64,000 bases of DNA from Weissella thailandensis (GTDB lineage Bacteria; Bacillota; Bacilli; Lactobacillales; Lactobacillaceae). Under the pieces are notes generated by a model, which searched no databases, was not told the DNA's origin, and saw nothing but the letters and a program-made list of their open reading frames with translations. This document shows, one piece after another, positions 1 to 64,000 of the stretch. Every line of letters begins with the position of its first letter. The first letter of the stretch is position 1. Made by a program: the position numbers and the translations under genes. The stretch spans positions 1 to 64,000 of the forward strand of contig NZ_BJEC01000005.1 in assembly GCF_005405465.1 (NCBI RefSeq). Reading direction: 5' to 3'.

Positions 1-54
1 TGTAGGTACATCGTGACTGCTTCAATTTGTACTTCTTTTGAAAACATAGTAAAA

Positions 55-90
55 CCCCGTAAGTTTTGGAAATTACTCCAACTTACGGGG
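55..90. terminator. Inverted repeat / terminator-like hairpin
   Basis: Arms CCCCGTAAGTT and AACTTACGGGG enclose a 14-nt loop. On the minus strand the hairpin is followed by only four T, so it is a weak terminator here. The same arms occur at 35514-35549 with the loop in the opposite orientation. Confidence 0.45.
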
Positions 91-143
91 TTCAGTTCAG
101 GACGACAAAGGTTCCAACCGTTTTTTGTCTCGTTCGACGTAAA

Positions 144-184
144 CGCGTTACACACCAGCTTCAAAACGACTTTTGTCGCGCTCT
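144..184. repeat. Right-half remnant of the compound hairpin repeat
   Basis: The string GTTACACACCAGCTTCAAAA and the following ACTTTTGTCGCGCTCT match the right arm of the copies at 4920-5043 and 5734-5866. No matching left arm is present upstream, so only half of the element survives. Confidence 0.7.
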
Positions 185-343
185 TTTTTAAACCTTTACA
201 CAATTGAGATGTCATTACAGTTATTTTTCATTTAAGAAAATATATTGATTAGTTTTATGAAATTTATTATGATGAATAAGTTGTTTTAAGAAAAGATATT
301 TTTTGAAATAACAAAAACATTTTATGATACAGGAGATATATTT

Positions 344-1078
344 ATGTTGCAAATCAACGACTTAACTGTCGCTTACAGCAATGTACCAGTTTTCACGGAC
401 TTGTCTGTCAACTTTTCCCCGGGAAAGATTACAGGGATCATCGGACCCAATGGTGCTGGTAAGGCAACGTTAATCAAGGGAACACTTGGATTGGTGCGCC
501 GATCGGGTAATGCGACTTTAAATGGAACAGCCATTAATCGTGTTCGTCAAAAGATTGCGTATGTCGAACAACGTGCGGCCCTTGATTTAACATTTCCCAT
601 CAGTGTTTTTGAGGTGGTTTTAACGGGTACGTATGGCAAGTTAGGATTATTCAAAAGCCCTGGTCGAAAAGAAAAGGAACTTGCAACTGATGCTTTAAAG
701 CAAGTGAACTTATCTGAGTTTAAGAATCGTCAAATTGGCGAACTATCTGGTGGACAATTGCAACGTGTCTTTGTCGCACGCGCAATCGTTCAACAAGCGG
801 ATGTAGTGATTTTGGATGAGCCATTTGTGGGAATTGACATGAAATCTGAAGAAGAAATCATGAATGTTCTACGTGGCTGGCGTGATGCAGGGAAGACAAT
901 TATTGTTGTGCACCACGACTTAAATAAAGTCGCTGCCTATTTTGATGAGTTACTAATCATGAACCATGGCGTCATCGATCATGGTCCTGTTGCAACGGTA
1001 TATACGCAGGAAAACATGGCGCGCGCCTTTTCAGCTGACTTAAGTGCCGTGCTGTTCAATAAGGGAGCAGGTGCTTAA
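344..1078 (+). CDS. Metal (Mn/Zn-type) ABC transporter, ATP-binding protein
   Basis: This 244-residue ATPase should power import of manganese or zinc from the cytoplasmic face of the membrane. Visible motifs are the Walker A region at residues 34-42, the Q-loop around Gln76, the LSGGQ signature at 134-138, Walker B ILDEP at 156-160 and the switch histidines at 190-191. The start is supported by an AGGAG ribosome site 8 bases upstream. It opens a three-gene operon with the permease and the binding protein. One oddity: Walker A reads GPNGAGKAT, so the residue after the lysine is Ala where Ser or Thr normally binds Mg. The metal is inferred from family context (MntB/SitB/ZnuC type), not shown. 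Confidence 0.9.
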   Translation: MLQINDLTVAYSNVPVFTDLSVNFSPGKITGIIGPNGAGKATLIKGTLGLVRRSGNATLNGTAINRVRQKIAYVEQRAALDLTFPISVFEVVLTGTYGKLGLFKSPGRKEKELATDALKQVNLSEFKNRQIGELSGGQLQRVFVARAIVQQADVVILDEPFVGIDMKSEEEIMNVLRGWRDAGKTIIVVHHDLNKVAAYFDELLIMNHGVIDHGPVATVYTQENMARAFSADLSAVLFNKGAGA

Positions 1079-1079
1079 T

Positions 1080-1940
1080 ATGACAAGTATTGTAGAATTT
1101 TTGCACGCTTTAGGACATTATAATTTCTTACAAAGTGCACTGATGGCCGCCATTATGGTGGGGATTATGTCAGGAATTATTGGTAGTTTTATTATTTTAC
1201 GTGGGATGTCACTAATGGGTGACGCCATTTCACATTCTGTTTTACCCGGAGTTGCTGTCGCCTATATGTTGGGTGTTAATCTAATGATTGGTGCAACGAC
1301 CTTTGGGGTTATTGCTGCGTTATTGATTGGTTTTGTCGCTTCTAACAGTAAGTTGAAAAATGATACGGCAATTGGTATTGTCTTTTCAGCATTTTTTGCA
1401 TTAGGATTTATTTTAATTTCAATGGCCGAATCATCAACGAATTTGCATCATATCTTGTTTGGAAATGTTTTAGCTGTTTCTGATTCTGACCTGCTTTCAA
1501 CATTCATCGTGTTGACTATTGTAATCGTTTTTGTTTTTGCACTCTTTAAAGAACTTCAAATCACTTCCTTTGATGAAGTATTTGCTAAGTCATACGGTTT
1601 AAACACAAGTATCATTCATTATGGTTTGATGATTATTTTGACGTTGGTAACAGTATCAGCTTTGCAAACTGTTGGTATCATTCTGATTGTTGCCATGTTG
1701 ATTACGCCAGCAGCCACAGCATTCTTATGGACGAACCGCTTGGTATACATGTTGTTTGTGTCATCAGGTGTTGGTGCAATTGCCTCAATCGTTGGTTTAT
1801 ATCTCTCATACACGATGAATTGGGCATCTGGTCCAGCAATCGTATTGGTTGCAGCTATTATATTCTTGGTTTCATTTGTTATTGCCCCAAAGCAAGGCAT
1901 CCTTGCTAAATTAGGAGTTAAAAATGTTAAAAAAGCTTAG
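1080..1940 (+). CDS. Metal ABC transporter permease (ABC-3 family)
   Basis: A 286-residue, very hydrophobic protein with about eight to nine membrane segments, typical of the ABC-3 permeases that form the channel of Mn/Zn importers. I chose the ATG at 1080, one base after the stop of the ATPase gene, because a GGGAG site lies just upstream. An alternative start at 1044 would only add twelve residues overlapping the preceding gene. The 3' end overlaps the binding-protein gene by 17 bases, so the three genes are translationally coupled. Metal specificity cannot be read from the permease itself. Confidence 0.9.
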   Translation: MTSIVEFLHALGHYNFLQSALMAAIMVGIMSGIIGSFIILRGMSLMGDAISHSVLPGVAVAYMLGVNLMIGATTFGVIAALLIGFVASNSKLKNDTAIGIVFSAFFALGFILISMAESSTNLHHILFGNVLAVSDSDLLSTFIVLTIVIVFVFALFKELQITSFDEVFAKSYGLNTSIIHYGLMIILTLVTVSALQTVGIILIVAMLITPAATAFLWTNRLVYMLFVSSGVGAIASIVGLYLSYTMNWASGPAIVLVAAIIFLVSFVIAPKQGILAKLGVKNVKKA

Positions 1941-2868
1941 TATTGTTATTATTGCATTGTTGGTCGTTGGTGGTGGTATCTTCTGGTTTGTTAATGGTCG
2001 TGGTGAGCAAAAAGCAACAGGAAGCCAGAAGCTACGTGTTGTGACAACAAACTCTATTTTGGAAGATATGGTTGAACAAGTTGGTGGTAAAGATGTTCGT
2101 GTATACAGTATTGTTAAACGTGGAACGGATCCGCACGAATACGATCCCACCACAAATGATATTGCGGCAGCAACCGAAGCTGATGTCCTTTTCCATAATG
2201 GATTGAACTTGGAAACTGGTGGTAGCGGTTGGTTTAATAAGTTGACGAAGACGGCTAATAAGCGTGATGGAAAAGAAGTTTTTGCCGCTTCAAAGCATGT
2301 TAAAGCAATGTATCTGACAGAGTCTGGTAAAGAAAACGAAACTGATCCTCATGCCTGGCTTGATTTGAGCAATGGTGTGAAATACGTCAAGATGATTAGT
2401 AGTGTCCTGCAAGATAAGGATCCTAAGCATGCGAAAGCTTACCAAAAGCGCACTGATGCCTATGTAGAGAAATTAGAAAAAATGCATAAGGAAGCGCAAA
2501 GTAAGTTTGCTGATATTCCAGAAAAGCAACGCTTGCTGGTGACATCAGAAGGAGCCTTTAAGTACTTCTCAAAAGCATATGATATCAAGCCAGCCTTTAT
2601 CTGGGAAATTAATACTGAAGCGCAAGGTACACCAGAACAGATGAAACAAGTATTGGCTAAGATTGATCAATCAGAAGTGAAGTCATTATTTGTTGAAAGT
2701 TCTGTTTCACCTAAGTCAATGAAACAAGTATCGAAGGAAACAAAGCTACCGATTTATGCAAAAATCTATACGGATTCACTGGCTAAAAAAGGGACGACAG
2801 GCGATACTTACTATGACATGGTTAAGTGGAATATCGACAAAATTCATGATGGTATGTTAGCAAAATAA
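1924..2868 (+). CDS. Metal ABC transporter substrate-binding protein (cluster A-I)
   Basis: This 314-residue protein captures the metal outside the cell and delivers it to the permease. The four ligands expected for the PsaA/MntC class can be placed: His71 in DPHEYDP, His143 in DPHAWLDL, Glu209 in SEGAFKYF and Asp284 in YTDSL. The His-His-Glu-Asp set suggests manganese (inference from family). The N-terminus has a hydrophobic segment (residues 5-23) but no lipobox cysteine, so it seems to be membrane-anchored by an uncleaved signal rather than by lipid, which is unusual for this family in Firmicutes. It overlaps the permease gene and closes the operon. Confidence 0.9.
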   Translation: MLKKLSIVIIALLVVGGGIFWFVNGRGEQKATGSQKLRVVTTNSILEDMVEQVGGKDVRVYSIVKRGTDPHEYDPTTNDIAAATEADVLFHNGLNLETGGSGWFNKLTKTANKRDGKEVFAASKHVKAMYLTESGKENETDPHAWLDLSNGVKYVKMISSVLQDKDPKHAKAYQKRTDAYVEKLEKMHKEAQSKFADIPEKQRLLVTSEGAFKYFSKAYDIKPAFIWEINTEAQGTPEQMKQVLAKIDQSEVKSLFVESSVSPKSMKQVSKETKLPIYAKIYTDSLAKKGTTGDTYYDMVKWNIDKIHDGMLAK

Positions 2869-2982
2869 ATATATAATCCTGTAACACATTATTTAGGTTT
2901 TTAATATAATTAATGTGTTTTTTGCTGAAATAAATAAGTGTACGATATTTGTGACTTATTTGTGATTGTTTTCCTTAAAAGT

Positions 2983-2991
2983 TGGTATAAT
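2983..2991 (+). promoter_or_regulatory. Extended -10 promoter for the NADH dehydrogenase gene
   Basis: TGGTATAAT is an extended -10 box. No good -35 box is seen. It leaves a leader of about 140 bases that contains a GAACT/AGTTC palindrome (3000-3020) and a CAAAGATA/TATCTTTG stem (about 3054-3087), so leader-level control is possible. Confidence 0.55.
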
Positions 2992-3138
2992 GAAATTGTG
3001 AGGAACTTAGTTATTTAGTTCAATGTAGTTAACAAACTAGGTAACTAGGTTTACAAAGATAATATTCAAGGATACAATGTATCTTTGGACTTATAATTTT
3101 ATTAGTTTTGTAGGATTTTTTTATTGAGGAGATTTAAT

Positions 3139-4818
3139 ATGGCTAGCAAAAACATCGTTGTAGTAGGGGCAGGCTTTTCCGGCGTATTCACTGCACGTAA
3201 ATTAGCAAAAAAGCTAAAAAACACTGACTATCAAATCGTGTTGATTGATCGTCACTCATTTATGACTTACATGACGGAGCTACATGAAGTTGCAACGAAG
3301 CGTGTTGAACCAAAGCACGTGCAATTTGATTTGGGAACGCTATTTAAGCACCAATCAAATGTGAAAATCGTTACAGCTAATGTCGAGGATATCGATAAAG
3401 AAGCTAAAGTAATCAAGACTTCAGAAGGTGAATTCACGTTCGAAAAGTTGGTTCTTGCAACTGGTGGAACAACCAACACGTTCGGTACACCAGGTGTTGA
3501 GGAATATGGTTACACGTTATGGTCATTTGAGGAAGCTGTTAAATTACGGGCACACATCGAAGAAGTTATCCGCGAAGGTGCAATGGAATCAGATCCAGCA
3601 CTTCGTCAAGCTAAATTGACGATTGCCGTTGTTGGATCAGGATTTACAGGTGTTGAATTAGCTGGTGAATTGATCGAACAACGTCGCGAATTGGCTCGTG
3701 CCAACAACTTGGATGAATCAGAAATCCATCTAGAAGTTATCGAAGCTGTGCCAACGATTTTGAACATGTTGTCAGATCGTAAGCTAGCTGATAAGGGTGA
3801 GCAATACATGATCAACCACGGCATCAAGCTACGTAAGTCAGCTGGTGTGGTTGAAGTTAAGGAACATGCTGCCCTATTGAAAGATGGTACAGAAGTACCA
3901 ACTGAAACTTTGGTTTGGACAGCCGGTGTTAAGGCTAAGCCACAAGGTGCTAAGTGGGGATTGCAACAAGGACCTGGTGGCCGTTTCTTAGCCGATGAGT
4001 ACTCACGTGCCCAAGGTGAAAAAGATATTTATGTTGCTGGTGATGTGGCTGCTTATCAAGAACCTGCACTTGCAGATCCTGATAACCCACGTGCTGGTTG
4101 GACACCACAAACTGTTGAAGGTGGAGAATCAGCTGCCAACACGGTTGTACCTAATATTGTTTATGATGTCACTGGTCAAACTGGTGAACGTCACGAATTC
4201 AAGGGACACTACCAAGGTTATGCTGTGTCAATTGGTTCACACTACACAGTTGGTGTTGTGCAACAAATTGGTAACATGAAGTTAGGTAAGAACGGTTGGT
4301 CAATCACTGGCTTTACTGCAAATATGTTTAAGCACATTATTAACTTCTACTTCTTTATGCAAATTACTAGTGGTTACCACATGTTCCAATACACATTGGA
4401 TGAATTCTTCCGGACACCAAATGGTCGTAACCCATTCTTCGGTTGGACATCACGTGTTGGTAATGTTTTGTGGTCAGTTCCTTTGCGTATCGTTATGGGA
4501 ATCACTTGGATTTCACTAGGGGCAACCCTTGGTGGTGGTGCTGGTATGATTGCAACGATTGTTGGTTGGTTACTTGTCTTTGGACTACTAACATCAATTG
4601 CTGCCTTCGTCGGATTCATCTTTGGTTTGGTAATGGTCTTTGCCGGTACTGGTGTGACCGTGGCTGCCTTGTTGATTCCATTTGCTTCATTGGCATTAAT
4701 GAACGGTGCCGGACGTACAATCGGGTTGGACTACTGGGTAACCCCATTCCTAGAGCGCTCACTAGGGGCATCATGGTATGGTAAGGCTAGCTCACATTAC
4801 AATGATTTACGTAAATAA
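3139..4818 (+). CDS. ndh: Type II NADH dehydrogenase (FAD-dependent) with C-terminal membrane domain
   Basis: A 559-residue flavoprotein that should oxidise NADH and pass electrons to menaquinone at the membrane without pumping protons. The FAD-binding GAGFSG is at residues 10-15, the NADH-binding VVGSGFTG around 164-171, and a third FAD contact is seen in YVAGDVAAY near 295. Beyond residue about 400 the protein continues with hydrophobic segments (roughly 440-530), longer than the 390-450 residues of compact Ndh-2 enzymes. The ATG at 3139 has a GAGGAG site 8 bases upstream and is preferred over a TTG at 3124. It stands alone between a long leader and a strong terminator. In lactic acid bacteria such genes serve optional haem/quinone-dependent respiration (known), which is inferred here. 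Confidence 0.9.
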   Translation: MASKNIVVVGAGFSGVFTARKLAKKLKNTDYQIVLIDRHSFMTYMTELHEVATKRVEPKHVQFDLGTLFKHQSNVKIVTANVEDIDKEAKVIKTSEGEFTFEKLVLATGGTTNTFGTPGVEEYGYTLWSFEEAVKLRAHIEEVIREGAMESDPALRQAKLTIAVVGSGFTGVELAGELIEQRRELARANNLDESEIHLEVIEAVPTILNMLSDRKLADKGEQYMINHGIKLRKSAGVVEVKEHAALLKDGTEVPTETLVWTAGVKAKPQGAKWGLQQGPGGRFLADEYSRAQGEKDIYVAGDVAAYQEPALADPDNPRAGWTPQTVEGGESAANTVVPNIVYDVTGQTGERHEFKGHYQGYAVSIGSHYTVGVVQQIGNMKLGKNGWSITGFTANMFKHIINFYFFMQITSGYHMFQYTLDEFFRTPNGRNPFFGWTSRVGNVLWSVPLRIVMGITWISLGATLGGGAGMIATIVGWLLVFGLLTSIAAFVGFIFGLVMVFAGTGVTVAALLIPFASLALMNGAGRTIGLDYWVTPFLERSLGASWYGKASSHYNDLRK

Positions 4819-4836
4819 TTAATACATGTTAAACAT

Positions 4837-4874
4837 AAAAAGGTTGGGAAATTTATTTTTCCCAACCTTTTTTG
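4837..4874. terminator. Bidirectional intrinsic terminator
   Basis: AAAAAGGTTGGGAAA pairs with TTTCCCAACCTTTTTT. It ends ndh on the plus strand and could also serve the convergent methyltransferase gene. Confidence 0.85.
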
Positions 4875-4892
4875 TGTTTAAAATATAAATAT

Positions 4893-5043
4893 CCTTCAAA
4901 GCGACTTATGTCACACTCTATAAATGCGTTCCAAAAATCTGAAGCCTTAATGTAACGCCATTCCCGTCCTGCGCTTTGCTACGGCCAAAAATGACGCAAA
5001 TCACGTTACACACCAGCTTCAAAGCAATTTTTGTCACGCTCTA
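4893..5043. repeat. Compound hairpin repeat (copy B) preceded by a right-arm remnant
   Basis: A right-arm remnant (4893-4919) leads into a full unit at 4920-5043. Stems, from base to apex: AAAAAT with ATTTTT, TGAAGC with GCTTCA, TGTAACG with CGTTACA, TGCG with CGCA. The apical loop contains TTGCTACGGCC and the unit ends GTCACGCTCT. The stop codon of the minus-strand gene that follows is formed inside the end of the repeat. Confidence 0.85.
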
Positions 5044-5640
5044 ATTTGGTTGATGTTGTGATGCGTAGAAGGCAGCGATGACACCGTGGGCAACGCCAAC
5101 GTTAATTGAACGGACACTACCGTATTGTGGAATATAAACCATGGCATCGGCAGCGGCGATTAAATCATCAGCCAAGCCGAGTTTTTCTTCGCCAAATAGG
5201 AAAGCTGATTTGGCTGGGAATTGCATATCATATAATGACTTTGGGTCATAACCAGGGGTGTTATCTACAGCATAGATCGTGTAACCCGCTTCATGTAGTT
5301 GAGCAAAAATCGTTGGATAATCAGTAATACGATGATGCTCAATGTGTTCATAGTTTTGTGTACCTAATGAACCACGACGGTCCCATTTTTTGATGCCTTC
5401 AGTTGCATCAGGAATTGCAGGGTTTTCGGGATTCAAAAAAATTAATTTGCGCATCCCAAAGGCATTACTATTACGAACGGCCGATGCCTTGTTAAAGTCA
5501 TGGCTGAGGTTTTGCATAATGGAAATCATTTCGCCACGATGCATATCTAATGATGCGCGAATTTCATCATCCGTTTTACCTTTATAGAAGTCGGTGACGT
5601 TTCGATAATCAGCCGAACGCGTTAAATCAATATCTGACAT
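5041..5640 (-). CDS. TrmH/SpoU-family RNA 2'-O-methyltransferase
   Basis: A 199-residue SPOUT-fold enzyme that should transfer a methyl group from S-adenosylmethionine to a ribose 2'-OH of rRNA or tRNA. The three SpoU motifs are visible: the Asn/Arg motif in AVRNSNAFG (about residue 56), the SAM-loop motif FLFGEEKLGL (about 147) and the knot motif IPQYGSVRSINVGVAHG (about 170). There is no extra N-terminal substrate-binding domain, so the RNA target cannot be named. It is a single gene, convergent with ndh. Its stop codon lies within the hairpin repeat. Confidence 0.85.
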   Translation of the reverse strand: MSDIDLTRSADYRNVTDFYKGKTDDEIRASLDMHRGEMISIMQNLSHDFNKASAVRNSNAFGMRKLIFLNPENPAIPDATEGIKKWDRRGSLGTQNYEHIEHHRITDYPTIFAQLHEAGYTIYAVDNTPGYDPKSLYDMQFPAKSAFLFGEEKLGLADDLIAAADAMVYIPQYGSVRSINVGVAHGVIAAFYASQHQPN

Positions 5641-6027
5641 AGTAGTCTCCTTATTAGAAGTTGAAACAAAAGAAAATGGTCCAACCTTTTCTGTGCTAAA
5701 AATATATTAATTATAAGTCTGTAATTTTAATAGCATAAACGCGTTCCAAAAGTCTGAAGCCTCAATGTAACATCATTTACACCATTCCTGTCCTGCGCTT
5801 CGCTACGGCCAAAAATAGCGCAAATAACGTTACACACTGGCTTCAAAACAACTTTTGTCTCGCTCTCATTAAACGATAAAATAATAGTTTAATTCTATCC
5901 GGGGGCGTGCGACGTGTCAAACAAGCTAGTGACTGATAAAATATGATGAAATTGAACAATTCAAAGCATATTGACTATTAATTTGGTATGATTAAAGGTA
6001 TTGAGAAAATAAGAAGGAGGCGCGGAC
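5641..6027. other. Divergent intergenic region with hairpin repeat copy C and ecf promoter
   Basis: This 387-base gap between the divergent methyltransferase and ecfA1 genes holds hairpin repeat copy C (5734-5866) and, close to ecfA1, an extended -10 box TGGTATGAT at about 5984-5992. I see no coding potential. Confidence 0.6.
5734..5866. repeat. Compound hairpin repeat (copy C)
   Basis: This unit opens with CATAAACGCGTTCC and ends GTCTCGCTCT. Stems from base to apex: AAAAGT with ACTTTT, TGAAGCC with GGCTTCA, TGTAAC with GTTACA, TGCGCT with AGCGCA. The apical loop includes TTCGCTACGGCC. Unlike the other full copies it lies between divergent genes, so it sits in upstream rather than downstream DNA. 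Confidence 0.85.
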
Positions 6028-6870
6028 ATGACGCCAATTATATCGTTGTCGCATGTGACTTACGCATATCCAAATAGTGACGCCCCTGCCTTGCGTGATT
6101 TATCATTAACAATCAACAAAGGTGAATGGGTCGCAATTATCGGACATAACGGATCCGGTAAATCAACTTTTGCAAAATTATTAAACTATCTATTAGCACC
6201 TGATGAGGGTGAAATCACAGTCAATGATGTCATTGCCACTGAAGAAAATATGTGGACAATTCGTGACATGGTTGGGATGGTTTTTCAAAACCCTGATAAT
6301 CAGTTTGTCGGCGCCACCGTCGCTGATGATGTGGCTTTTGGTATGGAAAATCGTGGTGTCCCACGCGATGAGATGATTTCGCGTGTGGACGCAGCGCTAG
6401 AAGAAGTACAAATGATGCCGTTTGCTGATCGTGAGCCAGCGCGTCTATCAGGTGGCCAAAAGCAACGCGTGGCTATCGCATCTGTATTGGCCTTGCAACC
6501 TAAGATTTTGATTCTAGACGAAGCAACGGCTATGCTAGATCCAACTGGTCGTCGTGAAATGATTGCCTTAGTGCATGAATTGAAAGCTCGTATGGGGAAT
6601 GACTTAACTGTTATTTCGATTACCCATGATATTGATGAAGCTGCCAGTGCTGATCGTGTCATGGTGATCAACGATGGTGAACTGGTTGAAACCGGATTAC
6701 CAGCGGAAATCTTTGCGAATGCGGATCAATTACGTCGCTTTGGGTTAGCAGTGCCATTTGCTGAGCAATTGAAGGAACAATTACGACTACGGGGCATTGA
6801 CGTCCCTAATGAATATTTGACAACGGAAGGGCTGGTGACATGGTTATGGCAATCAATTTCGACCAAGTAG
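6028..6870 (+). CDS. ecfA1: Energy-coupling factor transporter ATPase EcfA1
   Basis: One of the two ATPases of the energy-coupling factor module, which drives vitamin or micronutrient uptake by interchangeable substrate-binding S-components. The 280-residue protein shows Walker A GHNGSGKST, the Q-loop FQNPDNQFVG typical of EcfA, LSGGQKQR, Walker B ILILDEAT and a switch histidine in SITHDI. An AGGAGG site precedes the ATG. The gene order ecfA1-ecfA2-ecfT-truA and overlapping ends are as usual in Lactobacillales. No S-component is encoded here, as expected for a group II system in which those genes lie elsewhere. Confidence 0.95.
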   Translation: MTPIISLSHVTYAYPNSDAPALRDLSLTINKGEWVAIIGHNGSGKSTFAKLLNYLLAPDEGEITVNDVIATEENMWTIRDMVGMVFQNPDNQFVGATVADDVAFGMENRGVPRDEMISRVDAALEEVQMMPFADREPARLSGGQKQRVAIASVLALQPKILILDEATAMLDPTGRREMIALVHELKARMGNDLTVISITHDIDEAASADRVMVINDGELVETGLPAEIFANADQLRRFGLAVPFAEQLKEQLRLRGIDVPNEYLTTEGLVTWLWQSISTK

Positions 6871-7712
6871 GGTTTACGTATCAGCCCAATACGCCGTTTG
6901 CTACACCAGGTTTACATGATGTGTCATTTGAAATTCCTGAGGGTAAATTCACCGCTGTGATTGGGCATACAGGTTCTGGTAAATCAACGATGGTCCAACA
7001 TCTTGATGGTTTGGTTTTGCCAACGACTGGTAAAGTGACGATGGGTGATCAAGTGGTGACCGCTGAAACGAAGTTAAAAGAACTTAACGAGATGCGTGCG
7101 CACATTGGCCTGGTTTTTCAGTTCCCTGAGGCGCAACTCTTTGAACAAACCGTTCTAAAAGATGTCATGTTTGGTCCTAAAAACTTCGGCGCTTCAGAAG
7201 AGGATGCGCAAGCGGCGGCTGAAGCGGCTTTGAAAAAGGTAGCTATTTCACCTGATTTGTATGAGCGTTCACCATTCGAACTGTCTGGTGGCCAGATGCG
7301 ACGTGTCGCCATTGCGGGTGTCATTGCCATGGAACCAGATTTGTTGATTTTGGATGAACCAACAGCTGGTCTTGACCCACAAGGTCAGCGTGAATTAATG
7401 ACCTTGTTCACTGATTTGCAGAAAGAACGACACATCACGGTGGTGTTGATTACGCACCAAATGGAATACGTCGCCCAATATGCAGATCATGTCGTGGTGT
7501 TTGAACACGGGACAGTGGTTAAGTCAGGTTCACCAACGACTATTTTTGCAGATGAGGAATGGTTGCATGAGAAGCAACTAGACGTGCCAGCAGCTAAACA
7601 ATTTGCAGACGCTTTAGCTGAAAAGGGGATTCAATTACATAATGTGTTAGATATTGATCAATTGGCTGATCAATTAGCTGCCCGTTTAAATGGGGAGGTG
7701 GACCATGTTTAG
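6840..7712 (+). CDS. ecfA2: Energy-coupling factor transporter ATPase EcfA2
   Basis: The second ATPase of the heterodimer, 290 residues. It has Walker A GHTGSGKST, the EcfA2-type Q-loop FQFPEAQLFE, LSGGQMRRVAIAG, Walker B LLILDEPTAGLD and the switch histidine in LITHQM. It overlaps ecfA1 by 31 bases. The ATG at 6840 has GGAAGG nine bases upstream inside ecfA1; an in-frame ATG at 6846 is the alternative. Overlap suggests coupled translation and fixed stoichiometry. Confidence 0.93.
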   Translation: MVMAINFDQVGFTYQPNTPFATPGLHDVSFEIPEGKFTAVIGHTGSGKSTMVQHLDGLVLPTTGKVTMGDQVVTAETKLKELNEMRAHIGLVFQFPEAQLFEQTVLKDVMFGPKNFGASEEDAQAAAEAALKKVAISPDLYERSPFELSGGQMRRVAIAGVIAMEPDLLILDEPTAGLDPQGQRELMTLFTDLQKERHITVVLITHQMEYVAQYADHVVVFEHGTVVKSGSPTTIFADEEWLHEKQLDVPAAKQFADALAEKGIQLHNVLDIDQLADQLAARLNGEVDHV

Positions 7713-8508
7713 TAATATGATTATTGGGCGGTATATGCCTGGTGATTCCTGGATTCATCGGCTAGATGCCCGCACAAAGCTCGTCCTAAGTACTGCCTTC
7801 ATTTTTGTAGTTTTCTTTGCGAATAACGTGATCGGTTACGCATTAGCGGGTGCCTTTACGTTGCTGGCAATTACGATGACCGGTCTTGGTGTTGGGGTGT
7901 TTCTACGTGGCTTACGTCCGCTGGTATTATTGATGTTTATCACAACCCTATTGCAGTTGTTCTTTGTGCAAACTGGGGATGTCCTGGTTCATTGGGCCTT
8001 TATCAAAATTACCACGGATGGGGTTATTAACAGTGTGATCGTGTTTGTTCGTTTTATGTTGATCATCATGTTTTCAACAATTTTAACGTTGACCACACAG
8101 CCCTTAGCTGTTGCCGATGGGATGGAAAGTTTACTAAAGCCATTTAAGAAATTCGGTTTGCCTGTTTCTGAGTTGGCCTTGATGTTGTCGATTGCTTTGC
8201 GCTTTGTGCCAACATTAATGGATGAAGCCCAGAGTATTATGAATGCCCAACGAGCACGTGGTGTGCGCTTTAATGAGGGTAGTTTAATGGCGCGTATCAA
8301 GTCATTCGTGCCATTATTGATTCCATTATTTGTGAATGCCATTAAGCGAGCTATTGAGTTGGGGGATGCGATGGAGGCACGTGGTTACCGTGGTGGTGAT
8401 CAACGCACAAAATATCGTGTCTTGACTTGGCATACGCGAGACACTATCGCAATTATTGCATTTGTTATCTTCACGGTTGCTTTGATTGCAACGCGTTGGA
8501 TGATGTAG
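7705..8508 (+). CDS. ecfT: Energy-coupling factor transmembrane protein EcfT
   Basis: A 267-residue integral membrane protein that links the two EcfA ATPases to substrate-binding S-components. It has a hydrophobic N-terminal half and, near the C-terminus, the two short Ala-Arg-Gly coupling motifs that dock on the ATPases: AQRARGVRF and AMEARGYRGG. The ATG at 7705 has a GGGGAGG site immediately upstream and overlaps ecfA2 by 8 bases. A start at 7690 would lack a ribosome site. Completes the general ECF module. Confidence 0.93.
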   Translation: MFSNMIIGRYMPGDSWIHRLDARTKLVLSTAFIFVVFFANNVIGYALAGAFTLLAITMTGLGVGVFLRGLRPLVLLMFITTLLQLFFVQTGDVLVHWAFIKITTDGVINSVIVFVRFMLIIMFSTILTLTTQPLAVADGMESLLKPFKKFGLPVSELALMLSIALRFVPTLMDEAQSIMNAQRARGVRFNEGSLMARIKSFVPLLIPLFVNAIKRAIELGDAMEARGYRGGDQRTKYRVLTWHTRDTIAIIAFVIFTVALIATRWMM

Positions 8509-8522
8509 AAAGGATTTAAAAC

Positions 8523-9272
8523 ATGCCACGTTATAAAGCAACCATTGCTTATGATGGGACTGATTTTTTTGGCTGGCAAGTACAACCAAATAAACGGACG
8601 GTGCAAGCCGAAATGGAATTAGTGGTCAATAAAATGGCGAAGAACCCAGCGGAGCATATTCGCGTACAAGGTTCTGGCCGTACCGACGCCCGTGTTCACG
8701 CTAAGGGACAAGTCGCCCATTTTGATTTGCCATTTGATATTCCAGCTGATGCAGTTCGTAAGGGTTTATCAACGATGCTGCCCTATGATATTGGGATTAA
8801 GAAGGTAGAGAAGGTCAGTGATGACTTTCATGCCCAATTTAATGCCCACGATAAAACCTATTTTTATCGCTTTTCAACTAGTGAATATATTGACCCCTTT
8901 AAGCGTAATTATACGGGGCATTGGCACCGTCGCTTAAATCCAGAATTAATGCAACAAGCAATTGGTGATTATGTTGGTGAACATGATTGGTTGAGTTTTG
9001 TAGCTTCTGGTTATCAACAAAAAACAACCGTGCGGACAGTCTATTCTGCAAAAATGTGGTATAAGCCAGAAGAAGAAGAGATTTGGTTTGAATTCTCAGG
9101 TAATGGCTTTTTGTATAACCAAATTCGCATCATGGTCGGGGTCTTATTAGAAATCGGTAATGGTGTGCGACCTGTCGATGATATCAAGCGTTTATTTGAA
9201 GTCAAAGACCGCCAACAAGCGCAATTTACGGCACCGGCACAAGGATTATATTTAATGGATGTTAAATATTAA
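8523..9272 (+). CDS. truA: tRNA pseudouridine(38-40) synthase TruA
   Basis: Converts uridines 38-40 of the tRNA anticodon arm to pseudouridine. The 249-residue protein carries the catalytic motif GSGRTDARVHA, with Asp as nucleophile (about residue 54), and the C-terminal FSGNGFLYNQIRIMVG block. It has an AAAGGA site and follows ecfT by 14 bases, so it is probably transcribed with the ECF genes. The ecf-truA-rplM-rpsI order is widely conserved in Firmicutes. Confidence 0.95.
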   Translation: MPRYKATIAYDGTDFFGWQVQPNKRTVQAEMELVVNKMAKNPAEHIRVQGSGRTDARVHAKGQVAHFDLPFDIPADAVRKGLSTMLPYDIGIKKVEKVSDDFHAQFNAHDKTYFYRFSTSEYIDPFKRNYTGHWHRRLNPELMQQAIGDYVGEHDWLSFVASGYQQKTTVRTVYSAKMWYKPEEEEIWFEFSGNGFLYNQIRIMVGVLLEIGNGVRPVDDIKRLFEVKDRQQAQFTAPAQGLYLMDVKY

Positions 9273-9301
9273 AAAATTAGGCAGTTACCAAGGACATTTC
9301 A

Positions 9302-9330
9302 TTGACTATTCCTGCAAAACAGGATAATAT
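9302..9330 (+). promoter_or_regulatory. Promoter for rplM-rpsI
   Basis: TTGACT (9302-9307) and TAATAT (9325-9330) are separated by 17 bases. Transcription would start near 9337, giving the leader annotated next. Confidence 0.7.
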
Positions 9331-9336
9331 AGAACT

Positions 9337-9425
9337 CGGTATTGTTTACCAACCACAAATGGGAATGTCCTGGTACGACTTTTTAATTATTGGTAAAGTA
9401 AACAAACAGAAAACTGGAGGAAATT
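9337..9425 (+). ncRNA. Ribosomal protein L13 leader (autoregulatory mRNA element)
   Basis: The 5' leader of rplM contains complementary TTGTTTAC and GTAAACAA blocks (around 9342 and 9398) and an internal GGTACGAC region. This resembles the Firmicutes L13 leader family, through which ribosomal protein feedback represses the operon. The family match is from memory of its architecture. A covariance-model search would confirm it. Confidence 0.65.
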
Positions 9426-9429
9426 TTCC

Positions 9430-9873
9430 ATGCGTACAACTTATATGGCAAAGCCAGGTGAGATCGATCGCAAGTGGTACGTCGTTGATGCAACTGATAT
9501 TGCATTGGGACGTTTGTCAACTGTCGTAGCATCTATCTTACGTGGTAAAAACAAGCCAACTTACACACCAAACATTGATACTGGTGATAACGTTATCGTT
9601 ATCAATGCTGGTAAGGTCGCTTTGACTGGTAAGAAGGCTTCTAACAAGATTTATTACCACCACTCAAATCACCCAGGTGGTTTGAAGATGCGTCAAGCAG
9701 GTGACTTGCGCGAGAAGAACCCACAACGTTTGATCGAACTTTCAGTTCAAGGTATGTTGCCAAAGGGTACTCTTGGTCACCAACAAGCTTTGAAGCTACA
9801 CGTGTTTGCTGGTTCAGAGCACACACACGCAGCTCAAAACCCTGAAGTGTTGGATATCACCAATCTTATTTAA
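9430..9873 (+). CDS. rplM: 50S ribosomal protein L13
   Basis: This 147-residue protein of the large ribosomal subunit binds 23S rRNA early in assembly. It begins [20 protein letters not shown] and carries the conserved blocks [27 protein letters not shown] and [10 protein letters not shown]. An AACTGGAGG ribosome site lies just upstream. It is the first gene of the L13-S9 operon, 26 bases before rpsI, with its own promoter and leader downstream of truA. Confidence 0.98.
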
Positions 9874-9899
9874 TTTAACGAAAGGAGAATAGTTTAATC

Positions 9900-10292
9900 A
9901 TGGCTCAAGTACAATACTCTGGAACTGGCCGTCGTAAGAACTCTGTTGCCCGCGTACGTTTGGTACCTGGTAACGGTGCAATCACGATCAATGGTCTTTC
10001 ATCAGAACAATACATTCCTTTCGCTAACTTGCGTGAGGTTATGGTGCAACCCTTCAACGTTACAGAAACTCTAGGAAACTACGATGTTTTGATCAACGTT
10101 GCTGGTGGTGGTTTCTCAGGTCAAGCTGGTGCAATTCGTCACGGTATCGCCCGTGCCCTATTGACTGTTGATCCTGACTTCCGCGCTTCATTGAAGAAGG
10201 CCGGTCTACTTACTCGTGACCCTCGTAAGAAGGAACGTAAGAAGCCAGGTCTTAAGAAAGCTCGTAAGGCTTCACAATTCTCAAAGCGTTAA
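9900..10292 (+). CDS. rpsI: 30S ribosomal protein S9
   Basis: A 130-residue small-subunit protein whose C-terminal tail reaches the P-site tRNA. It starts [19 protein letters not shown] and ends in the invariant [12 protein letters not shown], with the terminal Lys-Arg needed for tRNA contact. A GAAAGGAG site precedes the start. It is cotranscribed with rplM and closed by a strong terminator at 10342-10380, beyond which an accessory insert begins. Confidence 0.98.
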
Positions 10293-10341
10293 TATTTGCT
10301 ATTACACTTTGTGGGATTGCCAAAGATCCGAATACAAAGAT

Positions 10342-10380
10342 GACTCTCAAGTTGGTTTATCCAACTTGAGAGTTTTTTTG
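10342..10380 (+). terminator. rplM-rpsI terminator
   Basis: GACTCTCAAGTTGG and CCAACTTGAGAGTTTTTTT form a 13-bp stem with a U-run. Confidence 0.92.
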
Positions 10381-10405
10381 TGTCTAAATTTAGCAGTCAA
10401 TATAT

Positions 10406-10437
10406 ACAAAGCAACATATTGTTGCTTTGTAATTTTT
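10406..10437 (+). promoter_or_regulatory. Perfect palindrome upstream of the XRE-fusion gene (operator or second terminator)
   Basis: ACAAAGCAAC, a 5-base spacer, then GTTGCTTTGT give perfect 10-bp arms, followed by a run of seven T. A GATAAT -10 box sits at 10448-10453 and the ATG at 10460 follows so closely, without a ribosome site, that the mRNA may be leaderless. The palindrome covers the expected -35 region and could be bound by the gene's own N-terminal XRE domain. It also fits an intrinsic terminator. Confidence 0.5.
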
Positions 10438-10459
10438 TTCGTTTTGCGATAATTAAATT

Positions 10460-12400
10460 ATGGAACTACATAAATTAATAAAAGAAAAAAGAGAAAAAAT
10501 TGGGCTAACACAAGAAGATGTTGCCTATAGACTAAATGTGACACGACAGGCTGTTCAGAATTGGGAAAATGATAAAAGAAGTATTCCAAATAGTTTATTG
10601 TCACAGTATTTTAAACTACTGAGATTTGATGCAAAGGAAATTTTATCAGTATTTGGTTTTATAGGTAGTAATGAATTAAAAGTAAAAGCAATTGATTATT
10701 CCAAACAGGGACTAGAAATATTTAAACGCACTGAAGGGGAGACAGTGTTAACGAAATTTCCAACACTTTACTTAGGTGTGGGGAAGAAACGGGATAAATA
10801 TACGCAAAAGAATCATCAGTTAGCATATGTTGGTGAAGCTAGTTCAATTATCAGAAGGACCAATGAGTATCTGAACACGGGCAATGATAAATTAAATGCA
10901 ATAAAAAGTGATTCGGATAATAAACAGGAACAATTGTACATTATTGGTCATTCAAAATTTAATAAATCAGCGACTTTAGAATTAGAACAAATGTTTATGG
11001 ACTCATTGTTAGGGGATAACAAATTCATAAAAATCTATAACGGTCGTAATAATGGCCTTTCAACAGATTTTTATGAACGGAATGCTTATAGAGAAGGTAT
11101 TTTTCCTGAAATCTGGGAACAATTGAGGCAACAGAATGTTGTTTCTAGTTTAGAAGAAGTCCATAATTCTGCTTTATTTGCTAATAGCCCTTTCAAGGCG
11201 TTAAGTCCGAAGCAACAAGAAGCTAAAGAACTAATTGCTGATAAGATTGCTGAAACTCTATTAGTAGGTAACCAAAACGAAGTCATTAAAATTCAAGGTC
11301 TTGCTGGATCGGGTAAAACAGTTTTAATGTCACAATTATTTTATGACATATGGAAAGAGCCGTATGAAGTCATAGAAGTTGACGGTAAAACTATGCATGA
11401 ATCCTCAGTTGTTTTACTTGTAAGACATGAACAGCAACGACGTACATATGAACAAATTGCAAAAAAGTTAAATATGGGAAAAGATACAGTTATGGACGTA
11501 TCTACTTTTATTACAAAAGGTGTAAAGGCTGATGTGGTATTAGTCGATGAAGCTCATTTGTTGTGGAGCGGAAACTATGGTCGTATTAATAAAAATAAAT
11601 GGCAACCTGATTTGATTGCATTGCATAAATTGGCAAAAACATTGGTCTTAATTTATGATCCACAACAGCTAGTTTCAGCACGCGCGAAGATTGATGATAA
11701 TCCTGCATTGTTAGAGATTGTGAATGGTCAGAATACATTAACTGTAAATTTGGATGAGCAATGGCGAATTGATGCTAATGCAGAAACTCTTGAGTGGATT
11801 GAAAGCCTTGCCCATTTTAATGAAAATTCGTTAGTTACACCACCTAGAGATGATTCATATGACATTAAATTTTTTGATGATGCTAGTGAATTTAAAAATG
11901 CGATTGAAAATAAAAATCAACAAGTTGGATTGAGCCGTTTGGTAGCGACATATGATTGGTCATATTCACAAGGTTCCAAACCAAAAAATGGTGATGATTA
12001 TTGGAATGTGGATTTTGGCAGTGAAGTATTACCTTGGAATTTAGAATTACCAGCAGTACAAAAATTACAGGATAAACAAATACCATGGCAAGAGATTGAA
12101 CAAAGTATCAATGAAGTAGGTAGTGATTTTACTGTCCAAGGTATCGATTTAAACTATGTGGGTGTTATTTTAGGACCATCAATTTTTTGGAATAAACAGA
12201 CGAATTCATTAGATATAGATCCAGATAAGTCTCTGGATCACCAGAAAATACGGAGGTCTAAAGACGGTTATAATACTGAAGAAAACAAAAAATATTTAAG
12301 AAATGTTGTTAATGTTTTGCTGACTCGTGGTGTACATGGACTATACGTTTATGCTGTAGATGATGAGTTGAGAAATAAACTGACCGTATTGAACTTATAA
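10460..12400 (+). CDS. XRE HTH / GIY-YIG nuclease / DUF2075-type P-loop fusion protein
   Basis: A 646-residue three-part protein. Residues 1-65 are an XRE-type helix-turn-helix (LTQEDVAYRLNVTRQAVQNW). Residues about 100-200 look like a GIY-YIG nuclease: LYLGVG at 103-108, AYVGEAS at 122-128, Arg132-133, Glu near 174-176 and Asn near 194-198. From about 250 there is a DUF2075-like P-loop ATPase, related to superfamily 1 helicases, with Walker A GLAGSGKT at 280-287 and DEAH at 363-366. I infer a DNA-sensing or DNA-cleaving role, probably defence, because it is AT-rich, sits behind a housekeeping terminator and is followed by an HNH nuclease gene. The substrate is unknown. No ribosome site is seen, suggesting leaderless translation. 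Confidence 0.8.
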   Translation: MELHKLIKEKREKIGLTQEDVAYRLNVTRQAVQNWENDKRSIPNSLLSQYFKLLRFDAKEILSVFGFIGSNELKVKAIDYSKQGLEIFKRTEGETVLTKFPTLYLGVGKKRDKYTQKNHQLAYVGEASSIIRRTNEYLNTGNDKLNAIKSDSDNKQEQLYIIGHSKFNKSATLELEQMFMDSLLGDNKFIKIYNGRNNGLSTDFYERNAYREGIFPEIWEQLRQQNVVSSLEEVHNSALFANSPFKALSPKQQEAKELIADKIAETLLVGNQNEVIKIQGLAGSGKTVLMSQLFYDIWKEPYEVIEVDGKTMHESSVVLLVRHEQQRRTYEQIAKKLNMGKDTVMDVSTFITKGVKADVVLVDEAHLLWSGNYGRINKNKWQPDLIALHKLAKTLVLIYDPQQLVSARAKIDDNPALLEIVNGQNTLTVNLDEQWRIDANAETLEWIESLAHFNENSLVTPPRDDSYDIKFFDDASEFKNAIENKNQQVGLSRLVATYDWSYSQGSKPKNGDDYWNVDFGSEVLPWNLELPAVQKLQDKQIPWQEIEQSINEVGSDFTVQGIDLNYVGVILGPSIFWNKQTNSLDIDPDKSLDHQKIRRSKDGYNTEENKKYLRNVVNVLLTRGVHGLYVYAVDDELRNKLTVLNL

Positions 12401-12492
12401 ATGATTTTAATAGTTGGACAGTGTGCTATTACTACTATATTTATTATATGATTGAATTATTAATTATATTTTTATAGTTAAATGGGGGGAAT

Positions 12493-13494
12493 ATGATGAA
12501 CAATAACATGACATCTATACGGGAATATTATAGAGACTTAGATGACAATCAAAAAGATATATTAGACTGGTTTTATGATATGTCTCATACAGTTAATATG
12601 TTGCCCAAAGGAATGAAAACAGATAGAGGTAATCTTTTGGTTAGTCCAGCCATGGGTATATGGAAATCCAAAAATTTAGAATTTGCTACTTCAGTTAAGC
12701 AAACAATAAAAGGGCCATATCGAGATTCGGAACCTATAATGGATGTAGACGGAGATGGGACTCAGTTGATGCTTTATCGTCAACGAGAATCCGATAGTGG
12801 TCATATAAATTCTGACAAAAATAATCTATCAAGTAATGTTGCCTTAACAGTCAATTTAGATTTAAAAATACCTATTGGAATTGTAATTGAACAAAAAAAG
12901 AAGATTGATAATCGAAAGACATATAAATTTTTCATTGGAATGGTTTTGGGTTGGGAAGATGGATTCTTTTTAATTCAAATAGCTAATAAGGATGGATTAG
13001 TTAATGCAAAAAAGCCTTTAAAACAATTAGAAAAATCATTTGAAAAAATTGATACAGATAATAATGATTTTAATGAGGATGAAAAATTTGATGTTCACAA
13101 TATTATTGATGCCAGAAGAAAACAAGAACGTGCGATAGTAATAAGACAAGGGCAAACTGAATTTAGGAAAAAAGTATTAGATGCGTACGACTATAAATGT
13201 GCAATTAGTGAAAATAATGTCGAAGAGGTTTTGGAAGCTGCTCATATATTTCCGTACAAAGGGAAGGAAACTAATACTATAAATAACGGAATTTTATTAA
13301 GAAGTGATTTACATTTACTATTTGATAAAAAAATGATCAGAATCAATCAGGATTACATAGTCCAAATTTCTCCGTTATTAGTTAACACCGTTTACAAAAA
13401 ATATGATGGACTAAAATTAAGTCTACCAAAGGACATACAAAGTTATCCAGACAAGAAAGCATTAATCGATCATTATGATTGTTGTGACTTTTAA
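12493..13494 (+). CDS. HNH endonuclease with N-terminal PUA/SRA-like domain (putative type IV-like restriction enzyme)
   Basis: A 333-residue protein. Residues about 45-165 have the pattern seen in front of many HNH_2 nucleases: GIWKSKNLEFATSVKQT, GPYRDSE, a Tyr at 95, then PIGIVIE and a beta-rich stretch. In relatives this resembles PUA/SRA-type readers of modified bases (family knowledge, moderate certainty). The C-terminal HNH core is at about 234-280: Cys236, LEAAHIFPYKG with Glu248 and His251, Asn265, and LLRSDLHLLFD with His274. A GGGGGGA ribosome site precedes the ATG. It follows the XRE/GIY-YIG fusion by 92 bases on the same strand, so the two likely act together. Cleavage of modified foreign DNA is inferred. 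Confidence 0.8.
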   Translation: MMNNNMTSIREYYRDLDDNQKDILDWFYDMSHTVNMLPKGMKTDRGNLLVSPAMGIWKSKNLEFATSVKQTIKGPYRDSEPIMDVDGDGTQLMLYRQRESDSGHINSDKNNLSSNVALTVNLDLKIPIGIVIEQKKKIDNRKTYKFFIGMVLGWEDGFFLIQIANKDGLVNAKKPLKQLEKSFEKIDTDNNDFNEDEKFDVHNIIDARRKQERAIVIRQGQTEFRKKVLDAYDYKCAISENNVEEVLEAAHIFPYKGKETNTINNGILLRSDLHLLFDKKMIRINQDYIVQISPLLVNTVYKKYDGLKLSLPKDIQSYPDKKALIDHYDCCDF

Positions 13495-13528
13495 CATCAA
13501 ATTTATATTAAAGTTTTCTCTTTATAAA

Positions 13529-13582
13529 CATGCCGTAAAAGATTGTAACAACTAACTACAATTTTCCACGGCACGTTTTTTT
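13529..13582 (+). terminator. Terminator closing the accessory two-gene insert
   Basis: TGCCGT pairs with ACGGCA, with an inner GATTGT/ACAAT pairing, followed by TTTTTTT. Confidence 0.75.
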
Positions 13583-13618
13583 GTGTGAAATTATATAACT
13601 TTTAGTTGTATACAGGGA

Positions 13619-13634
13619 ATGTAAGCGGTCTCAT
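13619..13634 (+). promoter_or_regulatory. cre-like catabolite repression site
   Basis: ATGTAAGCGGTCTCAT matches the degenerate CcpA-site pattern at all but one fixed or W position. It lies 54 bases upstream of the putative glycosidase gene, consistent with carbon catabolite control of the cluster. Confidence 0.6.
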
Positions 13635-13687
13635 TTACATGGTAAACTACAGAGGTAGCTTAGTAAAAAAGCTAAAGGAGCTAAAAA

Positions 13688-16036
13688 ATGGAGAATAATA
13701 AACTGCAATTGCAGGTACATCCCCGTGGTTACGTCGAGTCATTGATCATGAAAGATGATCCTTATCAAATGAACTGGGTAATTGATAATCAATACCTACA
13801 ACAAACCGATTTTGATGAATCTGATAAGTTATTTGGCGAATTTACAATTACTGTAGATGGCCAAAAAATTGATAGTCATGACTTACAACCAACAGTAACT
13901 AATGATGCAAGTCGCACAACAGTTACCTATAATTTACAACAAAAATTACAAGTCGTTTTCGTGTATGATTTAACCACAGATAACCAATTGAACTGGGAAA
14001 TCAGTGTGAAAAATCTAATATCTGATGACATCACCATTGAGAATTTTGGTGTTTGGTTGTCACTCGCTTATGTGATGTTCCGTGATAAGAATGTTGCGAA
14101 GAACATTCACGAGTCGGCGGCGGTTTATCCATCAATTTCACGTGATTTTACAAAAATTAATGCGGTTCGTCGAGATAATCAATCCGGTAATCTTGGTATT
14201 TATCAAACAGCGGGTCAAACATTATCAGTTGGTACCTATGCGGCATATAACAATTTGTTCTTTGAAAATGTTTCACCATCTTTGGACGGTATGTTATTCC
14301 ATCAGTTGATTCTAGCTGGTGGTTATGATAAAGGTTTTGAAAATAATGACTGGATTTACGATAAAAGTTCAATCACGGTTAAAGCAAATGACACAACAAT
14401 GTGGCATTATGTGATGCAGTCGAATGAATCGAAACAAGACTTTTACCAAAAGGCGCATGAAGTTGGTCAACCAACGGTCGCTTATCAACCGTTGAATATT
14501 GTGCAACAACTAAGTTATTTAACAATTAATGGTAATGGTCATGAGTTGATTGCGGTGACTGCGATTGCGGGTGAAAATGGTCAACGACAGACCAAACTGA
14601 ATTTTCAACAACAATCATCAGATCACTATCAGGTGACTTTCAAACCAACTATTTTGGGTGAACACCAGCTGGTATTTGATTTTGCCGATGGTACCCAAGA
14701 TGAAGTGGTACTAAACGTGATGACACCGTTGAATGAAGTTATTGATCAACGAGTGAAGTATATATCGGAGCAACTATACCAAGGGGCAGATGGCGAAGTC
14801 CCATATGCCTTTACACCAATTTCTAATCAAGGTGAGTCATTGGGAAAGTTAAGCTTGGTATTGAAGAAAAACTTGATGGGTGATTTAGATCTACAACAAG
14901 TCCAACAAGTTGAAGCCAGTGCCGTTAATTATGTACGACCAAAGTGGTTTAACAATGGTGATTTTAGAATACCAAACAATTTGTATGGTGATTTCTATCG
15001 TTGCATGGATTTTGAGTACATCGCACATCTCTTCTTACTATTATCAGAGTTTGACGATGACACGCTAGTCCTTCATTCATCAGAAGAATATCTCCAATGG
15101 GCGGCCGATGTCTTTATGTTACGTGTTAACCCAGACATGCACGAAACGGCACGTGGTAAAGAAGAAGCTCAGATGTTGGGTGTTTACTTCTTGTATATTC
15201 AGGATTTACTAAAGAAGCTAAAGAATCATGGACTGACTGACTATTATGAAAGAATTAATGAGCTTTGGCAGCAAGTAACGCAAAAGTTAGATGATAATCG
15301 TGCTGGGTATCAAGCAGCCATTACTGAGCACTACTTTGATAATGCTGGCTTTGGTCCAACTGCTGGTGCGTTGAGTGAGGCAGGATTTGTGAATGGTGCT
15401 GAGACGTATGGCCAATTGTTATTAGCAAACATTGGTTATTCAAATGATTTTAGAGCCCAGAATCCGGATCGCTGGTGGGAAGCTTTGGCATATATGATTC
15501 ACTCATTATGGGGTGGTGTCACTGCGGCGGCGACCTTCAAAGTTTATGAGGCGTTACAAGATACGGCCTACTTAGATGCTAGTTATCGCGCCACAGCTGC
15601 GATTATGTATTGTTATGATACGAATTCAGTGACGACAACCAAGTTAAGTGAGGGGATGGCAGCATCAACTTATGCAGTTGCTGGACCACATCTTAACCGA
15701 CCCGATTTGTCACGTAATCGTTTTGGTCAATCGACATTTTATTCAGGTGGTGGTATCTTCGCTAAATTATTTAACAGTGCGAATGAAACACCTGATTGGG
15801 ATATGGGTGAGGAACTTGTTGCTTACCTAGATGGTATTGGTCGAAAGACATACTTGGTTCATCAAGCTGATGGCTGGTCAGTCATTAATGGTACGTATGA
15901 ACAAGTTGGTAGTCAAATTAACATTATTAGTTTTGCGCCATATCAAAAAGAGTTCTGGTTGCTTGATGAGTCTGGTTCACATCAGTTGTCAGAATTGACA
16001 TCGGCTAATAGCTATCTTTTCGATATGAATAACTAA
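13688..16036 (+). CDS. Large putative glycosidase-like protein (six-hairpin type), family uncertain
   Basis: I do not recognise a named family for this 782-residue cytoplasmic protein. The N-terminal half (to about 340) is beta-rich. The second half has many Trp/Tyr/His-rich helices (for example NPDRWWEALAYMIHSLWGG near 600), as in six-hairpin, alpha/alpha-toroid glycosidases and lyases. No signal peptide is present, so the substrate must enter the cell first. It is followed by an AraC regulator and a GPH-type sugar symporter, which together suggest uptake and intracellular degradation of an oligosaccharide or glycoside, possibly plant-derived. An AAGGAG site precedes the ATG. Enzymatic activity is an inference from context. 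Confidence 0.6.
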   Translation: MENNKLQLQVHPRGYVESLIMKDDPYQMNWVIDNQYLQQTDFDESDKLFGEFTITVDGQKIDSHDLQPTVTNDASRTTVTYNLQQKLQVVFVYDLTTDNQLNWEISVKNLISDDITIENFGVWLSLAYVMFRDKNVAKNIHESAAVYPSISRDFTKINAVRRDNQSGNLGIYQTAGQTLSVGTYAAYNNLFFENVSPSLDGMLFHQLILAGGYDKGFENNDWIYDKSSITVKANDTTMWHYVMQSNESKQDFYQKAHEVGQPTVAYQPLNIVQQLSYLTINGNGHELIAVTAIAGENGQRQTKLNFQQQSSDHYQVTFKPTILGEHQLVFDFADGTQDEVVLNVMTPLNEVIDQRVKYISEQLYQGADGEVPYAFTPISNQGESLGKLSLVLKKNLMGDLDLQQVQQVEASAVNYVRPKWFNNGDFRIPNNLYGDFYRCMDFEYIAHLFLLLSEFDDDTLVLHSSEEYLQWAADVFMLRVNPDMHETARGKEEAQMLGVYFLYIQDLLKKLKNHGLTDYYERINELWQQVTQKLDDNRAGYQAAITEHYFDNAGFGPTAGALSEAGFVNGAETYGQLLLANIGYSNDFRAQNPDRWWEALAYMIHSLWGGVTAAATFKVYEALQDTAYLDASYRATAAIMYCYDTNSVTTTKLSEGMAASTYAVAGPHLNRPDLSRNRFGQSTFYSGGGIFAKLFNSANETPDWDMGEELVAYLDGIGRKTYLVHQADGWSVINGTYEQVGSQINIISFAPYQKEFWLLDESGSHQLSELTSANSYLFDMNN

Positions 16037-16076
16037 GCAAATAGTAACTAATTTTGGTGATGGATTGGAGGAAAAG

Positions 16077-16940
16077 ATGGATCAACAAACTATTTCGATT
16101 TCAATGCCACCGTTTCCTAGCTTTATCGAAGGGAATTATATTACGTTTAAAGCGGGGCAGAATCATGAGCATCGCTATCATCTAGGTTTCTTTGACTTAA
16201 TATTTGTCAAAAAAGGAACGCTATTTTTACGTGAAGATGGTAAGAAGTACACGATTCATGAAAATGAGATGTTTATCCTCTTACCAAATGGGGAACATGA
16301 TTCTTGGCAACCTTGTGAAGAAGAAACGAGTTTTTTCTGGATGCACATCTATACAACTTCAAGATGGCAACAAAGTGATTTTCCCATCCGTTTTGTGTCG
16401 GAACTGCCGATTCCGGAATTACATTTCCATCAAAAATCCTATACCTTACAATTACCAAAATTAGGTAAAATCGCTGAGCCAGATTTAATCTTTGATTTAT
16501 TAAACGAAATCCAAAGAAGTACCGAAAGTACGCGCATAGATAGTATTTGGTATACCGAAGAATTGTTTTTAAAATTTCTGAAGTACATTGATACGCGGGG
16601 TATTTCAAAAGACCGTGTGACCACGTTGGCTGAAAAAGTTCATCTCTTCTTAGCTGAACATTTAGCCGAACATATTGATAACAATCGCTTGTCTGAAGAA
16701 TTTCATTTGCATGTTAACTATATTGCACGGGTGATGACCAAAGTCTATGGCAAGACGGCTATTGAACTCTTGGAGGAACTTCGTATTGAAACAGCCAAAC
16801 AATATTTGATTCATTCTAATAAGTTGATTAAGAATATTACGGAACTAGTCGGATTTGAGACCTATATCTCTTTTACAAACCAGTTTAAAAAGATGACGGG
16901 GATGTCGCCGAAGGCATATCGCGCCACCTACAAAAAATAA
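16077..16940 (+). CDS. AraC-family transcriptional regulator with cupin-type sensor domain
   Basis: A 287-residue regulator. The N-terminal part is a cupin-like ligand-sensing domain (GTLFLREDGKKYTIHENEMF and ILLPNGEHDSW at about 50-85). The C-terminal 100 residues contain the two AraC helix-turn-helix motifs, ending with FKKMTGMSPKAYR, which fits the family signature. The ATG at 16077 has a GGAGG site 6 bases upstream. It lies between the glycosidase-like gene and the GPH transporter and most likely activates this cluster in response to the imported sugar. Confidence 0.85.
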   Translation: MDQQTISISMPPFPSFIEGNYITFKAGQNHEHRYHLGFFDLIFVKKGTLFLREDGKKYTIHENEMFILLPNGEHDSWQPCEEETSFFWMHIYTTSRWQQSDFPIRFVSELPIPELHFHQKSYTLQLPKLGKIAEPDLIFDLLNEIQRSTESTRIDSIWYTEELFLKFLKYIDTRGISKDRVTTLAEKVHLFLAEHLAEHIDNNRLSEEFHLHVNYIARVMTKVYGKTAIELLEELRIETAKQYLIHSNKLIKNITELVGFETYISFTNQFKKMTGMSPKAYRATYKK

Positions 16941-16956
16941 TTTTGGGGAAAAAGTA

Positions 16957-18279
16957 ATGCAAAAAAAATTAAGCTTAACAAATATCCTAGCTTATGCCAG
17001 TACTGACACGGCAGGAAATTTGCTTTATTGTACACTAACAAGTTTTATTCTATATTTCTATACCGATGTGTTTGGAATTTCTGTCGGTGCAGCCGGAACG
17101 ATTTTACTAGTTGCTCGTGTCATTGATTCATTAGATGCACCAATTTGGGGATTGATCATTGATCACACACATTCAAAGTATGGGCAAAGTCGACCATGGT
17201 TCTTGTGGTTAGCGGCACCCTTCGCTATCTTCTTGACGTTATCATTCTTGTCACCAGACTTATCATCAACTCAAAAAGGGATTTATGCCTTAGTGACTTA
17301 CTTGGTTACAGGAATTTCAACACCCATTACATCAATTTTGCCTAACTTAAGTAACGATTCTGATGAGCGTGTGAAGTTGAACTCTTACCGTATGGTTGGT
17401 GGAAACATTGGTTACTTCGTGACCGCATCATTTACCTTGCCATTAGTTGCTTTCTTTGGTGGTGGTAATGATCAAAGAGGTTTCGCTATTACAGCGGCTG
17501 TTTATTCGATTATTGGTTTCTTGATGTTCATCTTCGCTTTCGCAAAGACGCAAGAAATTAATAACACACCACAAGAAGTGCAAAGTATTCCAATTAAAGA
17601 TAGTTTCAAAGCAATGGCTGGTAACTGGCCATGGGTTATCATTGTTTTGGCCAACGTCATGTACTGGTTAGGAAATACGGTGCGTACATCAACAGTTATC
17701 TATTATGCACAATATAACTTAGGTCACTTAAACTATGCGTCATTACTAAATGGATTGGTGTTATTCCAAGTTGTTGGAAATATCCTAATTCCATTTATGG
17801 TTAGAAAATTCTCAAAGGGTCAAACTTTGATTATTGGTTTCTCAATTGCCTCACTTGGTCAAATTCTTATCGGTTTTGTCGGCAGTAACTTTGCGTTGAT
17901 TGCCGCAGCTTGGATTTTTACATCAATCGGAACTGGAATTGCCGTATCAATGCCATTTGCCATGTTGTCAGATACAGTGGATTATGGTGAGTGGAAGACA
18001 GGTATTCGTTCAGCAGGTTTCTTAACAGCGATTGGTAGTGCCTTCTGTATTAAGATGGGTTCAGGATTAGGTGGTTTCATCCCTTCTAAGATTATGGCTG
18101 CTGCTGGTTATGTGGCCCATAAGCAACAAACTGCATCTGCCTTAGCAAGTACCAAGTTTTCATTTGTTTGGTTACCAGCAATCTGCTTTATGATTGGTGC
18201 CGCTATTATGTTAGCTTATGCTAAGTATGAGAAGAAAGAAGATCAAATTAAGAAAGATTTGTTAGAACGCGTAAACTAA
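16957..18279 (+). CDS. GPH-family glycoside/sugar:cation symporter (MFS)
   Basis: A 440-residue, twelve-segment membrane protein of the glycoside-pentoside-hexuronide family, related to MelB and XynB/XylP-type carriers. It imports a sugar with H+ or Na+. Typical parts are the N-terminal YASTDTAGNLLYC stretch, WGLIIDHTHSKYGQSRPW in the loop after helix 2, and LSDTVDYGEWKTGIRSAG in the C-terminal half. It has no C-terminal PTS IIA-like domain, so it is not regulated by HPr phosphorylation. It starts 16 bases after the AraC gene and ends with a terminator. Substrate unknown; probably the same as that of the neighbouring glycosidase-like protein. Confidence 0.88.
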   Translation: MQKKLSLTNILAYASTDTAGNLLYCTLTSFILYFYTDVFGISVGAAGTILLVARVIDSLDAPIWGLIIDHTHSKYGQSRPWFLWLAAPFAIFLTLSFLSPDLSSTQKGIYALVTYLVTGISTPITSILPNLSNDSDERVKLNSYRMVGGNIGYFVTASFTLPLVAFFGGGNDQRGFAITAAVYSIIGFLMFIFAFAKTQEINNTPQEVQSIPIKDSFKAMAGNWPWVIIVLANVMYWLGNTVRTSTVIYYAQYNLGHLNYASLLNGLVLFQVVGNILIPFMVRKFSKGQTLIIGFSIASLGQILIGFVGSNFALIAAAWIFTSIGTGIAVSMPFAMLSDTVDYGEWKTGIRSAGFLTAIGSAFCIKMGSGLGGFIPSKIMAAAGYVAHKQQTASALASTKFSFVWLPAICFMIGAAIMLAYAKYEKKEDQIKKDLLERVN

Positions 18280-18291
18280 AAAATAAAGCTG

Positions 18292-18328
18292 AAGCTACTG
18301 AATTTTTCAATGAATTCGGTAGCTTTTT
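18292..18328 (+). terminator. Terminator of the carbohydrate cluster
   Basis: AAGCTACTGAATT and GAATTCGGTAGCTTTTT form the stem and U-run. Confidence 0.85.
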
Positions 18329-18389
18329 CATTGCTAAGAAAACAGAGTAACGACTGTAAGTGGTACAAACGAAAGGCTAGCATAAATAA

Positions 18390-18398
18390 TGCTATAAT
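18390..18398 (+). promoter_or_regulatory. Extended -10 promoter
   Basis: TGCTATAAT, 39 bases upstream of the ATG at 18437, with no obvious -35 box. Confidence 0.6.
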
Positions 18399-18436
18399 TT
18401 TTACATACTAATTTTGACATCAAGGGGGGATTTCAA

Positions 18437-19225
18437 ATGAGTAAGGGAGCATGAATCAGCACCATTGTTGTGTTATTAGTCGTTGGTTTGGGAGCAGGTG
18501 GCGTAGTATACGTCAACCATCAATCACAAGATAGAGCATTAAAAGAAGAACAAGCCAAAAATAGTTCATTATCTGAAAAAATTGATAGTTCAGACAAAAA
18601 GAAAGAAACCAGCGAAGAAAATTCGAGTTCGCAACAATCATCATCAAGTGTGAGTGAATCTTCGTCATCAAGTTCGGAGGAAACAAATACCAACGAACCA
18701 GTTAATTTAACGACATCACAAAAACAAGCCGTTAATAAAGCTTTTCTGAGTTGGGCATCAGACCGAGCTGAGGTTGGTAACATGGCAGTAACCGATTGGT
18801 ATTTTGATCATGGTGCAGCTGGTCGTGGAGATTGGTATGCAAATACAGCTGATGGTGAAGTCCAAGTTCAGGACCAGAATAACCCGGGACCATCCGCATT
18901 TCTGGTACATGCAATCGGTGGGTGTGTCTTCTTAACAATGAAAGATGGTTCTACCGGACAACAAGATGATGTTGTGGAGTCCATTGCTGGTGGATATGGG
19001 GATAAAGCCGATATGGATAAACCCATTACAAAATATATGCTTGGTGATAATGGAAAAGTTTATGAATTGAGACTAGATAAAGGTGATACCAGTTTAACCT
19101 CTGGATTCGGTGAATATACAGATGAAGGACAACGAGGTGACTACACCCCATCATATAGTTTTAAGGTGTCAGAAGATCAAGCTGCCCAAGCTGAGTTGCA
19201 AAAAATTCTAGCTGATTATCGTTAG
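18437..19225 (+). pseudogene. Secreted/membrane-anchored Ser-rich protein with in-frame TGA at codon 6
   Basis: A well-placed AGGGGGG site precedes ATG AGT AAG GGA GCA, but the sixth codon is TGA. The same frame then continues without interruption: a membrane segment (ISTIVVLLVVGLGAGGVVY), a Ser/Glu-rich linker (about residues 35-75) and a C-terminal domain with DWYFDHGAAGRGDWYAN and a C-terminal QAELQKILADY. A TGG (Trp) to TGA change would explain it, since Trp often borders signal segments. Use of a downstream TTG (about 18470) would still leave an anchor. I do not recognise the C-terminal domain; it looks like extracellular lactic acid bacterial proteins of unknown function. Confidence 0.65.
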
Positions 19226-19624
19226 TGATTGTGTAGCAGACTAGTTCGGGAAATATTTTCCCAAAAACCACTTGCAAACAATCATCAAATCAAGTAACTT
19301 ATTTATTAGATAATTATTAGAGAAAATGTGATGAAGAGAAGAGTAATTTCTAATTAGTTTGTCCAGAGAAGGTCGTAAGCTGAGAAGACCACAAGCGAAC
19401 AGAAACGAAGATGAACTCGGAGCAATAATAATTGTGCAAGCACTTATTACGGTTAGACCCGTTAACGTCTCACTTACAAATTAGTAAGTGAATGAGGTAC
19501 TTTTTGAAAAAAGGTACAAATTAAGGTGGTAACGCGAAGCTTTCGTCCTTGTATAAGGGGCGAAGGCTTTTTATTTGCAAAAGTTTTAGTCATTAAAATA
19601 GTTAAACCAATTGGGGGAAGTATC
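19226..19624. other. Intergenic region occupied mainly by the T-box leader
   Basis: Apart from the T-box leader at 19319-19577, about 90 bases of AT-rich promoter DNA remain. A TTGCAA (19272-19277) is the best -35 candidate. No gene is seen. Confidence 0.6.
19319..19577 (+). ncRNA. T-box leader controlling the M20 peptidase gene
   Basis: Stem I (about 19330-19420) contains the AGTA and distal AGAGAAGG/GAGAA features. The T-box sequence AAGGTGGTAACGCG is at 19523-19536, and a terminator follows at 19537-19574. The T-box is a slight variant, with GTAACG in place of the usual GTACCG. The specifier is not certain: ATG (Met) at 19411-19413 is followed by A, as in the trp leader here, while GAT (Asp) at 19410-19412 is the alternative. 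Uncharged tRNA would favour antitermination. Confidence 0.9.
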
Positions 19625-20776
19625 ATGGAAAAAGCAGAGAAAATTCAAATTTTACAAGATTTAATTGCCATTAATACTGTTAATGGTAACGAGTTGCCAA
19701 TTGCAACGTACATACAACAAGTATTGGCCGAACATAACATTACTGCGACGATTGATGAATTTGGGGATGGTCGTGCTAATTTACAAGCGACTATTGGCCA
19801 TGACAATGCTGATCACAAAGTGTTAGTCTTCTCAGGTCATAAAGACACGGTGTCAATTGATGATGAATCAGCTTGGCAACAACCACCATTTGGTGCGCAG
19901 ATTGTTGGTGATAAACTTTATGGTCGTGGCGCAGCAGATATGAAGAGTGGGTTAGCCGCTGAAATCATTGCACTGATTGAGTTATCTGAAAATCCTGAGG
20001 TAACGTTAAATGGAACGTTACGCTTTATTGCTACGGCGGGCGAAGAATTAGGTGCTCAAGGTGCTTATCGGTTAAACGAGCAACATGCTATTGATGATGC
20101 AGATGCCTTGGCGATTGGTGAGCCGACTGATGGTAAAATTATTTATGCCCACTCTGGTAGCTTTAATTATCGTATTACCAGTCAAGGACAAGCCGCTCAT
20201 AGTTCACGACCAGCCCAAGGAATTAACGCCATTCAAGGATTAGTTAATTACATTAACTTGGAAAAGGATTTGTTTGCAGATGCGCCTGAAGATCCTTACT
20301 TAGGCAATGTTCAACATAGTGTGACTGTGATTCGCGGTGGTGAGCAGGTAAATACTATTCCAGCAACAGCAGAATTACTTGGGAATATTCGACCAACGGA
20401 AGTATTTGATAACCAACATGTGATTGCGCGGATTGAAGAGACCTTGGCTAAGCTGAACCAACAATATGATGCTAAGTTAACATTAGAAATCATCCATAAT
20501 TTTGAGCCAGTTGAGACACCAAGTGACCATGAGTTTATTCAGATCGTTAAACAGGCTGCTCAGGATACATTTACTGATCGTGATGCTGTCTTATCAACAA
20601 TGAATGGTGCAACAGATGCCAGCGTCTTTGTTAAGAATAATCCCGGACTACCAACAGTTATTCTAGGCGCAGATGGGGATAACACATCGCACCAATTGAA
20701 TGAATACACGACGATTAGTAGTTACTTGTCATTGATTGAAACGTATCAACAAATTGCACGCGAGTTCTTAAAATAG
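19625..20776 (+). CDS. M20-family metallopeptidase / ArgE-DapE-type deacylase
   Basis: A 383-residue cytoplasmic di-zinc hydrolase of the ArgE/DapE/ACY1 group, which removes acyl groups from, or cleaves dipeptides of, amino acids. Metal and catalytic signatures are SGHKDTVS (about residue 75), GRGAADMKSG with the bridging Asp (about 105), TAGEELGAQG with the catalytic Glu (about 140) and a late His in DNTSHQLNE. The ATG at 19625 lies after the T-box terminator and has GGGGGAAG upstream; the earlier in-frame start would lie inside the terminator. T-box control shows the product serves supply of the amino acid matching the tRNA, possibly methionine or aspartate. Exact substrate unknown. Confidence 0.85.
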   Translation: MEKAEKIQILQDLIAINTVNGNELPIATYIQQVLAEHNITATIDEFGDGRANLQATIGHDNADHKVLVFSGHKDTVSIDDESAWQQPPFGAQIVGDKLYGRGAADMKSGLAAEIIALIELSENPEVTLNGTLRFIATAGEELGAQGAYRLNEQHAIDDADALAIGEPTDGKIIYAHSGSFNYRITSQGQAAHSSRPAQGINAIQGLVNYINLEKDLFADAPEDPYLGNVQHSVTVIRGGEQVNTIPATAELLGNIRPTEVFDNQHVIARIEETLAKLNQQYDAKLTLEIIHNFEPVETPSDHEFIQIVKQAAQDTFTDRDAVLSTMNGATDASVFVKNNPGLPTVILGADGDNTSHQLNEYTTISSYLSLIETYQQIAREFLK

Positions 20777-20789
20777 AATAAATCGACAC

Positions 20790-20837
20790 GCCATATAATA
20801 ATAGGCTTTAAAAAGCGTATATTATATGGCTTTTTTT
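20790..20837 (+). terminator. Intrinsic terminator after the M20 peptidase gene
   Basis: GCCATATAATA pairs with TATTATATGGC, followed by TTTTTTT. Confidence 0.88.
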
Positions 20838-20952
20838 GTGCCCAACTAAATGAATGCAATGTTATCAATGCTTACAAAGTAATTGACTCAACAGTTATAT
20901 GTGACTATTATTAAAAATAAGATAATTAAATGAGAAACGGAGGCGCCCTGAT

Positions 20953-22236
20953 ATGCAAAGCTTTAGTCAACGGCAAATCACTGCCAACATTGTCAAAGGT
21001 TCTTTGGGGAATATGATTGAATGGTTTGATTGGTACATCTATGCGTCATTTACAATTTATTTCGCACCCTCTTTTTTTCCAAGCACAGATCAGACCACGA
21101 AGCTACTGAGTGCGGCAGGTGTATTTGCGGTTGGCTTTTTGATGCGACCTTTGGGTAGCCTGATTATGGGGAAATTTGCTGACATACATGGTCGACGGGC
21201 TGCTTTGACATTATCAGTGACGATTATGGCAACTTGTTCAATGATTATTGCGTTGGTACCAAATTATCAAACGATTGGTATTTTTGCCCCAATTATCTTA
21301 GTCCTCGTGCGAATGATTCAAGGACTATCACTAGGTGGTGAATATGGTATCTCAGCGACCTATCTATCAGAAATGGCTTCACCTAATCGCCGGGGTTATT
21401 ATGCATCCTTCCAATATGTAACGTTGATTAGTGGGCAACTTGCTGCCTTAGCAATTCAGGGAATTTTGCAATTCTTCTTAAGTGAACCAGAACTACGCGC
21501 ATGGGGATGGCGAATTCCATTTGTCGTCGGGGCGTTAGGAGCTGTTTTAGTTCTCTATCTGCGTTTATCAATGGACGAGACGCAACAGTTTGAATCGACT
21601 GCCAATCAAAAAGATAAAGGTTCTCGTGGTTCATTGCGAGCACTGATGCAATATCCGGGTCAAGTACTGACAGTGATTGGCTTGACCTTTGGAGGAACGA
21701 TTGCCTTTTATACGTATACGACATACATGCAAAAATACATGATCAATACGCTTGGGCTACCTAATCGCACAGTCACAGCGATTAATTTCTTGGCGCTATT
21801 TATTTTTATGGTCCTCCAACCATTGTTTGGTGCGATTTCCGATAGAATTGGACGTAAACCGTTGTTGTATTGGTTTGGTATTATGGGGACGCTGCTAACG
21901 GTGCCAATATTTATCGGCTTGAAGTACTTCTCAAGTCCCATGATGGCTTTTCTATTAATGTTGGCTGGATTATTGATTGTCAGTGGTTACACATCTATTA
22001 ATGCCATTGTGAAGGCAGAAATGTTTCCAACTGAAATTAGAGCTTTAGGAGTTGGCTTACCATATGGCTTAACAGTCGCACTCTTTGGTGGAACGGTTGA
22101 ATATGTCGCCCTTTGGACTAAGAGTATTGGTCATGAAAATATTTTCTTCTTCTATGTTTCCTTTGCGATTTTAGTCAGTTTGTTAGTTTATGTCCGAATG
22201 CTTGAAACTTCAAAGAGTTCGCATTTAGAAAAATAA
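20953..22236 (+). CDS. MFS transporter, metabolite:H+ symporter (MHS) family
   Basis: A 427-residue, twelve-helix carrier of the MHS branch (KgtP, ProP, ShiA relatives). The signature opening NMIEWFDWYIYASF, the loop MGKFADIHGRRAAL and RMIQGLSLGGEYG fit well. It probably imports a carboxylate, amino acid or osmolyte with protons; the substrate cannot be read from the sequence. A GGAGG site lies 8 bases before the ATG. It is a single gene between two terminators. It is not in the T-box transcript, because the terminator after the M20 gene intervenes. Confidence 0.88.
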   Translation: MQSFSQRQITANIVKGSLGNMIEWFDWYIYASFTIYFAPSFFPSTDQTTKLLSAAGVFAVGFLMRPLGSLIMGKFADIHGRRAALTLSVTIMATCSMIIALVPNYQTIGIFAPIILVLVRMIQGLSLGGEYGISATYLSEMASPNRRGYYASFQYVTLISGQLAALAIQGILQFFLSEPELRAWGWRIPFVVGALGAVLVLYLRLSMDETQQFESTANQKDKGSRGSLRALMQYPGQVLTVIGLTFGGTIAFYTYTTYMQKYMINTLGLPNRTVTAINFLALFIFMVLQPLFGAISDRIGRKPLLYWFGIMGTLLTVPIFIGLKYFSSPMMAFLLMLAGLLIVSGYTSINAIVKAEMFPTEIRALGVGLPYGLTVALFGGTVEYVALWTKSIGHENIFFFYVSFAILVSLLVYVRMLETSKSSHLEK

Positions 22237-22246
22237 AAATGTTTTG

Positions 22247-22296
22247 AAAATAGCACAGTAAGACCATTATTTTTTGGCCTGACTGTGCTATTTTTG
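22247..22296 (+). terminator. Intrinsic terminator after the MHS transporter
   Basis: AAAATAGCACAGT pairs with ACTGTGCTATTTTT. Confidence 0.85.
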
Positions 22297-22322
22297 GATA
22301 CATATGTAACCAGTTGCAAAGG

Positions 22323-22342
22323 TGCAAATGTTATAATTTGCA
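22323..22342 (+). promoter_or_regulatory. Palindromic operator overlapping the nucleoside-operon promoter
   Basis: TGCAAAT, six bases, ATTTGCA. The extended -10 box TGTTATAAT (22329-22337) lies inside the palindrome, so a bound repressor would block RNA polymerase. The SorC/DeoR-type regulator at 25325-26278 is the nearest candidate. Downstream, AAGCGCTT at 22361-22368 has the core of a cre site. Confidence 0.55.
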
Positions 22343-22443
22343 CAGGTGAGAAAAAAGAAAAAGCGCTTGTTGTGAATATTCGAACCGTGCGACAATAGTA
22401 GCAGTATTTGTATAAAAAAAGGTATTTCGTGAGAGGGGACAAG

Positions 22444-23668
22444 ATGTTAATTGCTATTAATGTAATAAGCATCCTGGTATTTATCGGGGTGGCTTATCTA
22501 TTTTCGAATGATAAAAAGAACGTGCAGTGGAAATCTGTTGGTATCGTTCTGGTACTAGAGGTATTTTTGGCTTGGTTTTTTACACAGTTCAAAGCCGGTC
22601 AAATTGCTGTGCAAGGAGCCGCTGACGGCTTTAATTGGCTTATTGATGTGGCATCAGAAGGTATCGCATTTGCCCTACCAGATTGGTTAACGGCCAACAA
22701 TGGTGGACCTAATTTCGTAACTTCGGCTTTGCTACCAATTTTGCTAGTTGTGCCATTATTCGATATTTTAACTTATTTTGGTATTCTACCATGGATTATT
22801 AAGTGGATTGGAAAAGCATTGACTTTCATTACCGGACAACCTAAGTTTGAGGCATTTTTTTTCAATTGAAATGATGTTCTTGGGTAACACAGAGGTATTG
22901 GCGGTTTCTAAGAATCAGTTAGAGCGGATGTCAGCGAGACGTAATTTTACCCTAGCAATGATGTCGATGAGTTGTGTGACGTCAGCTATTATCGGTTCAT
23001 ATACCCAAATGGTGCCAGGAGAATACGTTTTGACCGCCGTACCGCTGAACATCTTGGGAGCTATCGTCATTACGGCAATTTTGAATCCAACCAAGGTTGA
23101 GCCTGAAGACGATGTGATTGTTAAGGTTGATTCACAAAATGGTAAGAAAGAACCATTTTTCTCATTCTTGGGGGATTCAATTCTTGGTGCGGGTAAGTTG
23201 ATTTTAATTATTACCGCAACGCTTATTTCTTTCGTCGCTTTGGCTGCATTAATTGATCGTCTATTTAGTTTGACTGGTTTCAACTGGTTGACGCTTGAAA
23301 ATATCTTTGGTGTTATTATGTTCCCATTTGCCTGGTTGTTAGGTTTCAATGTGCAAGATGCCTTCCAAATGGCCCAATATATGGGAACTAAGTTAGTGAC
23401 GAACGAGTTCGTGGTGATGGGAGATATCTCAAAATCAATTATGGCAAGTAAGGGACTATTTTCTAGTGAACATGCTCGAATTGTCATGACTGTATTCCTA
23501 ACGAGTTTCGCTAACTTTGGAACGATTGGTATGATTCTTGGTGCCTTTAAAGGTTTGGTCAACAAGGAAAAGAATGAATATATCAGTTCACGTGTCGGTT
23601 ACATGCTATTATCTGGTGTCCTTGTTTCATTGCTTTCAGCTGCAACAGCTGGACTGTTCGTTTGGTAA
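22444..23668 (+). pseudogene. Concentrative nucleoside transporter (NupC family), frameshifted
   Basis: Two reading frames together make one CNT-family nucleoside:H+ symporter of about 405 residues. The first frame runs to 22869 and ends FITGQPKFEAFFF. The second resumes with FFSIEMMFLGNTEVLAVS, the family's conserved core, and continues to 23668. The break is in a run of eight T at 22855-22862; seven T would restore the frame (GQPKFEAFFSIEMMF). The ATG at 22444 has a GAGGGG site. The gene heads a cluster with a nucleoside hydrolase and a Fic protein. Slippage in the T-run could still make some protein. A sequencing error is also possible. Confidence 0.85.
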
Positions 23669-23708
23669 ACATTAGTTAGGGTCGTTAACGATTTAAAGGA
23701 GGAATGTT

Positions 23709-24623
23709 ATGCCATCTGTAATATTAGATATGGATCCTGGTATTGATGATGCAGCCGCTATTGCGGTGGCGGTTAATCATCCGGATTTAGATGTTAAGTT
23801 AATTACGACGGTTGCTGGCAATGTTTCGGTAGATAAGACAACTAAAAATACGTTGAAGTTATTGTCATTTTTTAATAAGAATATTCCGGTAGCGATGGGC
23901 GCTAAGGCACCCTTGAAAAAGGAATTTGTGGATGCATCTGCCATCCATGGTAGTTCTGGTATGCCGGGTTATGATTTTCCTGAACCCCAAAAGGAACCCA
24001 TTGATTTATCGGCGGTTGAAGCTATTCACCAAGTGGTTGCACAAACGGATGAAAAAATAACACTGATTGCAACCGGGTCATATACCAATATTGCTGAGTT
24101 TATCCAACAATATCCCAATGATTTAGATCAGGTGGAACAGTTGATTTTAATGGGTGGCAGTATTTCCGGTGGTAATTGTAGTTCGGTTGCTGAGTTTAAC
24201 GTCTTTACAGATCCTGATGCAGCGAAGATCGTGTTCGAAGCACCAATCGAAAAGACGATGATTGGTTTGGATGTAACGCTGAAAGCATTGATCACGCCTG
24301 CGACCCTTAATACAATCAAGGACATGGGAAAGTCAGGCGATATGCTGTATAAAATTATTGCGGCATATGAAGATGTTCATGCGGGTGGTAAACCCATGCA
24401 TGATGTAAATACGATTCTGTACGCACTTGAGCCAGATTTAATTGTTACCAAGGAAATGAATATTGATGTGGCGACTGATGGTCCAGCAATTGGTGCGACC
24501 GTGGCTGATATCCAAAATAGATGGCATCAACCGGGTACGCATAATGCGAAGGTAGGTGTTGACATCGATGCCGAAAAGTTTAATCAATGGTTTATTGAAC
24601 AGGTAGAGCGCATGCAAAAATAA
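23709..24623 (+). CDS. Inosine/uridine-preferring nucleoside hydrolase
   Basis: A 304-residue cytoplasmic enzyme that splits the N-glycosidic bond of ribonucleosides to give base and ribose. The Ca-binding DMDPGIDDA motif is at residues 7-15, with further family blocks TTVAGNVSVDKTTKN, LIATGSYTNIAEF and MGGSISGGNCSSVAEFN. The C-terminal HDVNTILYALEP supplies the other aspartate ligand. An AAAGGAGGA site precedes the ATG. Position behind the nucleoside transporter fits uptake followed by hydrolysis for carbon and base salvage. Confidence 0.93.
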   Translation: MPSVILDMDPGIDDAAAIAVAVNHPDLDVKLITTVAGNVSVDKTTKNTLKLLSFFNKNIPVAMGAKAPLKKEFVDASAIHGSSGMPGYDFPEPQKEPIDLSAVEAIHQVVAQTDEKITLIATGSYTNIAEFIQQYPNDLDQVEQLILMGGSISGGNCSSVAEFNVFTDPDAAKIVFEAPIEKTMIGLDVTLKALITPATLNTIKDMGKSGDMLYKIIAAYEDVHAGGKPMHDVNTILYALEPDLIVTKEMNIDVATDGPAIGATVADIQNRWHQPGTHNAKVGVDIDAEKFNQWFIEQVERMQK

Positions 24624-24635
24624 CAGGGAAATTTT

Positions 24636-25244
24636 ATGGTAATGAAAAATAAGTTAGGTATCACGACTTCTGCTGAATTGGCCAGAGTTGAGGAAAAGCT
24701 GACTAAAAAGGCAGCTAAGCAACTTTATGACACTGGCGATATCGATAAGATTGAGATTGGAACTTTCGCAGGATTGGCGGCTATTCATAAATACTTATTC
24801 CAAGATGTTTATGAATTTGCTGGTGAAGTCCGTCAAGTAAATTTGGCCAAAGGTAGTTTTACATTTGCACCAGTCATGTATTTACAGCCATCATTAGCAT
24901 ATATTGATCAATTACCACAAAGCACATTTAATGAGATTATTGAAAAATATGTTGAAATGAATGTCGCGCATCCATTTAGAGAAGGGAATGGGCGTAGCAT
25001 GCGGATATGGTTAGATATGATATTACGGCATACGTTGGCAAAAGTTATTGATTGGTCAAAAATTGAAAAAGAAGATTATTTACTCGCCATGTCACGGAGC
25101 CCAATTAAAGATACAGAATTGAAACACCTAATTAGACATGCATTAACAGATGACATTAATGCCCGTGAAGTCTTCTTGAAGGGAATCGATCAGTCGTATT
25201 ATTATGAAGGATACGTAACCTATAACGTGGCAGATTTGGATTAG
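24636..25244 (+). CDS. Class III Fic-domain AMPylase with C-terminal inhibitory motif
   Basis: A 202-residue Fic protein that should transfer AMP to hydroxyl side chains of target proteins. The full catalytic motif HPFREGNGRSMR is at residues 112-123. Near the C-terminus SYYYEG (187-192) matches the inhibitory S-x-x-x-E-G motif, whose glutamate blocks ATP in class III enzymes such as the Neisseria Fic; they are regulated by oligomerisation (family knowledge). No antitoxin gene is next to it, as expected for self-inhibited Fic. It begins 12 bases after the nucleoside hydrolase and is probably in the same transcript, an unusual partner. Target unknown. Confidence 0.9.
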   Translation: MVMKNKLGITTSAELARVEEKLTKKAAKQLYDTGDIDKIEIGTFAGLAAIHKYLFQDVYEFAGEVRQVNLAKGSFTFAPVMYLQPSLAYIDQLPQSTFNEIIEKYVEMNVAHPFREGNGRSMRIWLDMILRHTLAKVIDWSKIEKEDYLLAMSRSPIKDTELKHLIRHALTDDINAREVFLKGIDQSYYYEGYVTYNVADLD

Positions 25245-25265
25245 ATACTTAATATATTTTTTTAT

Positions 25266-25306
25266 AAAAAGCGGTTGAGACAAAACAAGGTCTCAACCGC
25301 TTTTTG
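25266..25306. terminator. Bidirectional terminator between fic and the SorC-type regulator
   Basis: AAAAAGCGGTTGAGAC pairs with GTCTCAACCGCTTTTT. It serves both convergent genes. Confidence 0.93.
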
Positions 25307-25324
25307 TTAACTATCATAATGTAT

Positions 25325-26278
25325 TTAATATTTTTCCAACAAATCAATCGCTGTTTGTTTGTCCGTAATCAGAACATTCGCATAGCCACCAGTTAAAGCA
25401 CCATGAATCGAAATCAATTTCTTTTTGGCACCAGCAACTAAAATGGAATAATCCTTTTGACGAAGGTTGTCCAGGTCAATACCGATAGTGCGGTTGTCCA
25501 AATCTTGATTAACGATGTGTCCATTTTCATCAATAAAACGTGACACAATATCACCAACGGCACGTTCATGAATGGCATCAATTTCGTCGGGGTTTAGATA
25601 GCCAAGACCAAATAGCTGTTCGTGGTCTTGAATCGTTCCCGTTGTATAAATGGCGATGTTACTTTGCTTCCCAGTTTCATAAATTTCATGAATAAACTTG
25701 TCTTTAATGACGATGTCCTTGGTAATGGCATTATCGAGGAAAGTTGGTAATGGTAGGTTGATCGTGTTTGTATGAAAGGCTTGGGCAAATTTACGGTTAA
25801 TATCATTGGCATAATCACTCAAATCGGACTCTGACATCCCACCTTTTAGTTGCACAACTTTAACGTGGTTATGTTCGTTTGGAATGAGATGGGCGGCAAC
25901 GGCGTTTAAAGTACGTCCCCAACTGATACCGATAATATGATTATCTTCTACGATGTGATTGAGATATTCGGCAGTTAGTTTTCCTAACTTGTCATTGATG
26001 ATTTGGGTATCATCGATGAAGTTTTCGGCTACCAAGACGTCTTTTAGCTGATATTTTTTTTTAAGTTGTATTTGTAACAAACTCAAATCTTGTTTGGGGT
26101 CCATGACCTTTATTTGGACCAGTCCATTTTCCTTTGCAAAGGTTAATAGGCGGGAAATTGTTGGACGAGAAATTTTTAATTTTTCAGCAATTTCATTTTG
26201 GCTTAGGCCATCCTCATAGTACAAATGGCAAATTTCTAATGCTGTCTGAGTTTTGTTGGTAGTTGCTATATTGACCAT
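25325..26278 (-). CDS. SorC/DeoR-type (sugar-binding) transcriptional regulator
   Basis: A 317-residue regulator with an N-terminal helix-turn-helix (LSQNEIAEKLKISRPTISRLL, about residues 24-44) and a SorC-type effector domain related to phosphosugar isomerases (GISWGRTLNAVA near 124; VVQLKGGMSESD near 147; ALTGGYANVLITD near the end). The Bacillus subtilis deoxynucleoside regulator DeoR belongs to this family. Between the nucleoside genes and the PEP synthase gene it is a good candidate to control one or both. Upstream of its start, TGAACAAAAGTTCA resembles the known DeoR operator. Effector unproven. Confidence 0.85.
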   Translation of the reverse strand: MVNIATTNKTQTALEICHLYYEDGLSQNEIAEKLKISRPTISRLLTFAKENGLVQIKVMDPKQDLSLLQIQLKKKYQLKDVLVAENFIDDTQIINDKLGKLTAEYLNHIVEDNHIIGISWGRTLNAVAAHLIPNEHNHVKVVQLKGGMSESDLSDYANDINRKFAQAFHTNTINLPLPTFLDNAITKDIVIKDKFIHEIYETGKQSNIAIYTTGTIQDHEQLFGLGYLNPDEIDAIHERAVGDIVSRFIDENGHIVNQDLDNRTIGIDLDNLRQKDYSILVAGAKKKLISIHGALTGGYANVLITDKQTAIDLLEKY

Positions 26279-26643
26279 ATTGATTAGGCGCTCCCTGTAG
26301 AATTTATGTAAATTATATCACAATTTGACGGGTTTTCTTAGTCAAATGAACAAAAGTTCAAAATGGGTGTTTACATTCGTGCAAAGCTTAGCTACAATAA
26401 ATTTGTTCATGAGTGATAGCGACTTTGAAAACGCTTATCAGTCACGTACCTAAACGGGTGCCTTGATTAACTACTGCAATCAGGTACATACATGCGGTCG
26501 GTAAAACGGCCTTTTAATTTACAACTTCGAGTAAGCGCTTGCAGATTTAATGTAGAAAATAAACCTGCCGTTTAGCCATCATTCATGGTGGTGCTTGTAA
26601 ATTTCTCAAACAACTCAGCACGATTTATTAAAGAGATATTTTC
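26279..26643. other. Divergent regulatory region between the SorC-type regulator and PEP synthase
   Basis: This 365-base gap holds a DeoR-like palindrome (26347-26360), a second TTTGTTCA half-site (about 26402), a cre-like core GTAAGCGCTTGCA (26531-26543), and two hairpins. The first is GTACCT/AGGTAC with inner CTTGATT/AATCAGG (about 26447-26488). The second is GGTCG/CGGCC followed by TTTTAATTT (about 26496-26519), which looks like a terminator and suggests a regulated leader. No gene is seen. Confidence 0.55.
26347..26360. promoter_or_regulatory. DeoR-like operator palindrome
   Basis: TGAACAAAAGTTCA is a perfect 5-bp-arm palindrome and closely resembles the published B. subtilis DeoR site as I recall it (ATTGAACAAAATTTCAAT). 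It is about 70 bases upstream of the SorC-type regulator. Confidence 0.5.
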
Positions 26644-29042
26644 ATGGAAAACAGAAAAATGCTAATATTTTATGGTTTGATCAGCTACATCGTTCTGATG
26701 TTGATTTAGTTGGTGGCAAGTCTTCTTCACTAGGTGAGTTGACTTCTGCAACAGATATTCCGGTACCTTATGGTTTTGCAACAACGACCCATGCGTACCG
26801 TGACTTTATGACTAGAACTGGAGCAAACAATAAAATTAAGGTCCTCCTTGATAGTATTGATGATTATGAAAATTCTAAAGAATTACATGAAGCCTGTGTC
26901 AAGATTCGCAAGGTGATTACGGATAGCGAAATGCCAGCGGACTTAGTTGCTGAAATTAAGCAATCTTATACTGAATTGGCTGAAAAAGTTGGTGAAGAAT
27001 TGCCATTCGTGGCGATTCGTTCAAGTGCAACCGCCGAAGACTTACCGGATGCTTCTTTTGCAGGTCAGCAAGAGTCATACCTTAACATTCAAGGTGGTGA
27101 TGACGTTGTCCAAAAAATTAAAGAATGTTATGCCTCACTATTTACAGAACGAGCAACTTATTACCGTCATAAGCAAAACTTCCCACATGATCAAGTGGCA
27201 TTGTCAGCAACGATTCAAATGATGGTCTTTTCTAAGGCAGCTGGCGTGATGTTCTCAGTGAATGTTGGTACTGGTGATGATACGAAGATTATTGTCGATA
27301 GTGTTTGGGGACTAGGTGAGTATCTTGTCCAAGGAACGGTCACACCAGATGACTTCATTGTTGATAAAGAGACCCTAAAAATTGTTTCTAAGGATGTAAC
27401 AACGAAGAACATTGCCTTGAAACGATTACCCGGTGGTGGTGTTGAAGAGCAAAAATTATCTGCAGAACAAGCAAATAAACCTTCATTGACGGACGAACAA
27501 GTACAAGAATTGGCCGGTTATGCGAAAGCCATTGAAAAACACTACGGTTGCTACATGGATATGGAATTTGCCTTGGATGAAAAGACAAACAAGTTGTGGT
27601 TAGTGCAGGCACGACCAGAAACAGTTTGGTCACAAAAAAATAAAAAACAATCAACAGAGAAAGAGGAGCAGCCAATGACTTCGAATGAAAATCAAACAGT
27701 GCTTGTTAAAGGTTTACCAGCCAGTCCTGGTGTTGCTGCTGGTAAAGTTCATGTGATTGAAAATCCAGAAGATATCGACCAATTCGAAGCTGGTGAAATC
27801 TTAGTTACGGCGATGACCTCCCCTGACTGGGTTCCGGTGATGAAGAAGGCCAAGGCTATTATTACAAATAATGGTGGTCGGACTTGTCACGCAGCAATTG
27901 TGTCACGTGAGATGCAAATTCCTTGTTTGGTAGGTACAATCAGTCGTGGTGTTGCCGCTATGGACGTACTCAAAACTGGTGATGTCATCACGGTTGATGC
28001 TAAAAATGGGGTTGTATATGATGGCGAGGTGCAATCAATCTTAGCACCAGCTAAACAGGCTCCTGCTGCTGGTGATATGGTTCAACAAGCTGAATACTTT
28101 GCACCAACAGCAACCCAAGTCATGATGAATTTAGGTGATCCTGAATTGGCAGAAAAGTACGCCAACTTGCCTGCTGACGGGGTTGGTTTGATGCGTGAAG
28201 AATTCATTTGGACAAGTTACATTCATGAGCATCCTTTATATTTGATTAAGCAAGGTAAGTCTGAAAAGGTTATTGAGATGTTAGCTGAAGGTATCAGCAA
28301 AGTTGCGCGTGCGATGAGCCCACGCCCGGTTGTCCTCCGCTTATCAGATTTCAAGTCTAGTGAGTACCGTAATCTAAAGGGTGGCGAAGAGTTTGAGCCA
28401 CACGAACCAGCTGATCTATTAGGTTGGCGTGGTGCATCACGTTATTATGACCCTAATTTTATTGAAGCGTTCAAACTTGAATTAGCTGCAGTGAAAAAGG
28501 TCCGTGAAGAATTTGGCTTAACTAACTTGAACGTGATGTTGCCATTTGTGAGAACGGTGACGGAAGCGCAAAAAGTAACCGATATTATGGCCGCAGCTGG
28601 TCTGGTACGTTCAGCAGACTTTAAGGTCTATATGATGGCTGAAATTTCAGCTAATATTATTTTGGCGGATCAATTTAATCAATTTGTTGATGGTTATTCA
28701 ATTGGATCAAATGATCTAACAATGTTGTTACTTGGATTAGACCGTAACAATGACACGGTTTCATCATTATTTGACGAGCGCAATCTAACCGTTAAACGTG
28801 CCATTGCACATTTGATTGCAGCCGCACATAAAGATGGTAAAACTGTTTCAATTTGTGGCCAAGCACCATCGCAATATCCAGAGTTCACTGAATTCTTAAT
28901 TCAACAAGGGATTGATTATGTATCTGTTAACCCAGATATGGTCAAAACAACGAAACGTAATGTGGCTCATTTTGAACAACGAGTACTACTGGATAAAGCA
29001 ACTGGTAAAGGTCGGCAAGACCAAACAAATTATCAATGGTAA
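26644..29042 (+). pseudogene. ppsA: Phosphoenolpyruvate synthase (pyruvate, water dikinase), frameshift near the start
   Basis: The main frame encodes a nearly full-length PEP synthase, converting pyruvate and ATP to PEP. It shows an ATP-grasp N-terminal part (VAIRSSATAEDLPDASFAGQ, LVQARPETVW), the phosphohistidine domain (NNGGRTCHAAIVSRE) and the PEP-binding barrel (YSIGSNDLTMLLLGLDR, SICGQAPSQYPEF). The conserved N-terminus ILWFDQLHRSDVDLVGGKSS is encoded in the same frame upstream but has no ATG, GTG or TTG. An ATG at 26644 leads into it only if one base is added in the A-run at 26655-26659 (six A instead of five). Otherwise translation would begin at about 26739, without the first 30 residues. 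Cre-like and DeoR-like sites lie upstream. Confidence 0.85.
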
Positions 29043-29116
29043 ACAATAGTTCACTAATAAGAAGGTGATTGATCGCATAGTAATGTAAAACAGACATAAA
29101 ACATACTTCTCCTAAA

Positions 29117-29156
29117 AACAGCCCCACGTCATTCTATCTGCGTGGGGCTGTTTTAA
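29117..29156 (+). terminator. Terminator of the PEP synthase gene
   Basis: CAGCCCCACG pairs with CGTGGGGCTG, then TTTTAATTT. Confidence 0.92.
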
Positions 29157-29187
29157 TTTGTCTGGATACGATATCTTAGTATAAAAA

Positions 29188-29222
29188 ATGGCTGGCACAT
29201 TGTTTTGTCCCAACCATTTTAT
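29188..29222 (-). terminator. Terminator of the nucleoside deoxyribosyltransferase gene
   Basis: On the minus strand AATGGTTGGGACA pairs imperfectly with TGTGCCAGCCATT, followed by T4. It belongs to the GGTTGGGAC-type terminators also seen at 4837 and 36528. Confidence 0.7.
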
Positions 29223-29233
29223 TTGGTATTTAA

Positions 29234-29776
29234 TTAAATAATCTTACCTTCATAAATACGAGTTGCGATACTCATAAAGTTAAAGGTTGCTAGTTCATCA
29301 GTTGAACGAACGTATGAAGCTGGTCCGATTGCAGGCATTAAATTGATTGGCTTAGCTTCCCAATCACCGTCAAAGAAAGCAACTGATGGGCGACCTAATG
29401 CAGCAGCGTAGCCAAGTTCAAATGCAGTACCACTATCTTCGTTACCAGCGGTAATAACGCCTAATGTGACGTCTGTATTTTGAATAGCAGTAATATCAGC
29501 ATTATAAGTGGCTACTGCCCAAGTGTAATCAGGATTGAAGTCACCATTTTCATCGAATGCTTGGCCACCAAATTGGTTCAACAATGGCACATGGACATAA
29601 CTAATGGTTGGATTATTGTTCAATGCTTTGTATGCTGCAAGCAATGTTTCTATTTGACGATCTGAAAACCAGCCGGCTCCCAAATAGATGGTACGTGCAC
29701 CAGGTACTTTTTTAACGTCTGAGGCGGCATCGCGGATGTCTTCTAATTGTTGAATCAATTCGTCCATACTTAACAT
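29234..29776 (-). CDS. Nucleoside 2-deoxyribosyltransferase
   Basis: A 180-residue enzyme that moves deoxyribose between bases in nucleotide salvage, common in lactobacilli and relatives. The family motif GNEDSGTAFELGYAAALGRP includes the active-site acidic residues; YLGAGWFSDRQ near residue 30 and the AIQNTDVTLGV strand are also typical. I chose the ATG at 29776, which has GGGAG eight bases upstream, over a TTG five codons earlier. It continues the nucleoside theme of 22.4-29.8 kb but is transcribed alone from the opposite strand. Confidence 0.9.
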   Translation of the reverse strand: MLSMDELIQQLEDIRDAASDVKKVPGARTIYLGAGWFSDRQIETLLAAYKALNNNPTISYVHVPLLNQFGGQAFDENGDFNPDYTWAVATYNADITAIQNTDVTLGVITAGNEDSGTAFELGYAAALGRPSVAFFDGDWEAKPINLMPAIGPASYVRSTDELATFNFMSIATRIYEGKII

Positions 29777-29791
29777 ATTTAATACTCCCAA

Positions 29792-30091
29792 AATTTTATT
29801 TATTCGTTAACTATTCTATTATGCCATGTGTGCTTGAGAAATGGGTATTGAAAAATTAAATTTAGAGATTTTTAACTACAATATCATTACGTAAAAAAAG
29901 GTTTGTAACATTATTATTTACGCAATCCACATGAAATAACTACGAAGTCTCGGTAAAATCGATACATTCACTTTATACAATATAGGTGTCGTAAGGAGCA
30001 ATATCCCAATGCTATGACCAACAGCCAATTGTGAATGAAATCTGCTCTTTGCGACTATGACAGACATCAACCACAGTAGAAGAAGTTTGTG
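29792..30091. other. Divergent intergenic region (deoxyribosyltransferase / PstS)
   Basis: About 300 bases with no coding potential that I trust. It is AT-rich; a TATACAAT-like -10 region near 29974 could serve the phosphate-binding protein gene. No clear Pho-box repeats were recognised. Confidence 0.45.
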
Positions 30092-30964
30092 ATGAAAAAA
30101 AGACTATTTTTGATGAGTGTAGCAGGACTGGCTTTTGCTGGTGGCTTATCGGGCACTAACATTTATGCGGATTCATCAAAGCAGGTAACTGCTGTTGGGT
30201 CAACTGCATTACAACCTTTGGCAGCACAAGCCGCTGATGAATTTGGAAATAATCATCCCGGTGTAACGGTGAACGTACAGGGAGGGGGCTCAGGTGCCGG
30301 GTTAAGCCAGGTTGGTAAAGGGAATGTCACTATTGGAAATTCAGATATTTTCGCTGAACAAAAAGATGGTATCGAATCTAACAAACTAAAGGATCACAAA
30401 GTTGCAGTGGTTGGTATTACACCAGTGGTTAATGCTGATATTAAAGTATCATCGTTGACCATGGATCAACTACGTGATATTTTTGCTGGTAAAATTACTA
30501 ATTGGCAAGAAGTTGGTGGCCAGAATAAAAAAATTTCGCTGATTAACCGTGCACAAGGTTCTGGGACACGTTTCACCTTTGAAAAAGAAGTGATGGATGG
30601 TCAGGAAACAAAAACATCACAAGAACAAGATGATAATGGTGCGGTACAAAAGATTATCTCTAAGACACCTGGGGCTATTTCATACTTAGCCTTTTCATAT
30701 ACAGCTGGCGATCAGGCAAAAAATCTAAAGCCAATTGCAATTGACAAAGTTAGACCAACTGAAAAGAATGTTAGGAATAATAAGTGGTCAATTTGGGCAT
30801 ACGAGCACATGTATACAACCAAGAAACCTGATAAAAATACAACTAAATTCATCAAATTTGTTAAATCAAAGGACATGAAAAGTACAGTTAAGAAACTGGG
30901 TTATATACCAGTGAATGATATGAAAGTAACTAAGAATGCTGATGGTGATGTCACTAAGAAGTAA
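30092..30964 (+). CDS. Phosphate-binding protein PstS-like
   Basis: A 290-residue exported protein of the PstS/PBP-like class that binds phosphate outside the cell. It has a signal peptide (MKKRLFLMSVAGLAFAGG) ending near Ala in NIYADSSK, but no lipobox cysteine, so it would be released or held otherwise. Binding-loop signatures are VGSTALQPLA, GGGSGAGLSQ and NRAQGSGTRFTFE. An adjacent GTG at 30089 is an alternative start. No pstC, pstA or pstB follows, so it is an orphan here; the transporter must be encoded elsewhere, or the protein acts as a phosphate scavenger. Confidence 0.85.
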   Translation: MKKRLFLMSVAGLAFAGGLSGTNIYADSSKQVTAVGSTALQPLAAQAADEFGNNHPGVTVNVQGGGSGAGLSQVGKGNVTIGNSDIFAEQKDGIESNKLKDHKVAVVGITPVVNADIKVSSLTMDQLRDIFAGKITNWQEVGGQNKKISLINRAQGSGTRFTFEKEVMDGQETKTSQEQDDNGAVQKIISKTPGAISYLAFSYTAGDQAKNLKPIAIDKVRPTEKNVRNNKWSIWAYEHMYTTKKPDKNTTKFIKFVKSKDMKSTVKKLGYIPVNDMKVTKNADGDVTKK

Positions 30965-30990
30965 CTCAGTTATAAAATAAAATGATTAGT

Positions 30991-31020
30991 AGGCAACGCC
31001 GTTTTGGGGTTGCTTTTTTA
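30991..31020 (+). terminator. Probable terminator of the PstS-like gene
   Basis: GGCAAC...GTTGC with CC/GG inner pairs, then TTTTTTA. Confidence 0.7.
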
Positions 31021-31092
31021 TATGATGAAAGATGTTTTCTGAGAACAAAACGCTTACAATAGTAATATACATTGTAAGGGGGGGGATATAAG

Positions 31093-31521
31093 ATGAAAAA
31101 TGATGTGCGGTGGGATAAGGCGTTATATACAACTGATACATATAATGAAGAAGGCTTGGCTGGCCATGCTTATGCCAAAGAGGGGATTGAGGTACAGACT
31201 AGTAGTCCGTTAAATGATAATCCTGGTACGAATCCAGAACAATTGTTGGGGATGTCATTATGTACTTGTTTAGTTGGTACGATGGAAGTTATTCTAAAAG
31301 AGCATAAGATTGACGCACAACCAAAAGCGCATGCAAAGATTGCGTATGTTAAAGGAAAGGGACGCAATGAGTTTTTAGTTCATGCGCAAGTTGCCGTACC
31401 AGGCCAGACGCTATCGCAAACACGAGTATTGGTATCAGAGGTTGAAAACCGTTGTTGTGTGTCGCAGCTATTGAGTGGTAGTGATAATTACAGCATAGAA
31501 GCGGTCTTAGAATTAGTTTAA
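31093..31521 (+). CDS. OsmC-family peroxiredoxin-like protein
   Basis: A 142-residue OsmC/Ohr-type protein, expected to reduce organic hydroperoxides with two cysteines. The first cysteine lies in MSLCTCLVGTMEV (about residue 58) and the second in ENRCCVSQLLSG (about 124); in each block two Cys are close together, which is more than the family needs. A GGGGGG ribosome site precedes the ATG. It is a single gene bounded by a terminator, with its own upstream AT-rich promoter region. Confidence 0.85.
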   Translation: MKNDVRWDKALYTTDTYNEEGLAGHAYAKEGIEVQTSSPLNDNPGTNPEQLLGMSLCTCLVGTMEVILKEHKIDAQPKAHAKIAYVKGKGRNEFLVHAQVAVPGQTLSQTRVLVSEVENRCCVSQLLSGSDNYSIEAVLELV

Positions 31522-31537
31522 AGCAAAAATAAAAAAT

Positions 31538-31584
31538 GATATGGCGGATGGCATTTAATGTGTATCCGTCATATTTTTTTAATC
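31538..31584 (+). terminator. Terminator of the OsmC-family gene
   Basis: ATATGGCGGAT pairs with ATCCGTCATAT, followed by TTTTTTT. Confidence 0.88.
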
Positions 31585-31776
31585 AAATTTGACAATTTTT
31601 GATTTGTCTACCCCTTTTTGATAGAAAAAGTGGCCAAAAGTATGGTGACTGATCTGTTATAAAGGTTATTAATACAAGTGATAATTCTGAACTATGGCTA
31701 ATTAAAGGATTCCTCTGGTCATATTACGATAGTTGGGGTGGTATGGTAACAAAAAATACAACCAAGGGAGTTTAAT

Positions 31777-32235
31777 ATGTCTGAGGAACTCATCCATCAT
31801 TGGGAACAATACGAACCAATCATTAGTGGTGTATTAATGACGGGGCACATTGATTGGCGAAATATGTACTTTGATGATTATCGGCAAGAATTACGCCTAT
31901 TAATTTTGAAACGTTTGTTGGCGGGAGAACAGTTAGCGCCGACAAATAATTGCCAATTGTTTCGTTGGCTATTATGGCGTCTACGTGATATTCAACGCAG
32001 TAACCAAAAATATGAAGAGCGCCATGATTTTGTGTTAACAACACCTGAAGTTATCCAGAATGAGGATGCATTTGAACAAGTTGATTTGCTAGTAACTATT
32101 GAACGTCTTTTAAATAAACAACCACGTACGCAAATCGTTCAGCAACTATTATATGATTTGTTGAAATATCCGGACGATTTGGTTACAAAAAGGTGTATTC
32201 GCTTAGGAATTCAGCGGATGACATATTACCGATAA
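31777..32235 (+). CDS. Sigma-70-like small protein, ComX/SigH-type candidate
   Basis: A 152-residue soluble protein. Residues about 10-75 resemble sigma region 2: an acidic/aromatic block FDDYRQELRLLILKRLL, then FRWLLWRLRDIQRSNQKY, as in ComX/SigH-like competence sigma factors of lactic acid bacteria. The C-terminal half (LVTIERLLNK to QRMTYYR) looks like a shortened region 4. A GGGAG site precedes the ATG. The next gene resembles ComK, so the pair may control natural transformation. This is an inference: similarity is weak by eye, and a profile search is needed. Confidence 0.55.
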   Translation: MSEELIHHWEQYEPIISGVLMTGHIDWRNMYFDDYRQELRLLILKRLLAGEQLAPTNNCQLFRWLLWRLRDIQRSNQKYEERHDFVLTTPEVIQNEDAFEQVDLLVTIERLLNKQPRTQIVQQLLYDLLKYPDDLVTKRCIRLGIQRMTYYR

Positions 32236-32305
32236 TTAAAATTAGTACAGCAAATGATTGATAAAAATCATATTGCATAAAATACCAATAAAGGAATGAA
32301 TAATT

Positions 32306-33034
32306 ATGACACATGCAATCATAATTTCAGAAAAGGGTTACTCAAAGGAAAATTTGGGGCAGTTAACGGAAACAAGTGACATTTGTCCTCATGAAACGAT
32401 GCTAATTGTTGCTGCTCATGATCGTTATCAACGATCGGTATCACGAGTGTATTATGCAGACGGTACGATTGTGGATACATTACAGTCTACTAATCGATTA
32501 ATGGAACAATTGGAAAATGCGACGGGGTACCAACGGCGTGATCAAGTAGAAGCCTATTATTGTTTATTGCCAACGGAATTACGTGGTCAGATGCGTAGTT
32601 GGGTGATGCAAAATCATGCTTTCGTACCAGTTACAAGTTATAAAAGTGGCCCGACAACTTGGATTAATGCGCGCCACATTGTTGATGTGCAGACACGAGG
32701 CATGCGGACAAGTGTGCTACTGCGTGATGGGTTAGTGGTCCAAATTGCCAAACACAAGGATAAGTTCATTAAGCAGTTGGTAGCAACCAAGGTAGTTAGT
32801 TTGTGGATGACTCAATATACTTTTGGTCATGGTGACCGATTTGATAAAATGCTATTATCATGTGTGATGTGGCCAAAGCAAGTGCCGCAACATGTTGATC
32901 GATTACGTTTGATAGGATGGATCGTTATTCTTAAATTGGAAAGTTTATTAAGATGTTCATTGGATGCGATAACTAAAAAGATGATTCGGGGTGTTATCGC
33001 CTATTTAATGAAACGGATTGAGGAAAATAAATAG
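32306..33034 (+). CDS. ComK-like competence regulator candidate
   Basis: A 242-residue basic protein without membrane segments. The middle section has the ComK-like order of blocks: a short N-terminal beta region, TTWINARHIVDVQ (compare the GWISHVHV block of B. subtilis ComK), a strand with SVLLRDGLVVQI, then KFIKQLVATKVVSLWM. It is longer than B. subtilis ComK (192 residues), with a hydrophobic/basic C-terminal extension. It follows the sigma-like gene by 70 bases in the same direction. A LytTR-like domain is the other reading of the beta-rich block. Function is inferred from weak similarity and context. Confidence 0.5.
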   Translation: MTHAIIISEKGYSKENLGQLTETSDICPHETMLIVAAHDRYQRSVSRVYYADGTIVDTLQSTNRLMEQLENATGYQRRDQVEAYYCLLPTELRGQMRSWVMQNHAFVPVTSYKSGPTTWINARHIVDVQTRGMRTSVLLRDGLVVQIAKHKDKFIKQLVATKVVSLWMTQYTFGHGDRFDKMLLSCVMWPKQVPQHVDRLRLIGWIVILKLESLLRCSLDAITKKMIRGVIAYLMKRIEENK

Positions 33035-33054
33035 AGGGTAGGGAGGTAACAGTC

Positions 33055-33558
33055 ATGAAGTATTTTCAAGTCATGCAAACGCCTTTAGGCAAGTTGACCT
33101 TGTTAAGTGATGGTCAGGCATTGTTAGGGTGCTGGTTTGAAAACCAAAAACATTTCGGTGGTAAGTATGATTTAACTGAAGCGGAAGAGACGAATACGTT
33201 GGTGTTACAAAAAGCACAACAATGGTTAACTGATTATTTTGCTGGGAAAGCACCAGACGTTGCGACTATTCCCCTTAAGCTCAAGGTCAGTCCATTTCAG
33301 CAACAGGTGTTACAAGCGTTACAGCAATTGCCTTATGGTCAGACGGTCACTTACAAGCAAATCTGTCATTTACTAACGGATGATGAACAGCGAGCAAAAA
33401 ATTTGTCACGCGCGGTTGGTCACGCTGTTGGTGCCAATCCTTTTATGATTTTTATTCCTTGCCATCGTGTCGTTGGTAGTAATGGTTCATTGACCGGTTA
33501 TGCAGGGGGACTTGCCCGCAAGAAAGCTTTGTTGAATTTAGAGCAGGCAACATTTTAG
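33055..33558 (+). CDS. ogt: Methylated-DNA--[protein]-cysteine S-methyltransferase
   Basis: A 167-residue suicide repair enzyme that removes methyl groups from O6-methylguanine by transferring them to its own cysteine. The active-site motif IPCHRVVGSNG is near residue 139 and is followed by LTGYAGGLARKKALL. The helix-turn-helix for DNA flipping is in LPYGQTVTYKQI. A GGGAGG site precedes the ATG. It starts 20 bases after the ComK-like gene and may share its transcript, linking repair to the possible competence pair. Confidence 0.93.
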   Translation: MKYFQVMQTPLGKLTLLSDGQALLGCWFENQKHFGGKYDLTEAEETNTLVLQKAQQWLTDYFAGKAPDVATIPLKLKVSPFQQQVLQALQQLPYGQTVTYKQICHLLTDDEQRAKNLSRAVGHAVGANPFMIFIPCHRVVGSNGSLTGYAGGLARKKALLNLEQATF

Positions 33559-34079
33559 TTAGGAATGACAACCGGGCTTAAAGCATTTCTTGTCACACTC
33601 TGCATAAACGTGCTCCAAGTAGCTGAATTCTCAATGTAAGGCAATTAATGGTGTTCTTGTTCTTCGCGTTGCTCCGCCCAAAAACACCATTAATAACCTT
33701 ACAACCGAATTCAAAGCGCTACTTGTCACACTCTGTAAACGCCTTCCACCAAGCAGCATTCCTTATATAAGCCCAATTTCGCCCCAGCCGCTTGCAGCGC
33801 CAGGGAACGAAACAGGTCTTATACCGGAATGCAAAGCGCTTGATGTCATGCTCTGCATAAACGTGCTCCAAGAAACTGAGTCCTTAATGTAACGAGATTC
33901 CACGATTCCTGATCTTCGCGCTGCTACGATCAAAAAACGTGGTACCGTCGTTACAATCGGACTCAAAGCATTTCTTGTCACACTCTGTTTTTACTAACTT
34001 AAGAAAAGTATGTTAACATATAAGTGAAATGAAGCGCTTGCTTCATCACACAATAAAAATAATAGAGGGAGTACAAATA
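33559..34079. other. Intergenic region filled by a compound-hairpin array
   Basis: About 420 of these 521 bases are hairpin repeats (33567-33986). The remaining part upstream of the reductase gene has a perfect inverted repeat TGAAGC-CGTT-like operator: TGAAGC, four bases, GCTTCA at 34028-34043. Open frames here are by-products of the repeats and are not believed to be genes. Confidence 0.65.
33567..33986. repeat. Tandem array of three compound hairpins with a leading right-arm remnant
   Basis: A remnant (33567-33602) is followed by units at 33603-33734, 33735-33854 and 33855-33986. Unit 1 stems: AAGTAGC/GCTACTT, TGAATTC/GAATTCA, TGTAAGG/CCTTACA, ATTAATGGTGTT/AACACCATTAAT. Unit 2: CAAGC/GCTTG, GCATTCC/GGAATGC, TATAAG/CTTATA. 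Unit 3: CAAGAAA/TTTCTTG, TGAGTCC/GGACTCA, TGTAACGA/TCGTTACA, CCACG/CGTGG. Every unit starts with (CA)TAAACG and ends GTCAxxCTCT. The arms differ between units but stay complementary. Confidence 0.88.
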
Positions 34080-34970
34080 ATGACATTAGAATTTGCACAC
34101 AAGTTAGGCTTGGGGACTAATAAAGTCGGTGGTCACAACTTATTCGATAATTTAGATGAGCAAGATGGTTATGACTTAGTACGTGCTGCACTAGATGCAG
34201 GCATTAATGTGTTGGATACAGCTTTTGTTTATGGTTTGGGACGTTCCGAAGAAATTATTGGGGATGTTATCCAAGATTATGATCGTAGCAAGATTATTAT
34301 TGCAACGAAGGGTGCTCAAAATCCAGATAAGGATTATGAGCCTGATAACAGTCCAGAGTTTTTGGTTAAAACAGTTGAGGACTCTTTGAAGCGTTTGAAG
34401 ACAGACTACATTGATATCTTCTATATTCATTTCCCAGATGACACATCTGATAAATTAGCAGCGGTCGAAGCCCTTGATAAGTTGAAGCAAGAGGGTAAGA
34501 TTCGTGCTATTGGGGTATCAAACTTTAGTTTTGATCAATTAAAGGAGGCCAATGCTACTGGTAAGGTTGACTTTGATGAGGACTACTATAGTTTGGCTCA
34601 CCGTGATCAAGAGCAAGAACGTTTTGATTACTTGCGTGAAAATGGTATTGGCTTTGTCCCTTATTTCCCATTAGAATCAGGATTACTAACAGGTCGTTAT
34701 GGTGCTGATGATCGTGCAAAGTTTGACCGTTTAGATGATGCAAAGTTTGATCAAATTATTAAAGGACTTGATGTTCTAAAGCAAGTTGCCGATGCACATG
34801 ATGCAACTTTGACACATACAGTTTTGGCATGGTACATGGCTAATCCAAATATTGGACTAGTGATTCCAGGTGCACGTAATGGTGAACAAGCAACTGATTT
34901 AGCAAAGTCAATGGATGTTCACATAACGGAAGACGAATATAACGCTATTGATAAGGCATTTAAAGCTTAA
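34080..34970 (+). CDS. Aldo/keto reductase
   Basis: A 296-residue NAD(P)H-dependent oxidoreductase with the TIM-barrel AKR fold. The catalytic tetrad can be placed in DTAFVYGLGRSEEIIG (Asp, Tyr), IIIATKGA (Lys) and IFYIHFPDD (His). The C-terminal cofactor-binding segment is IGLVIPGARNGEQATDL. I chose the ATG at 34080 because GAGGGAG lies 9 bases upstream; the earlier in-frame ATG at 34029 would begin inside a promoter or operator palindrome. It is a single gene between the repeat array and a strong hairpin. Substrate unknown. Confidence 0.88.
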   Translation: MTLEFAHKLGLGTNKVGGHNLFDNLDEQDGYDLVRAALDAGINVLDTAFVYGLGRSEEIIGDVIQDYDRSKIIIATKGAQNPDKDYEPDNSPEFLVKTVEDSLKRLKTDYIDIFYIHFPDDTSDKLAAVEALDKLKQEGKIRAIGVSNFSFDQLKEANATGKVDFDEDYYSLAHRDQEQERFDYLRENGIGFVPYFPLESGLLTGRYGADDRAKFDRLDDAKFDQIIKGLDVLKQVADAHDATLTHTVLAWYMANPNIGLVIPGARNGEQATDLAKSMDVHITEDEYNAIDKAFKA

Positions 34971-35040
34971 TAGAAAAATATTCAGTCCCTTTTCGCTGAA
35001 TGGCATGTCGTAAGTTACCGTTATTTTCAAAAGTAAAATC

Positions 35041-35070
35041 TTGCATTTCGTAGTAGGAAATGATTAGATA
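35041..35070 (+). promoter_or_regulatory. Candidate promoter of the SMR leader transcript
   Basis: TTGCAT (35041-35046), 18 bases, TAGATA (35065-35070). A transcript starting near 35078 would pass through the terminator-like hairpin before reaching the SMR gene. Confidence 0.4.
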
Positions 35071-35112
35071 CTAGTAATAGGAACGTAAATTAAATACTGT
35101 CGCCGGACATAA

Positions 35113-35169
35113 AAGCAATTAACAACTCTCTTAGGCCAATGTGAGAGCTGTTAATTGCTTCTTTTTTTT
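35113..35169 (+). terminator. Strong terminator/attenuator directly upstream of the SMR gene
   Basis: An 18-bp arm pair (AAGCAATTAACAACTCTC with GAGAGCTGTTAATTGCTT, one mismatch) is followed by eight T. The SMR ribosome site (GAAAGGA) begins right after the T-run, so no promoter fits between them. Transcription of the SMR gene must therefore read through this hairpin, which points to attenuation or a riboswitch. Confidence 0.75.
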
Positions 35170-35185
35170 GAAAGGAATTCTTTTA

Positions 35186-35500
35186 ATGAGTTGAACTAAT
35201 TTGGTTATTGCAGGTTTTTTTGAAGTTTTTTGGGCTGCTACTATGAAAATGAGTAATGGTTTTAGTAAACTTAGTTTTTCTATTTTGACCATTATCGGTA
35301 TGATATTGAGCTTCTTCTTCTTATCGCAGGCAACCAAACATCTAAATTTAAGTATTGCGTATCCTGTATGGACAGGAATTGGTGCAGTGGGGTCAATTAT
35401 AATTGGCGTGATAATTTTTAAGGATCAATTATCAATTGCAACATGGTTTTTCGTTTTATTGTTGTTAATTGGTATTATAGGTATCAAGTTCACCAGTTAA
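35186..35500 (+). pseudogene. Small multidrug resistance (SMR/SugE-Gdx-type) exporter with in-frame TGA at codon 3
   Basis: A four-helix SMR protein of about 104 residues. The essential membrane glutamate lies in IAGFFEVFWA, and AYPVWTGIGAVGSIIIG is the typical helix 3-4 signature. SMR proteins export guanidinium or cationic toxins against protons. A GAAAGGA site precedes ATG AGT, but the third codon is TGA; homologues usually have Met-x-Trp there, so TGG to TGA is the simple explanation. A TTG at 35201 might allow translation of a protein lacking only five residues. An attenuator-like terminator lies in front, as in riboswitch-controlled guanidine exporters. Confidence 0.75.
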
Positions 35501-35510
35501 AAAATAAATA

Positions 35511-35553
35511 AAGCCCCGTAAGTTAGAGTAATTTCTAAAACTTACGGGGCTTT
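35511..35553. terminator. Bidirectional terminator (repeat of 55-90)
   Basis: AAAGCCCCGTAAGTT pairs with AACTTACGGGGCTTT. The 14-nt loop is close to the reverse complement of that at 55-90. It ends SMR on the plus strand and can serve the GntR gene on the minus strand. Confidence 0.88.
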
Positions 35554-35619
35554 ATTAAATTTTTAATGAGGTTGCTAAAACTATGCTTTAATTTTTTAGA
35601 CTTAGTTCAGCATGGCTTT

Positions 35620-36330
35620 TTATTGGTTAATTTCTATTTTGAAAGAACTAATATCACCACGATATTTAGACAAGGCATATTCCACTGGTACGTCTTGGTT
35701 AGTATAGGTGATGGTATGAAAGTAGAATAGGGGATCATTAAGCGAAATGCCTAATAATGCCGCCGTTGTTTCATCCGCTCGTAGTAATTCAAGTTCTCGA
35801 GATGCATGTGTCATATAGAGATTATGGTATTCGAATATGTGTAATACAGATTCTTTTTCAAAATCATGTTGATCAAAATCAGGAATATACTTCGTGGGAA
35901 TATATGAGGTGGTTAATAAAATAGGATTATCATCGGCATATCGTAGCCGAGTTAATGCAAAAACAGTGTCTTTATCAGTTAAGTGCAATTCAGATTGAAT
36001 TTCTGGTGTGACGGTCATTTTGGTTAAGCTAATGACCTTGGTTTTGGGAATGACACCCTTTTCGTCCATTTCATCAGAATAACTTTTAATCACGTGGGTG
36101 AAACCTTGTTCAATTTTGGTTGCTTTAACCCAAGTGCCAAGTTTTTTACGACGTGCCAAATAACCTTCATTAACTAATACTTGAATAGCTTGGCGAATAG
36201 TTGGTCGACTAACCTGGAATTGTTCGACTAAATCCATTTCTTTTGGGATAAAACTATGCAAAGGGTAGGTGCCGTCTTGGATACGGACCAAAATTTTATT
36301 GGCGATGTTACGATATTTTGCTTGTGTCAT
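35620..36330 (-). CDS. GntR-family (HutC/UTRA-type) transcriptional regulator
   Basis: A 236-residue regulator. The winged helix-turn-helix is at about residues 8-75 (IPKEMDLVEQFQVSRPTIRQ, VLVNEGYLARRKKLGTWV). The rest is a UTRA effector domain that binds small molecules, often sugar phosphates. The ATG at 36330 has a GAGG site upstream; an earlier start would add 18 residues without one. It stands alone, and no operator partner can be named. Neighbouring genes (SMR exporter, PASTA protein) do not suggest a sugar, so the effector is open. Confidence 0.85.
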   Translation of the reverse strand: MTQAKYRNIANKILVRIQDGTYPLHSFIPKEMDLVEQFQVSRPTIRQAIQVLVNEGYLARRKKLGTWVKATKIEQGFTHVIKSYSDEMDEKGVIPKTKVISLTKMTVTPEIQSELHLTDKDTVFALTRLRYADDNPILLTTSYIPTKYIPDFDQHDFEKESVLHIFEYHNLYMTHASRELELLRADETTAALLGISLNDPLFYFHTITYTNQDVPVEYALSKYRGDISSFKIEINQ

Positions 36331-36527
36331 GTTGGCCTCGGGGTAATTTTTAGTGGTGTGTATCTTTCTGAATTTAAGGACCATTATAATATAACAATTA
36401 ATTTATTGCATATGGTTACATCCGAGTTATGAGAGATATTTTAAATATGTCTTTTATAATAGTTGGTAATGAGAAGTACAAAACGGGTTACATAGGAGAA
36501 AAATATTATGTCAGAACAGTACTTACT

Positions 36528-36563
36528 ACAAAAGGTTGGCACATTTTCTTTCGTCCCAACCTT
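36528..36563 (-). terminator. Terminator of the PASTA-domain gene
   Basis: On the minus strand AAGGTTGGGACGA pairs with TGTGCCAACCTTTT, a GGTTGGGAC-type terminator. Confidence 0.75.
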
Positions 36564-36578
36564 ATAAATGATATTAAA

Positions 36579-37070
36579 TTATTTATCGGCGTCTTTTTTT
36601 CGAAATGGCATTTTATTACCGACACGTGTTACAACTTGCTTAGACTTGTTGGTAACATTTCGCATCGTTTGTTGACGCTTTTCTTGCTTGTTAATTTTTT
36701 GATTGGCCATCTCTTTTGATAAGATATTGCTTTTTTCAATTGTGTCAGCATCTGCATAATAAACTTTCACAAAGGTTGTTGGATCCACTGCTGTGCCACC
36801 CTTTGGTAGGATATGTAATACAGTATCACTATCATTGTAGGCATATTTAATATCAGCGGGCACTTTTACTAGTGCATAGTTGAATTTATATTGTTCAAGA
36901 ACTTTGCCAGCCTCATCTAGAGATAGTGATTTCACATCAGGAATTTTGACATAATGCTTTCTTTTATCTAGCTGATTATTGATAATTTTAGTTGCCTCAT
37001 CTAGTGCGACGGGGGTTACAGCAGTCGCTGCTACTCTTGCTAATCTACCAATAATTTGTAATTTTCCCAT
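36579..37070 (-). CDS. PASTA-domain-containing small protein
   Basis: A 163-residue protein. Residues about 40-105 form one PASTA domain: VKIPDVKSLSLDEAGKVLEQ, then DTVLHILPKGGTAVDPTT. PASTA domains bind muropeptides or beta-lactams in penicillin-binding proteins and Ser/Thr kinases, but here there is no signal peptide, membrane helix or catalytic domain. The first 35 residues could form an amphipathic helix; the last 50 are Lys/Arg/Gln-rich and probably disordered. A cytosolic regulatory or nucleic-acid-associated role is possible; I cannot assign a function. Confidence 0.75.
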   Translation of the reverse strand: MGKLQIIGRLARVAATAVTPVALDEATKIINNQLDKRKHYVKIPDVKSLSLDEAGKVLEQYKFNYALVKVPADIKYAYNDSDTVLHILPKGGTAVDPTTFVKVYYADADTIEKSNILSKEMANQKINKQEKRQQTMRNVTNKSKQVVTRVGNKMPFRKKDADK

Positions 37071-37206
37071 GATACACCTTAGGCCTTTCGTAAATTGTTA
37101 ATAAATATTGTTAGAGACTATTTTACACTATTCATCAGTTATTAATAGATACTCCAAGTTTCTCGATAATGAAATTTGATATATATATATGATACAATTA
37201 ATATTA

Positions 37207-37221
37207 TTGAAAGCGATATCT
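37207..37221 (+). promoter_or_regulatory. cre-like site for the iron alcohol dehydrogenase gene
   Basis: TTGAAAGCGATATCT matches the CcpA pattern except its last base. It lies just downstream of a TACAAT -10 box (37193-37198), a position where CcpA would repress. Confidence 0.6.
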
Positions 37222-37302
37222 TTGCTTTCGTTGCCCTGTTAGGGGTATTAGTTGAATTAACTTTTTTCAAGTCAGGTAAAATTAAAAGGGGGAAATTTTA
37301 TA

Positions 37303-38490
37303 ATGACTGAGCGTAGTTATGATTTTTTGATGCCGAGTGTTAACTTTTTTGGTCCCAATGTTATTGGTAAAGTTGGGGAACGTGCCAAGATTCTGGGAAT
37401 GAAGAAGCCAGTGTTAGTCACAGATAAATTTTTGGAAGGATTAGAAGGCGGTGCAGTGCAACAAACCATTGCATCATTGGAAGCAGCCGGAGTGGATTAC
37501 GTTATTTATAACGGTGTTGAACCTAATCCAAAGATTCGTAACATTCAAGCTGTGAAAGATTTGTACGAGCAGGAGAATGCTAATTCAATTATCACGATTG
37601 GTGGTGGTTCAGCTCATGATACTGGTAAGGGTGCAGGAATTATTTTAACTAATGGTTCTGATATTACGAAGTTAGCTGGTATCGAAACACTTGATAATGC
37701 CTTGCCACCATTGATTGCGGTTAATACAACTGCCGGAACGGGTTCTGAATTGACTCGTCATGCAGTTATTACAAATGAAGAAACACATTTAAAGTTTGTG
37801 GTCGTATCATGGCGTAACATTCCGTTGGTTTCATTTAATGATCCAACGCTAATGTTAGATGTTCCTAAAGGCCTGACAGCAGCTACGGGAATGGATGCGT
37901 TTGTGCAAGCAATCGAGCCATATGTTTCAGTTGATCATAATCCAATTACTGACTTACAATGTATTGAAGCCATTGGACTTGTTGAATCATCACTACGAGA
38001 AGCGGTCGCAAATGGTCACAATTTGGATGCACGAACAAAGATGGTAGAAGCAGAGATGTTGGCTGGAATGGCATTTAATAATGCGAACTTAGGTTATGTT
38101 CATGCCATGGCACATCAGTTGGGTGGTCAGTATGATGCACCTCATGGTGTTTGCTGTGCGTTATTGCTACCTTACGTTGAAAAGTATAATCTTATTGCTG
38201 ATCCACAACGCTTTGCAGAGTTGGCTGAATTTATGGGAGAAAATACAGAAGGATTATCAACACGTGATGCAGCAGAACTTGCTATCAAGGGGATGAAGCA
38301 ACTTTCAGATGATGTTGGTATTCCAGAAACCATTCAAGAAATTGGTGCTGATCCAAAGGACTTCGAACTAATGGCTGAAAATGCTTTGAAGGATGGTAAT
38401 GCTGCTTCAAATCCACGTGTCGGTACAAAAGAGGATATTGTTAAAATATTCCAAGCTGCCTACGATGGTGATTTGGCATTTTCAATTTAA
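37303..38490 (+). CDS. Iron-containing alcohol dehydrogenase
   Basis: A 395-residue group III alcohol dehydrogenase that interconverts alcohols and aldehydes with NAD(H). The cofactor loop is ITIGGGSAHDTGKG (about residue 95), with NTTAGTGSELTRHAV at about 142. The metal ligands fall in the family blocks GMDAFVQAIEPYVS (Asp), LGYVHAMAHQLGG (two His) and APHGVCCALLLP (His). A GGGGG site precedes the ATG. A single gene with a cre-like site, ended by a terminator at 38542. It precedes the xylose locus and may help to dispose of acetaldehyde or other reducing equivalents in heterofermentation (inference). Confidence 0.9.
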   Translation: MTERSYDFLMPSVNFFGPNVIGKVGERAKILGMKKPVLVTDKFLEGLEGGAVQQTIASLEAAGVDYVIYNGVEPNPKIRNIQAVKDLYEQENANSIITIGGGSAHDTGKGAGIILTNGSDITKLAGIETLDNALPPLIAVNTTAGTGSELTRHAVITNEETHLKFVVVSWRNIPLVSFNDPTLMLDVPKGLTAATGMDAFVQAIEPYVSVDHNPITDLQCIEAIGLVESSLREAVANGHNLDARTKMVEAEMLAGMAFNNANLGYVHAMAHQLGGQYDAPHGVCCALLLPYVEKYNLIADPQRFAELAEFMGENTEGLSTRDAAELAIKGMKQLSDDVGIPETIQEIGADPKDFELMAENALKDGNAASNPRVGTKEDIVKIFQAAYDGDLAFSI

Positions 38491-38541
38491 AATATATAGT
38501 ACGATGACATGAGACTATTTTTAATTAAATAATTGTATTTT

Positions 38542-38577
38542 AAGCAGCTGAATTCATTATGAATTCAGCTGCTTTTT
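38542..38577 (+). terminator. Terminator of the iron alcohol dehydrogenase gene
   Basis: AAGCAGCTGAATTC pairs with GAATTCAGCTGCTTTTT. Confidence 0.93.
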
Positions 38578-38636
38578 AGCGTAGTTCTGTGAGAAAAAAT
38601 TTGTTTTGTAAAGTGGATTACCTTGTTTAATAGATT

Positions 38637-38686
38637 TTTGCAACAAAATTTTGTTGTGTTATAATAGTTGGTGTACAAAACCAACT
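38637..38686 (+). promoter_or_regulatory. Promoter with XylR-type operator for the sugar porter gene
   Basis: TTGCAA (38637-38642), 17 bases, TATAAT (38660-38665). A perfect palindrome CAACAAAATTTTGTTG (38641-38656) fills the spacer. An inverted repeat AGTTGGT, seven bases, ACCAACT (38666-38686) follows the -10 box. The latter is a good candidate operator for the ROK regulator encoded at 40232. Confidence 0.65.
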
Positions 38687-38741
38687 TACTTAAAATTAAA
38701 TAAAACGTTGCTAGTCAGTAGTAAAAAGAGGGGAAAGAAAT

Positions 38742-40121
38742 ATGAGACGTATTTCTACAGGTTTTATCTATTTCTTTGGGGCCTTAGGCGGTCTATTGTT
38801 TGGATACGACACTGGAGTTATTTCTGGAGCTATTTTATTTATTCAAAAGCAGATGGCACTGAATTCTTGGCAACAAGGTTGGGTTGTTAGTGCTGTATTG
38901 ATTGGTGCAATTCTCGGTGCAGCCATAATTGGACCATCTTCAGATAAATTTGGTCGAAAAAAATTGTTGATTCTATCATCAATAATTTTCTTTGTTGGAG
39001 CACTTGGCTCTGCATTCTCACCAGAATTTTGGACGCTAGTTATTTCCAGAATTATTTTAGGAATGGCTGTTGGTGCGGCATCAGCATTGATTCCAACGTA
39101 TCTGGCAGAGCTAGCACCCGCTGATAAGCGTGGTACAGTTTCTAGTTTGTTCCAGTTAATGGTTATGACTGGTATTTTCGTGGCATACGTAACCAACTAT
39201 GGTTTTTCTGGATTCTATACAGGTTGGCGTTGGATGCTTGGATTTGCAGCAATTCCAGCGGTGATTCTTTTCTTTGGTGGACTATTATTGCCTGAAAGTC
39301 CTCGTTTTTTGGTTAAGATTAACCAAGCTGATAAGGCTGAAGACGTTCTACTAAATATGAACAAGGGAAATCAAAAAGCTGTCGATAAGGAACTTGCAAA
39401 CATTCATGAAGCAGCTAATATTAAAAGTGGTGGTTGGTCAGAACTATTTGGTAAGATGACCAGACCAGCCTTGGTTATTGGAATTGGATTGGCTATTTTC
39501 CAACAAGTAATGGAATGCAATACTGTGTTATATTATGCACCAACTATTTTCACTGATGTTGGTTTTGGTGTATCGGCAGCTTTAATAGCGCATATTGGTA
39601 TTGGAATTTTTAATGTTATAGTAACCGCTGTTGCAGTGGCTATCATGGATAAGTTTGATCGTAAGAAAATGTTGAATATAGGTTCCATAGGAATGGGAAT
39701 TTCATTATTTGTTATGAGTATTGCAATGAAGTTTTCCGGTGAATCACAGACTGCTGCAGTTATTTGTGTTATTGCACTAACGATTTATATTGCATTTTTC
39801 TCAGGAACTTGGGGACCTGTTATGTGGGTTATGATTGGTGAAGTTTTCCCATTAAATATTCGTGGGTTAGGAAACTCTTTCGCCAGTGTTATCAATTGGA
39901 CAGCGAACACATTGGTTTCACTAACATTCCCATCATTATTGGACTTTTTTGGAACCGGAAGTCTATTCTTAATTTATGGCGTTCTTTGCTTCATAGCTAT
40001 TTGGTTCGTGAAAAGGTATGTATTTGAAACACGTAACCGTAGTCTGGAAGATATTGAAGAGTCAATGCGTGCACATATAAATACTCCTAAGGTTCAACAA
40101 GGACATCAATCAGAAATTTAA
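38742..40121 (+). CDS. Sugar porter (MFS, xylose/arabinose:H+ symporter type)
   Basis: A 459-residue, twelve-helix sugar transporter. The family signatures are GALGGLLFGYDTGVISGA in helix 1, the loop SDKFGRKK, RIILGMAVGAASALIPTYLAELAP with the PTYLAE sugar-porter mark, LLPESPRFL at the end of the N-terminal half, and EVFPLNIRG near helix 10. Relatives carry xylose, arabinose or galactose; xylose is inferred from the xylR-like, xylA and xylB neighbours. A GAGGGGAAAG site precedes the ATG. The promoter region carries the putative XylR operator. Confidence 0.9.
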   Translation: MRRISTGFIYFFGALGGLLFGYDTGVISGAILFIQKQMALNSWQQGWVVSAVLIGAILGAAIIGPSSDKFGRKKLLILSSIIFFVGALGSAFSPEFWTLVISRIILGMAVGAASALIPTYLAELAPADKRGTVSSLFQLMVMTGIFVAYVTNYGFSGFYTGWRWMLGFAAIPAVILFFGGLLLPESPRFLVKINQADKAEDVLLNMNKGNQKAVDKELANIHEAANIKSGGWSELFGKMTRPALVIGIGLAIFQQVMECNTVLYYAPTIFTDVGFGVSAALIAHIGIGIFNVIVTAVAVAIMDKFDRKKMLNIGSIGMGISLFVMSIAMKFSGESQTAAVICVIALTIYIAFFSGTWGPVMWVMIGEVFPLNIRGLGNSFASVINWTANTLVSLTFPSLLDFFGTGSLFLIYGVLCFIAIWFVKRYVFETRNRSLEDIEESMRAHINTPKVQQGHQSEI

Positions 40122-40131
40122 AAAAACTATG

Positions 40132-40154
40132 GCCAGTCTGTGACTGGCTTTTTT
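40132..40154 (+). terminator. Terminator of the sugar porter gene
   Basis: GCCAGT, five bases, ACTGGC, then TTTTTT. Confidence 0.85.
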
Positions 40155-40231
40155 GATACCTTATCATTTTAGGAAATATGATAAAGTTATATAATAAAGC
40201 GAACTAAAATAGTTAGAAACGAGAAAATATA

Positions 40232-41410
40232 ATGAATGAAGGAACAAAAAAAGAGTCTTTCCACCAAGGAAATTTAAGATTGGTGCTCCAACAGGTTATT
40301 AATAATGCACCAATTTCACGGATTGAGATTGCTAGAAATTTGGGTATGAATAAATCATCTATTACGACCTTGTATAATGAAGTAGATGAGATGGGCTATT
40401 TAAAAGAAATTGGTAGTGGTGAAGCATCTAAAATGGGTGGACGTAAGCCAACTTTGGTAACCATAAATGATAATTTTGGTTATACAGTAAGTGTTGATTT
40501 AGGTTACCGTCATTTACATATTATGTCTAATTTGCTTAACGGCAAAAGCGTTGGTTATGAACGAATTGAAATCAATAATCGTGATATTTACAAGATTATT
40601 GATATTGTTAATAAACAAATTCAGACAATTGATGCTGAGATGGAGACAGAACAGGGATTGCTAGGTATTGCTTTTTCAATACATGGGGTGGTCTATGATA
40701 ATGAAATTGTGAAATCACCATTCTTGGATATGAAAGATGTTGATTTGAAACAAGTATTTGAAGACGAGTACCATGTACCAGTTGTATTGGAAAATGAAGC
40801 TAATTTGTCTGCCGTATACGAGCGAGATTTTAACGCGGCGCAAAATGATAACAATATTTTAAGTATTAGTATTCATAAAGGAATTGGTGCCGGTATTATC
40901 TTAAATCGTAATTTATATCACGGATTTAAAGGAGCGGCTGGTGAGATTGGAAGCTCGTTGATGTTTACCAATATTGACGAACGGGACCAATATAATTTTA
41001 AAAAAGTTGAAAATTTCTGTTCTGAAGATGCCATTATTGAAAGTATTCAGAAACAGAAGAAAACTACTGGCCTAGATCGTGAAGGTCTAGAAAAATTGTT
41101 ACATGAAGGAGATGAAGATGCACAACGGGTTGTTGACTTGTTTATCGCTGCTATTTCGCGAGTTATTTACAACGCATCAGTGTCATTTTCACCAGAAAAA
41201 ATATTTATTAATTCGAAATTGATGGAAGATATTCCTGGAATTTTTACGGCCATTCAAACGACAACAAAGAGTTTAGACATGGTGCCAGAACTGTATATGA
41301 CAAAACAGTCGAATTGTGCAACGTTACTGGGTGCTTGTTCAATTATTACCCACCATGTACTGGGGTTGGATGAATATAATTTGGTATTTGCATATCAAGA
41401 AAATAAATAA
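40232..41410 (+). CDS. xylR: ROK-family transcriptional regulator (XylR-type repressor)
   Basis: A 392-residue repressor with an N-terminal winged helix-turn-helix (ISRIEIARNLGMNKSSITTL, about residues 29-48) and a C-terminal ROK sugar-binding domain (SVDLGYRHLHI near 85, SISIHKGIGAGIIL near 210, GFKGAAGEIGSS near 230). XylR proteins of Firmicutes hold xylose genes off until xylose binds (known). Here it lies between the sugar porter and xylA, with putative operators at 38666-38686 and before xylA. The zinc-binding Cys cluster of sugar-kinase ROK proteins is not seen, as usual for regulators. Confidence 0.88.
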   Translation: MNEGTKKESFHQGNLRLVLQQVINNAPISRIEIARNLGMNKSSITTLYNEVDEMGYLKEIGSGEASKMGGRKPTLVTINDNFGYTVSVDLGYRHLHIMSNLLNGKSVGYERIEINNRDIYKIIDIVNKQIQTIDAEMETEQGLLGIAFSIHGVVYDNEIVKSPFLDMKDVDLKQVFEDEYHVPVVLENEANLSAVYERDFNAAQNDNNILSISIHKGIGAGIILNRNLYHGFKGAAGEIGSSLMFTNIDERDQYNFKKVENFCSEDAIIESIQKQKKTTGLDREGLEKLLHEGDEDAQRVVDLFIAAISRVIYNASVSFSPEKIFINSKLMEDIPGIFTAIQTTTKSLDMVPELYMTKQSNCATLLGACSIITHHVLGLDEYNLVFAYQENK

Positions 41411-41459
41411 AAAATAACAATTGTTATAGCCTGTGATTATAGCAATTGTTATTTTTTTA
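41411..41459 (+). terminator. Terminator of xylR
   Basis: AAATAACAATTGTTATAG pairs with ATAGCAATTGTTATTTTTTT. Confidence 0.9.
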
Positions 41460-41504
41460 TGGTCGTTAAATGATAGAAAAGTTTGTTGTTTTGACAGAAA
41501 ATAG

Positions 41505-41573
41505 TTGATAAATTGAATATTTCAGTCTAGAATAGTCCTTTTAAGTTGGTTGGTACATAAAACAGACTAACTC
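41505..41573 (+). promoter_or_regulatory. xylA promoter and degenerate XylR operator
   Basis: TTGATA (41505-41510), 17 bases, TAGAAT (41528-41533). Downstream, AAGTTGGTTGGTACATAAAA followed by CAGACTAAC resembles the operator at 38666 but with weaker symmetry. Confidence 0.55.
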
Positions 41574-41610
41574 AAATAAGAGTTAGATATTCATTATAGG
41601 GGTGAAAAAA

Positions 41611-42993
41611 ATGACTGAATTATTTGATTTTCCAAAAGTAGATTATGTTGGGGGAAAGAAAGGATTGGATTTCTTAGATACTAAGGGATATAACTATTAC
41701 AATCCTGATGAAGAATTTACAATCAACGGTGAAACAAAACCAATGAAGGATTGGTTGAAATTCTCAGTTGCTTATTGGCACACCATGGACCAGCGTTTAG
41801 TTGATCCATTTGGGGAAGGTACTGCTGTTCGTCCATGGGATGTTGATGGTGTTGATGACATGGAAGATATGGACCATGCTTTAGCAAAAGTTGATTACTT
41901 ATTTGAGTTTATGGATAAGTTAGGATTAGAATACTTTGCCTTCCATGACCGTGATTTGGCACCACAAGGAAAGACATTAGCTGAAACAAATGCTAATTTG
42001 GATAAAGTGGTTGATAAGATTGAACAAAAAATGAAAGAAACCGGTAAGAAATTACTTTGGAACACATCATCATTATTCACGGATAAGCGTTTCCTAGCTG
42101 GTGGTGCAACCACACCATTCGCTGATGTCTTTGCTTATTCAGCTGCTCAAATCAAGCATTCACTAGAAATTGCCAAGCGCTTGGGGTCACAATCATATGT
42201 CTTCTGGGGTGGCCGTGAAGGTTATGAGTCACTATTAAATACAGATACAAAACGTGAATTAGATCATATTGCCGCATTCTTTAAGATGGCACGTGATTAT
42301 GCTAAGGAAATTGGTTATACTGGTCAATTGTTGTTGGAACCAAAGCCTAAGGAACCAACTGATCACCAATATGATACAGATGTTCAAACAACTATTTCAT
42401 TCCTACAAACATATGGTTTGGAAAAGGACTTCAAGTTAAATATTGAAGGTAACCACGCTTACTTGGCTGGCCATAAGTATGAGCACGAAGCACGTTTTGC
42501 TCGTGAAGCAGGACTGTTAGGTTCACTTGATGCAAACATGGGTGATAAGCAAACCGGTTGGGATATCGATGAATTCCCTAACGACATCTATGAATCAACC
42601 TTGGTTATGTATGAATTTATTTTGAATGGTGGTCTACCTAAGGGTGGTTTGAACTTTGACGCTAAAGTACGGCGAGCATCATTTAAGCCAGAAGATTTGT
42701 TCTATGCACACATGGCAGGAATGGATACGTATGCAGCTGGTTTCCGTGTTGCGATGAAGATGTATGAAGATGGCTTCTTAGAGAAGACTAAGCATGATCG
42801 TTACGCATCATTTGACGAAGGTATCTTTGCAGACTTCGAAAATGGTGAAGGTTCTTTGAAGACGTTTGAAGATTATGTTCTTCATAAGACGAATGATGAA
42901 ATCTTTGATAAAGTTGAATCACAACACCTTGAGGCAATTAAGGCAACGTTAAATAATTATATTTATTCTGTTTTAGGTCCAACTTTTAACTAA
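41611..42993 (+). CDS. xylA: Xylose isomerase
   Basis: Converts D-xylose to D-xylulose with two divalent metals. The 460-residue protein is a class II enzyme. The catalytic His is in [16 protein letters not shown] (about residue 105). Metal-binding and substrate blocks are [47 protein letters not shown] and [18 protein letters not shown]. The ATG at 41611 follows AGGGGTG; an upstream in-frame GTG at 41602 overlaps that site. Followed by a hairpin and xylB, so the products act in sequence. Confidence 0.97.
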
Positions 42994-43008
42994 ATTTGAC
43001 AGGATACA

Positions 43009-43051
43009 AGCACAAGACGCCTCAATCTAATTACTGATTGGAGCGTTTTGT
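43009..43051 (+). terminator. Intercistronic hairpin between xylA and xylB
   Basis: ACAAGACGCCTCAATC pairs with GATTGGAGCGTTTTGT (imperfect), then TT. It may be a partial terminator that lowers xylB relative to xylA, or an mRNA-stabilising structure. Confidence 0.65.
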
Positions 43052-43077
43052 TTATATAAAAAAGATAGGAAATAATT

Positions 43078-44574
43078 ATGACAAAAGAAGTTGTATTAGG
43101 CGTCGATTTAGGAACATCGGCAGTTAAAGTGTCGGCTGTTGACCGGCAAGGAACAATCGTTGCACAGGAGGCATATGATTATCCCTTGTCACAACCCGCA
43201 CCGGGATATAGTGAACAAAATCCTGAAGAATGGGTTAGTGGAACAACGGTTGCTATCGTACGATTGATACTAAATGACCATTTAAAGGCAGAACAAATTA
43301 AGGGTATTTCATTTTCTGGACAAATGCACGGATTGGTGACATTAGATAAATCGGGTAAGATTGTTCGTCCAGCAATTCTATGGAATGATACGCGTGCATC
43401 TAAACAGACACGTAAAATTAATGAGCAAATGGGTGATGAGTTCATTAATATCACACGTAACCGTGCACAAGAAGGTTTCACGCTTCCAGCTATTTTGTGG
43501 TTAAAAGAAAATGAGCCAGAGACATTTTCGCGAATTGATAAAATTGTGACACCCAAGGATTATTTACGCTATCGTATGACCGGTAAATTACAAATGGAGA
43601 TATCTGATGCAGCAGGGACAGTCGCCTTAGACGTTGCAGCAGGGACTTGGTCAAAACGGGTACAAGAAGTATTTGATTTACCCGCAAATATGTTTCCTGA
43701 GATTATTCAATCAATCGATAATGTCGGATCAATTTCAAATGCTTATGCCGAATTTTCAGGCTTAAACACTGAGACACAAGTTATTGGTGGAGCAGCTGAT
43801 AATGCGGCAGGAGCAGTTGGAGCAGCTATTTTGCAGCCAAATATGGTCATGTCATCGATAGGAACCTCAGGAGTTGTCTTGAAGTATGAGGACACAGCCG
43901 ATGTTAATTATCATGGTAAAGTAACGTTTTTCAATCATGCCATTCCTAATAAGTTTTACTCAATGGGTGTGACGTTGGCAGCTGGCTGTTCATTGTCTTG
44001 GTTTAAGAAAAATTTTGCTAGTGAGATATCGTTTGATGAAATGGTTGATTCTGCAAAGTCGTCAACAATTGGCGCTAATGGTCTGCTGTTTACGCCATAC
44101 ATTGTTGGTGAACGTGGAGATGGTGACATTCGCGGAGCATTTATTGGTGTTGATGGCACACAGACCCGTGCAGACTTTGTGCGATCGGTTCTAGAAGGGA
44201 TTATCTATTCATTTAAAGATTTGTTTGAAATTTATGAAGCGGCTGGTACGAGTTTTGATACAGTTGTCGCCATTGGTGGTGGTGCAAAGTCATCGTTATG
44301 GTTACAAATTCAGGCAGATATTTTTAATACAAAAGTGATAGCACTTCAAAATGAACAAGGTCCCGGTATGGGCGCAGCTATCTTAGCAGCTGTTGGTCTT
44401 GGCTGGTTTGATAGTGTACAAGAAGCCGCAAATAAATTTACCAGTTTTGGTGAAACTTATGAACCGGTACCAGAAAATGTTGCGCAATATCGTGAATATT
44501 ACGAATTATACAAGAAAATTTATGGACAAACAGCCGAGCTATCGCATGATTTGTTAGCTTTGCGGAGAAAATAA
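43078..44574 (+). CDS. xylB: Xylulokinase
   Basis: Phosphorylates D-xylulose to D-xylulose 5-phosphate, which enters the phosphoketolase pathway. The 498-residue FGGY-family kinase has the N-terminal phosphate-binding GVDLGTSAVKVSAVD, the substrate region SFSGQMHGLVTLD with the catalytic Asp in ILWNDTRAS nearby, and the C-terminal ATP-binding VAIGGGAKSSLWLQIQAD. A TAGGAAA site precedes the ATG. It lies 84 bases after xylA with no other clear promoter, and is closed by a bidirectional terminator shared with the trp operon. Confidence 0.97.
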   Translation: MTKEVVLGVDLGTSAVKVSAVDRQGTIVAQEAYDYPLSQPAPGYSEQNPEEWVSGTTVAIVRLILNDHLKAEQIKGISFSGQMHGLVTLDKSGKIVRPAILWNDTRASKQTRKINEQMGDEFINITRNRAQEGFTLPAILWLKENEPETFSRIDKIVTPKDYLRYRMTGKLQMEISDAAGTVALDVAAGTWSKRVQEVFDLPANMFPEIIQSIDNVGSISNAYAEFSGLNTETQVIGGAADNAAGAVGAAILQPNMVMSSIGTSGVVLKYEDTADVNYHGKVTFFNHAIPNKFYSMGVTLAAGCSLSWFKKNFASEISFDEMVDSAKSSTIGANGLLFTPYIVGERGDGDIRGAFIGVDGTQTRADFVRSVLEGIIYSFKDLFEIYEAAGTSFDTVVAIGGGAKSSLWLQIQADIFNTKVIALQNEQGPGMGAAILAAVGLGWFDSVQEAANKFTSFGETYEPVPENVAQYREYYELYKKIYGQTAELSHDLLALRRK

Positions 44575-44576
44575 TT

Positions 44577-44620
44577 AAAAAGATGTCTGACACTTCTAAG
44601 TTATGTCAGACATCTTTTTT
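44577..44620. terminator. Bidirectional terminator between xylB and trpA
   Basis: AAAAAGATGTCTGACA pairs with TGTCAGACATCTTTTTT. Confidence 0.95.
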
Positions 44621-44623
44621 GAT

Positions 44624-45418
44624 TTATTTAAGAATAACCTGTTGAGCGGCATCAATACTTTGCCGAATACCCTTCGTAAATGATGCAATTGCAGCGGGTG
44701 CATCTTGTTTTTCTGTTGCTACAATATTAACAATCGCACTACCGATAATGACACCGTCGGCAATTTCTGCTAATTTTTGTGCTTGTTCAGGCGTGTGAAC
44801 ACCAAAACCAATTGCGGTAGGAACGTGAGTATATTGTCGGATAGTTTTGACTAATTCTGCTAAACCATGGTAGAAATCATCTCGTTCACCGGTAATGCCG
44901 ACTGAAGAAACGACATAAATAAAACCAGTTGCGTCTCTAGCGATTTTTTCAATCCGACCACCTGATGTAGGAGAAATTAGAGGCACAATGTCAACATCGT
45001 ATTTCGTTGCAGTTGGCACGATTTCATCACGACTTTCATAAGGTAAATCGGGGATAACCAGACCACCAATATCTAGATCAGCACATTTCTTTAAGAATGC
45101 ATCATAGCCATACTTGAAGGGGATGTTTAGATAAGTTAACAGAACAATTGGGACATCGGTTTCTTGTCGGGCTGCCGATACAATTTCAAAAATCGTTCTT
45201 GTTTGTACATTTGCTTTAAAAGCTCGTAAATCAGCTGCTTGAATAACCGGACCATCAGCAACCGGGTCTGAAAAAGGAACGCCCAGTTCAACGATATCCG
45301 CACCGTTTTTGGCCAGAGCAATGATATTTTGTACTGTTGTATCAAAATCGGGATCATTAGCCACGACGAAGGGGACAAAAGCCTTATGATCTTTAAATAC
45401 GTCACTTAATTTATTCAT
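44624..45418 (-). CDS. trpA: Tryptophan synthase alpha chain
   Basis: Cleaves indole-3-glycerol phosphate to indole and glyceraldehyde 3-phosphate, passing indole to TrpB. The 264-residue barrel shows the catalytic Glu in [15 protein letters not shown] (about residue 48) and Asp in [13 protein letters not shown] region neighbours, plus the phosphate-binding [13 protein letters not shown] and GSAIV. The ATG at 45418 overlaps the end of trpB by 8 bases; the frame is open much further upstream, but that part overlaps trpB and is not conserved. Last gene of the trpDCFBA operon. Confidence 0.96.
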
Positions 45419-46634
45419 CAACGTTAACTCCTTTGTACTTTGCAATGCTGGCAACGTCTTTGTCACCACGACCTGAAAGAGTGCAGACAATAATTTGATC
45501 TTTAGACATTGTTGGTGCAACTTTTTCAACGTAAGCAATCGCGTGACAACTTTCAATAGCAGCCACGATACCTTCTTGTTTGGCAATGTATTCAAATGCC
45601 TGGACCGCTTCATCATCTGTGATACCCACATATTCAGCACGTTTGGCTTCTGCTAAGGCAGCGTGCTCAGGACCAACACCCGGATAGTCTAATCCAGCTG
45701 AAATAGAATAGACAGGATCGATTTGACCATCACTATTTTGCATAAATAATGACTTCATACCATGAAAGACACCAACGGAACCACGTTCGATTGTTGCAGC
45801 TGTCTGGCCTGTATCGATACCTTTACCAGCCGCTTCAACGCCCACTAGTTTTACGTTAGTATCATCAAGATAATTAGCAAAACTACCGATGGCATTGCTA
45901 CCGCCACCCACACAGGCTACGACCATATCAGGTAACTGGTTTTCTTCATTTTGTAATTGTTGCTTTGATTCTTGTGAAATAACACTTTGGAAATACTTGA
46001 CCATTTCTGGAAATGGTGCCGGCCCAACTGCTGAACCTAGCACGTAGAATGTGTCGTCACTACGACTAGCCCACTCTTGTAAGGCGGCATTCACAGCATC
46101 CTTTAATACTTTTGAACCACTTGTCACAGCATGGACCTTTGCACCTAATAGTTCCATTCGATAAACATTTAATTTTTGTCGTTCAGTGTCTTCTTTGCCC
46201 ATGAAAATCTCACAAGACATCCCCAACAAGGCAGCAATCGTCGCGGTAGCAACACCATGCTGACCAGCGCCAGTCTCAGCAATCAGACGTTGTTTGCCCA
46301 AGTGTTTTGCAAGTAAGGCTTGGCCAATAACATTGTTAATTTTGTGAGCACCAGTGTGATTTAAATCTTCACGTTTGAGATAAATTTTTGCACCACCAAG
46401 ATCCGCTGTCATATTTTTTGCGTAGTATAACAAGGAAGGACGGTTCGCATAATTAATCAGTAAATCTTGTAATTCCATTTTGAATGTTGGATCGTCTTTT
46501 AACGTTTGAAAAGATTGGTTAACTTTTTCAAGCTCTGACATTAAAATTTCGGGGATATATTGGCCACCAAAATCATTACCATAGCGGCCAGCTTGTTGCG
46601 TGTCGATTTGTTCTTCATTTAATAAAGTTTTCAT
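45411..46634 (-). CDS. trpB: Tryptophan synthase beta chain
   Basis: Condenses indole with serine to tryptophan using pyridoxal phosphate. The 407-residue protein has the PLP lysine in [14 protein letters not shown] (about residue 95), the catalytic Glu in [11 protein letters not shown] and the phosphate loop [10 protein letters not shown]. The ATG at 46634 has a GAGG site on the minus strand 9 bases upstream and lies within the end of trpF (20-base overlap). Together with trpA it forms the channelled synthase complex. Confidence 0.97.
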
Positions 46635-47217
46635 TATAAGTTTCCTCTTTTGCATGTTTAACGAATTGAATTATTTTTTGGATGTCTTTTTTCTGATTAG
46701 TCTCGACACCACTAGAAACATCAACAATGGTTGGTTGTACTGTCTGAATTGCCTGTTGCACATTATTAGGATTTAGGCCACCAGCAAGTATGAAAGGCCG
46801 CTTGGGATGGGGAACATCGTTTAAACTCAGCAACCGACCACTGCCTTTCCCACTATCCGCCATGAGATAGTCGGCGGGCGACTGACTATCAATTGGTCGT
46901 TGTTCAAAAACTTGGATGACTTTGAGTCCGGCTCTTTGAAGTTGTTTGATTTCAGTGCTAGTAATTGGTCGATGCAGTTGGGCGATATCAATACTACCGG
47001 TTTTATAAATTTCTAAAATGTCAGTAATTGATTCACCGACAAAAACGCCGACGGTCTTAATAGATGACTGTAACAAGCTTTTTAAATGCCTTGCAGTCTG
47101 TGGAGCAATTTGATGACGGCCTGGTGCGAATACAAAGCCTACAAAATCAGGATGTGCCACATTAACTGCGGTGATGTCGTCAGGCGTCATAAAACCGCAA
47201 ATTTTAACTTGAGTTAT
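46615..47217 (-). CDS. trpF: Phosphoribosylanthranilate isomerase, with ATA in place of the start codon
   Basis: Isomerises N-(5-phosphoribosyl)anthranilate. The conserved N-terminus [14 protein letters not shown], which contains the catalytic Cys, is in frame only if translation begins at 47217, where the codon is ATA. An AGGAGG site (minus strand 47230-47225) sits 7 bases before it. If this ATA were ATG, trpC and trpF would join by the usual ATGA overlap; here it reads ATAA. The first true ATG (47190) would remove the catalytic Cys. With the 47217 start the protein is 200 residues, the normal size. [19 protein letters not shown] and DVSSGVET are also present. Either ATA initiation, a real mutation or a base error. 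Confidence 0.88.
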
Positions 47218-47999
47218 AATGCTGCCTCCTTAAATTCTTTTATTAGGGTGGCTTTTTGTTGTGAACGCATCAAAGTTTCACCCATTAAAATAGCATTGAA
47301 CCCAGCAGATGCTAAAATTGCCACATCTTCTGAGGTTTTGATACCACTTTCAGCAACAACCGGAATCGTTGTCGGTATCATATGACGTAAGCGTAGGCTG
47401 TTATTGAAATCAACCTGAAAAGTTTTCAAATTACGGTTATTGATACCGATAATATTGGCACCTGATTTTAGGGCACGCTGAACTTCTTGCGCGGTATGAA
47501 CCTCGACAATTGCTTGCATCCCTAGTGATTCAGCTAATTCACGATAGGTTATCAACTGCTGATCATCTAAAATAGCAACAATTAACAGAATAATACCAGC
47601 GCCATTTGCCTTGGCCTCATAGATCATATAAGGATCGATCGTAAAGTCTTTACGAAGTGTGGGGACTGAAACGTGATCATTTATATGCTTCAAGTAGGGC
47701 AAATGACCATTGAAATAATCAGGTTCTGTTAATACTGAAATTGCATCGGCACCAGCCTTTTCATAAGAAGTTGCAATTTCCACATAGGGGAAATCTGTCA
47801 CGATAGTCCCCTTTGAAGGGGATGCTTGTTTAACTTCGGCAATAATGTGTAAACCAGGTTGTTTTAAAATGGCAAGAAAATTAGGCTGCGTATCTTTGGG
47901 GAGCTGTGCAACAGTTTGTTTTAATTCATCCAAAGATAGTACCTGTTGATGTCGTAATAAACGTTTTTTGGTGACGGTTACTAAATCATCTAAAATCAT
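47214..47999 (-). CDS. trpC: Indole-3-glycerol-phosphate synthase
   Basis: Closes the indole ring from carboxyphenylamino-deoxyribulose phosphate. The 261-residue barrel shows the catalytic Lys in [12 protein letters not shown] (about residue 55), the second Lys in [10 protein letters not shown] and the phosphate loop in [12 protein letters not shown]. It overlaps trpD by 4 bases (ATGA), a translational coupling. Order D-C-F-B-A is as in other Firmicutes. Confidence 0.97.
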
Positions 48000-49021
48000 G
48001 CGACGACTTCCTGACTCTTTTTTGAGAAGGCAATTAGTTGTTCGAGCTCTTTGTTGGCTTGACCATTGTCAATGGTTTGAGCTGCGAGCGTGATACCTTC
48101 TTGAATACTTAGTTCCGGATGGGCTAAATGTAAGGCTGATCCAGCATTTAGAAGCACAATGTCACGCTGTGGGCCCGTTTTTCCTGCCAGAATGTCACGG
48201 ATAATTGCCGCATTTTCTGCAGGTGTGCCACCAACTAAGTCTTCAGATTGACTACGTGGCAACCCAAATTGTTCAGGTGTTAAAACATACTGGGTTAATT
48301 GACCATCTTGGAGTTCAATAACGGCCGTTTCATTGGCAGTTGTCATTTCATCCAGGCCATCTCTGCCGTGAATAACCATGGCATTTTTTACACCAAGTTT
48401 TAGAAGGACATTGGCTAATGGTTCCAATAATTTTTCATCATAAACACCTAGTAATTGAAAAGTCGGGTGGGCAGGATTCAACAGTGGGCCGAGAATATTA
48501 AAAATTGTGCGGAAACCTAATTGCTTTCGGGCATTAGCAACATATTTCATTGATTGGTGATATTCCTGTGCAAAGAGAAAGGCAAGATTGTGTTCGTTAA
48601 GGCTTTCAAAACTTTTGGCGGGACTTTCATTAATGTCCAGACCTAACGCTTCAATAACATCGGCTGCCCCACTCTTTGAAGAGGCGGCACGATTGCCATG
48701 TTTAGCGACTTTTGTTCCCGTTGCAGCGACAATAATGGCACTGGTTGTTGAAATGTTAAAGGTATTCGCATGGTCACCACCAGTACCAACGATTTCCAAA
48801 ACGTTTTGCACCTTTGGAAATTGTCTGGCATGGTGTTGCATAGCGGTCGCGGCGCCGGCAATTTCTTCGATCGTCGATCCTTTCGCAGCCAGCGCGGTTA
48901 ATAAACTAGTTGTCTCGATTTCTGAAGTTTGGCCACTCATAATTTCATCTAAAACAGTCTGGCTTTCTTTAAAAGACAAATTTTGGTGACTCATAATTTT
49001 TTGGACAGCTTCTTTGATCAT
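47996..49021 (-). CDS. trpD: Anthranilate phosphoribosyltransferase
   Basis: Joins anthranilate with PRPP, the first committed step present here. The 341-residue protein carries the glycine-rich PRPP loop [15 protein letters not shown] (about residue 80), [21 protein letters not shown] and [14 protein letters not shown], all diagnostic. A GGAGGA site precedes the ATG. trpD follows the T-box leader directly; trpE and trpG, which make anthranilate and usually come first, are missing from the operon. The pathway here therefore needs anthranilate from elsewhere in the genome or from the medium. Confidence 0.97.
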
Positions 49022-49093
49022 AATAATTTCCTCCGAGTAATGTGTACTGTACTAAGTATCTTTAATTGCGAAATTAAAATAGCTGTCCTGCCA

Positions 49094-49120
49094 TCATTTG
49101 AATTCAAGGGTTCTTAACAT
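49094..49120 (-). CDS. Eight-codon mini-ORF between T-box and trpD (possible trpE remnant)
   Basis: On the minus strand a GGAGG site is followed after 6 bases by ATG TTA AGA ACC CTT GAA TTC AAA TGA (MLRTLEFK). It occupies the position where trpE normally starts. It may be what remains of the first gene after a deletion of trpE-trpG, or a translated leader. Too short to judge by sequence alone. Confidence 0.35.
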   Translation of the reverse strand: MLRTLEFK

Positions 49121-49140
49121 AATTAGCCTCCAATAACACA

Positions 49141-49445
49141 TAAAAAAATCCGCCCATAACTACTAAAAGTTAAGGACGGATTTTTCCGCGGTGCCACCTT
49201 AATTTAATTAATTGGGTCACCAAAAAAGGTGCATGTCATTGACAATACCCAACTAATTACGCTTAGCGAAGGACCAACATCCTTCCGGCAACTGACGTAT
49301 GCCAACACGTTTCTCCGTACTTGAAAGATTTTTTCGGGAGAACCCTCAGTGGTCCATTTAATTATCTGCGTTCGATTGCACTCTCACCAACAGCAATTCT
49401 CTTTGCGTGCACAATAATCTTGATCTCCACATCATCGGTTTATTT
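49141..49445 (-). ncRNA. tRNA-Trp T-box leader of the trp operon
   Basis: On the minus strand: stem I with the distal AGAGAATTGC and GTGAGAG elements, the specifier codon TGG (Trp) at 49356-49354 followed by A, the T-box sequence AAGGTGGCACCGCGG (about 49200-49186) and the terminator formed by AAATCCGTCC and GGGCGGATTTTTTT. Uncharged tRNA-Trp pairing would prevent termination and switch on trpDCFBA. Family knowledge and the visible motifs agree. Confidence 0.96.
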
Positions 49446-49472
49446 TGGACGAATTATTAATTGTTGTTTTGT

Positions 49473-49501
49473 ATCTTAGAGCTTTTTAATAATCATGTCA
49501 A
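49473..49501 (-). promoter_or_regulatory. trp operon promoter
   Basis: On the minus strand TTGACA (49501-49496), 17 bases, TAAGAT (49478-49473). A transcript starting near 49466 runs straight into the T-box leader. Confidence 0.8.
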
Positions 49502-49632
49502 TGATTTTAATTTTCGAAAATATTATTAGTAATAATATCTTGTTACAATACTTATAATTGACAGAACAAAGTAAATAAACTGATAAAAATATTAATTGAG
49601 TTGTTAAAGTGGCATAATTTAGCTAAACTAAA

Positions 49633-49647
49633 GTGAGAACGTTTTCA
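49633..49647 (+). promoter_or_regulatory. cre-like site before the PTS operon
   Basis: GTGAGAACGTTTTCA is close to the CcpA-site pattern with one mismatch in the conserved bases and one at the edge. Confidence 0.55.
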
Positions 49648-49685
49648 GGAATAGCTATAGAAATTTTTAGTGGGGATGAGAATAA

Positions 49686-50134
49686 TTGCTATCAGATAAA
49701 ATATTTTACTAGATGAAGCTGTGGCGGATAATCAAGAAGCACTTGGACAAATTGCTGACCAAATGACTAGGAGCGGGGCAGTTAAGGACTCTTATAAATC
49801 AGCAGTTTTAAAGCGTGAGGTTGATTTTCCGACTGGTTTAGCAACCGTCAATATTGGGATTGCCATGCCACATACGGATGCAAAACATGTTAATTATGAT
49901 CAACTTGGTGTATTGCGTTTACGTGAACCTGTTTCGTTTCTGCAAATGGGGGATGGTGAAAAAATTCAAGTGAAATTTGTGTTTATGCTGGCGTTAAAAG
50001 AAGCCCATGCACAACTGGCAATGTTACAGAAGTTAATTGCTTTAATTCAAGATGAAGAAAAAATCAAACAATTGCTGTTAGCTGAAAATACAGATGAAAT
50101 TATTGAGATGTTAAATAATGTGGGAATTGAGTAG
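49686..50134 (+). pseudogene. PTS galactitol-type EIIA component, frameshifted at the N-terminus
   Basis: The body is a GatA-type IIA domain of the mannitol/fructose superfamily, with the phosphorylated His in NIGIAMPHTDAKHV (about residue 60 of the full protein) and LQKLIALIQDEE. It passes phosphate from HPr to EIIB. The N-terminus is broken. From the TTG at 49686 (GGGGATGAG upstream) the frame reads LLSDKI and then leaves the frame; one extra T in the TTTT at 49704-49707 would give LLSDKIFLLDEAVADNQEAL, a typical GatA start. From the ATG at 49676 the gene's own frame meets TAA after seven codons. Without correction only an internal GTG at 49721 would start it. Confidence 0.7.
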
Positions 50135-50146
50135 AGAGGGAAAACT

Positions 50147-51484
50147 ATGGGGGTAATTAAATGGCTATTAGATGCTGGTCCAACAGTGTTCTTGCCGTTA
50201 TTACTATTTATTTTTGGGATTGTATTACGAATTAAACCTGGTAAGGCTTTCAAGTCTGCGTTGATGATTGGTATCGGGTTCACAGGGTTGAATTTAATTC
50301 TTGGTTTGTTAACTGATAATTTAGGTCCAGCTGCCCAGGCAATGGTTAAAAACTTTGGATTATCGTTGGATGTCATTGATGTTGGTTGGCCAGCCGCATC
50401 AGCCATTTCATATGGGACAACGCTAGGCAGTTTAGCCATCCCGATTGGTGTAGCTTTGAACGTTGTGTTGTTAGTGATTGGTTTGACTAAGACGTTGGAC
50501 GTTGATTTGTGGAACTATTGGCATATTGCGTTTTCAGGATCGTTAGTCTTTGCGGCCACCAATAACTTTGGCTTAGGTCTGTTCACAATGATCGTGCATG
50601 CGATGTTGATTTACTTTTTAGCGGATTTGTCTGCACCGACAATTCAGAAACATTATGGTTTAGAAGGTATTTCGTTTCCACATGGCATTTCAGCACCCGG
50701 TTTTGTGCTTGCCTTGCCGATTAACTGGTTATTGGATCGTATTCCTGGCATAAGGAATATCCATTGGACACCAGAAATCATTCAAAAGAAGTTAGGAATC
50801 TTTGGTGATTCAGCCGTGATGGGATTGATTATCGGAATTGTTATTGGAGGGTTGGCACAATATGATTTGACGAAAATTTTGAACTTAGGAATTACGACAG
50901 CGGCAGTTTTGATTTTGATGCCACGGATGGTTGCTATTTTGATGGAAGGCTTGTCACCGATATCTGAAGCGGCTAACGCCCTGGTACAAAAGCACTTTCC
51001 AGGACGTAACTTATATATTGGGATGGATTCAGCTTTGGCGGTTGGTCAAGAAGCGGTTCTTTCTGCTTCATTGATTTTAGTACCGTTTTCATTACTAATC
51101 GCGGTTATTCTACCAGGAAATCATGTCTTACCATTCGGCGATTTAGCAACGATACCATTTATGATAGCCATGATGGCAGCTGTATTTGGTGGTAATGTGT
51201 TCAGAATTGTGATTGGTGGTGTGATTGATATTGCTGTGTCATTGTATATTGCATCATGGATTGCCCCATTACTGACTTCAGCAGCAAAATCAGCTAATTT
51301 TGCAATGGACGGTGCAACATCAATTTCAGTTTTGATAGATGGCGGTGCATGGACGACCTTACTGATCGTGGGCTTAGGAAAACTCATGTCGTGGAGCGGC
51401 ATGGCGATTGTCTTTGTCACTGTTCTTGGCCTAATGATTTGGCTAAATAAGTTTAAGAAAACAGAAAAAGTAGAGCAACAATAA
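50147..51484 (+). CDS. PTS galactitol-type EIIC component
   Basis: A 445-residue membrane channel of the Gat family of PTS transporters, which imports and phosphorylates polyols or sugars. It begins with LLDAGPTVFLPLLLFIFGIVL and has about eight to ten helices; conserved blocks include DVGWPAASAISYGT and NIHWTPEIIQKKLGIFGDS. An AGAGGGAAA site precedes the ATG. Order A-C-B. No metabolic enzyme gene (for example a phosphate dehydrogenase or tagatose enzyme) follows, so the substrate cannot be named; galactitol is only the family label. Confidence 0.9.
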   Translation: MGVIKWLLDAGPTVFLPLLLFIFGIVLRIKPGKAFKSALMIGIGFTGLNLILGLLTDNLGPAAQAMVKNFGLSLDVIDVGWPAASAISYGTTLGSLAIPIGVALNVVLLVIGLTKTLDVDLWNYWHIAFSGSLVFAATNNFGLGLFTMIVHAMLIYFLADLSAPTIQKHYGLEGISFPHGISAPGFVLALPINWLLDRIPGIRNIHWTPEIIQKKLGIFGDSAVMGLIIGIVIGGLAQYDLTKILNLGITTAAVLILMPRMVAILMEGLSPISEAANALVQKHFPGRNLYIGMDSALAVGQEAVLSASLILVPFSLLIAVILPGNHVLPFGDLATIPFMIAMMAAVFGGNVFRIVIGGVIDIAVSLYIASWIAPLLTSAAKSANFAMDGATSISVLIDGGAWTTLLIVGLGKLMSWSGMAIVFVTVLGLMIWLNKFKKTEKVEQQ

Positions 51485-51516
51485 ATTAATTGTAATAAAA
51501 AAGGGGAGATATAATC

Positions 51517-51804
51517 ATGACAAAGTCATTAATGGTCGTTTGTGGGACTGGCATTGCAACATCAACAATTGCAACCGGTAAAGTGAAGGAGTACTTAGCT
51601 TCAGTCGGAAAAACTGATCAAGTGAAGTTCTTACAATCTAAAATTGCTGATGAAGTTAGCGCTATTGAAAATGGTGATTATGATATTATTGTTTCGACAA
51701 CGATGGTACCAAGTGCAATTAAAGATAAGGTCATTAATGGTGTTCCTTTATTAACTGGTGTGGGAACGCAAAAAGTGTTTGAAGTAATTGAAGCGAAGCT
51801 GTGA
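51517..51804 (+). CDS. PTS galactitol-type EIIB component
   Basis: A 95-residue cytoplasmic subunit that carries phosphate on Cys9 (LMVVCGTGIATSTIATGKV, the IIB P-loop) to the sugar at EIIC. It has an AAAAAGGGGAG site upstream and ends with a TGA stop (one of the genes showing that TGA is used as a stop here). Third gene of the PTS operon and closed by a terminator shared with the convergent cupin gene. Confidence 0.93.
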   Translation: MTKSLMVVCGTGIATSTIATGKVKEYLASVGKTDQVKFLQSKIADEVSAIENGDYDIIVSTTMVPSAIKDKVINGVPLLTGVGTQKVFEVIEAKL

Positions 51805-51816
51805 TGCTTTATAACG

Positions 51817-51860
51817 AAAAAACAATCAGTGGTCTGTCATGACTACTGATTGTTTTTTAT
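51817..51860. terminator. Bidirectional terminator between PTS EIIB and the cupin gene
   Basis: AAAAAACAATCAGT pairs with ACTGATTGTTTTTT. Confidence 0.93.
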
Positions 51861-52354
51861 TTTTCTGGTAATTCTTTATAAGCTAATTGTTCAATAATAG
51901 GTGCGTGTTCGGGATATTGCGCGATTAATGTTGCTTGTGTAAAAAGTTCAAAATCATGATAATCGAAACCAGGCGTTACAACACAACTAACAACACTAAA
52001 ATCATGGGTGACACTTGAACCAAAGATAGTATTTTTGGGAACCGTGTATGAAAGGCGTTCACCATTTGCAATATTTGGGCCAATTTTAATAGCTTCATAG
52101 TGACCATCTGGGAAAATACAATGGACAGTGAGTGTTGAACCAGCGTGGTAAAACCAAGTTTCATCGGAAGATAGTCGATGAAAGTGCGATGGATTATCAG
52201 CATTTAATAAGAAAATGATTGACGTAAAAAGAGCACGACGCCCTCTTGGTAAGGATATGGTTTCATCGCTACGAGATGTTTCGACAAAATAGCCACCTTC
52301 AGAATGTGGTTCAAGCTGAAGTTTTTCAATCCAAGCATTCATTGTCTCAGTCAT
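51857..52354 (-). CDS. Cupin-family protein (cupin_5/DUF985)
   Basis: A 165-residue single-domain cupin. The opening NAWIEKLQLEPHSEGGYFVET, the strand TSIIFLLNADNPSHFHRLSSDETWFYHAGS and the C-terminal CVVTPGFDYHDFEL are diagnostic of the DUF985 group. The His residues in SHFHR and the Glu in DETW could bind metal. Biochemical function of this family is poorly known; some members are thought to bind small ligands or act as sugar-related isomerases, but I make no claim. A GGAAAGG-type site precedes the ATG on the minus strand. Confidence 0.88.
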   Translation of the reverse strand: MTETMNAWIEKLQLEPHSEGGYFVETSRSDETISLPRGRRALFTSIIFLLNADNPSHFHRLSSDETWFYHAGSTLTVHCIFPDGHYEAIKIGPNIANGERLSYTVPKNTIFGSSVTHDFSVVSCVVTPGFDYHDFELFTQATLIAQYPEHAPIIEQLAYKELPEK

Positions 52355-52489
52355 AATAGTACCTTTCCTACTTTCGCTTATTTTGTTCTTTATTATAACA
52401 AATACGCTGAAATTAGCGTTGTTGTAGCATGTAGTATATTTGGAAATATTTTTTATTAAGTATTCGGTAAAAATGCCGTTTCATAGGAA

Positions 52490-52504
52490 TTGTAAACGTT
52501 TACG
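52490..52504 (+). promoter_or_regulatory. cre site before the alpha-glucosidase gene
   Basis: TTGTAAACGTTTACG fits the CcpA pattern except the last base and contains the palindrome GTAAACGTTTAC. It lies about 80 bases before the ATG. Confidence 0.7.
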
Positions 52505-52583
52505 ATAATTGTTATCATGACAGTGTTAGGAAGTTTTTAATTAATGACAAATCACAACAATTATTAACGGGGGAAATTAATTC

Positions 52584-54275
52584 ATGGCAACGAAATGGTG
52601 GCAAAATGATGTCGTTTATCAAGTTTATCCAAGGTCTTTTCAGGATAGCAATCATGATGGCGTTGGGGATATTCCTGGAATTATTTCACGGCTAGATTAT
52701 ATTAAAAGTCTCGGTGTCACAATGATTTGGATTTCACCAATCTATAAATCACCAATGGTTGATATGGGATATGACATTGCTGATTATCAAGCAATTGATC
52801 CACAATTCGGTACATTGGATGATTTCAAAACATTGTTAGCTGAGGCGAAAAAAAGAGATATTAAAATCATCATGGATTTGGTTGTTAATCACACATCAGG
52901 TCAACATGAATGGTTCCAAGATGCGTTAGCTAATCCGGATAGTCCATACCGCGATTTCTATATTTTTAAAAAGACCAATAATGGTGAAGCACCCAACAAT
53001 TGGCGTGGTATTTTTGGTGGCTCAACATGGGAGCCAGTACCAGGCGAAGATGGTACCTACTATTTCCATACATTCGCTAAGCAACAACCCGATTTAAATT
53101 GGGAGAATCCAAAATTACGTCGTGCTATTTATGACATGATTAATTGGTGGTTAGAACTTGGCGTGGCCGGTTTCCGAGTTGATGCAATTACACATATTAA
53201 GAAGGACTTGGATTGGGCAAGTATTCCTGCCGATGATGTGGATGGGTTAGCTTCAGTCGTTAAGAAGGGGCGTAATCGTCCAGGTGTCGGAGAATTCTTG
53301 ACCGAATTAAAACAAGAAACCTTTGATAAATATGATGCAGTTACAGTTGGTGAAGCATACGGTCTAGCAGATTCTGAGTTAGAAAAATTTGTTGGCGAAG
53401 ACGGTTACTTCTCAATGGTATTTGACTTTTCATATATGAATATTGAAGTGAAAAATGGTGATGAGTGGTATCGTGGTCGTACTAACTGGACACCAGTCGA
53501 TTTACGGAATGCTTTCTTTCATGCACAGGAAGCAACGGCAGCTGCCCACGGTTCGCTAGCCAATGTCTTGGAAAATCACGACCAACCTAGAGTATTATCA
53601 AAGTTAGTGACTGATCCACAGTACCAGACACCACAAGCAGCTAAGGCATTAGGCACGATGTATTATTTCTTGCCAGGGGTACCATTTATTTACCAAGGGC
53701 AAGAAATTGGTATGAAGAACTTTGAACGTAAGAGTATCGATGAGTTTAACGATGTGTCATCGATAAATAATTATGAAACAGCCTTGCAAGATGGTTACTC
53801 ATCTGAAGATGCCTTACTGGCAGTTAATCAGAAATCACGTGATAATGCTCGTACACCAATGCAGTGGGATGATAGTGAGTTTGGTGGCTTTTCAGATGCA
53901 ACGCCATGGTTAGCTATGGGAACTGATCGCGAAGGTATCAATGTTGCTGCTGAAGAAAATGACTCACAATCAGTTCTAAACTATTACCAAGCATTAGGTG
54001 AATTACATCATGATGCCGCTTGGGAGCCTGTTATCGTCAACGGTGATTTCCAACCAATGTGGTCATTACCTGAAACAGTTGTTGGTTACCAACGTCGGTT
54101 AGGTCAAAAGGTACTGACTGTTCTAGTTAATTTGAGTCCAAAATCCGCACGCTTTAGTCTTGTTCAGACGGGGGATGTTTTGGAACAAGTAGGTGAAGTG
54201 CAACTAACTAAGCAACGTGTTAAAATGAGCGCATATAGTGCAATTGTTTTGGGAAATAAACCAGAAGAAGGTTAA
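52584..54275 (+). CDS. GH13 alpha-glucosidase (oligo-1,6-glucosidase type)
   Basis: A 563-residue cytoplasmic enzyme that hydrolyses isomaltose-, sucrose- or maltose-like alpha-glucosides. The four GH13 motifs are visible: MDLVVNHTSGQHEWF, GFRVDAITHIKKD with the nucleophile Asp (about residue 200), TVGEAYGL with the acid/base Glu (about 256), and LENHDQPRVLS with the third acid (about 327). No signal peptide is present. GGGGGA precedes the ATG. A cre-like palindrome upstream indicates glucose repression. It is followed closely by a UDG-like gene, apparently unrelated in function. Confidence 0.93.
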   Translation: MATKWWQNDVVYQVYPRSFQDSNHDGVGDIPGIISRLDYIKSLGVTMIWISPIYKSPMVDMGYDIADYQAIDPQFGTLDDFKTLLAEAKKRDIKIIMDLVVNHTSGQHEWFQDALANPDSPYRDFYIFKKTNNGEAPNNWRGIFGGSTWEPVPGEDGTYYFHTFAKQQPDLNWENPKLRRAIYDMINWWLELGVAGFRVDAITHIKKDLDWASIPADDVDGLASVVKKGRNRPGVGEFLTELKQETFDKYDAVTVGEAYGLADSELEKFVGEDGYFSMVFDFSYMNIEVKNGDEWYRGRTNWTPVDLRNAFFHAQEATAAAHGSLANVLENHDQPRVLSKLVTDPQYQTPQAAKALGTMYYFLPGVPFIYQGQEIGMKNFERKSIDEFNDVSSINNYETALQDGYSSEDALLAVNQKSRDNARTPMQWDDSEFGGFSDATPWLAMGTDREGINVAAEENDSQSVLNYYQALGELHHDAAWEPVIVNGDFQPMWSLPETVVGYQRRLGQKVLTVLVNLSPKSARFSLVQTGDVLEQVGEVQLTKQRVKMSAYSAIVLGNKPEEG

Positions 54276-54279
54276 ATGA

Positions 54280-54867
54280 ATGAGTGATTTTTTGGATATC
54301 AAGCAAGCCATTATGGCCGATGAACAGAATCAGGCATATACTGCGCGTGGTATTGGACCAGTTTATCAAGTTGGTCCTGATGTTCGCATATTGATTATTG
54401 GCCAAGCACCTGGTGCAAAAGTAGAGCAGACCGGGATACCCTTTAATGATAAAAGTGGTGATCGTTTGCGAGAATGGATGGGGATTACTGCCGACGAGTT
54501 TTACAATAGCGGTAAAGTAGGGAACCTACCATTAGATTTCTATTTTCCAGGTAAAGGAAAGAGTGGTGATATGCCACCACGTAAAGGATTTGCTGAAAAA
54601 TGGCATCCTAAAATGCTAGCTGATATGCCAAAAGTATCGCTGATTATTTTGGTTGGCGCTTATGCGCAACGTTACTATTTGCCAATCAAAAAATCTGAGA
54701 CAATGACAGCGGTTATTAAACGCTCACAAGAATTTGAGCCAAAGTTCATGCCCATCGTCCATCCGTCACCAAGAAATAATATTTGGTTGCGGAAGAATCC
54801 GTGGTTCGAAGCTGATGTCGTGCCTAGACTACAGGCGCGCGTGCGTGAGTTAATGGACGAGAAGTAA
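54280..54867 (+). CDS. Uracil-DNA glycosylase family protein
   Basis: A 195-residue member of the uracil-DNA glycosylase superfamily. The N-terminal catalytic block IIGQAPGAKVEQTGIPFNDKS (split over residues 45-65) and the C-terminal MPIVHPSPRNNIW with the conserved His are clear. This fold excises uracil or damaged bases, but this subgroup (a lactic acid bacterial type with GQAPG) has no defined substrate that I know. It starts 4 bases after the alpha-glucosidase stop, with AAGAAGG as ribosome site, so both share a transcript. Function in base repair is inferred. Confidence 0.85.
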   Translation: MSDFLDIKQAIMADEQNQAYTARGIGPVYQVGPDVRILIIGQAPGAKVEQTGIPFNDKSGDRLREWMGITADEFYNSGKVGNLPLDFYFPGKGKSGDMPPRKGFAEKWHPKMLADMPKVSLIILVGAYAQRYYLPIKKSETMTAVIKRSQEFEPKFMPIVHPSPRNNIWLRKNPWFEADVVPRLQARVRELMDEK

Positions 54868-54878
54868 AATTGTAAAGT

Positions 54879-54913
54879 AAAAGCACAGATGCGCGAAGCA
54901 TCTGTGCTTTTGT
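54879..54913 (+). terminator. Terminator after the UDG-like gene
   Basis: AAAGCACAGATGC pairs with GCATCTGTGCTTTTG. Confidence 0.9.
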
Positions 54914-54921
54914 TGATTTTA

Positions 54922-55340
54922 GAGTTTAAAACGGTAACTAATCAGCTCTTCATAAACGTGTTCCAACAAGCAGCATTCCTTATATAAGTCCAATTTTGAC
55001 CCAGCCGCTTTGCAGCGTCAGGGCACAAAACAGGCCTTATACCGGAATGCTAAACGCTAGTTATCACACTCTTTCATAAACGCGATTAATTTTCAGTCCG
55101 GCCAATATAACGGTATCTGTACCTGCATGCCTACGCAGTCGCTACGGCGAAGCAGATACAGATACCGTTATATTAACCTCCAAAACGAAAATTAATCAGC
55201 TCTCTTTTCATAAACGCGATAAGTTACCAGTCCATCAAAAATAAGCGATAAATATGTCACACACCTACGCAGTCGCTACGGCGGTGCGCCAAATTTATCA
55301 CTTATTTTGGATTCCAAAACGGTAACGTATCAGCTCTCTC
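54922..55340. repeat. Tandem array of three compound hairpins with a leading right-arm remnant
   Basis: A remnant (54922-54950) is followed by units at 54951-55072, 55075-55205 and 55209-55340. Unit 1: AACAAGC/GCTAGTT (one mismatch), GCATTCC/GGAATGC, TATAAG/CTTATA. Unit 2: GATTAATTTTC (55084-55094) with GAAAATTAATC (55187-55197), and a perfect 17-bp inner stem (55104-55120 with 55158-55174). Unit 3: GATAAGTTACC (55218-55228) with GGTAACGTATC (one mismatch), and a 19-base inner stem (55238-55256 with 55290-55308) with two mismatches. Units 2 and 3 share the apical loop CCTACGCAGTCGCTACGGCG. All units begin CATAAACG and end in CTCT or CTCTC. Confidence 0.9.
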
Positions 55341-55342
55341 TT

Positions 55343-56182
55343 TTACTCAAATTCTTCGTATTCGTTTGGATCTTGACCATCGATACGACCGTCTTCTTGA
55401 TTTAGTTCGTTGATTGCTGCGATTTCGTTGTTTTCTAATGCGAAATCGAAGACATCAAGATTTTCACGTTGGTGAGCAGGGTTAGCCGAACGTAGAACTG
55501 GCACAATACCACGGTCAATATGCCAACGTGTAATAATTTGACTTGTTGACTTGCCATACTTATCGGCAATCTTTTTGACAACTGGTTCCTTTAGTGCTGA
55601 ACTACCACGGCCAAGTGGGCTCCAGGCTTCAACCTTGATACCACGGCGCATATTTTCTAAGACATTGTCTTCTTGTACCCAGTAAGGGTGAATTTCAATT
55701 TGGTTAACTGCTGGCTTAACACCAGTTTCTTCAATAATACGATCTAGATGTTCAGGCTCGAAGTTAGATACACCAATTGAGCGGATCAAACCTTGCTTTT
55801 GTGCATCAACTAAAGCTTGCCAAGCTTCAACATATAAGCCGCGCTTTGGCAATGGCCAGTGAATAATATACAAATCAAAGTAATCAATTCCCATACGGGC
55901 TAATGATTCTTGGATAGCATTACGGGCACTTTCATAGTCATGATATTTACCAGGCAATTTTGAGGTAATGTAAAATTCTGAACGTGGAACGCCAGAATAA
56001 CGGATTGCTTTACCAACAATTCCTTCATTGTCGTAATTAGTAGCTGAATCAATGAGACGATAACCGCTTTTAATTGCTGCCAGAATTTGTTGGAATCCTG
56101 CGCCACCTTTCAGTTGATAAGTACCAAGACCTAAATTAGGTAGTTGATGACCATCATTCAATGTAACATTTGGAATTGACAT
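55343..56182 (-). CDS. Aldo/keto reductase (2,5-diketo-D-gluconate reductase type)
   Basis: A 279-residue AKR5-like enzyme using NADPH to reduce aldehydes or ketones. The catalytic residues fall in LIDSATNYDNEGIVGK (Asp, Tyr), FYITSKLPG (Lys) and LYIIHWPLP (His), and NQIEIHPYWVQEDN is a further family block. The ATG at 56182 has GGAGG upstream on the minus strand. It lies convergent with the UDG-like gene, with the hairpin array ending just before its stop codon. Substrate unknown. Confidence 0.9.
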   Translation of the reverse strand: MSIPNVTLNDGHQLPNLGLGTYQLKGGAGFQQILAAIKSGYRLIDSATNYDNEGIVGKAIRYSGVPRSEFYITSKLPGKYHDYESARNAIQESLARMGIDYFDLYIIHWPLPKRGLYVEAWQALVDAQKQGLIRSIGVSNFEPEHLDRIIEETGVKPAVNQIEIHPYWVQEDNVLENMRRGIKVEAWSPLGRGSSALKEPVVKKIADKYGKSTSQIITRWHIDRGIVPVLRSANPAHQRENLDVFDFALENNEIAAINELNQEDGRIDGQDPNEYEEFE

Positions 56183-56309
56183 AATAAGCCTCCTTTTAAT
56201 CTAAGTTTACTTTCGCATTTAAAACAATAATTTGCAAGTAGTGGCTATCGCATTATTTCATAACTAACGGTAACATAGTATTAGTGATTTTATTGGAGGA
56301 ACAAAGATC

Positions 56310-56552
56310 GTGAAAAAAGGATTTCACTTTGGTAAGTGGGTATTAATTGTATTTGCCATTATGATGCTATTCTTGGGTATCTATTCATTATTTGATGTGT
56401 TTATCGATCAGGTTATTTGGTATCATTTGGCGTTACTTGTTTTATTTCTCATCATTGGATTTATTAGCCGCACAAAGGAAAGATGGCTGTATTTGGCAAC
56501 AGCAGTCATTTGGCTGATCAATGTTAGTTGGGACTTAATTCGTTTATTTTAA
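56310..56552 (+). CDS. Small three-helix membrane protein
   Basis: An 80-residue protein with three hydrophobic segments (about residues 10-30, 36-52 and 58-77) and positively charged ends (MKKG, RTKERW). A GGAGG site precedes the ATG. I do not recognise a family. It begins 25 bases before the HerA-like ATPase gene on the same strand, and the two are probably cotranscribed. Confidence 0.65.
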   Translation: MKKGFHFGKWVLIVFAIMMLFLGIYSLFDVFIDQVIWYHLALLVLFLIIGFISRTKERWLYLATAVIWLINVSWDLIRLF

Positions 56553-56575
56553 GTTGACAAAGAGGGGTGGAAAAT

Positions 56576-57754
56576 ATGATTTCAATACCATTATCAGAAG
56601 AACTAACAGTATCCGCAGATAAACTGTTGCAACAACATCTATTGATTGTGGGTGCGACTGGCAGTGGTAAATCGACAAGTGCCATGACGATTTTGCATGG
56701 TTTGATGGCTCAAAATCAAACAACCATGATTATTGATCCAACTGGTGAATATACACACCTACCAAATGCCGTTGTTGCCAAGTTAGGCTACAATGCTTAC
56801 ATTGATTATGAGAAGTTAACTGGTCAGGATTTGGACTTACTGTTTGGGGTGGATGATCCTGAAATACAGGAAAAACTATCAGATGCACTCGACAGTTTAA
56901 AAATTCAAAAAAATATTGTGAAACAACCAGGGGTCTATACGAAAATTAATCGTACGTGGGATGATTTTGAAAAGGATATGCACCAACTGTATCACTACCC
57001 ACAACCAGTTGACCTAGGCTTGTTGCCAGAACAACTTCGGCAAGAATATGCTGTGCCAGTTGATAACTTTGACGTCATTGGTCAGAAGATTGATGAGAGT
57101 GGCTTTGCAAAATGTCTGCCATTAATTCGACGCATTAAGCGTTTGACTAGCCAGCAGCGTTTTCAGCAGCTCTACCATATGCCTGTACCGGAAGATGAAC
57201 CAGCGCCAGCCAATATGCAAACGGATGTCATGTATTTATTGCGATTGTTTGCTGGTCATCGCAGTGATCATAAGATTTTGGTGATTGATTGCTCATTATT
57301 TGCGGATAATTTGGCGATGGGAAAAGTCATTGTTTCATTACTAACGACGGCCTTGTTACGTGAAAAACAGCAACTAAAACATAGTGTCCCAGTTACTTTG
57401 TTGATTGATGAAGCCCATCGTTATGTGATGGCTGAAAATTTGACAACTAATGGTATTTTTAGAATTGCTCGTGAAGGTCGCAAGTCGGGTTTGTTTTTAA
57501 TGCTAACAACGCAAAGTCCACTTGATTTACCAGCGTCGCTATTAGGTCAGTTCGGTCATTACTTGGTACATCAATTAAATACGAGTAGTGAACTGGCACA
57601 GTTGCCGGTATTACAAGATTATAGTCAACAAATTGCCCACCAGAATGTTGGTCAGGCATTGTTGGCAGGAAATAATTTTGTACCACCAAAGGCGATTGAT
57701 ATGCTGTTTATTTCTGAAATGAATCATCAGACAACGACACCACAATTTTTTTAA
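56576..57754 (+). CDS. HerA-like ATP-binding protein (DUF87 type)
   Basis: A 392-residue P-loop ATPase of the FtsK/HerA superfamily, which move DNA or proteins through hexameric rings. Walker A is GATGSGKST at about residue 30; Walker B is TLLIDEAHRYV near 285; and IAREGRKSGLFLMLTTQSP with the sensor glutamine follows. The ATG at 56576 has GAGGGG upstream, a GTG three codons earlier being the alternative. HerA normally works with the NurA nuclease, or with SIR2 or nucleases in defence, but no such partner is seen here; only small membrane proteins flank it. Role unknown. Confidence 0.75.
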   Translation: MISIPLSEELTVSADKLLQQHLLIVGATGSGKSTSAMTILHGLMAQNQTTMIIDPTGEYTHLPNAVVAKLGYNAYIDYEKLTGQDLDLLFGVDDPEIQEKLSDALDSLKIQKNIVKQPGVYTKINRTWDDFEKDMHQLYHYPQPVDLGLLPEQLRQEYAVPVDNFDVIGQKIDESGFAKCLPLIRRIKRLTSQQRFQQLYHMPVPEDEPAPANMQTDVMYLLRLFAGHRSDHKILVIDCSLFADNLAMGKVIVSLLTTALLREKQQLKHSVPVTLLIDEAHRYVMAENLTTNGIFRIAREGRKSGLFLMLTTQSPLDLPASLLGQFGHYLVHQLNTSSELAQLPVLQDYSQQIAHQNVGQALLAGNNFVPPKAIDMLFISEMNHQTTTPQFF

Positions 57755-57759
57755 TAACA

Positions 57760-57809
57760 AAAAGAACGTGCGAGAGAAGACTAAGGCTTTTTTCGCACGT
57801 TCCTTTGTT
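57760..57809. terminator. Bidirectional terminator between the HerA-like gene and the minus-strand small gene
   Basis: GAACGTGCGA pairs with TCGCACGTTC, with flanking A and T runs. Confidence 0.88.
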
Positions 57810-57810
57810 A

Positions 57811-58101
57811 TTATTTTTCTGTCGGTTCTGGAATAAACGTATCAACAGCTGACCAGAAAGTGACCAGTGAAAATACGATAACAAAGTGCCAGGCAATCGT
57901 TGTCCAGGCATTGCCATACACATTGGTATAAGTGTTGATGAATCGTTGTGCAAAAACAAGTGCGATAACTTCCTCAACCGCAATAACTAGCACTGTTAAA
58001 GCAGCTGCAGCAGCCAATACAGCACCAATCAATAACACGAGTGATGCAAGGTGTTGCGCAATCCAGCGTAAAGACCAAGCTTTGGCAGCTTTGTGATTCA
58101 T
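57811..58101 (-). CDS. Small two-helix membrane protein
   Basis: A 96-residue protein with two hydrophobic segments (about 18-52 and 70-86) and a short acidic C-terminus (PEPTEK). It has a GGAGG site on the minus strand before the ATG at 58101. Ala-rich first helix (LLIGAVLAAAAALTVLV). No family recognised. It is convergent with the HerA-like gene and divergent from uvrA. Confidence 0.6.
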   Translation of the reverse strand: MNHKAAKAWSLRWIAQHLASLVLLIGAVLAAAAALTVLVIAVEEVIALVFAQRFINTYTNVYGNAWTTIAWHFVIVFSLVTFWSAVDTFIPEPTEK

Positions 58102-58309
58102 GAGTTGACAACCTCCAATAGTTAAATACTATGCTCCATTATACGTGAAATTAGATTAGGTGACCAAAAAAAGGTAAAAAATAAGCTGAATTATAAGATA
58201 AATCTTGTTAAAATTAATGTTCTGTTATTCCGTTAAGTTTTAACTAACGATATGGTTGTCAAAAGGGTTATAATACAATTAGCATAATTGAGATTAAAGG
58301 AGACGTTTT

Positions 58310-61189
58310 ATGGTCAATGATTGGATAAAAATTCATGGCGCGCGCGCTCACAATTTAAAGAACGTAGATGTAGACATTCCGAGAGACAAGTTTATTGTCA
58401 TGACCGGGCTATCAGGTTCTGGGAAGAGCTCACTAGCATTCGATACATTATACGCCGAGGGACAAAGACGGTATGTTGAAAGTTTATCAGCATATGCTCG
58501 TCAATTTTTAGGGCAAATGGATAAACCAGATGTTGATGCCATCGATGGTTTGAGTCCTGCCATTTCCATTGATCAAAAGACGACTTCCAAGAATCCGCGG
58601 TCAACGGTGGGGACGGTTACAGAAATTAATGATTACTATCGTCTGTTGTTTGCCCGTGTTGGTCAGCCGGATTCTGCTGCAGATGGTACGATTGTTAAAA
58701 AGTCTATTGATCAAATGTTGAATGATCTATCAGAACGTTTGCCTGAAGGTAGTCGATTGCAAATTCTGGCACCAATTATTCGCCATAAACGTGGCTCACA
58801 TGCAACAGCATTTGAGCGAATTCAAAAAGAAGGTTTTGTTCGTTTCATTGTTGATGGTGCGATGCATGAGGTTACTGATGATATTGAACTAAACAAAAAT
58901 AAATATCATGATATTGCTATTGTTGTTGATCGCATTATCTTACGTGATAGTTCGCGGGCACGTCTCTTTGAGTCTTTTGAATCTGCCATGCGCTTGGCGG
59001 AAGGACTGGTGACAGTCGACGTCGTGAGAGGCGAAGAGCAACAATTAACTTATTCAGATCACTATACTGGTCCGCTAAAAAATTTTGCAGTTGGTAAGCT
59101 TGAACCCCAACTGTTTTCATTCAATGCGCCACTTGGTGCTTGTCCAGTCTGTGGTGGGTTAGGAATCACATTAGAGGTGGATATTGATCGTGTCGTGCCG
59201 GACCAAAGTAAAACATTAGCGGAAGGTGCTATCGACGCTTGGAATCCGATTTCATCGTCATATTATCCAGAGATGTTACGACAGTTCACAGAGTCAGTCG
59301 ATATTCCGATGGATGTTCCTTTTGAAGAACTAACAGATGAGCAACGTGAAACTATCCTATATGGTTCTGGGGATAAGACCTTCCATTTCCACTATGAAAA
59401 TGATTTTGGTGGTGTACGTGATGTTGATGTTGTCTTTGAAGGTGTTATGAACAATATCAATCGTCGTTATCAAGAATCAAATTCTGACTTTACTCGTGAA
59501 CAAATGCGTAGTTATATGGATGAGTTAACTTGCCAAGCTTGTCATGGTTACCGTTTAAATGAAGGGGCCTTGTCCGTTAAAGTTGGTGGCCAAAATATTG
59601 GTCAGATTTCTGAACAATCAATTGACCATGAATTGACATTTTTTGAACAACTCTCATTTGGTCAACAAGATCAAGAAGTTGCCGCACCGATAGTTAAAGA
59701 GATTAAAGATCGGCTACGTTTCTTGAAAAATGTCGGCTTAGAGTATTTGACTCTATCACGTTCGGCAAGAACGTTATCTGGTGGTGAAGCGCAGCGAATT
59801 CGTTTGGCAACTCAGATTGGTTCAAATCTGTCTGGGGTCATGTATGTGTTAGATGAACCATCGATTGGGCTACACCAACGTGATAATGACCGTTTGATTC
59901 ATTCTTTGCAGCAAATGCGTGATTTAGGGAACACGTTGATTGTTGTCGAACACGATGAAGATACGATGCGGGCAGCTGATTACATTATTGATGTTGGACC
60001 AGGCGCTGGTGAACATGGTGGTGAAATCATGGCCACAGGTACCCCAGCTGAAATTGAGGGAAATGCACAATCACTAACCGGACAATATCTTGCGGGTAAA
60101 AAATTTATTCCCGTTCCTGATACTCGTCGTAAAGGTAATGGTCAAAAAATAACAGTTTCAGGGGCCGCAGAAAACAATCTAAAGAATATCAAAGTTGATT
60201 TTCCCCTCGGTAAATTTACCGTGGTGACTGGTGTTTCAGGATCAGGTAAGTCAACGTTAGTTAATACAATTCTTAAACGTGCTCTGAAAATGGAGCTCAA
60301 TCACAATTCTGAAAAACCAGGCAAGTATCGCCGTATAACGGGTTATGAAAATATTGATAAGATTGTTGATATTGACCAAAGCCCAATTGGCCGGACACCA
60401 CGTTCAAACCCAGCCACTTATACGGGTGTCTTTGACGATATTCGGGCGCTGTTTGCTCAGACTAATGAAGCAAAAATGCGTGGTTACAAGAAGGGGCGCT
60501 TCTCGTTCAATACTAAGGGTGGCCGTTGTGAAGCATGTAAAGGTGATGGGGTCATTAAGATTGAAATGAACTTTTTGCCTGATGTGTACGTCACTTGTGA
60601 AGTGTGTGGTGGTACACGTTATAATTCGGAAACCCTTGAAGTTACTTATCGTGGTTTGACCATTGCCGATGTCTTAAATCTCACTGCTGAACAAGCGGTT
60701 GATTTTTTCGCAGCAATTCCAAAGATTCGTCGTAAGTTACAAACGATGGTCGATGTTGGTTTAGGGTATGTGAAGTTAGGACAATCAGCGACGACTTTGT
60801 CAGGTGGTGAAGCCCAACGAATGAAGTTAGCTTCTGAATTACAACGTCGTTCAACTGGTAAAACATTTTATATCCTAGATGAGCCAACGACTGGGTTACA
60901 TGTTGCTGATATTTCAAGACTGTTGGAGGTCTTGCAGCGATTGGTTGATGGTGGTAATTCTGTCTTGATTATTGAACACAATCTGGACGTTATCAAAACT
61001 GCTGACTGGTTAATCGATATGGGACCAGAAGGTGGTGAAGGTGGTGGTAACATCCTAGTAACTGGGACGCCCGAACAAATTGCTGCAACGTCGGGTTCAT
61101 ATACGGGTCAATATTTAGGACCAATTATGGCACGAGATCGACAACGCGCCAATGATACAAAGTCGTGTAAGTTTGCAATTTTAAAGTAG
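58310..61189 (+). CDS. uvrA: Excinuclease ABC subunit A
   Basis: The damage-recognition subunit of nucleotide excision repair, which loads UvrB on DNA. The 959-residue protein has two ABC ATPase halves: Walker A GLSGSGKSS (about 32-40) and GVSGSGKST (about 641-649), LSGGEAQRIRLA and LSGGEAQRMKLA signatures, Walker B MYVLDEPSIGL and FYILDEPTTGL, and zinc fingers CPVCGG and CEACKGDG...CEVCGG. An AAAGGAG site precedes the ATG. In many Firmicutes uvrB precedes uvrA; here it does not, so uvrB must lie elsewhere. The last 15 residues differ in composition from the rest, a slightly long tail. Confidence 0.97.
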   Translation: MVNDWIKIHGARAHNLKNVDVDIPRDKFIVMTGLSGSGKSSLAFDTLYAEGQRRYVESLSAYARQFLGQMDKPDVDAIDGLSPAISIDQKTTSKNPRSTVGTVTEINDYYRLLFARVGQPDSAADGTIVKKSIDQMLNDLSERLPEGSRLQILAPIIRHKRGSHATAFERIQKEGFVRFIVDGAMHEVTDDIELNKNKYHDIAIVVDRIILRDSSRARLFESFESAMRLAEGLVTVDVVRGEEQQLTYSDHYTGPLKNFAVGKLEPQLFSFNAPLGACPVCGGLGITLEVDIDRVVPDQSKTLAEGAIDAWNPISSSYYPEMLRQFTESVDIPMDVPFEELTDEQRETILYGSGDKTFHFHYENDFGGVRDVDVVFEGVMNNINRRYQESNSDFTREQMRSYMDELTCQACHGYRLNEGALSVKVGGQNIGQISEQSIDHELTFFEQLSFGQQDQEVAAPIVKEIKDRLRFLKNVGLEYLTLSRSARTLSGGEAQRIRLATQIGSNLSGVMYVLDEPSIGLHQRDNDRLIHSLQQMRDLGNTLIVVEHDEDTMRAADYIIDVGPGAGEHGGEIMATGTPAEIEGNAQSLTGQYLAGKKFIPVPDTRRKGNGQKITVSGAAENNLKNIKVDFPLGKFTVVTGVSGSGKSTLVNTILKRALKMELNHNSEKPGKYRRITGYENIDKIVDIDQSPIGRTPRSNPATYTGVFDDIRALFAQTNEAKMRGYKKGRFSFNTKGGRCEACKGDGVIKIEMNFLPDVYVTCEVCGGTRYNSETLEVTYRGLTIADVLNLTAEQAVDFFAAIPKIRRKLQTMVDVGLGYVKLGQSATTLSGGEAQRMKLASELQRRSTGKTFYILDEPTTGLHVADISRLLEVLQRLVDGGNSVLIIEHNLDVIKTADWLIDMGPEGGEGGGNILVTGTPEQIAATSGSYTGQYLGPIMARDRQRANDTKSCKFAILK

Positions 61190-61244
61190 GTTGCGTATGC
61201 TTATATTTTGTAAGTTAATTTTGGCGTATTGAGAGGTAACGACC

Positions 61245-61364
61245 ATGGCAGAAAAATTAGATGTTGCATCAGCTCGACGTAAAATGAAGAGTCCTAATAT
61301 TAAGACTCGCAAGCGTGCGTTGAAAGTTTTGCATGAGGCAAGTCACCAAACAACTAAAAAGTAA
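61245..61364 (+). CDS. 39-residue basic protein (resembles lactobacillal putative metal homeostasis proteins)
   Basis: A short gene with a GAGAGG site: it begins MAEKLDVASARRKMKSPNIK, followed by TRKRALKVLHEASHQTTKK. Length, the SPNIKTRKRALKV core and high Lys/Arg content resemble small proteins in lactobacilli that are annotated as putative metal homeostasis proteins. I recall that annotation but know of no proven function. It lies between uvrA and rapZ and has its own terminator. Confidence 0.7.
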   Translation: MAEKLDVASARRKMKSPNIKTRKRALKVLHEASHQTTKK

Positions 61365-61374
61365 ATATATTAGC

Positions 61375-61407
61375 AGGCTGGAACAAAAAAATGTTCCAGC
61401 CTTTTTG
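61375..61407 (+). terminator. Terminator of the 39-residue gene
   Basis: AGGCTGGAAC pairs with GTTCCAGCCT, then TTTTT. Confidence 0.93.
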
Positions 61408-61532
61408 CTAAAAGTGGTATGAGCATGGGGGCATACTGGATTTTATAACATTCGCTTTTTTATTCATGAGATACCCGGGTGTATCTTAAAGATGATACAA
61501 TGGATAAGACAAATTAAGAGGAGGGCAGCCAG

Positions 61533-62426
61533 ATGAGCAAAAAAGAATTAATTATTGTCACTGGTATGAGTGGCACTGGTAAAACGGTTGCCATTCAGGC
61601 ATTTGAAGACCTTGGGTATTTCACAGTGCAGAATTTACCACCTGCCATGTTACCTAAGTTTTGGCAAATGATTTCAGATGAAGACACGATTCAACGTGCA
61701 GCGGTTATGATTGATCTACGTTCACAAAGCTTTTTTGAGGACTTGGATCATGAAGTGCGCCGATTAAGAAAAAATAGTTATGATAAGTACGATATGAAGA
61801 TTGTCTACATTGATGCTTCTGATGGTGAACTAGTCGCTCGTTATAAAGAAACACGCCGTTCACATCCTTTAGCTGGTGAAGGTGGTACTTTATATGGTAT
61901 TCAATTAGAAAGAGAACAACTAGCCGGCATTCGTGACTTAGCAAGTGAAATTATCCATACGGATGATTATGCACCAAGACAATTGCGAAATTATATTCAA
62001 GCACATTTTGGTTCGGAAAAAGACCAAGCGGGTACGTTTGCGATTCAAGTAATGAGTTTTGGTTTTAAGTACGGTATTGCGGTGGATGCTGATTTGGTAT
62101 TCGATGTTCGTTTCTTACCTAACCCATATTACAAGGAAGATTTACGCCAACTAACCGGGCTGGATGAATCTGTGGCTAACTATGTTTGGCAAACAGATGA
62201 TGCAAATGAGTTCTATCAACGGGTTAGTGAGCAAATTAAATGGTTATTACCAAAGTATAAAGCTGAGGGCAAAAGTACCTTGACGATTGCTTTTGGTTGT
62301 ACAGGTGGTCAACATCGTTCGGTTGCGTTTGCCCATCGTTTACATAATGACTTATCCGAAGACTGGGTGGTCAATGAGAGTCATCGTGATATTGAACGCC
62401 GAAAGGAGAGCACTAATCGGTCATGA
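61533..62426 (+). CDS. rapZ: RNase adapter protein RapZ / nucleotide-binding protein YvcJ
   Basis: A 297-residue P-loop protein. Walker A GMSGTGKT is at residues 11-18, and ESHRDIERRKE ends it. The C-terminal half has the conserved FGCTGGQHRSV motif. In E. coli it guides RNase E to a small RNA; in Firmicutes (YvcJ) it is a nucleotide-binding protein linked to competence and cell-envelope control (known). It is the first gene of the rapZ-yvcK-whiA cluster and overlaps yvcK by 4 bases. GAGGAGGG precedes the ATG. Confidence 0.95.
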   Translation: MSKKELIIVTGMSGTGKTVAIQAFEDLGYFTVQNLPPAMLPKFWQMISDEDTIQRAAVMIDLRSQSFFEDLDHEVRRLRKNSYDKYDMKIVYIDASDGELVARYKETRRSHPLAGEGGTLYGIQLEREQLAGIRDLASEIIHTDDYAPRQLRNYIQAHFGSEKDQAGTFAIQVMSFGFKYGIAVDADLVFDVRFLPNPYYKEDLRQLTGLDESVANYVWQTDDANEFYQRVSEQIKWLLPKYKAEGKSTLTIAFGCTGGQHRSVAFAHRLHNDLSEDWVVNESHRDIERRKESTNRS

Positions 62427-63418
62427 CAGAAAAATATACAGTTAAGCGTGTACCGAAAATAGTTGTGATTGGTGGTGGCTCTGGTCAACCCGTCGTGTTA
62501 AATGGCTTAAAAAAATATGAAAACGATTTAACAGCAATTATTACGGTCGCTGATGATGGGGGTTCTTCGGGAACACTACGCCATTATCTAAAAATGGTAC
62601 CACCTGGAGATATTCGTAATGTGGTGGCAACATTATCGGAGTTACCAACTAGTTTGTTGGATATTTTCCAGTATCGTTTTAAACCCGAAGATGATATGCT
62701 TGCCCATCATTCTTTAGGAAATTTGATTATTGCGGCAATGGCAGAAAAAGAACATGATATTTTTGATGGGATACAACTACTAACAAAAATTATGCAAGTT
62801 CGTGGCCATGTGTATCCGGTGGCAAATGAACCACTGGTATTGCATGCAAGTTTCTCGGATGGGACAGAATTAGAGGGCGAAGCTGAGATCACGGCTGCTC
62901 ATAAAGCTATTGATCATATCTGGGTCACTGCGCAAGAACAACCGGCTACGCATGTTGTGCAGTCACCTAGCCAAGTTATCAACGCCATTTTAGAAGCAGA
63001 TGTGGTTGTGCTTGGTCCAGGTAGCTTGTTTACGAGTGTTCTACCTAATTTAATGGTGCCCAATGTAGCAGAGGCATTACGTTCAACCCGTGCTAAGGTC
63101 GTGTATATTGCTAATATCATGACCCAAAAAGGGGAAACAGACAATTTTACGGATGCAGATCATGTGAATGCAATCAATAAGCATGTTGGTGAGCGAATCG
63201 TAGATGCTGTGATTATGAACACTGGTAAGGTGCCTGACGATTATATTGATTGGCAACGTTGGAATGAAATTTCATATCAAGTACATTCAGATCCAGAGTC
63301 TGTGCAAGAATTAGGAGCTGAACCGGTTTTGGGCGACCTATTAGCTTTACGAGATGAAGGTGCGTTCCATGATGGGGATGCCGTCGCACAACTAATTATG
63401 CAATTGGCGACAAATTAA
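62423..63418 (+). CDS. yvcK: Gluconeogenesis factor YvcK / CofD-like protein
   Basis: A 331-residue protein that binds UDP-sugars and is needed for growth on gluconeogenic carbon sources and for PBP localisation in Bacillus (known). The opening KIVVIGGGSGQPVVLNGLK, the block ITVADDGGSSGTLRHYLKM and DVVVLGPGSLFTSVLPNL match the CofD/YvcK fold. It overlaps rapZ by 4 bases (ATGA). Together with rapZ and whiA it forms the conserved Firmicutes cluster. Confidence 0.95.
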   Translation: MTEKYTVKRVPKIVVIGGGSGQPVVLNGLKKYENDLTAIITVADDGGSSGTLRHYLKMVPPGDIRNVVATLSELPTSLLDIFQYRFKPEDDMLAHHSLGNLIIAAMAEKEHDIFDGIQLLTKIMQVRGHVYPVANEPLVLHASFSDGTELEGEAEITAAHKAIDHIWVTAQEQPATHVVQSPSQVINAILEADVVVLGPGSLFTSVLPNLMVPNVAEALRSTRAKVVYIANIMTQKGETDNFTDADHVNAINKHVGERIVDAVIMNTGKVPDDYIDWQRWNEISYQVHSDPESVQELGAEPVLGDLLALRDEGAFHDGDAVAQLIMQLATN

Positions 63419-63448
63419 TTGAAATAAATATAGTGGGAGGTGGCACTA

Positions 63449-64000
63449 ATGTCATTTGCGAGTGATGTTAAAAAAGAATTAACCACCTTAGAAATTATTA
63501 ATCCAGATAATGCGAAGGCTGAATTATCTGCTTTGTTACGAATGAATGGCTCATTGGGATTGAAAAATCAGCATTTCACCCTTAATGTGCAAACCGAAAA
63601 TGCGGCAACGGCACGACGGATTTTGGGGTTATTGCAAAAATTCTATCGTTTGCCATCAGAAATTTCTGTTCGTCGTCAAATGAAATTGAAGAAAAATAAT
63701 TTGTATGTCGTTCGTATTACGAAAGGTGTTAACGAATTACTTGATGATTTGCATATCTTTGAAGGATTCGAATTACTACCGACTGTTCCTGATGAGTGGC
63801 TAGAGCCAGAAGGCAAAGCACGTTCTTATTTACGTGGGGCTTTTTTGGCTGCTGGTTCGGTGAATAATCCGGAAACTAGTCGTTATCATTTAGAGATATA
63901 TTCCTTATATGAAGAACAAGCTACGCAATTATCAAATCTAATGAACCGATTTGATTTGAATGCTAAAGTGGTTGAACGCCGTTCAGGATTCATCGTGTAC
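63449..64000 (+). CDS. whiA: DNA-binding protein WhiA (partial, runs off the window)
   Basis: The first 184 residues of a WhiA homologue, a LAGLIDADG-like/helix-turn-helix protein that controls cell division in Gram-positives. It starts [16 protein letters not shown], continues with the conserved [30 protein letters not shown], and is cut by the end of the window. The ATG at 63449 has a GGGAGG site and follows yvcK by 30 bases. The C-terminal HTH_WhiA part is not included. Confidence 0.95.

Follow-up and report, generated by a model that had tools for sequence, protein, structure and literature searches.

The three hairpin units that stand in a row near 55 kb of the window, i.e., of the whole 64,000-nucleotide stretch of Weissella thailandensis DNA that was analysed, are almost certainly members of one conserved RNA family, read from the minus strand. 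For this family, computation shows which strand carries the RNA, that the hairpin base is conserved, that the distribution is wide, that stop codons are preferred and that copies have been gained or lost. The units lie between two convergent genes, one on the plus strand for a protein of the uracil-DNA glycosylase superfamily, which is 99% identical to its counterpart in W. fangxianensis and 96% to that in W. paramesenteroides, and one on the minus strand for an aldo/keto reductase (Table 1). The aldo/keto reductase gene is the probable carrier of the array, and the array would place three members of a multi-copy family of structured RNA in the 3' end of its mRNA. The order along this mRNA would be stop codon, hairpin units, remnant half-unit and terminator; 5 nt separate the stop codon from the start of the unit 3 RNA, and the inverted repeat, which has A and T runs on its flanks, is a probable bidirectional intrinsic terminator. 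Half-units that hold the 5' half of the RNA are often seen between the last full unit and a terminator, as at 54918-54950 in the window and at loci L053 and L041.

Table 1. Positions of the hairpin units in the window and of the features that flank the array near 55 kb
Feature	Position	Strand	Evidence
Unit 3, class B, RNA hairpin	55209..55340	-	R2 match 55209-55337, 30.6 bits, E 2e-5
Unit 2, class B, RNA hairpin	55075..55205	-	R2 match 55075-55203, 49.3 bits, E 3e-10
Unit 1, class C, RNA hairpin	54951..55072	-	R2 match, 78.5 bits, E 1e-17
Truncated unit with just the 5' half of the RNA, between terminator and unit 1	~54918..54950	-	direct repeat D1 with ends of units 2 and 3
Inverted repeat flanked by A and T runs	54879..54911		14-nt arms, 100% complementary, 5-nt loop
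Aldo/keto reductase gene	55343..56182	-	ORF; PF00248, E 6.7e-50
Uracil-DNA glycosylase superfamily gene	54280..54867	+	ORF; PF03167, E 5.9e-24
Class-A unit, 33.6-kb array	33603..33734	-	R2 134.3 bits
Class-C unit, 33.6-kb array	33735..33854	-	R2 60.9 bits
Class-A unit, 33.6-kb array	33856..33986	-	R2 121.6 bits
Class-A unit	5734..5866	-	R2 139.1 bits
Class-A unit, starts at stop codon of minus-strand gene	4919..5042	-	R2 107.9 bits; 2-nt overlap of gene end with unit end

The first-pass annotation, made from the letters of the DNA alone, described units 2 and 3 as pairs of long stems closed by a shared loop, and this description stands with some corrections to the counts. The basal stem of unit 2 has 11 perfect base pairs, as claimed, and its inner stem has 22 of 23 possible pairs, which exceeds the 17 that had been counted. 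The basal stem of unit 3 has the claimed 10 of 11 pairs, and its inner stem is present with 16 of 19 pairs rather than 17. The 20-base loop is identical in the two units (55130-55149 and 55264-55283), and its 14-base core has no further match within the window when up to two mismatches are allowed. Unit 1 does resemble a unit at 33.7 kb, with 102 identities in 122 aligned columns, which is 84% (85% by BLAST) and not the proposed 90%. The folding energy of the region is -130.9 kcal/mol compared with a mean of -79.9 kcal/mol for shuffled sequences (z = -10.5), and none of 100 shuffles comes as low. For all three units, the RNA of the minus strand is more stable than that of the plus strand by 13 to 16 kcal/mol: -51.3 against -36.8 kcal/mol for unit 3, -66.6 against -51.0 for unit 2 and -50.6 against -37.7 for unit 1.

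The strand from which the RNA is read can be seen from the mismatches in the stems. In the orientation used by the first-pass annotation these are mostly A-C, which corresponds to G-U in the RNA of the other strand. Among the 97 distinct Weissella units, mismatches that give G-U in the minus-strand RNA (A-C) number 245 and those of the opposite kind (G-T) 43; with the 6 units of genus g3 added (11 against 7) the ratio is 256 to 50 for 103 units. Other genera contribute 114 units, with a ratio of 225 to 29; by pair column, 33 favour this strand and 3 oppose it. The bias holds whichever contig strand a unit lies on (172 to 36 and 84 to 14), and from this follows that a mutation bias linked to the replication strand is not sufficient to explain it. 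Within Weissella, a sign test by pair columns falls short of significance (p = 0.13, with 23 columns for and 13 against), because related copies share their states. When this genome is compared with W. fangxianensis (G024) over 13 presumed ortholog pairs, four of which align only partly and may not be one-to-one, 19 changes are of the G-U kind and 4 of the other. The RNA strand also folds more stably than its complement in all 10 class-B and all 4 class-C units, and in 98 of the 100 class-A units. The mean strand difference for the 100 class-A units is -19.0 kcal/mol, of which shuffled sequences reproduce -10.6 kcal/mol, so that about half of the difference in stability is accounted for by base composition.

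The pairing itself is conserved through compensatory changes. In an alignment of 13 class-A units (A1), both partners are changed in at least one unit at 24 of the 42 pairs, compared with a mean of 12.7 in shuffles and with none of 500 shuffles as high, and the signal of the hairpin is destroyed when the pairing partners are slid relative to each other. In a larger alignment (A4) of 38 sequences in RNA orientation, to which units of other species had been added, such changes are found at 35 of 43 pairs, 92.1% of the cells pair and again no shuffle among 500 comes as high. Compensatory changes beyond those of shuffles and a strand-specific wobble, the two marks of a structured RNA, are thus both found in the family. 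It could be that perfect stems are maintained by template switching between the two arms, which could give the 66 cells with both-sided changes in A1 next to a handful of one-sided ones. Such a process is compatible with selection on the RNA, which is the better explanation of the strand-specific G-U bias.

As RNA, a unit is one long hairpin of about 120-135 nt (5th to 95th percentile 120-133) with a 3-bp stem, a UGA/GAR internal loop in which tandem G-A pairs are possible, a helix of free sequence that is about 8 bp long, a GNUU bulge of 4 nt and an upper part that varies. The consensus of the base over 216 distinct units is 5'-AGAG-Y-G-W-GA, followed by the helix of free sequence (~8 bp), the GNUU bulge and GA-R-C-R-C-GUUU. 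The counts behind it are A 205, G 207, A 208, G 209, C/T 109/106, G 214, T/A 128/57, G 209 and A 189 on the 5' side, and G 195, A 210, A/G 165/50, C 210, G/A 109/105, C 211, G 202 and T 209, 211 and 209 on the 3' side. The first long helix is unbroken over at least 8 bp in 145 of the 216 units, it is followed by a GNTT bulge in 176, and its 8 bases occur as 108 different 5' strands. Together with the nearly invariant terminal bases, this bears out the earlier remark that constant ends enclose variable stems and loops. The outermost bases, CATAAACG at one end and CACTCT at the other, do not match as inverted repeats, and just three pairs join the ends. Classes B and C vary the base motif or are without part of it; class B has pairs in place of the UGA/GAR loop, and this accounts for the 11-bp stem of the first-pass annotation. 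In one unit of genus g3 (L080:1440-1625), the inner stem is similar to a terminator-like hairpin in the flank of the same unit, and it looks as though the hairpin had taken up neighbouring sequence.

The three loop classes that had been distinguished are variants of a single family. A model (R1) built from A1 has 31 matches in this genome at E <= 1e-6, and it has matches in at least 10 of 60 genomes, this one included, from 2 genera; BLAST of the two arrays against the same genome gives 6 and 22 places, self included. A second model (R2) was built from A4, which contains no class-B unit and none of the class-C units of this genome, and in which the rows from G007 resemble class C. R2, i.e., class A plus other species, matches all three units of the array on the minus strand, none of them in its alignment, at E-values some of which are only approximate. 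The five further units that R2 finds in the window all score higher on the minus strand, and three of them also match the plus strand more weakly, as hairpins do.

The family extends far outside Weissella. In a draw across the family Lactobacillaceae, R2 matches at E <= 1e-5 occur in at least 175 of 397 genomes and at least 21 of 40 genera, and in a draw across the order they occur in at least 58 of 395 genomes and at least 22 of 80 genera. A class-wide draw of 398 genomes, with a stricter threshold (E <= 1e-7) and the best 8 candidates per genome, gave this genome and none of the 397 others. With fuller scoring, 13 chosen genomes have from 5 to 136 R2 matches each, this one 43, and these counts may include the weaker opposite-strand match of the same hairpin. 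A further 20 loci, 12 of which come from other families of the order, have the same architecture when read. In genus g39, one genome (G396) has 134 matches, nearly identical to Weissella class A, another (G410) has at least 8 and the other listed genomes have 1 to 3; the units of G396 and G410 look like the result of a recent transfer and burst. Searches of plasmids with both window arrays and of phages with the 33.6-kb array gave no match, and a plasmid or phage origin of the window arrays is rejected on these grounds. Of five plasmid searches with units from other genera, four were empty and one returned 16 records. Plasmid carriers confirmed by R2, with one record each, are Lacticaseibacillus paracasei, Lacticaseibacillus rhamnosus, Pediococcus acidilactici and Lactiplantibacillus plantarum.

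Consider now where the units stand relative to genes. When the first unit of each array is taken together with ORFs of at least 80 codons, 71 of 178 such units have their RNA 5' end within -2 to +10 nt of a stop codon, compared with 0 of 156 for the opposite end, examined in four of the five sets. The remaining 107 first units lie outside this interval of any stop codon. The stop-adjacent fraction is 40/85 in other genera, 11/30 in W. fangxianensis, 5/21 in this genome, 7/25 in W. paramesenteroides and 8/17 in other Weissella and g3. Of 77 arrays in other genera, 59 have, upstream of the RNA, a gene on the same strand as the RNA. In this genome, a minus-strand gene ends at the RNA 5' side in only 13 of 29 class-A units, and 14 of the 29 lie between two genes that run the opposite way, where the RNA would need a promoter of its own. 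One of the plasmid copies is found inside a PTS operon in antisense orientation, and some units come after leader terminators. TAG makes up 28 of 56 adjacent stops and 37 of 106 stops of background ORFs (p = 0.067), and no enrichment is claimed. At locus L267, a T-box leader match (1069-1453, 385 nt, 58.9 bits with a gathering score of 93) encloses a unit on the same strand (1186-1304), and a second unit follows after it at 1501-1621.

Stable hairpins after stop codons, T runs after some units and, by eye, the resemblance of the inner stem in genus g3 to an intrinsic terminator all fit the idea that the units are themselves transcription terminators or attenuators. A separate terminator-like site is however found within 220 nt downstream of 62 of 169 arrays, typically 40-60 nt past the array end, compared with 3 of 169 in an upstream control, and downstream of 38 of 67 stop-adjacent arrays. 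An intrinsic terminator needs, moreover, neither an invariant base nor a bulge nor an internal loop, and we regard this idea as quite improbable.

The reading that we favour, with modest confidence and from the sequences as they stand, is that the family is a mobile 3'-UTR module which acts through its base. The constant base would be bound by a host protein that is itself conserved, either an RNase or an RNA-binding protein, and the hairpin, placed beside the terminating ribosome and before the terminator, would set the processing or the stabilisation of the mRNA 3' end. New copies would spread as small cassettes, consisting of a unit, an AT-rich spacer and sometimes a terminator, through the action of some enzyme. 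The constant base, in combination with a freely varying 8-bp helix, makes the hairpin a ready bait for a binding partner. Food production and probiotics make wide use of Lactobacillaceae, most of which are not known to carry Hfq. If the module has an effect on mRNA ends, these bacteria would have in it a common layer of gene control. The tie to stop codons raises the question of how a small repeat arrives there and what in the cell reads it. A bolder version, which we think unlikely, is a system throughout the order Lactobacillales, where the base of the module at the stop codon would be read by a dedicated protein or by the terminating ribosome, where tens of unrelated genes would come under a shared post-transcriptional control of their mRNA ends, and where insertion would be guided by RNA or by translation termination.

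Copies of the family are gained or lost between relatives, where gain and loss are not distinguished from each other. W. paramesenteroides, W. bombi, W. hellenica and W. sagaensis have an array at the same intergenic site with different sets of units, and by eye half-units lie at the same place in L094-L097. When 30 loci of this genome are compared with W. fangxianensis, from which 29 stretches were taken from 38 R1 matches, 13 have a unit there between both flanks, 5 match on one flank and 12 on none. Eight of the 12 loci without a known counterpart, chosen for that absence, were used as queries; of the 7 sites that could be read, none holds a full unit and two keep a half-unit. In comparison with W. 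paramesenteroides, the stretch that is absent at one locus (L057) consists of a unit, an AT-rich spacer and a terminator stem. Control alignments with more distant genomes (L053/L257 and L058/L254) are too poor to read. At another site in W. fangxianensis (L093:6600-6747), the contig breaks beside the site, after an insertion-sequence-like start inside the terminator.

Two kinds of mover were searched for in the unit-bearing genomes, of which there are 10 among 60. The Y1 transposase domain (Y1_Tnp, PF01797) is absent from this genome and present in only one (G021) of the 10 unit-bearing genomes; reverse transcriptase (RVT_1, PF00078) is likewise absent from this genome and above cut-off in only one of the 10 (G022). 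With each absent in 9 of 10, both an HUH/Y1 transposase and a reverse transcriptase are rejected as movers. The same absence bears on the proposal that the units are elements at the DNA level, with hairpin ends that are recognised by an HUH/Y1 transposase or another recombinase. Constant ends around a variable middle, mobility and possible direct repeats of ~5-8 bp, seen by eye in the terminator T runs at a few insertion sites, are what such an element would have. A DNA hairpin would however show no G-U bias, so that the strong asymmetry between G-U and A-C, which favours one RNA strand, counts against it. The first-pass annotation had suggested that the ends are recombinase or transposase sites; they are instead found to pair with each other at the base of the minus-strand RNA hairpin, and a DNA-level element appears highly improbable.

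The main rival to a 3'-UTR module with a function in the host is a purely selfish repeat, small and mobile, where the RNA fold serves its own spread or its tolerance in mRNA tails and leaders, and where the closeness to stop codons reflects an insertion preference together with purging elsewhere. Such a repeat would be expected to go missing from orthologous sites, to leave half-units beside full units, to reach tens of copies per genome, to travel on plasmids and to land even inside a T-box leader, all of which is seen, and the burst of near Weissella-like units in G396, with few in other g39 members, is of the same character. It is harder to reconcile with an array that is kept at the reductase stop codon in five species and with a G-U bias that is present also among recent changes, and no mobilising enzyme was found in a search that covered Y1_Tnp and RVT_1. 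On balance we hold the selfish repeat to be doubtful.

Membership in a known RNA family had been named in the first-pass annotation as something that would refute its reading. When the units are compared with Rfam 15, every family stays below its gathering score. In the whole window, only two T-box leaders reach theirs, at 19322-19553 (+) and 49169-49444 (-), both away from the units. When the two arrays are searched in a weak mode nothing comes near threshold, the best match being a miRNA model with 26.3 bits against a required 79 (E 0.0056), and no family reaches its threshold in 16 loci of other genera. A known Rfam RNA is rejected for all three sets, and no Rfam entry exists for a hairpin RNA that reaches tens of matches per genome (5 to 136) in the 13 genomes counted. 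In the open-access literature, to which the search was confined, no description of the hairpin family was found.

Several described repeats are comparable in kind. ERIC and NEMIS are about 100-160 bp in size and have terminal inverted repeats, as in a MITE. According to the passages on them in two papers, they are dispersed palindromic repeats, in enterobacteria and Neisseria, respectively, which form long RNA hairpins when co-transcribed with genes (PMC1590033, PMC2267715). The units here differ from them in being without an outermost inverted repeat and in having a conserved RNA base motif, helices of free sequence and a spread over many genera. REP/BIME-RAYT elements are also multi-copy extragenic hairpins near gene ends. 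REPs are 20-40 bp (PMC3733652). They are tied to Y1 transposases, whereas the present units are about 120-135 nt and Y1_Tnp is absent from 9 of the 10 genomes that bear them among those searched. BOX elements have a modular boxA/B/C layout. A passage on BOX elements describes them as modular intergenic repeats of Streptococcus pneumoniae with RNA-fold potential (PMC2267715). In being intergenic and able to fold as RNA they are like the units here, as far as that description goes.

The nearest lead is Efa-1 of Enterococcus faecalis, which could be a relative. It is reportedly called EFAR in a 2007 paper by Venditti and colleagues. The passages on Efa-1 in two papers describe intergenic stem-loop repeats of 163 bp, with 65 sequences (18 bracketed in the table) and a predicted conserved structure, and the 2006 paper mentions unpublished preliminary data according to which Efa RNA may stabilise co-transcribed mRNA (PMC2267715, PMC1590033). 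Efa-1 and the present units are alike in being intergenic repeats of a Lactobacillales genome; by description alone, Efa-1 is set apart as an adjacent stem-loop pair in one species (PMC2267715, PMC1590033). The Efa-1 pair may be a hairpin plus a terminator, and if the two are homologous the family has a relative that is already partly described at the level of a single species.
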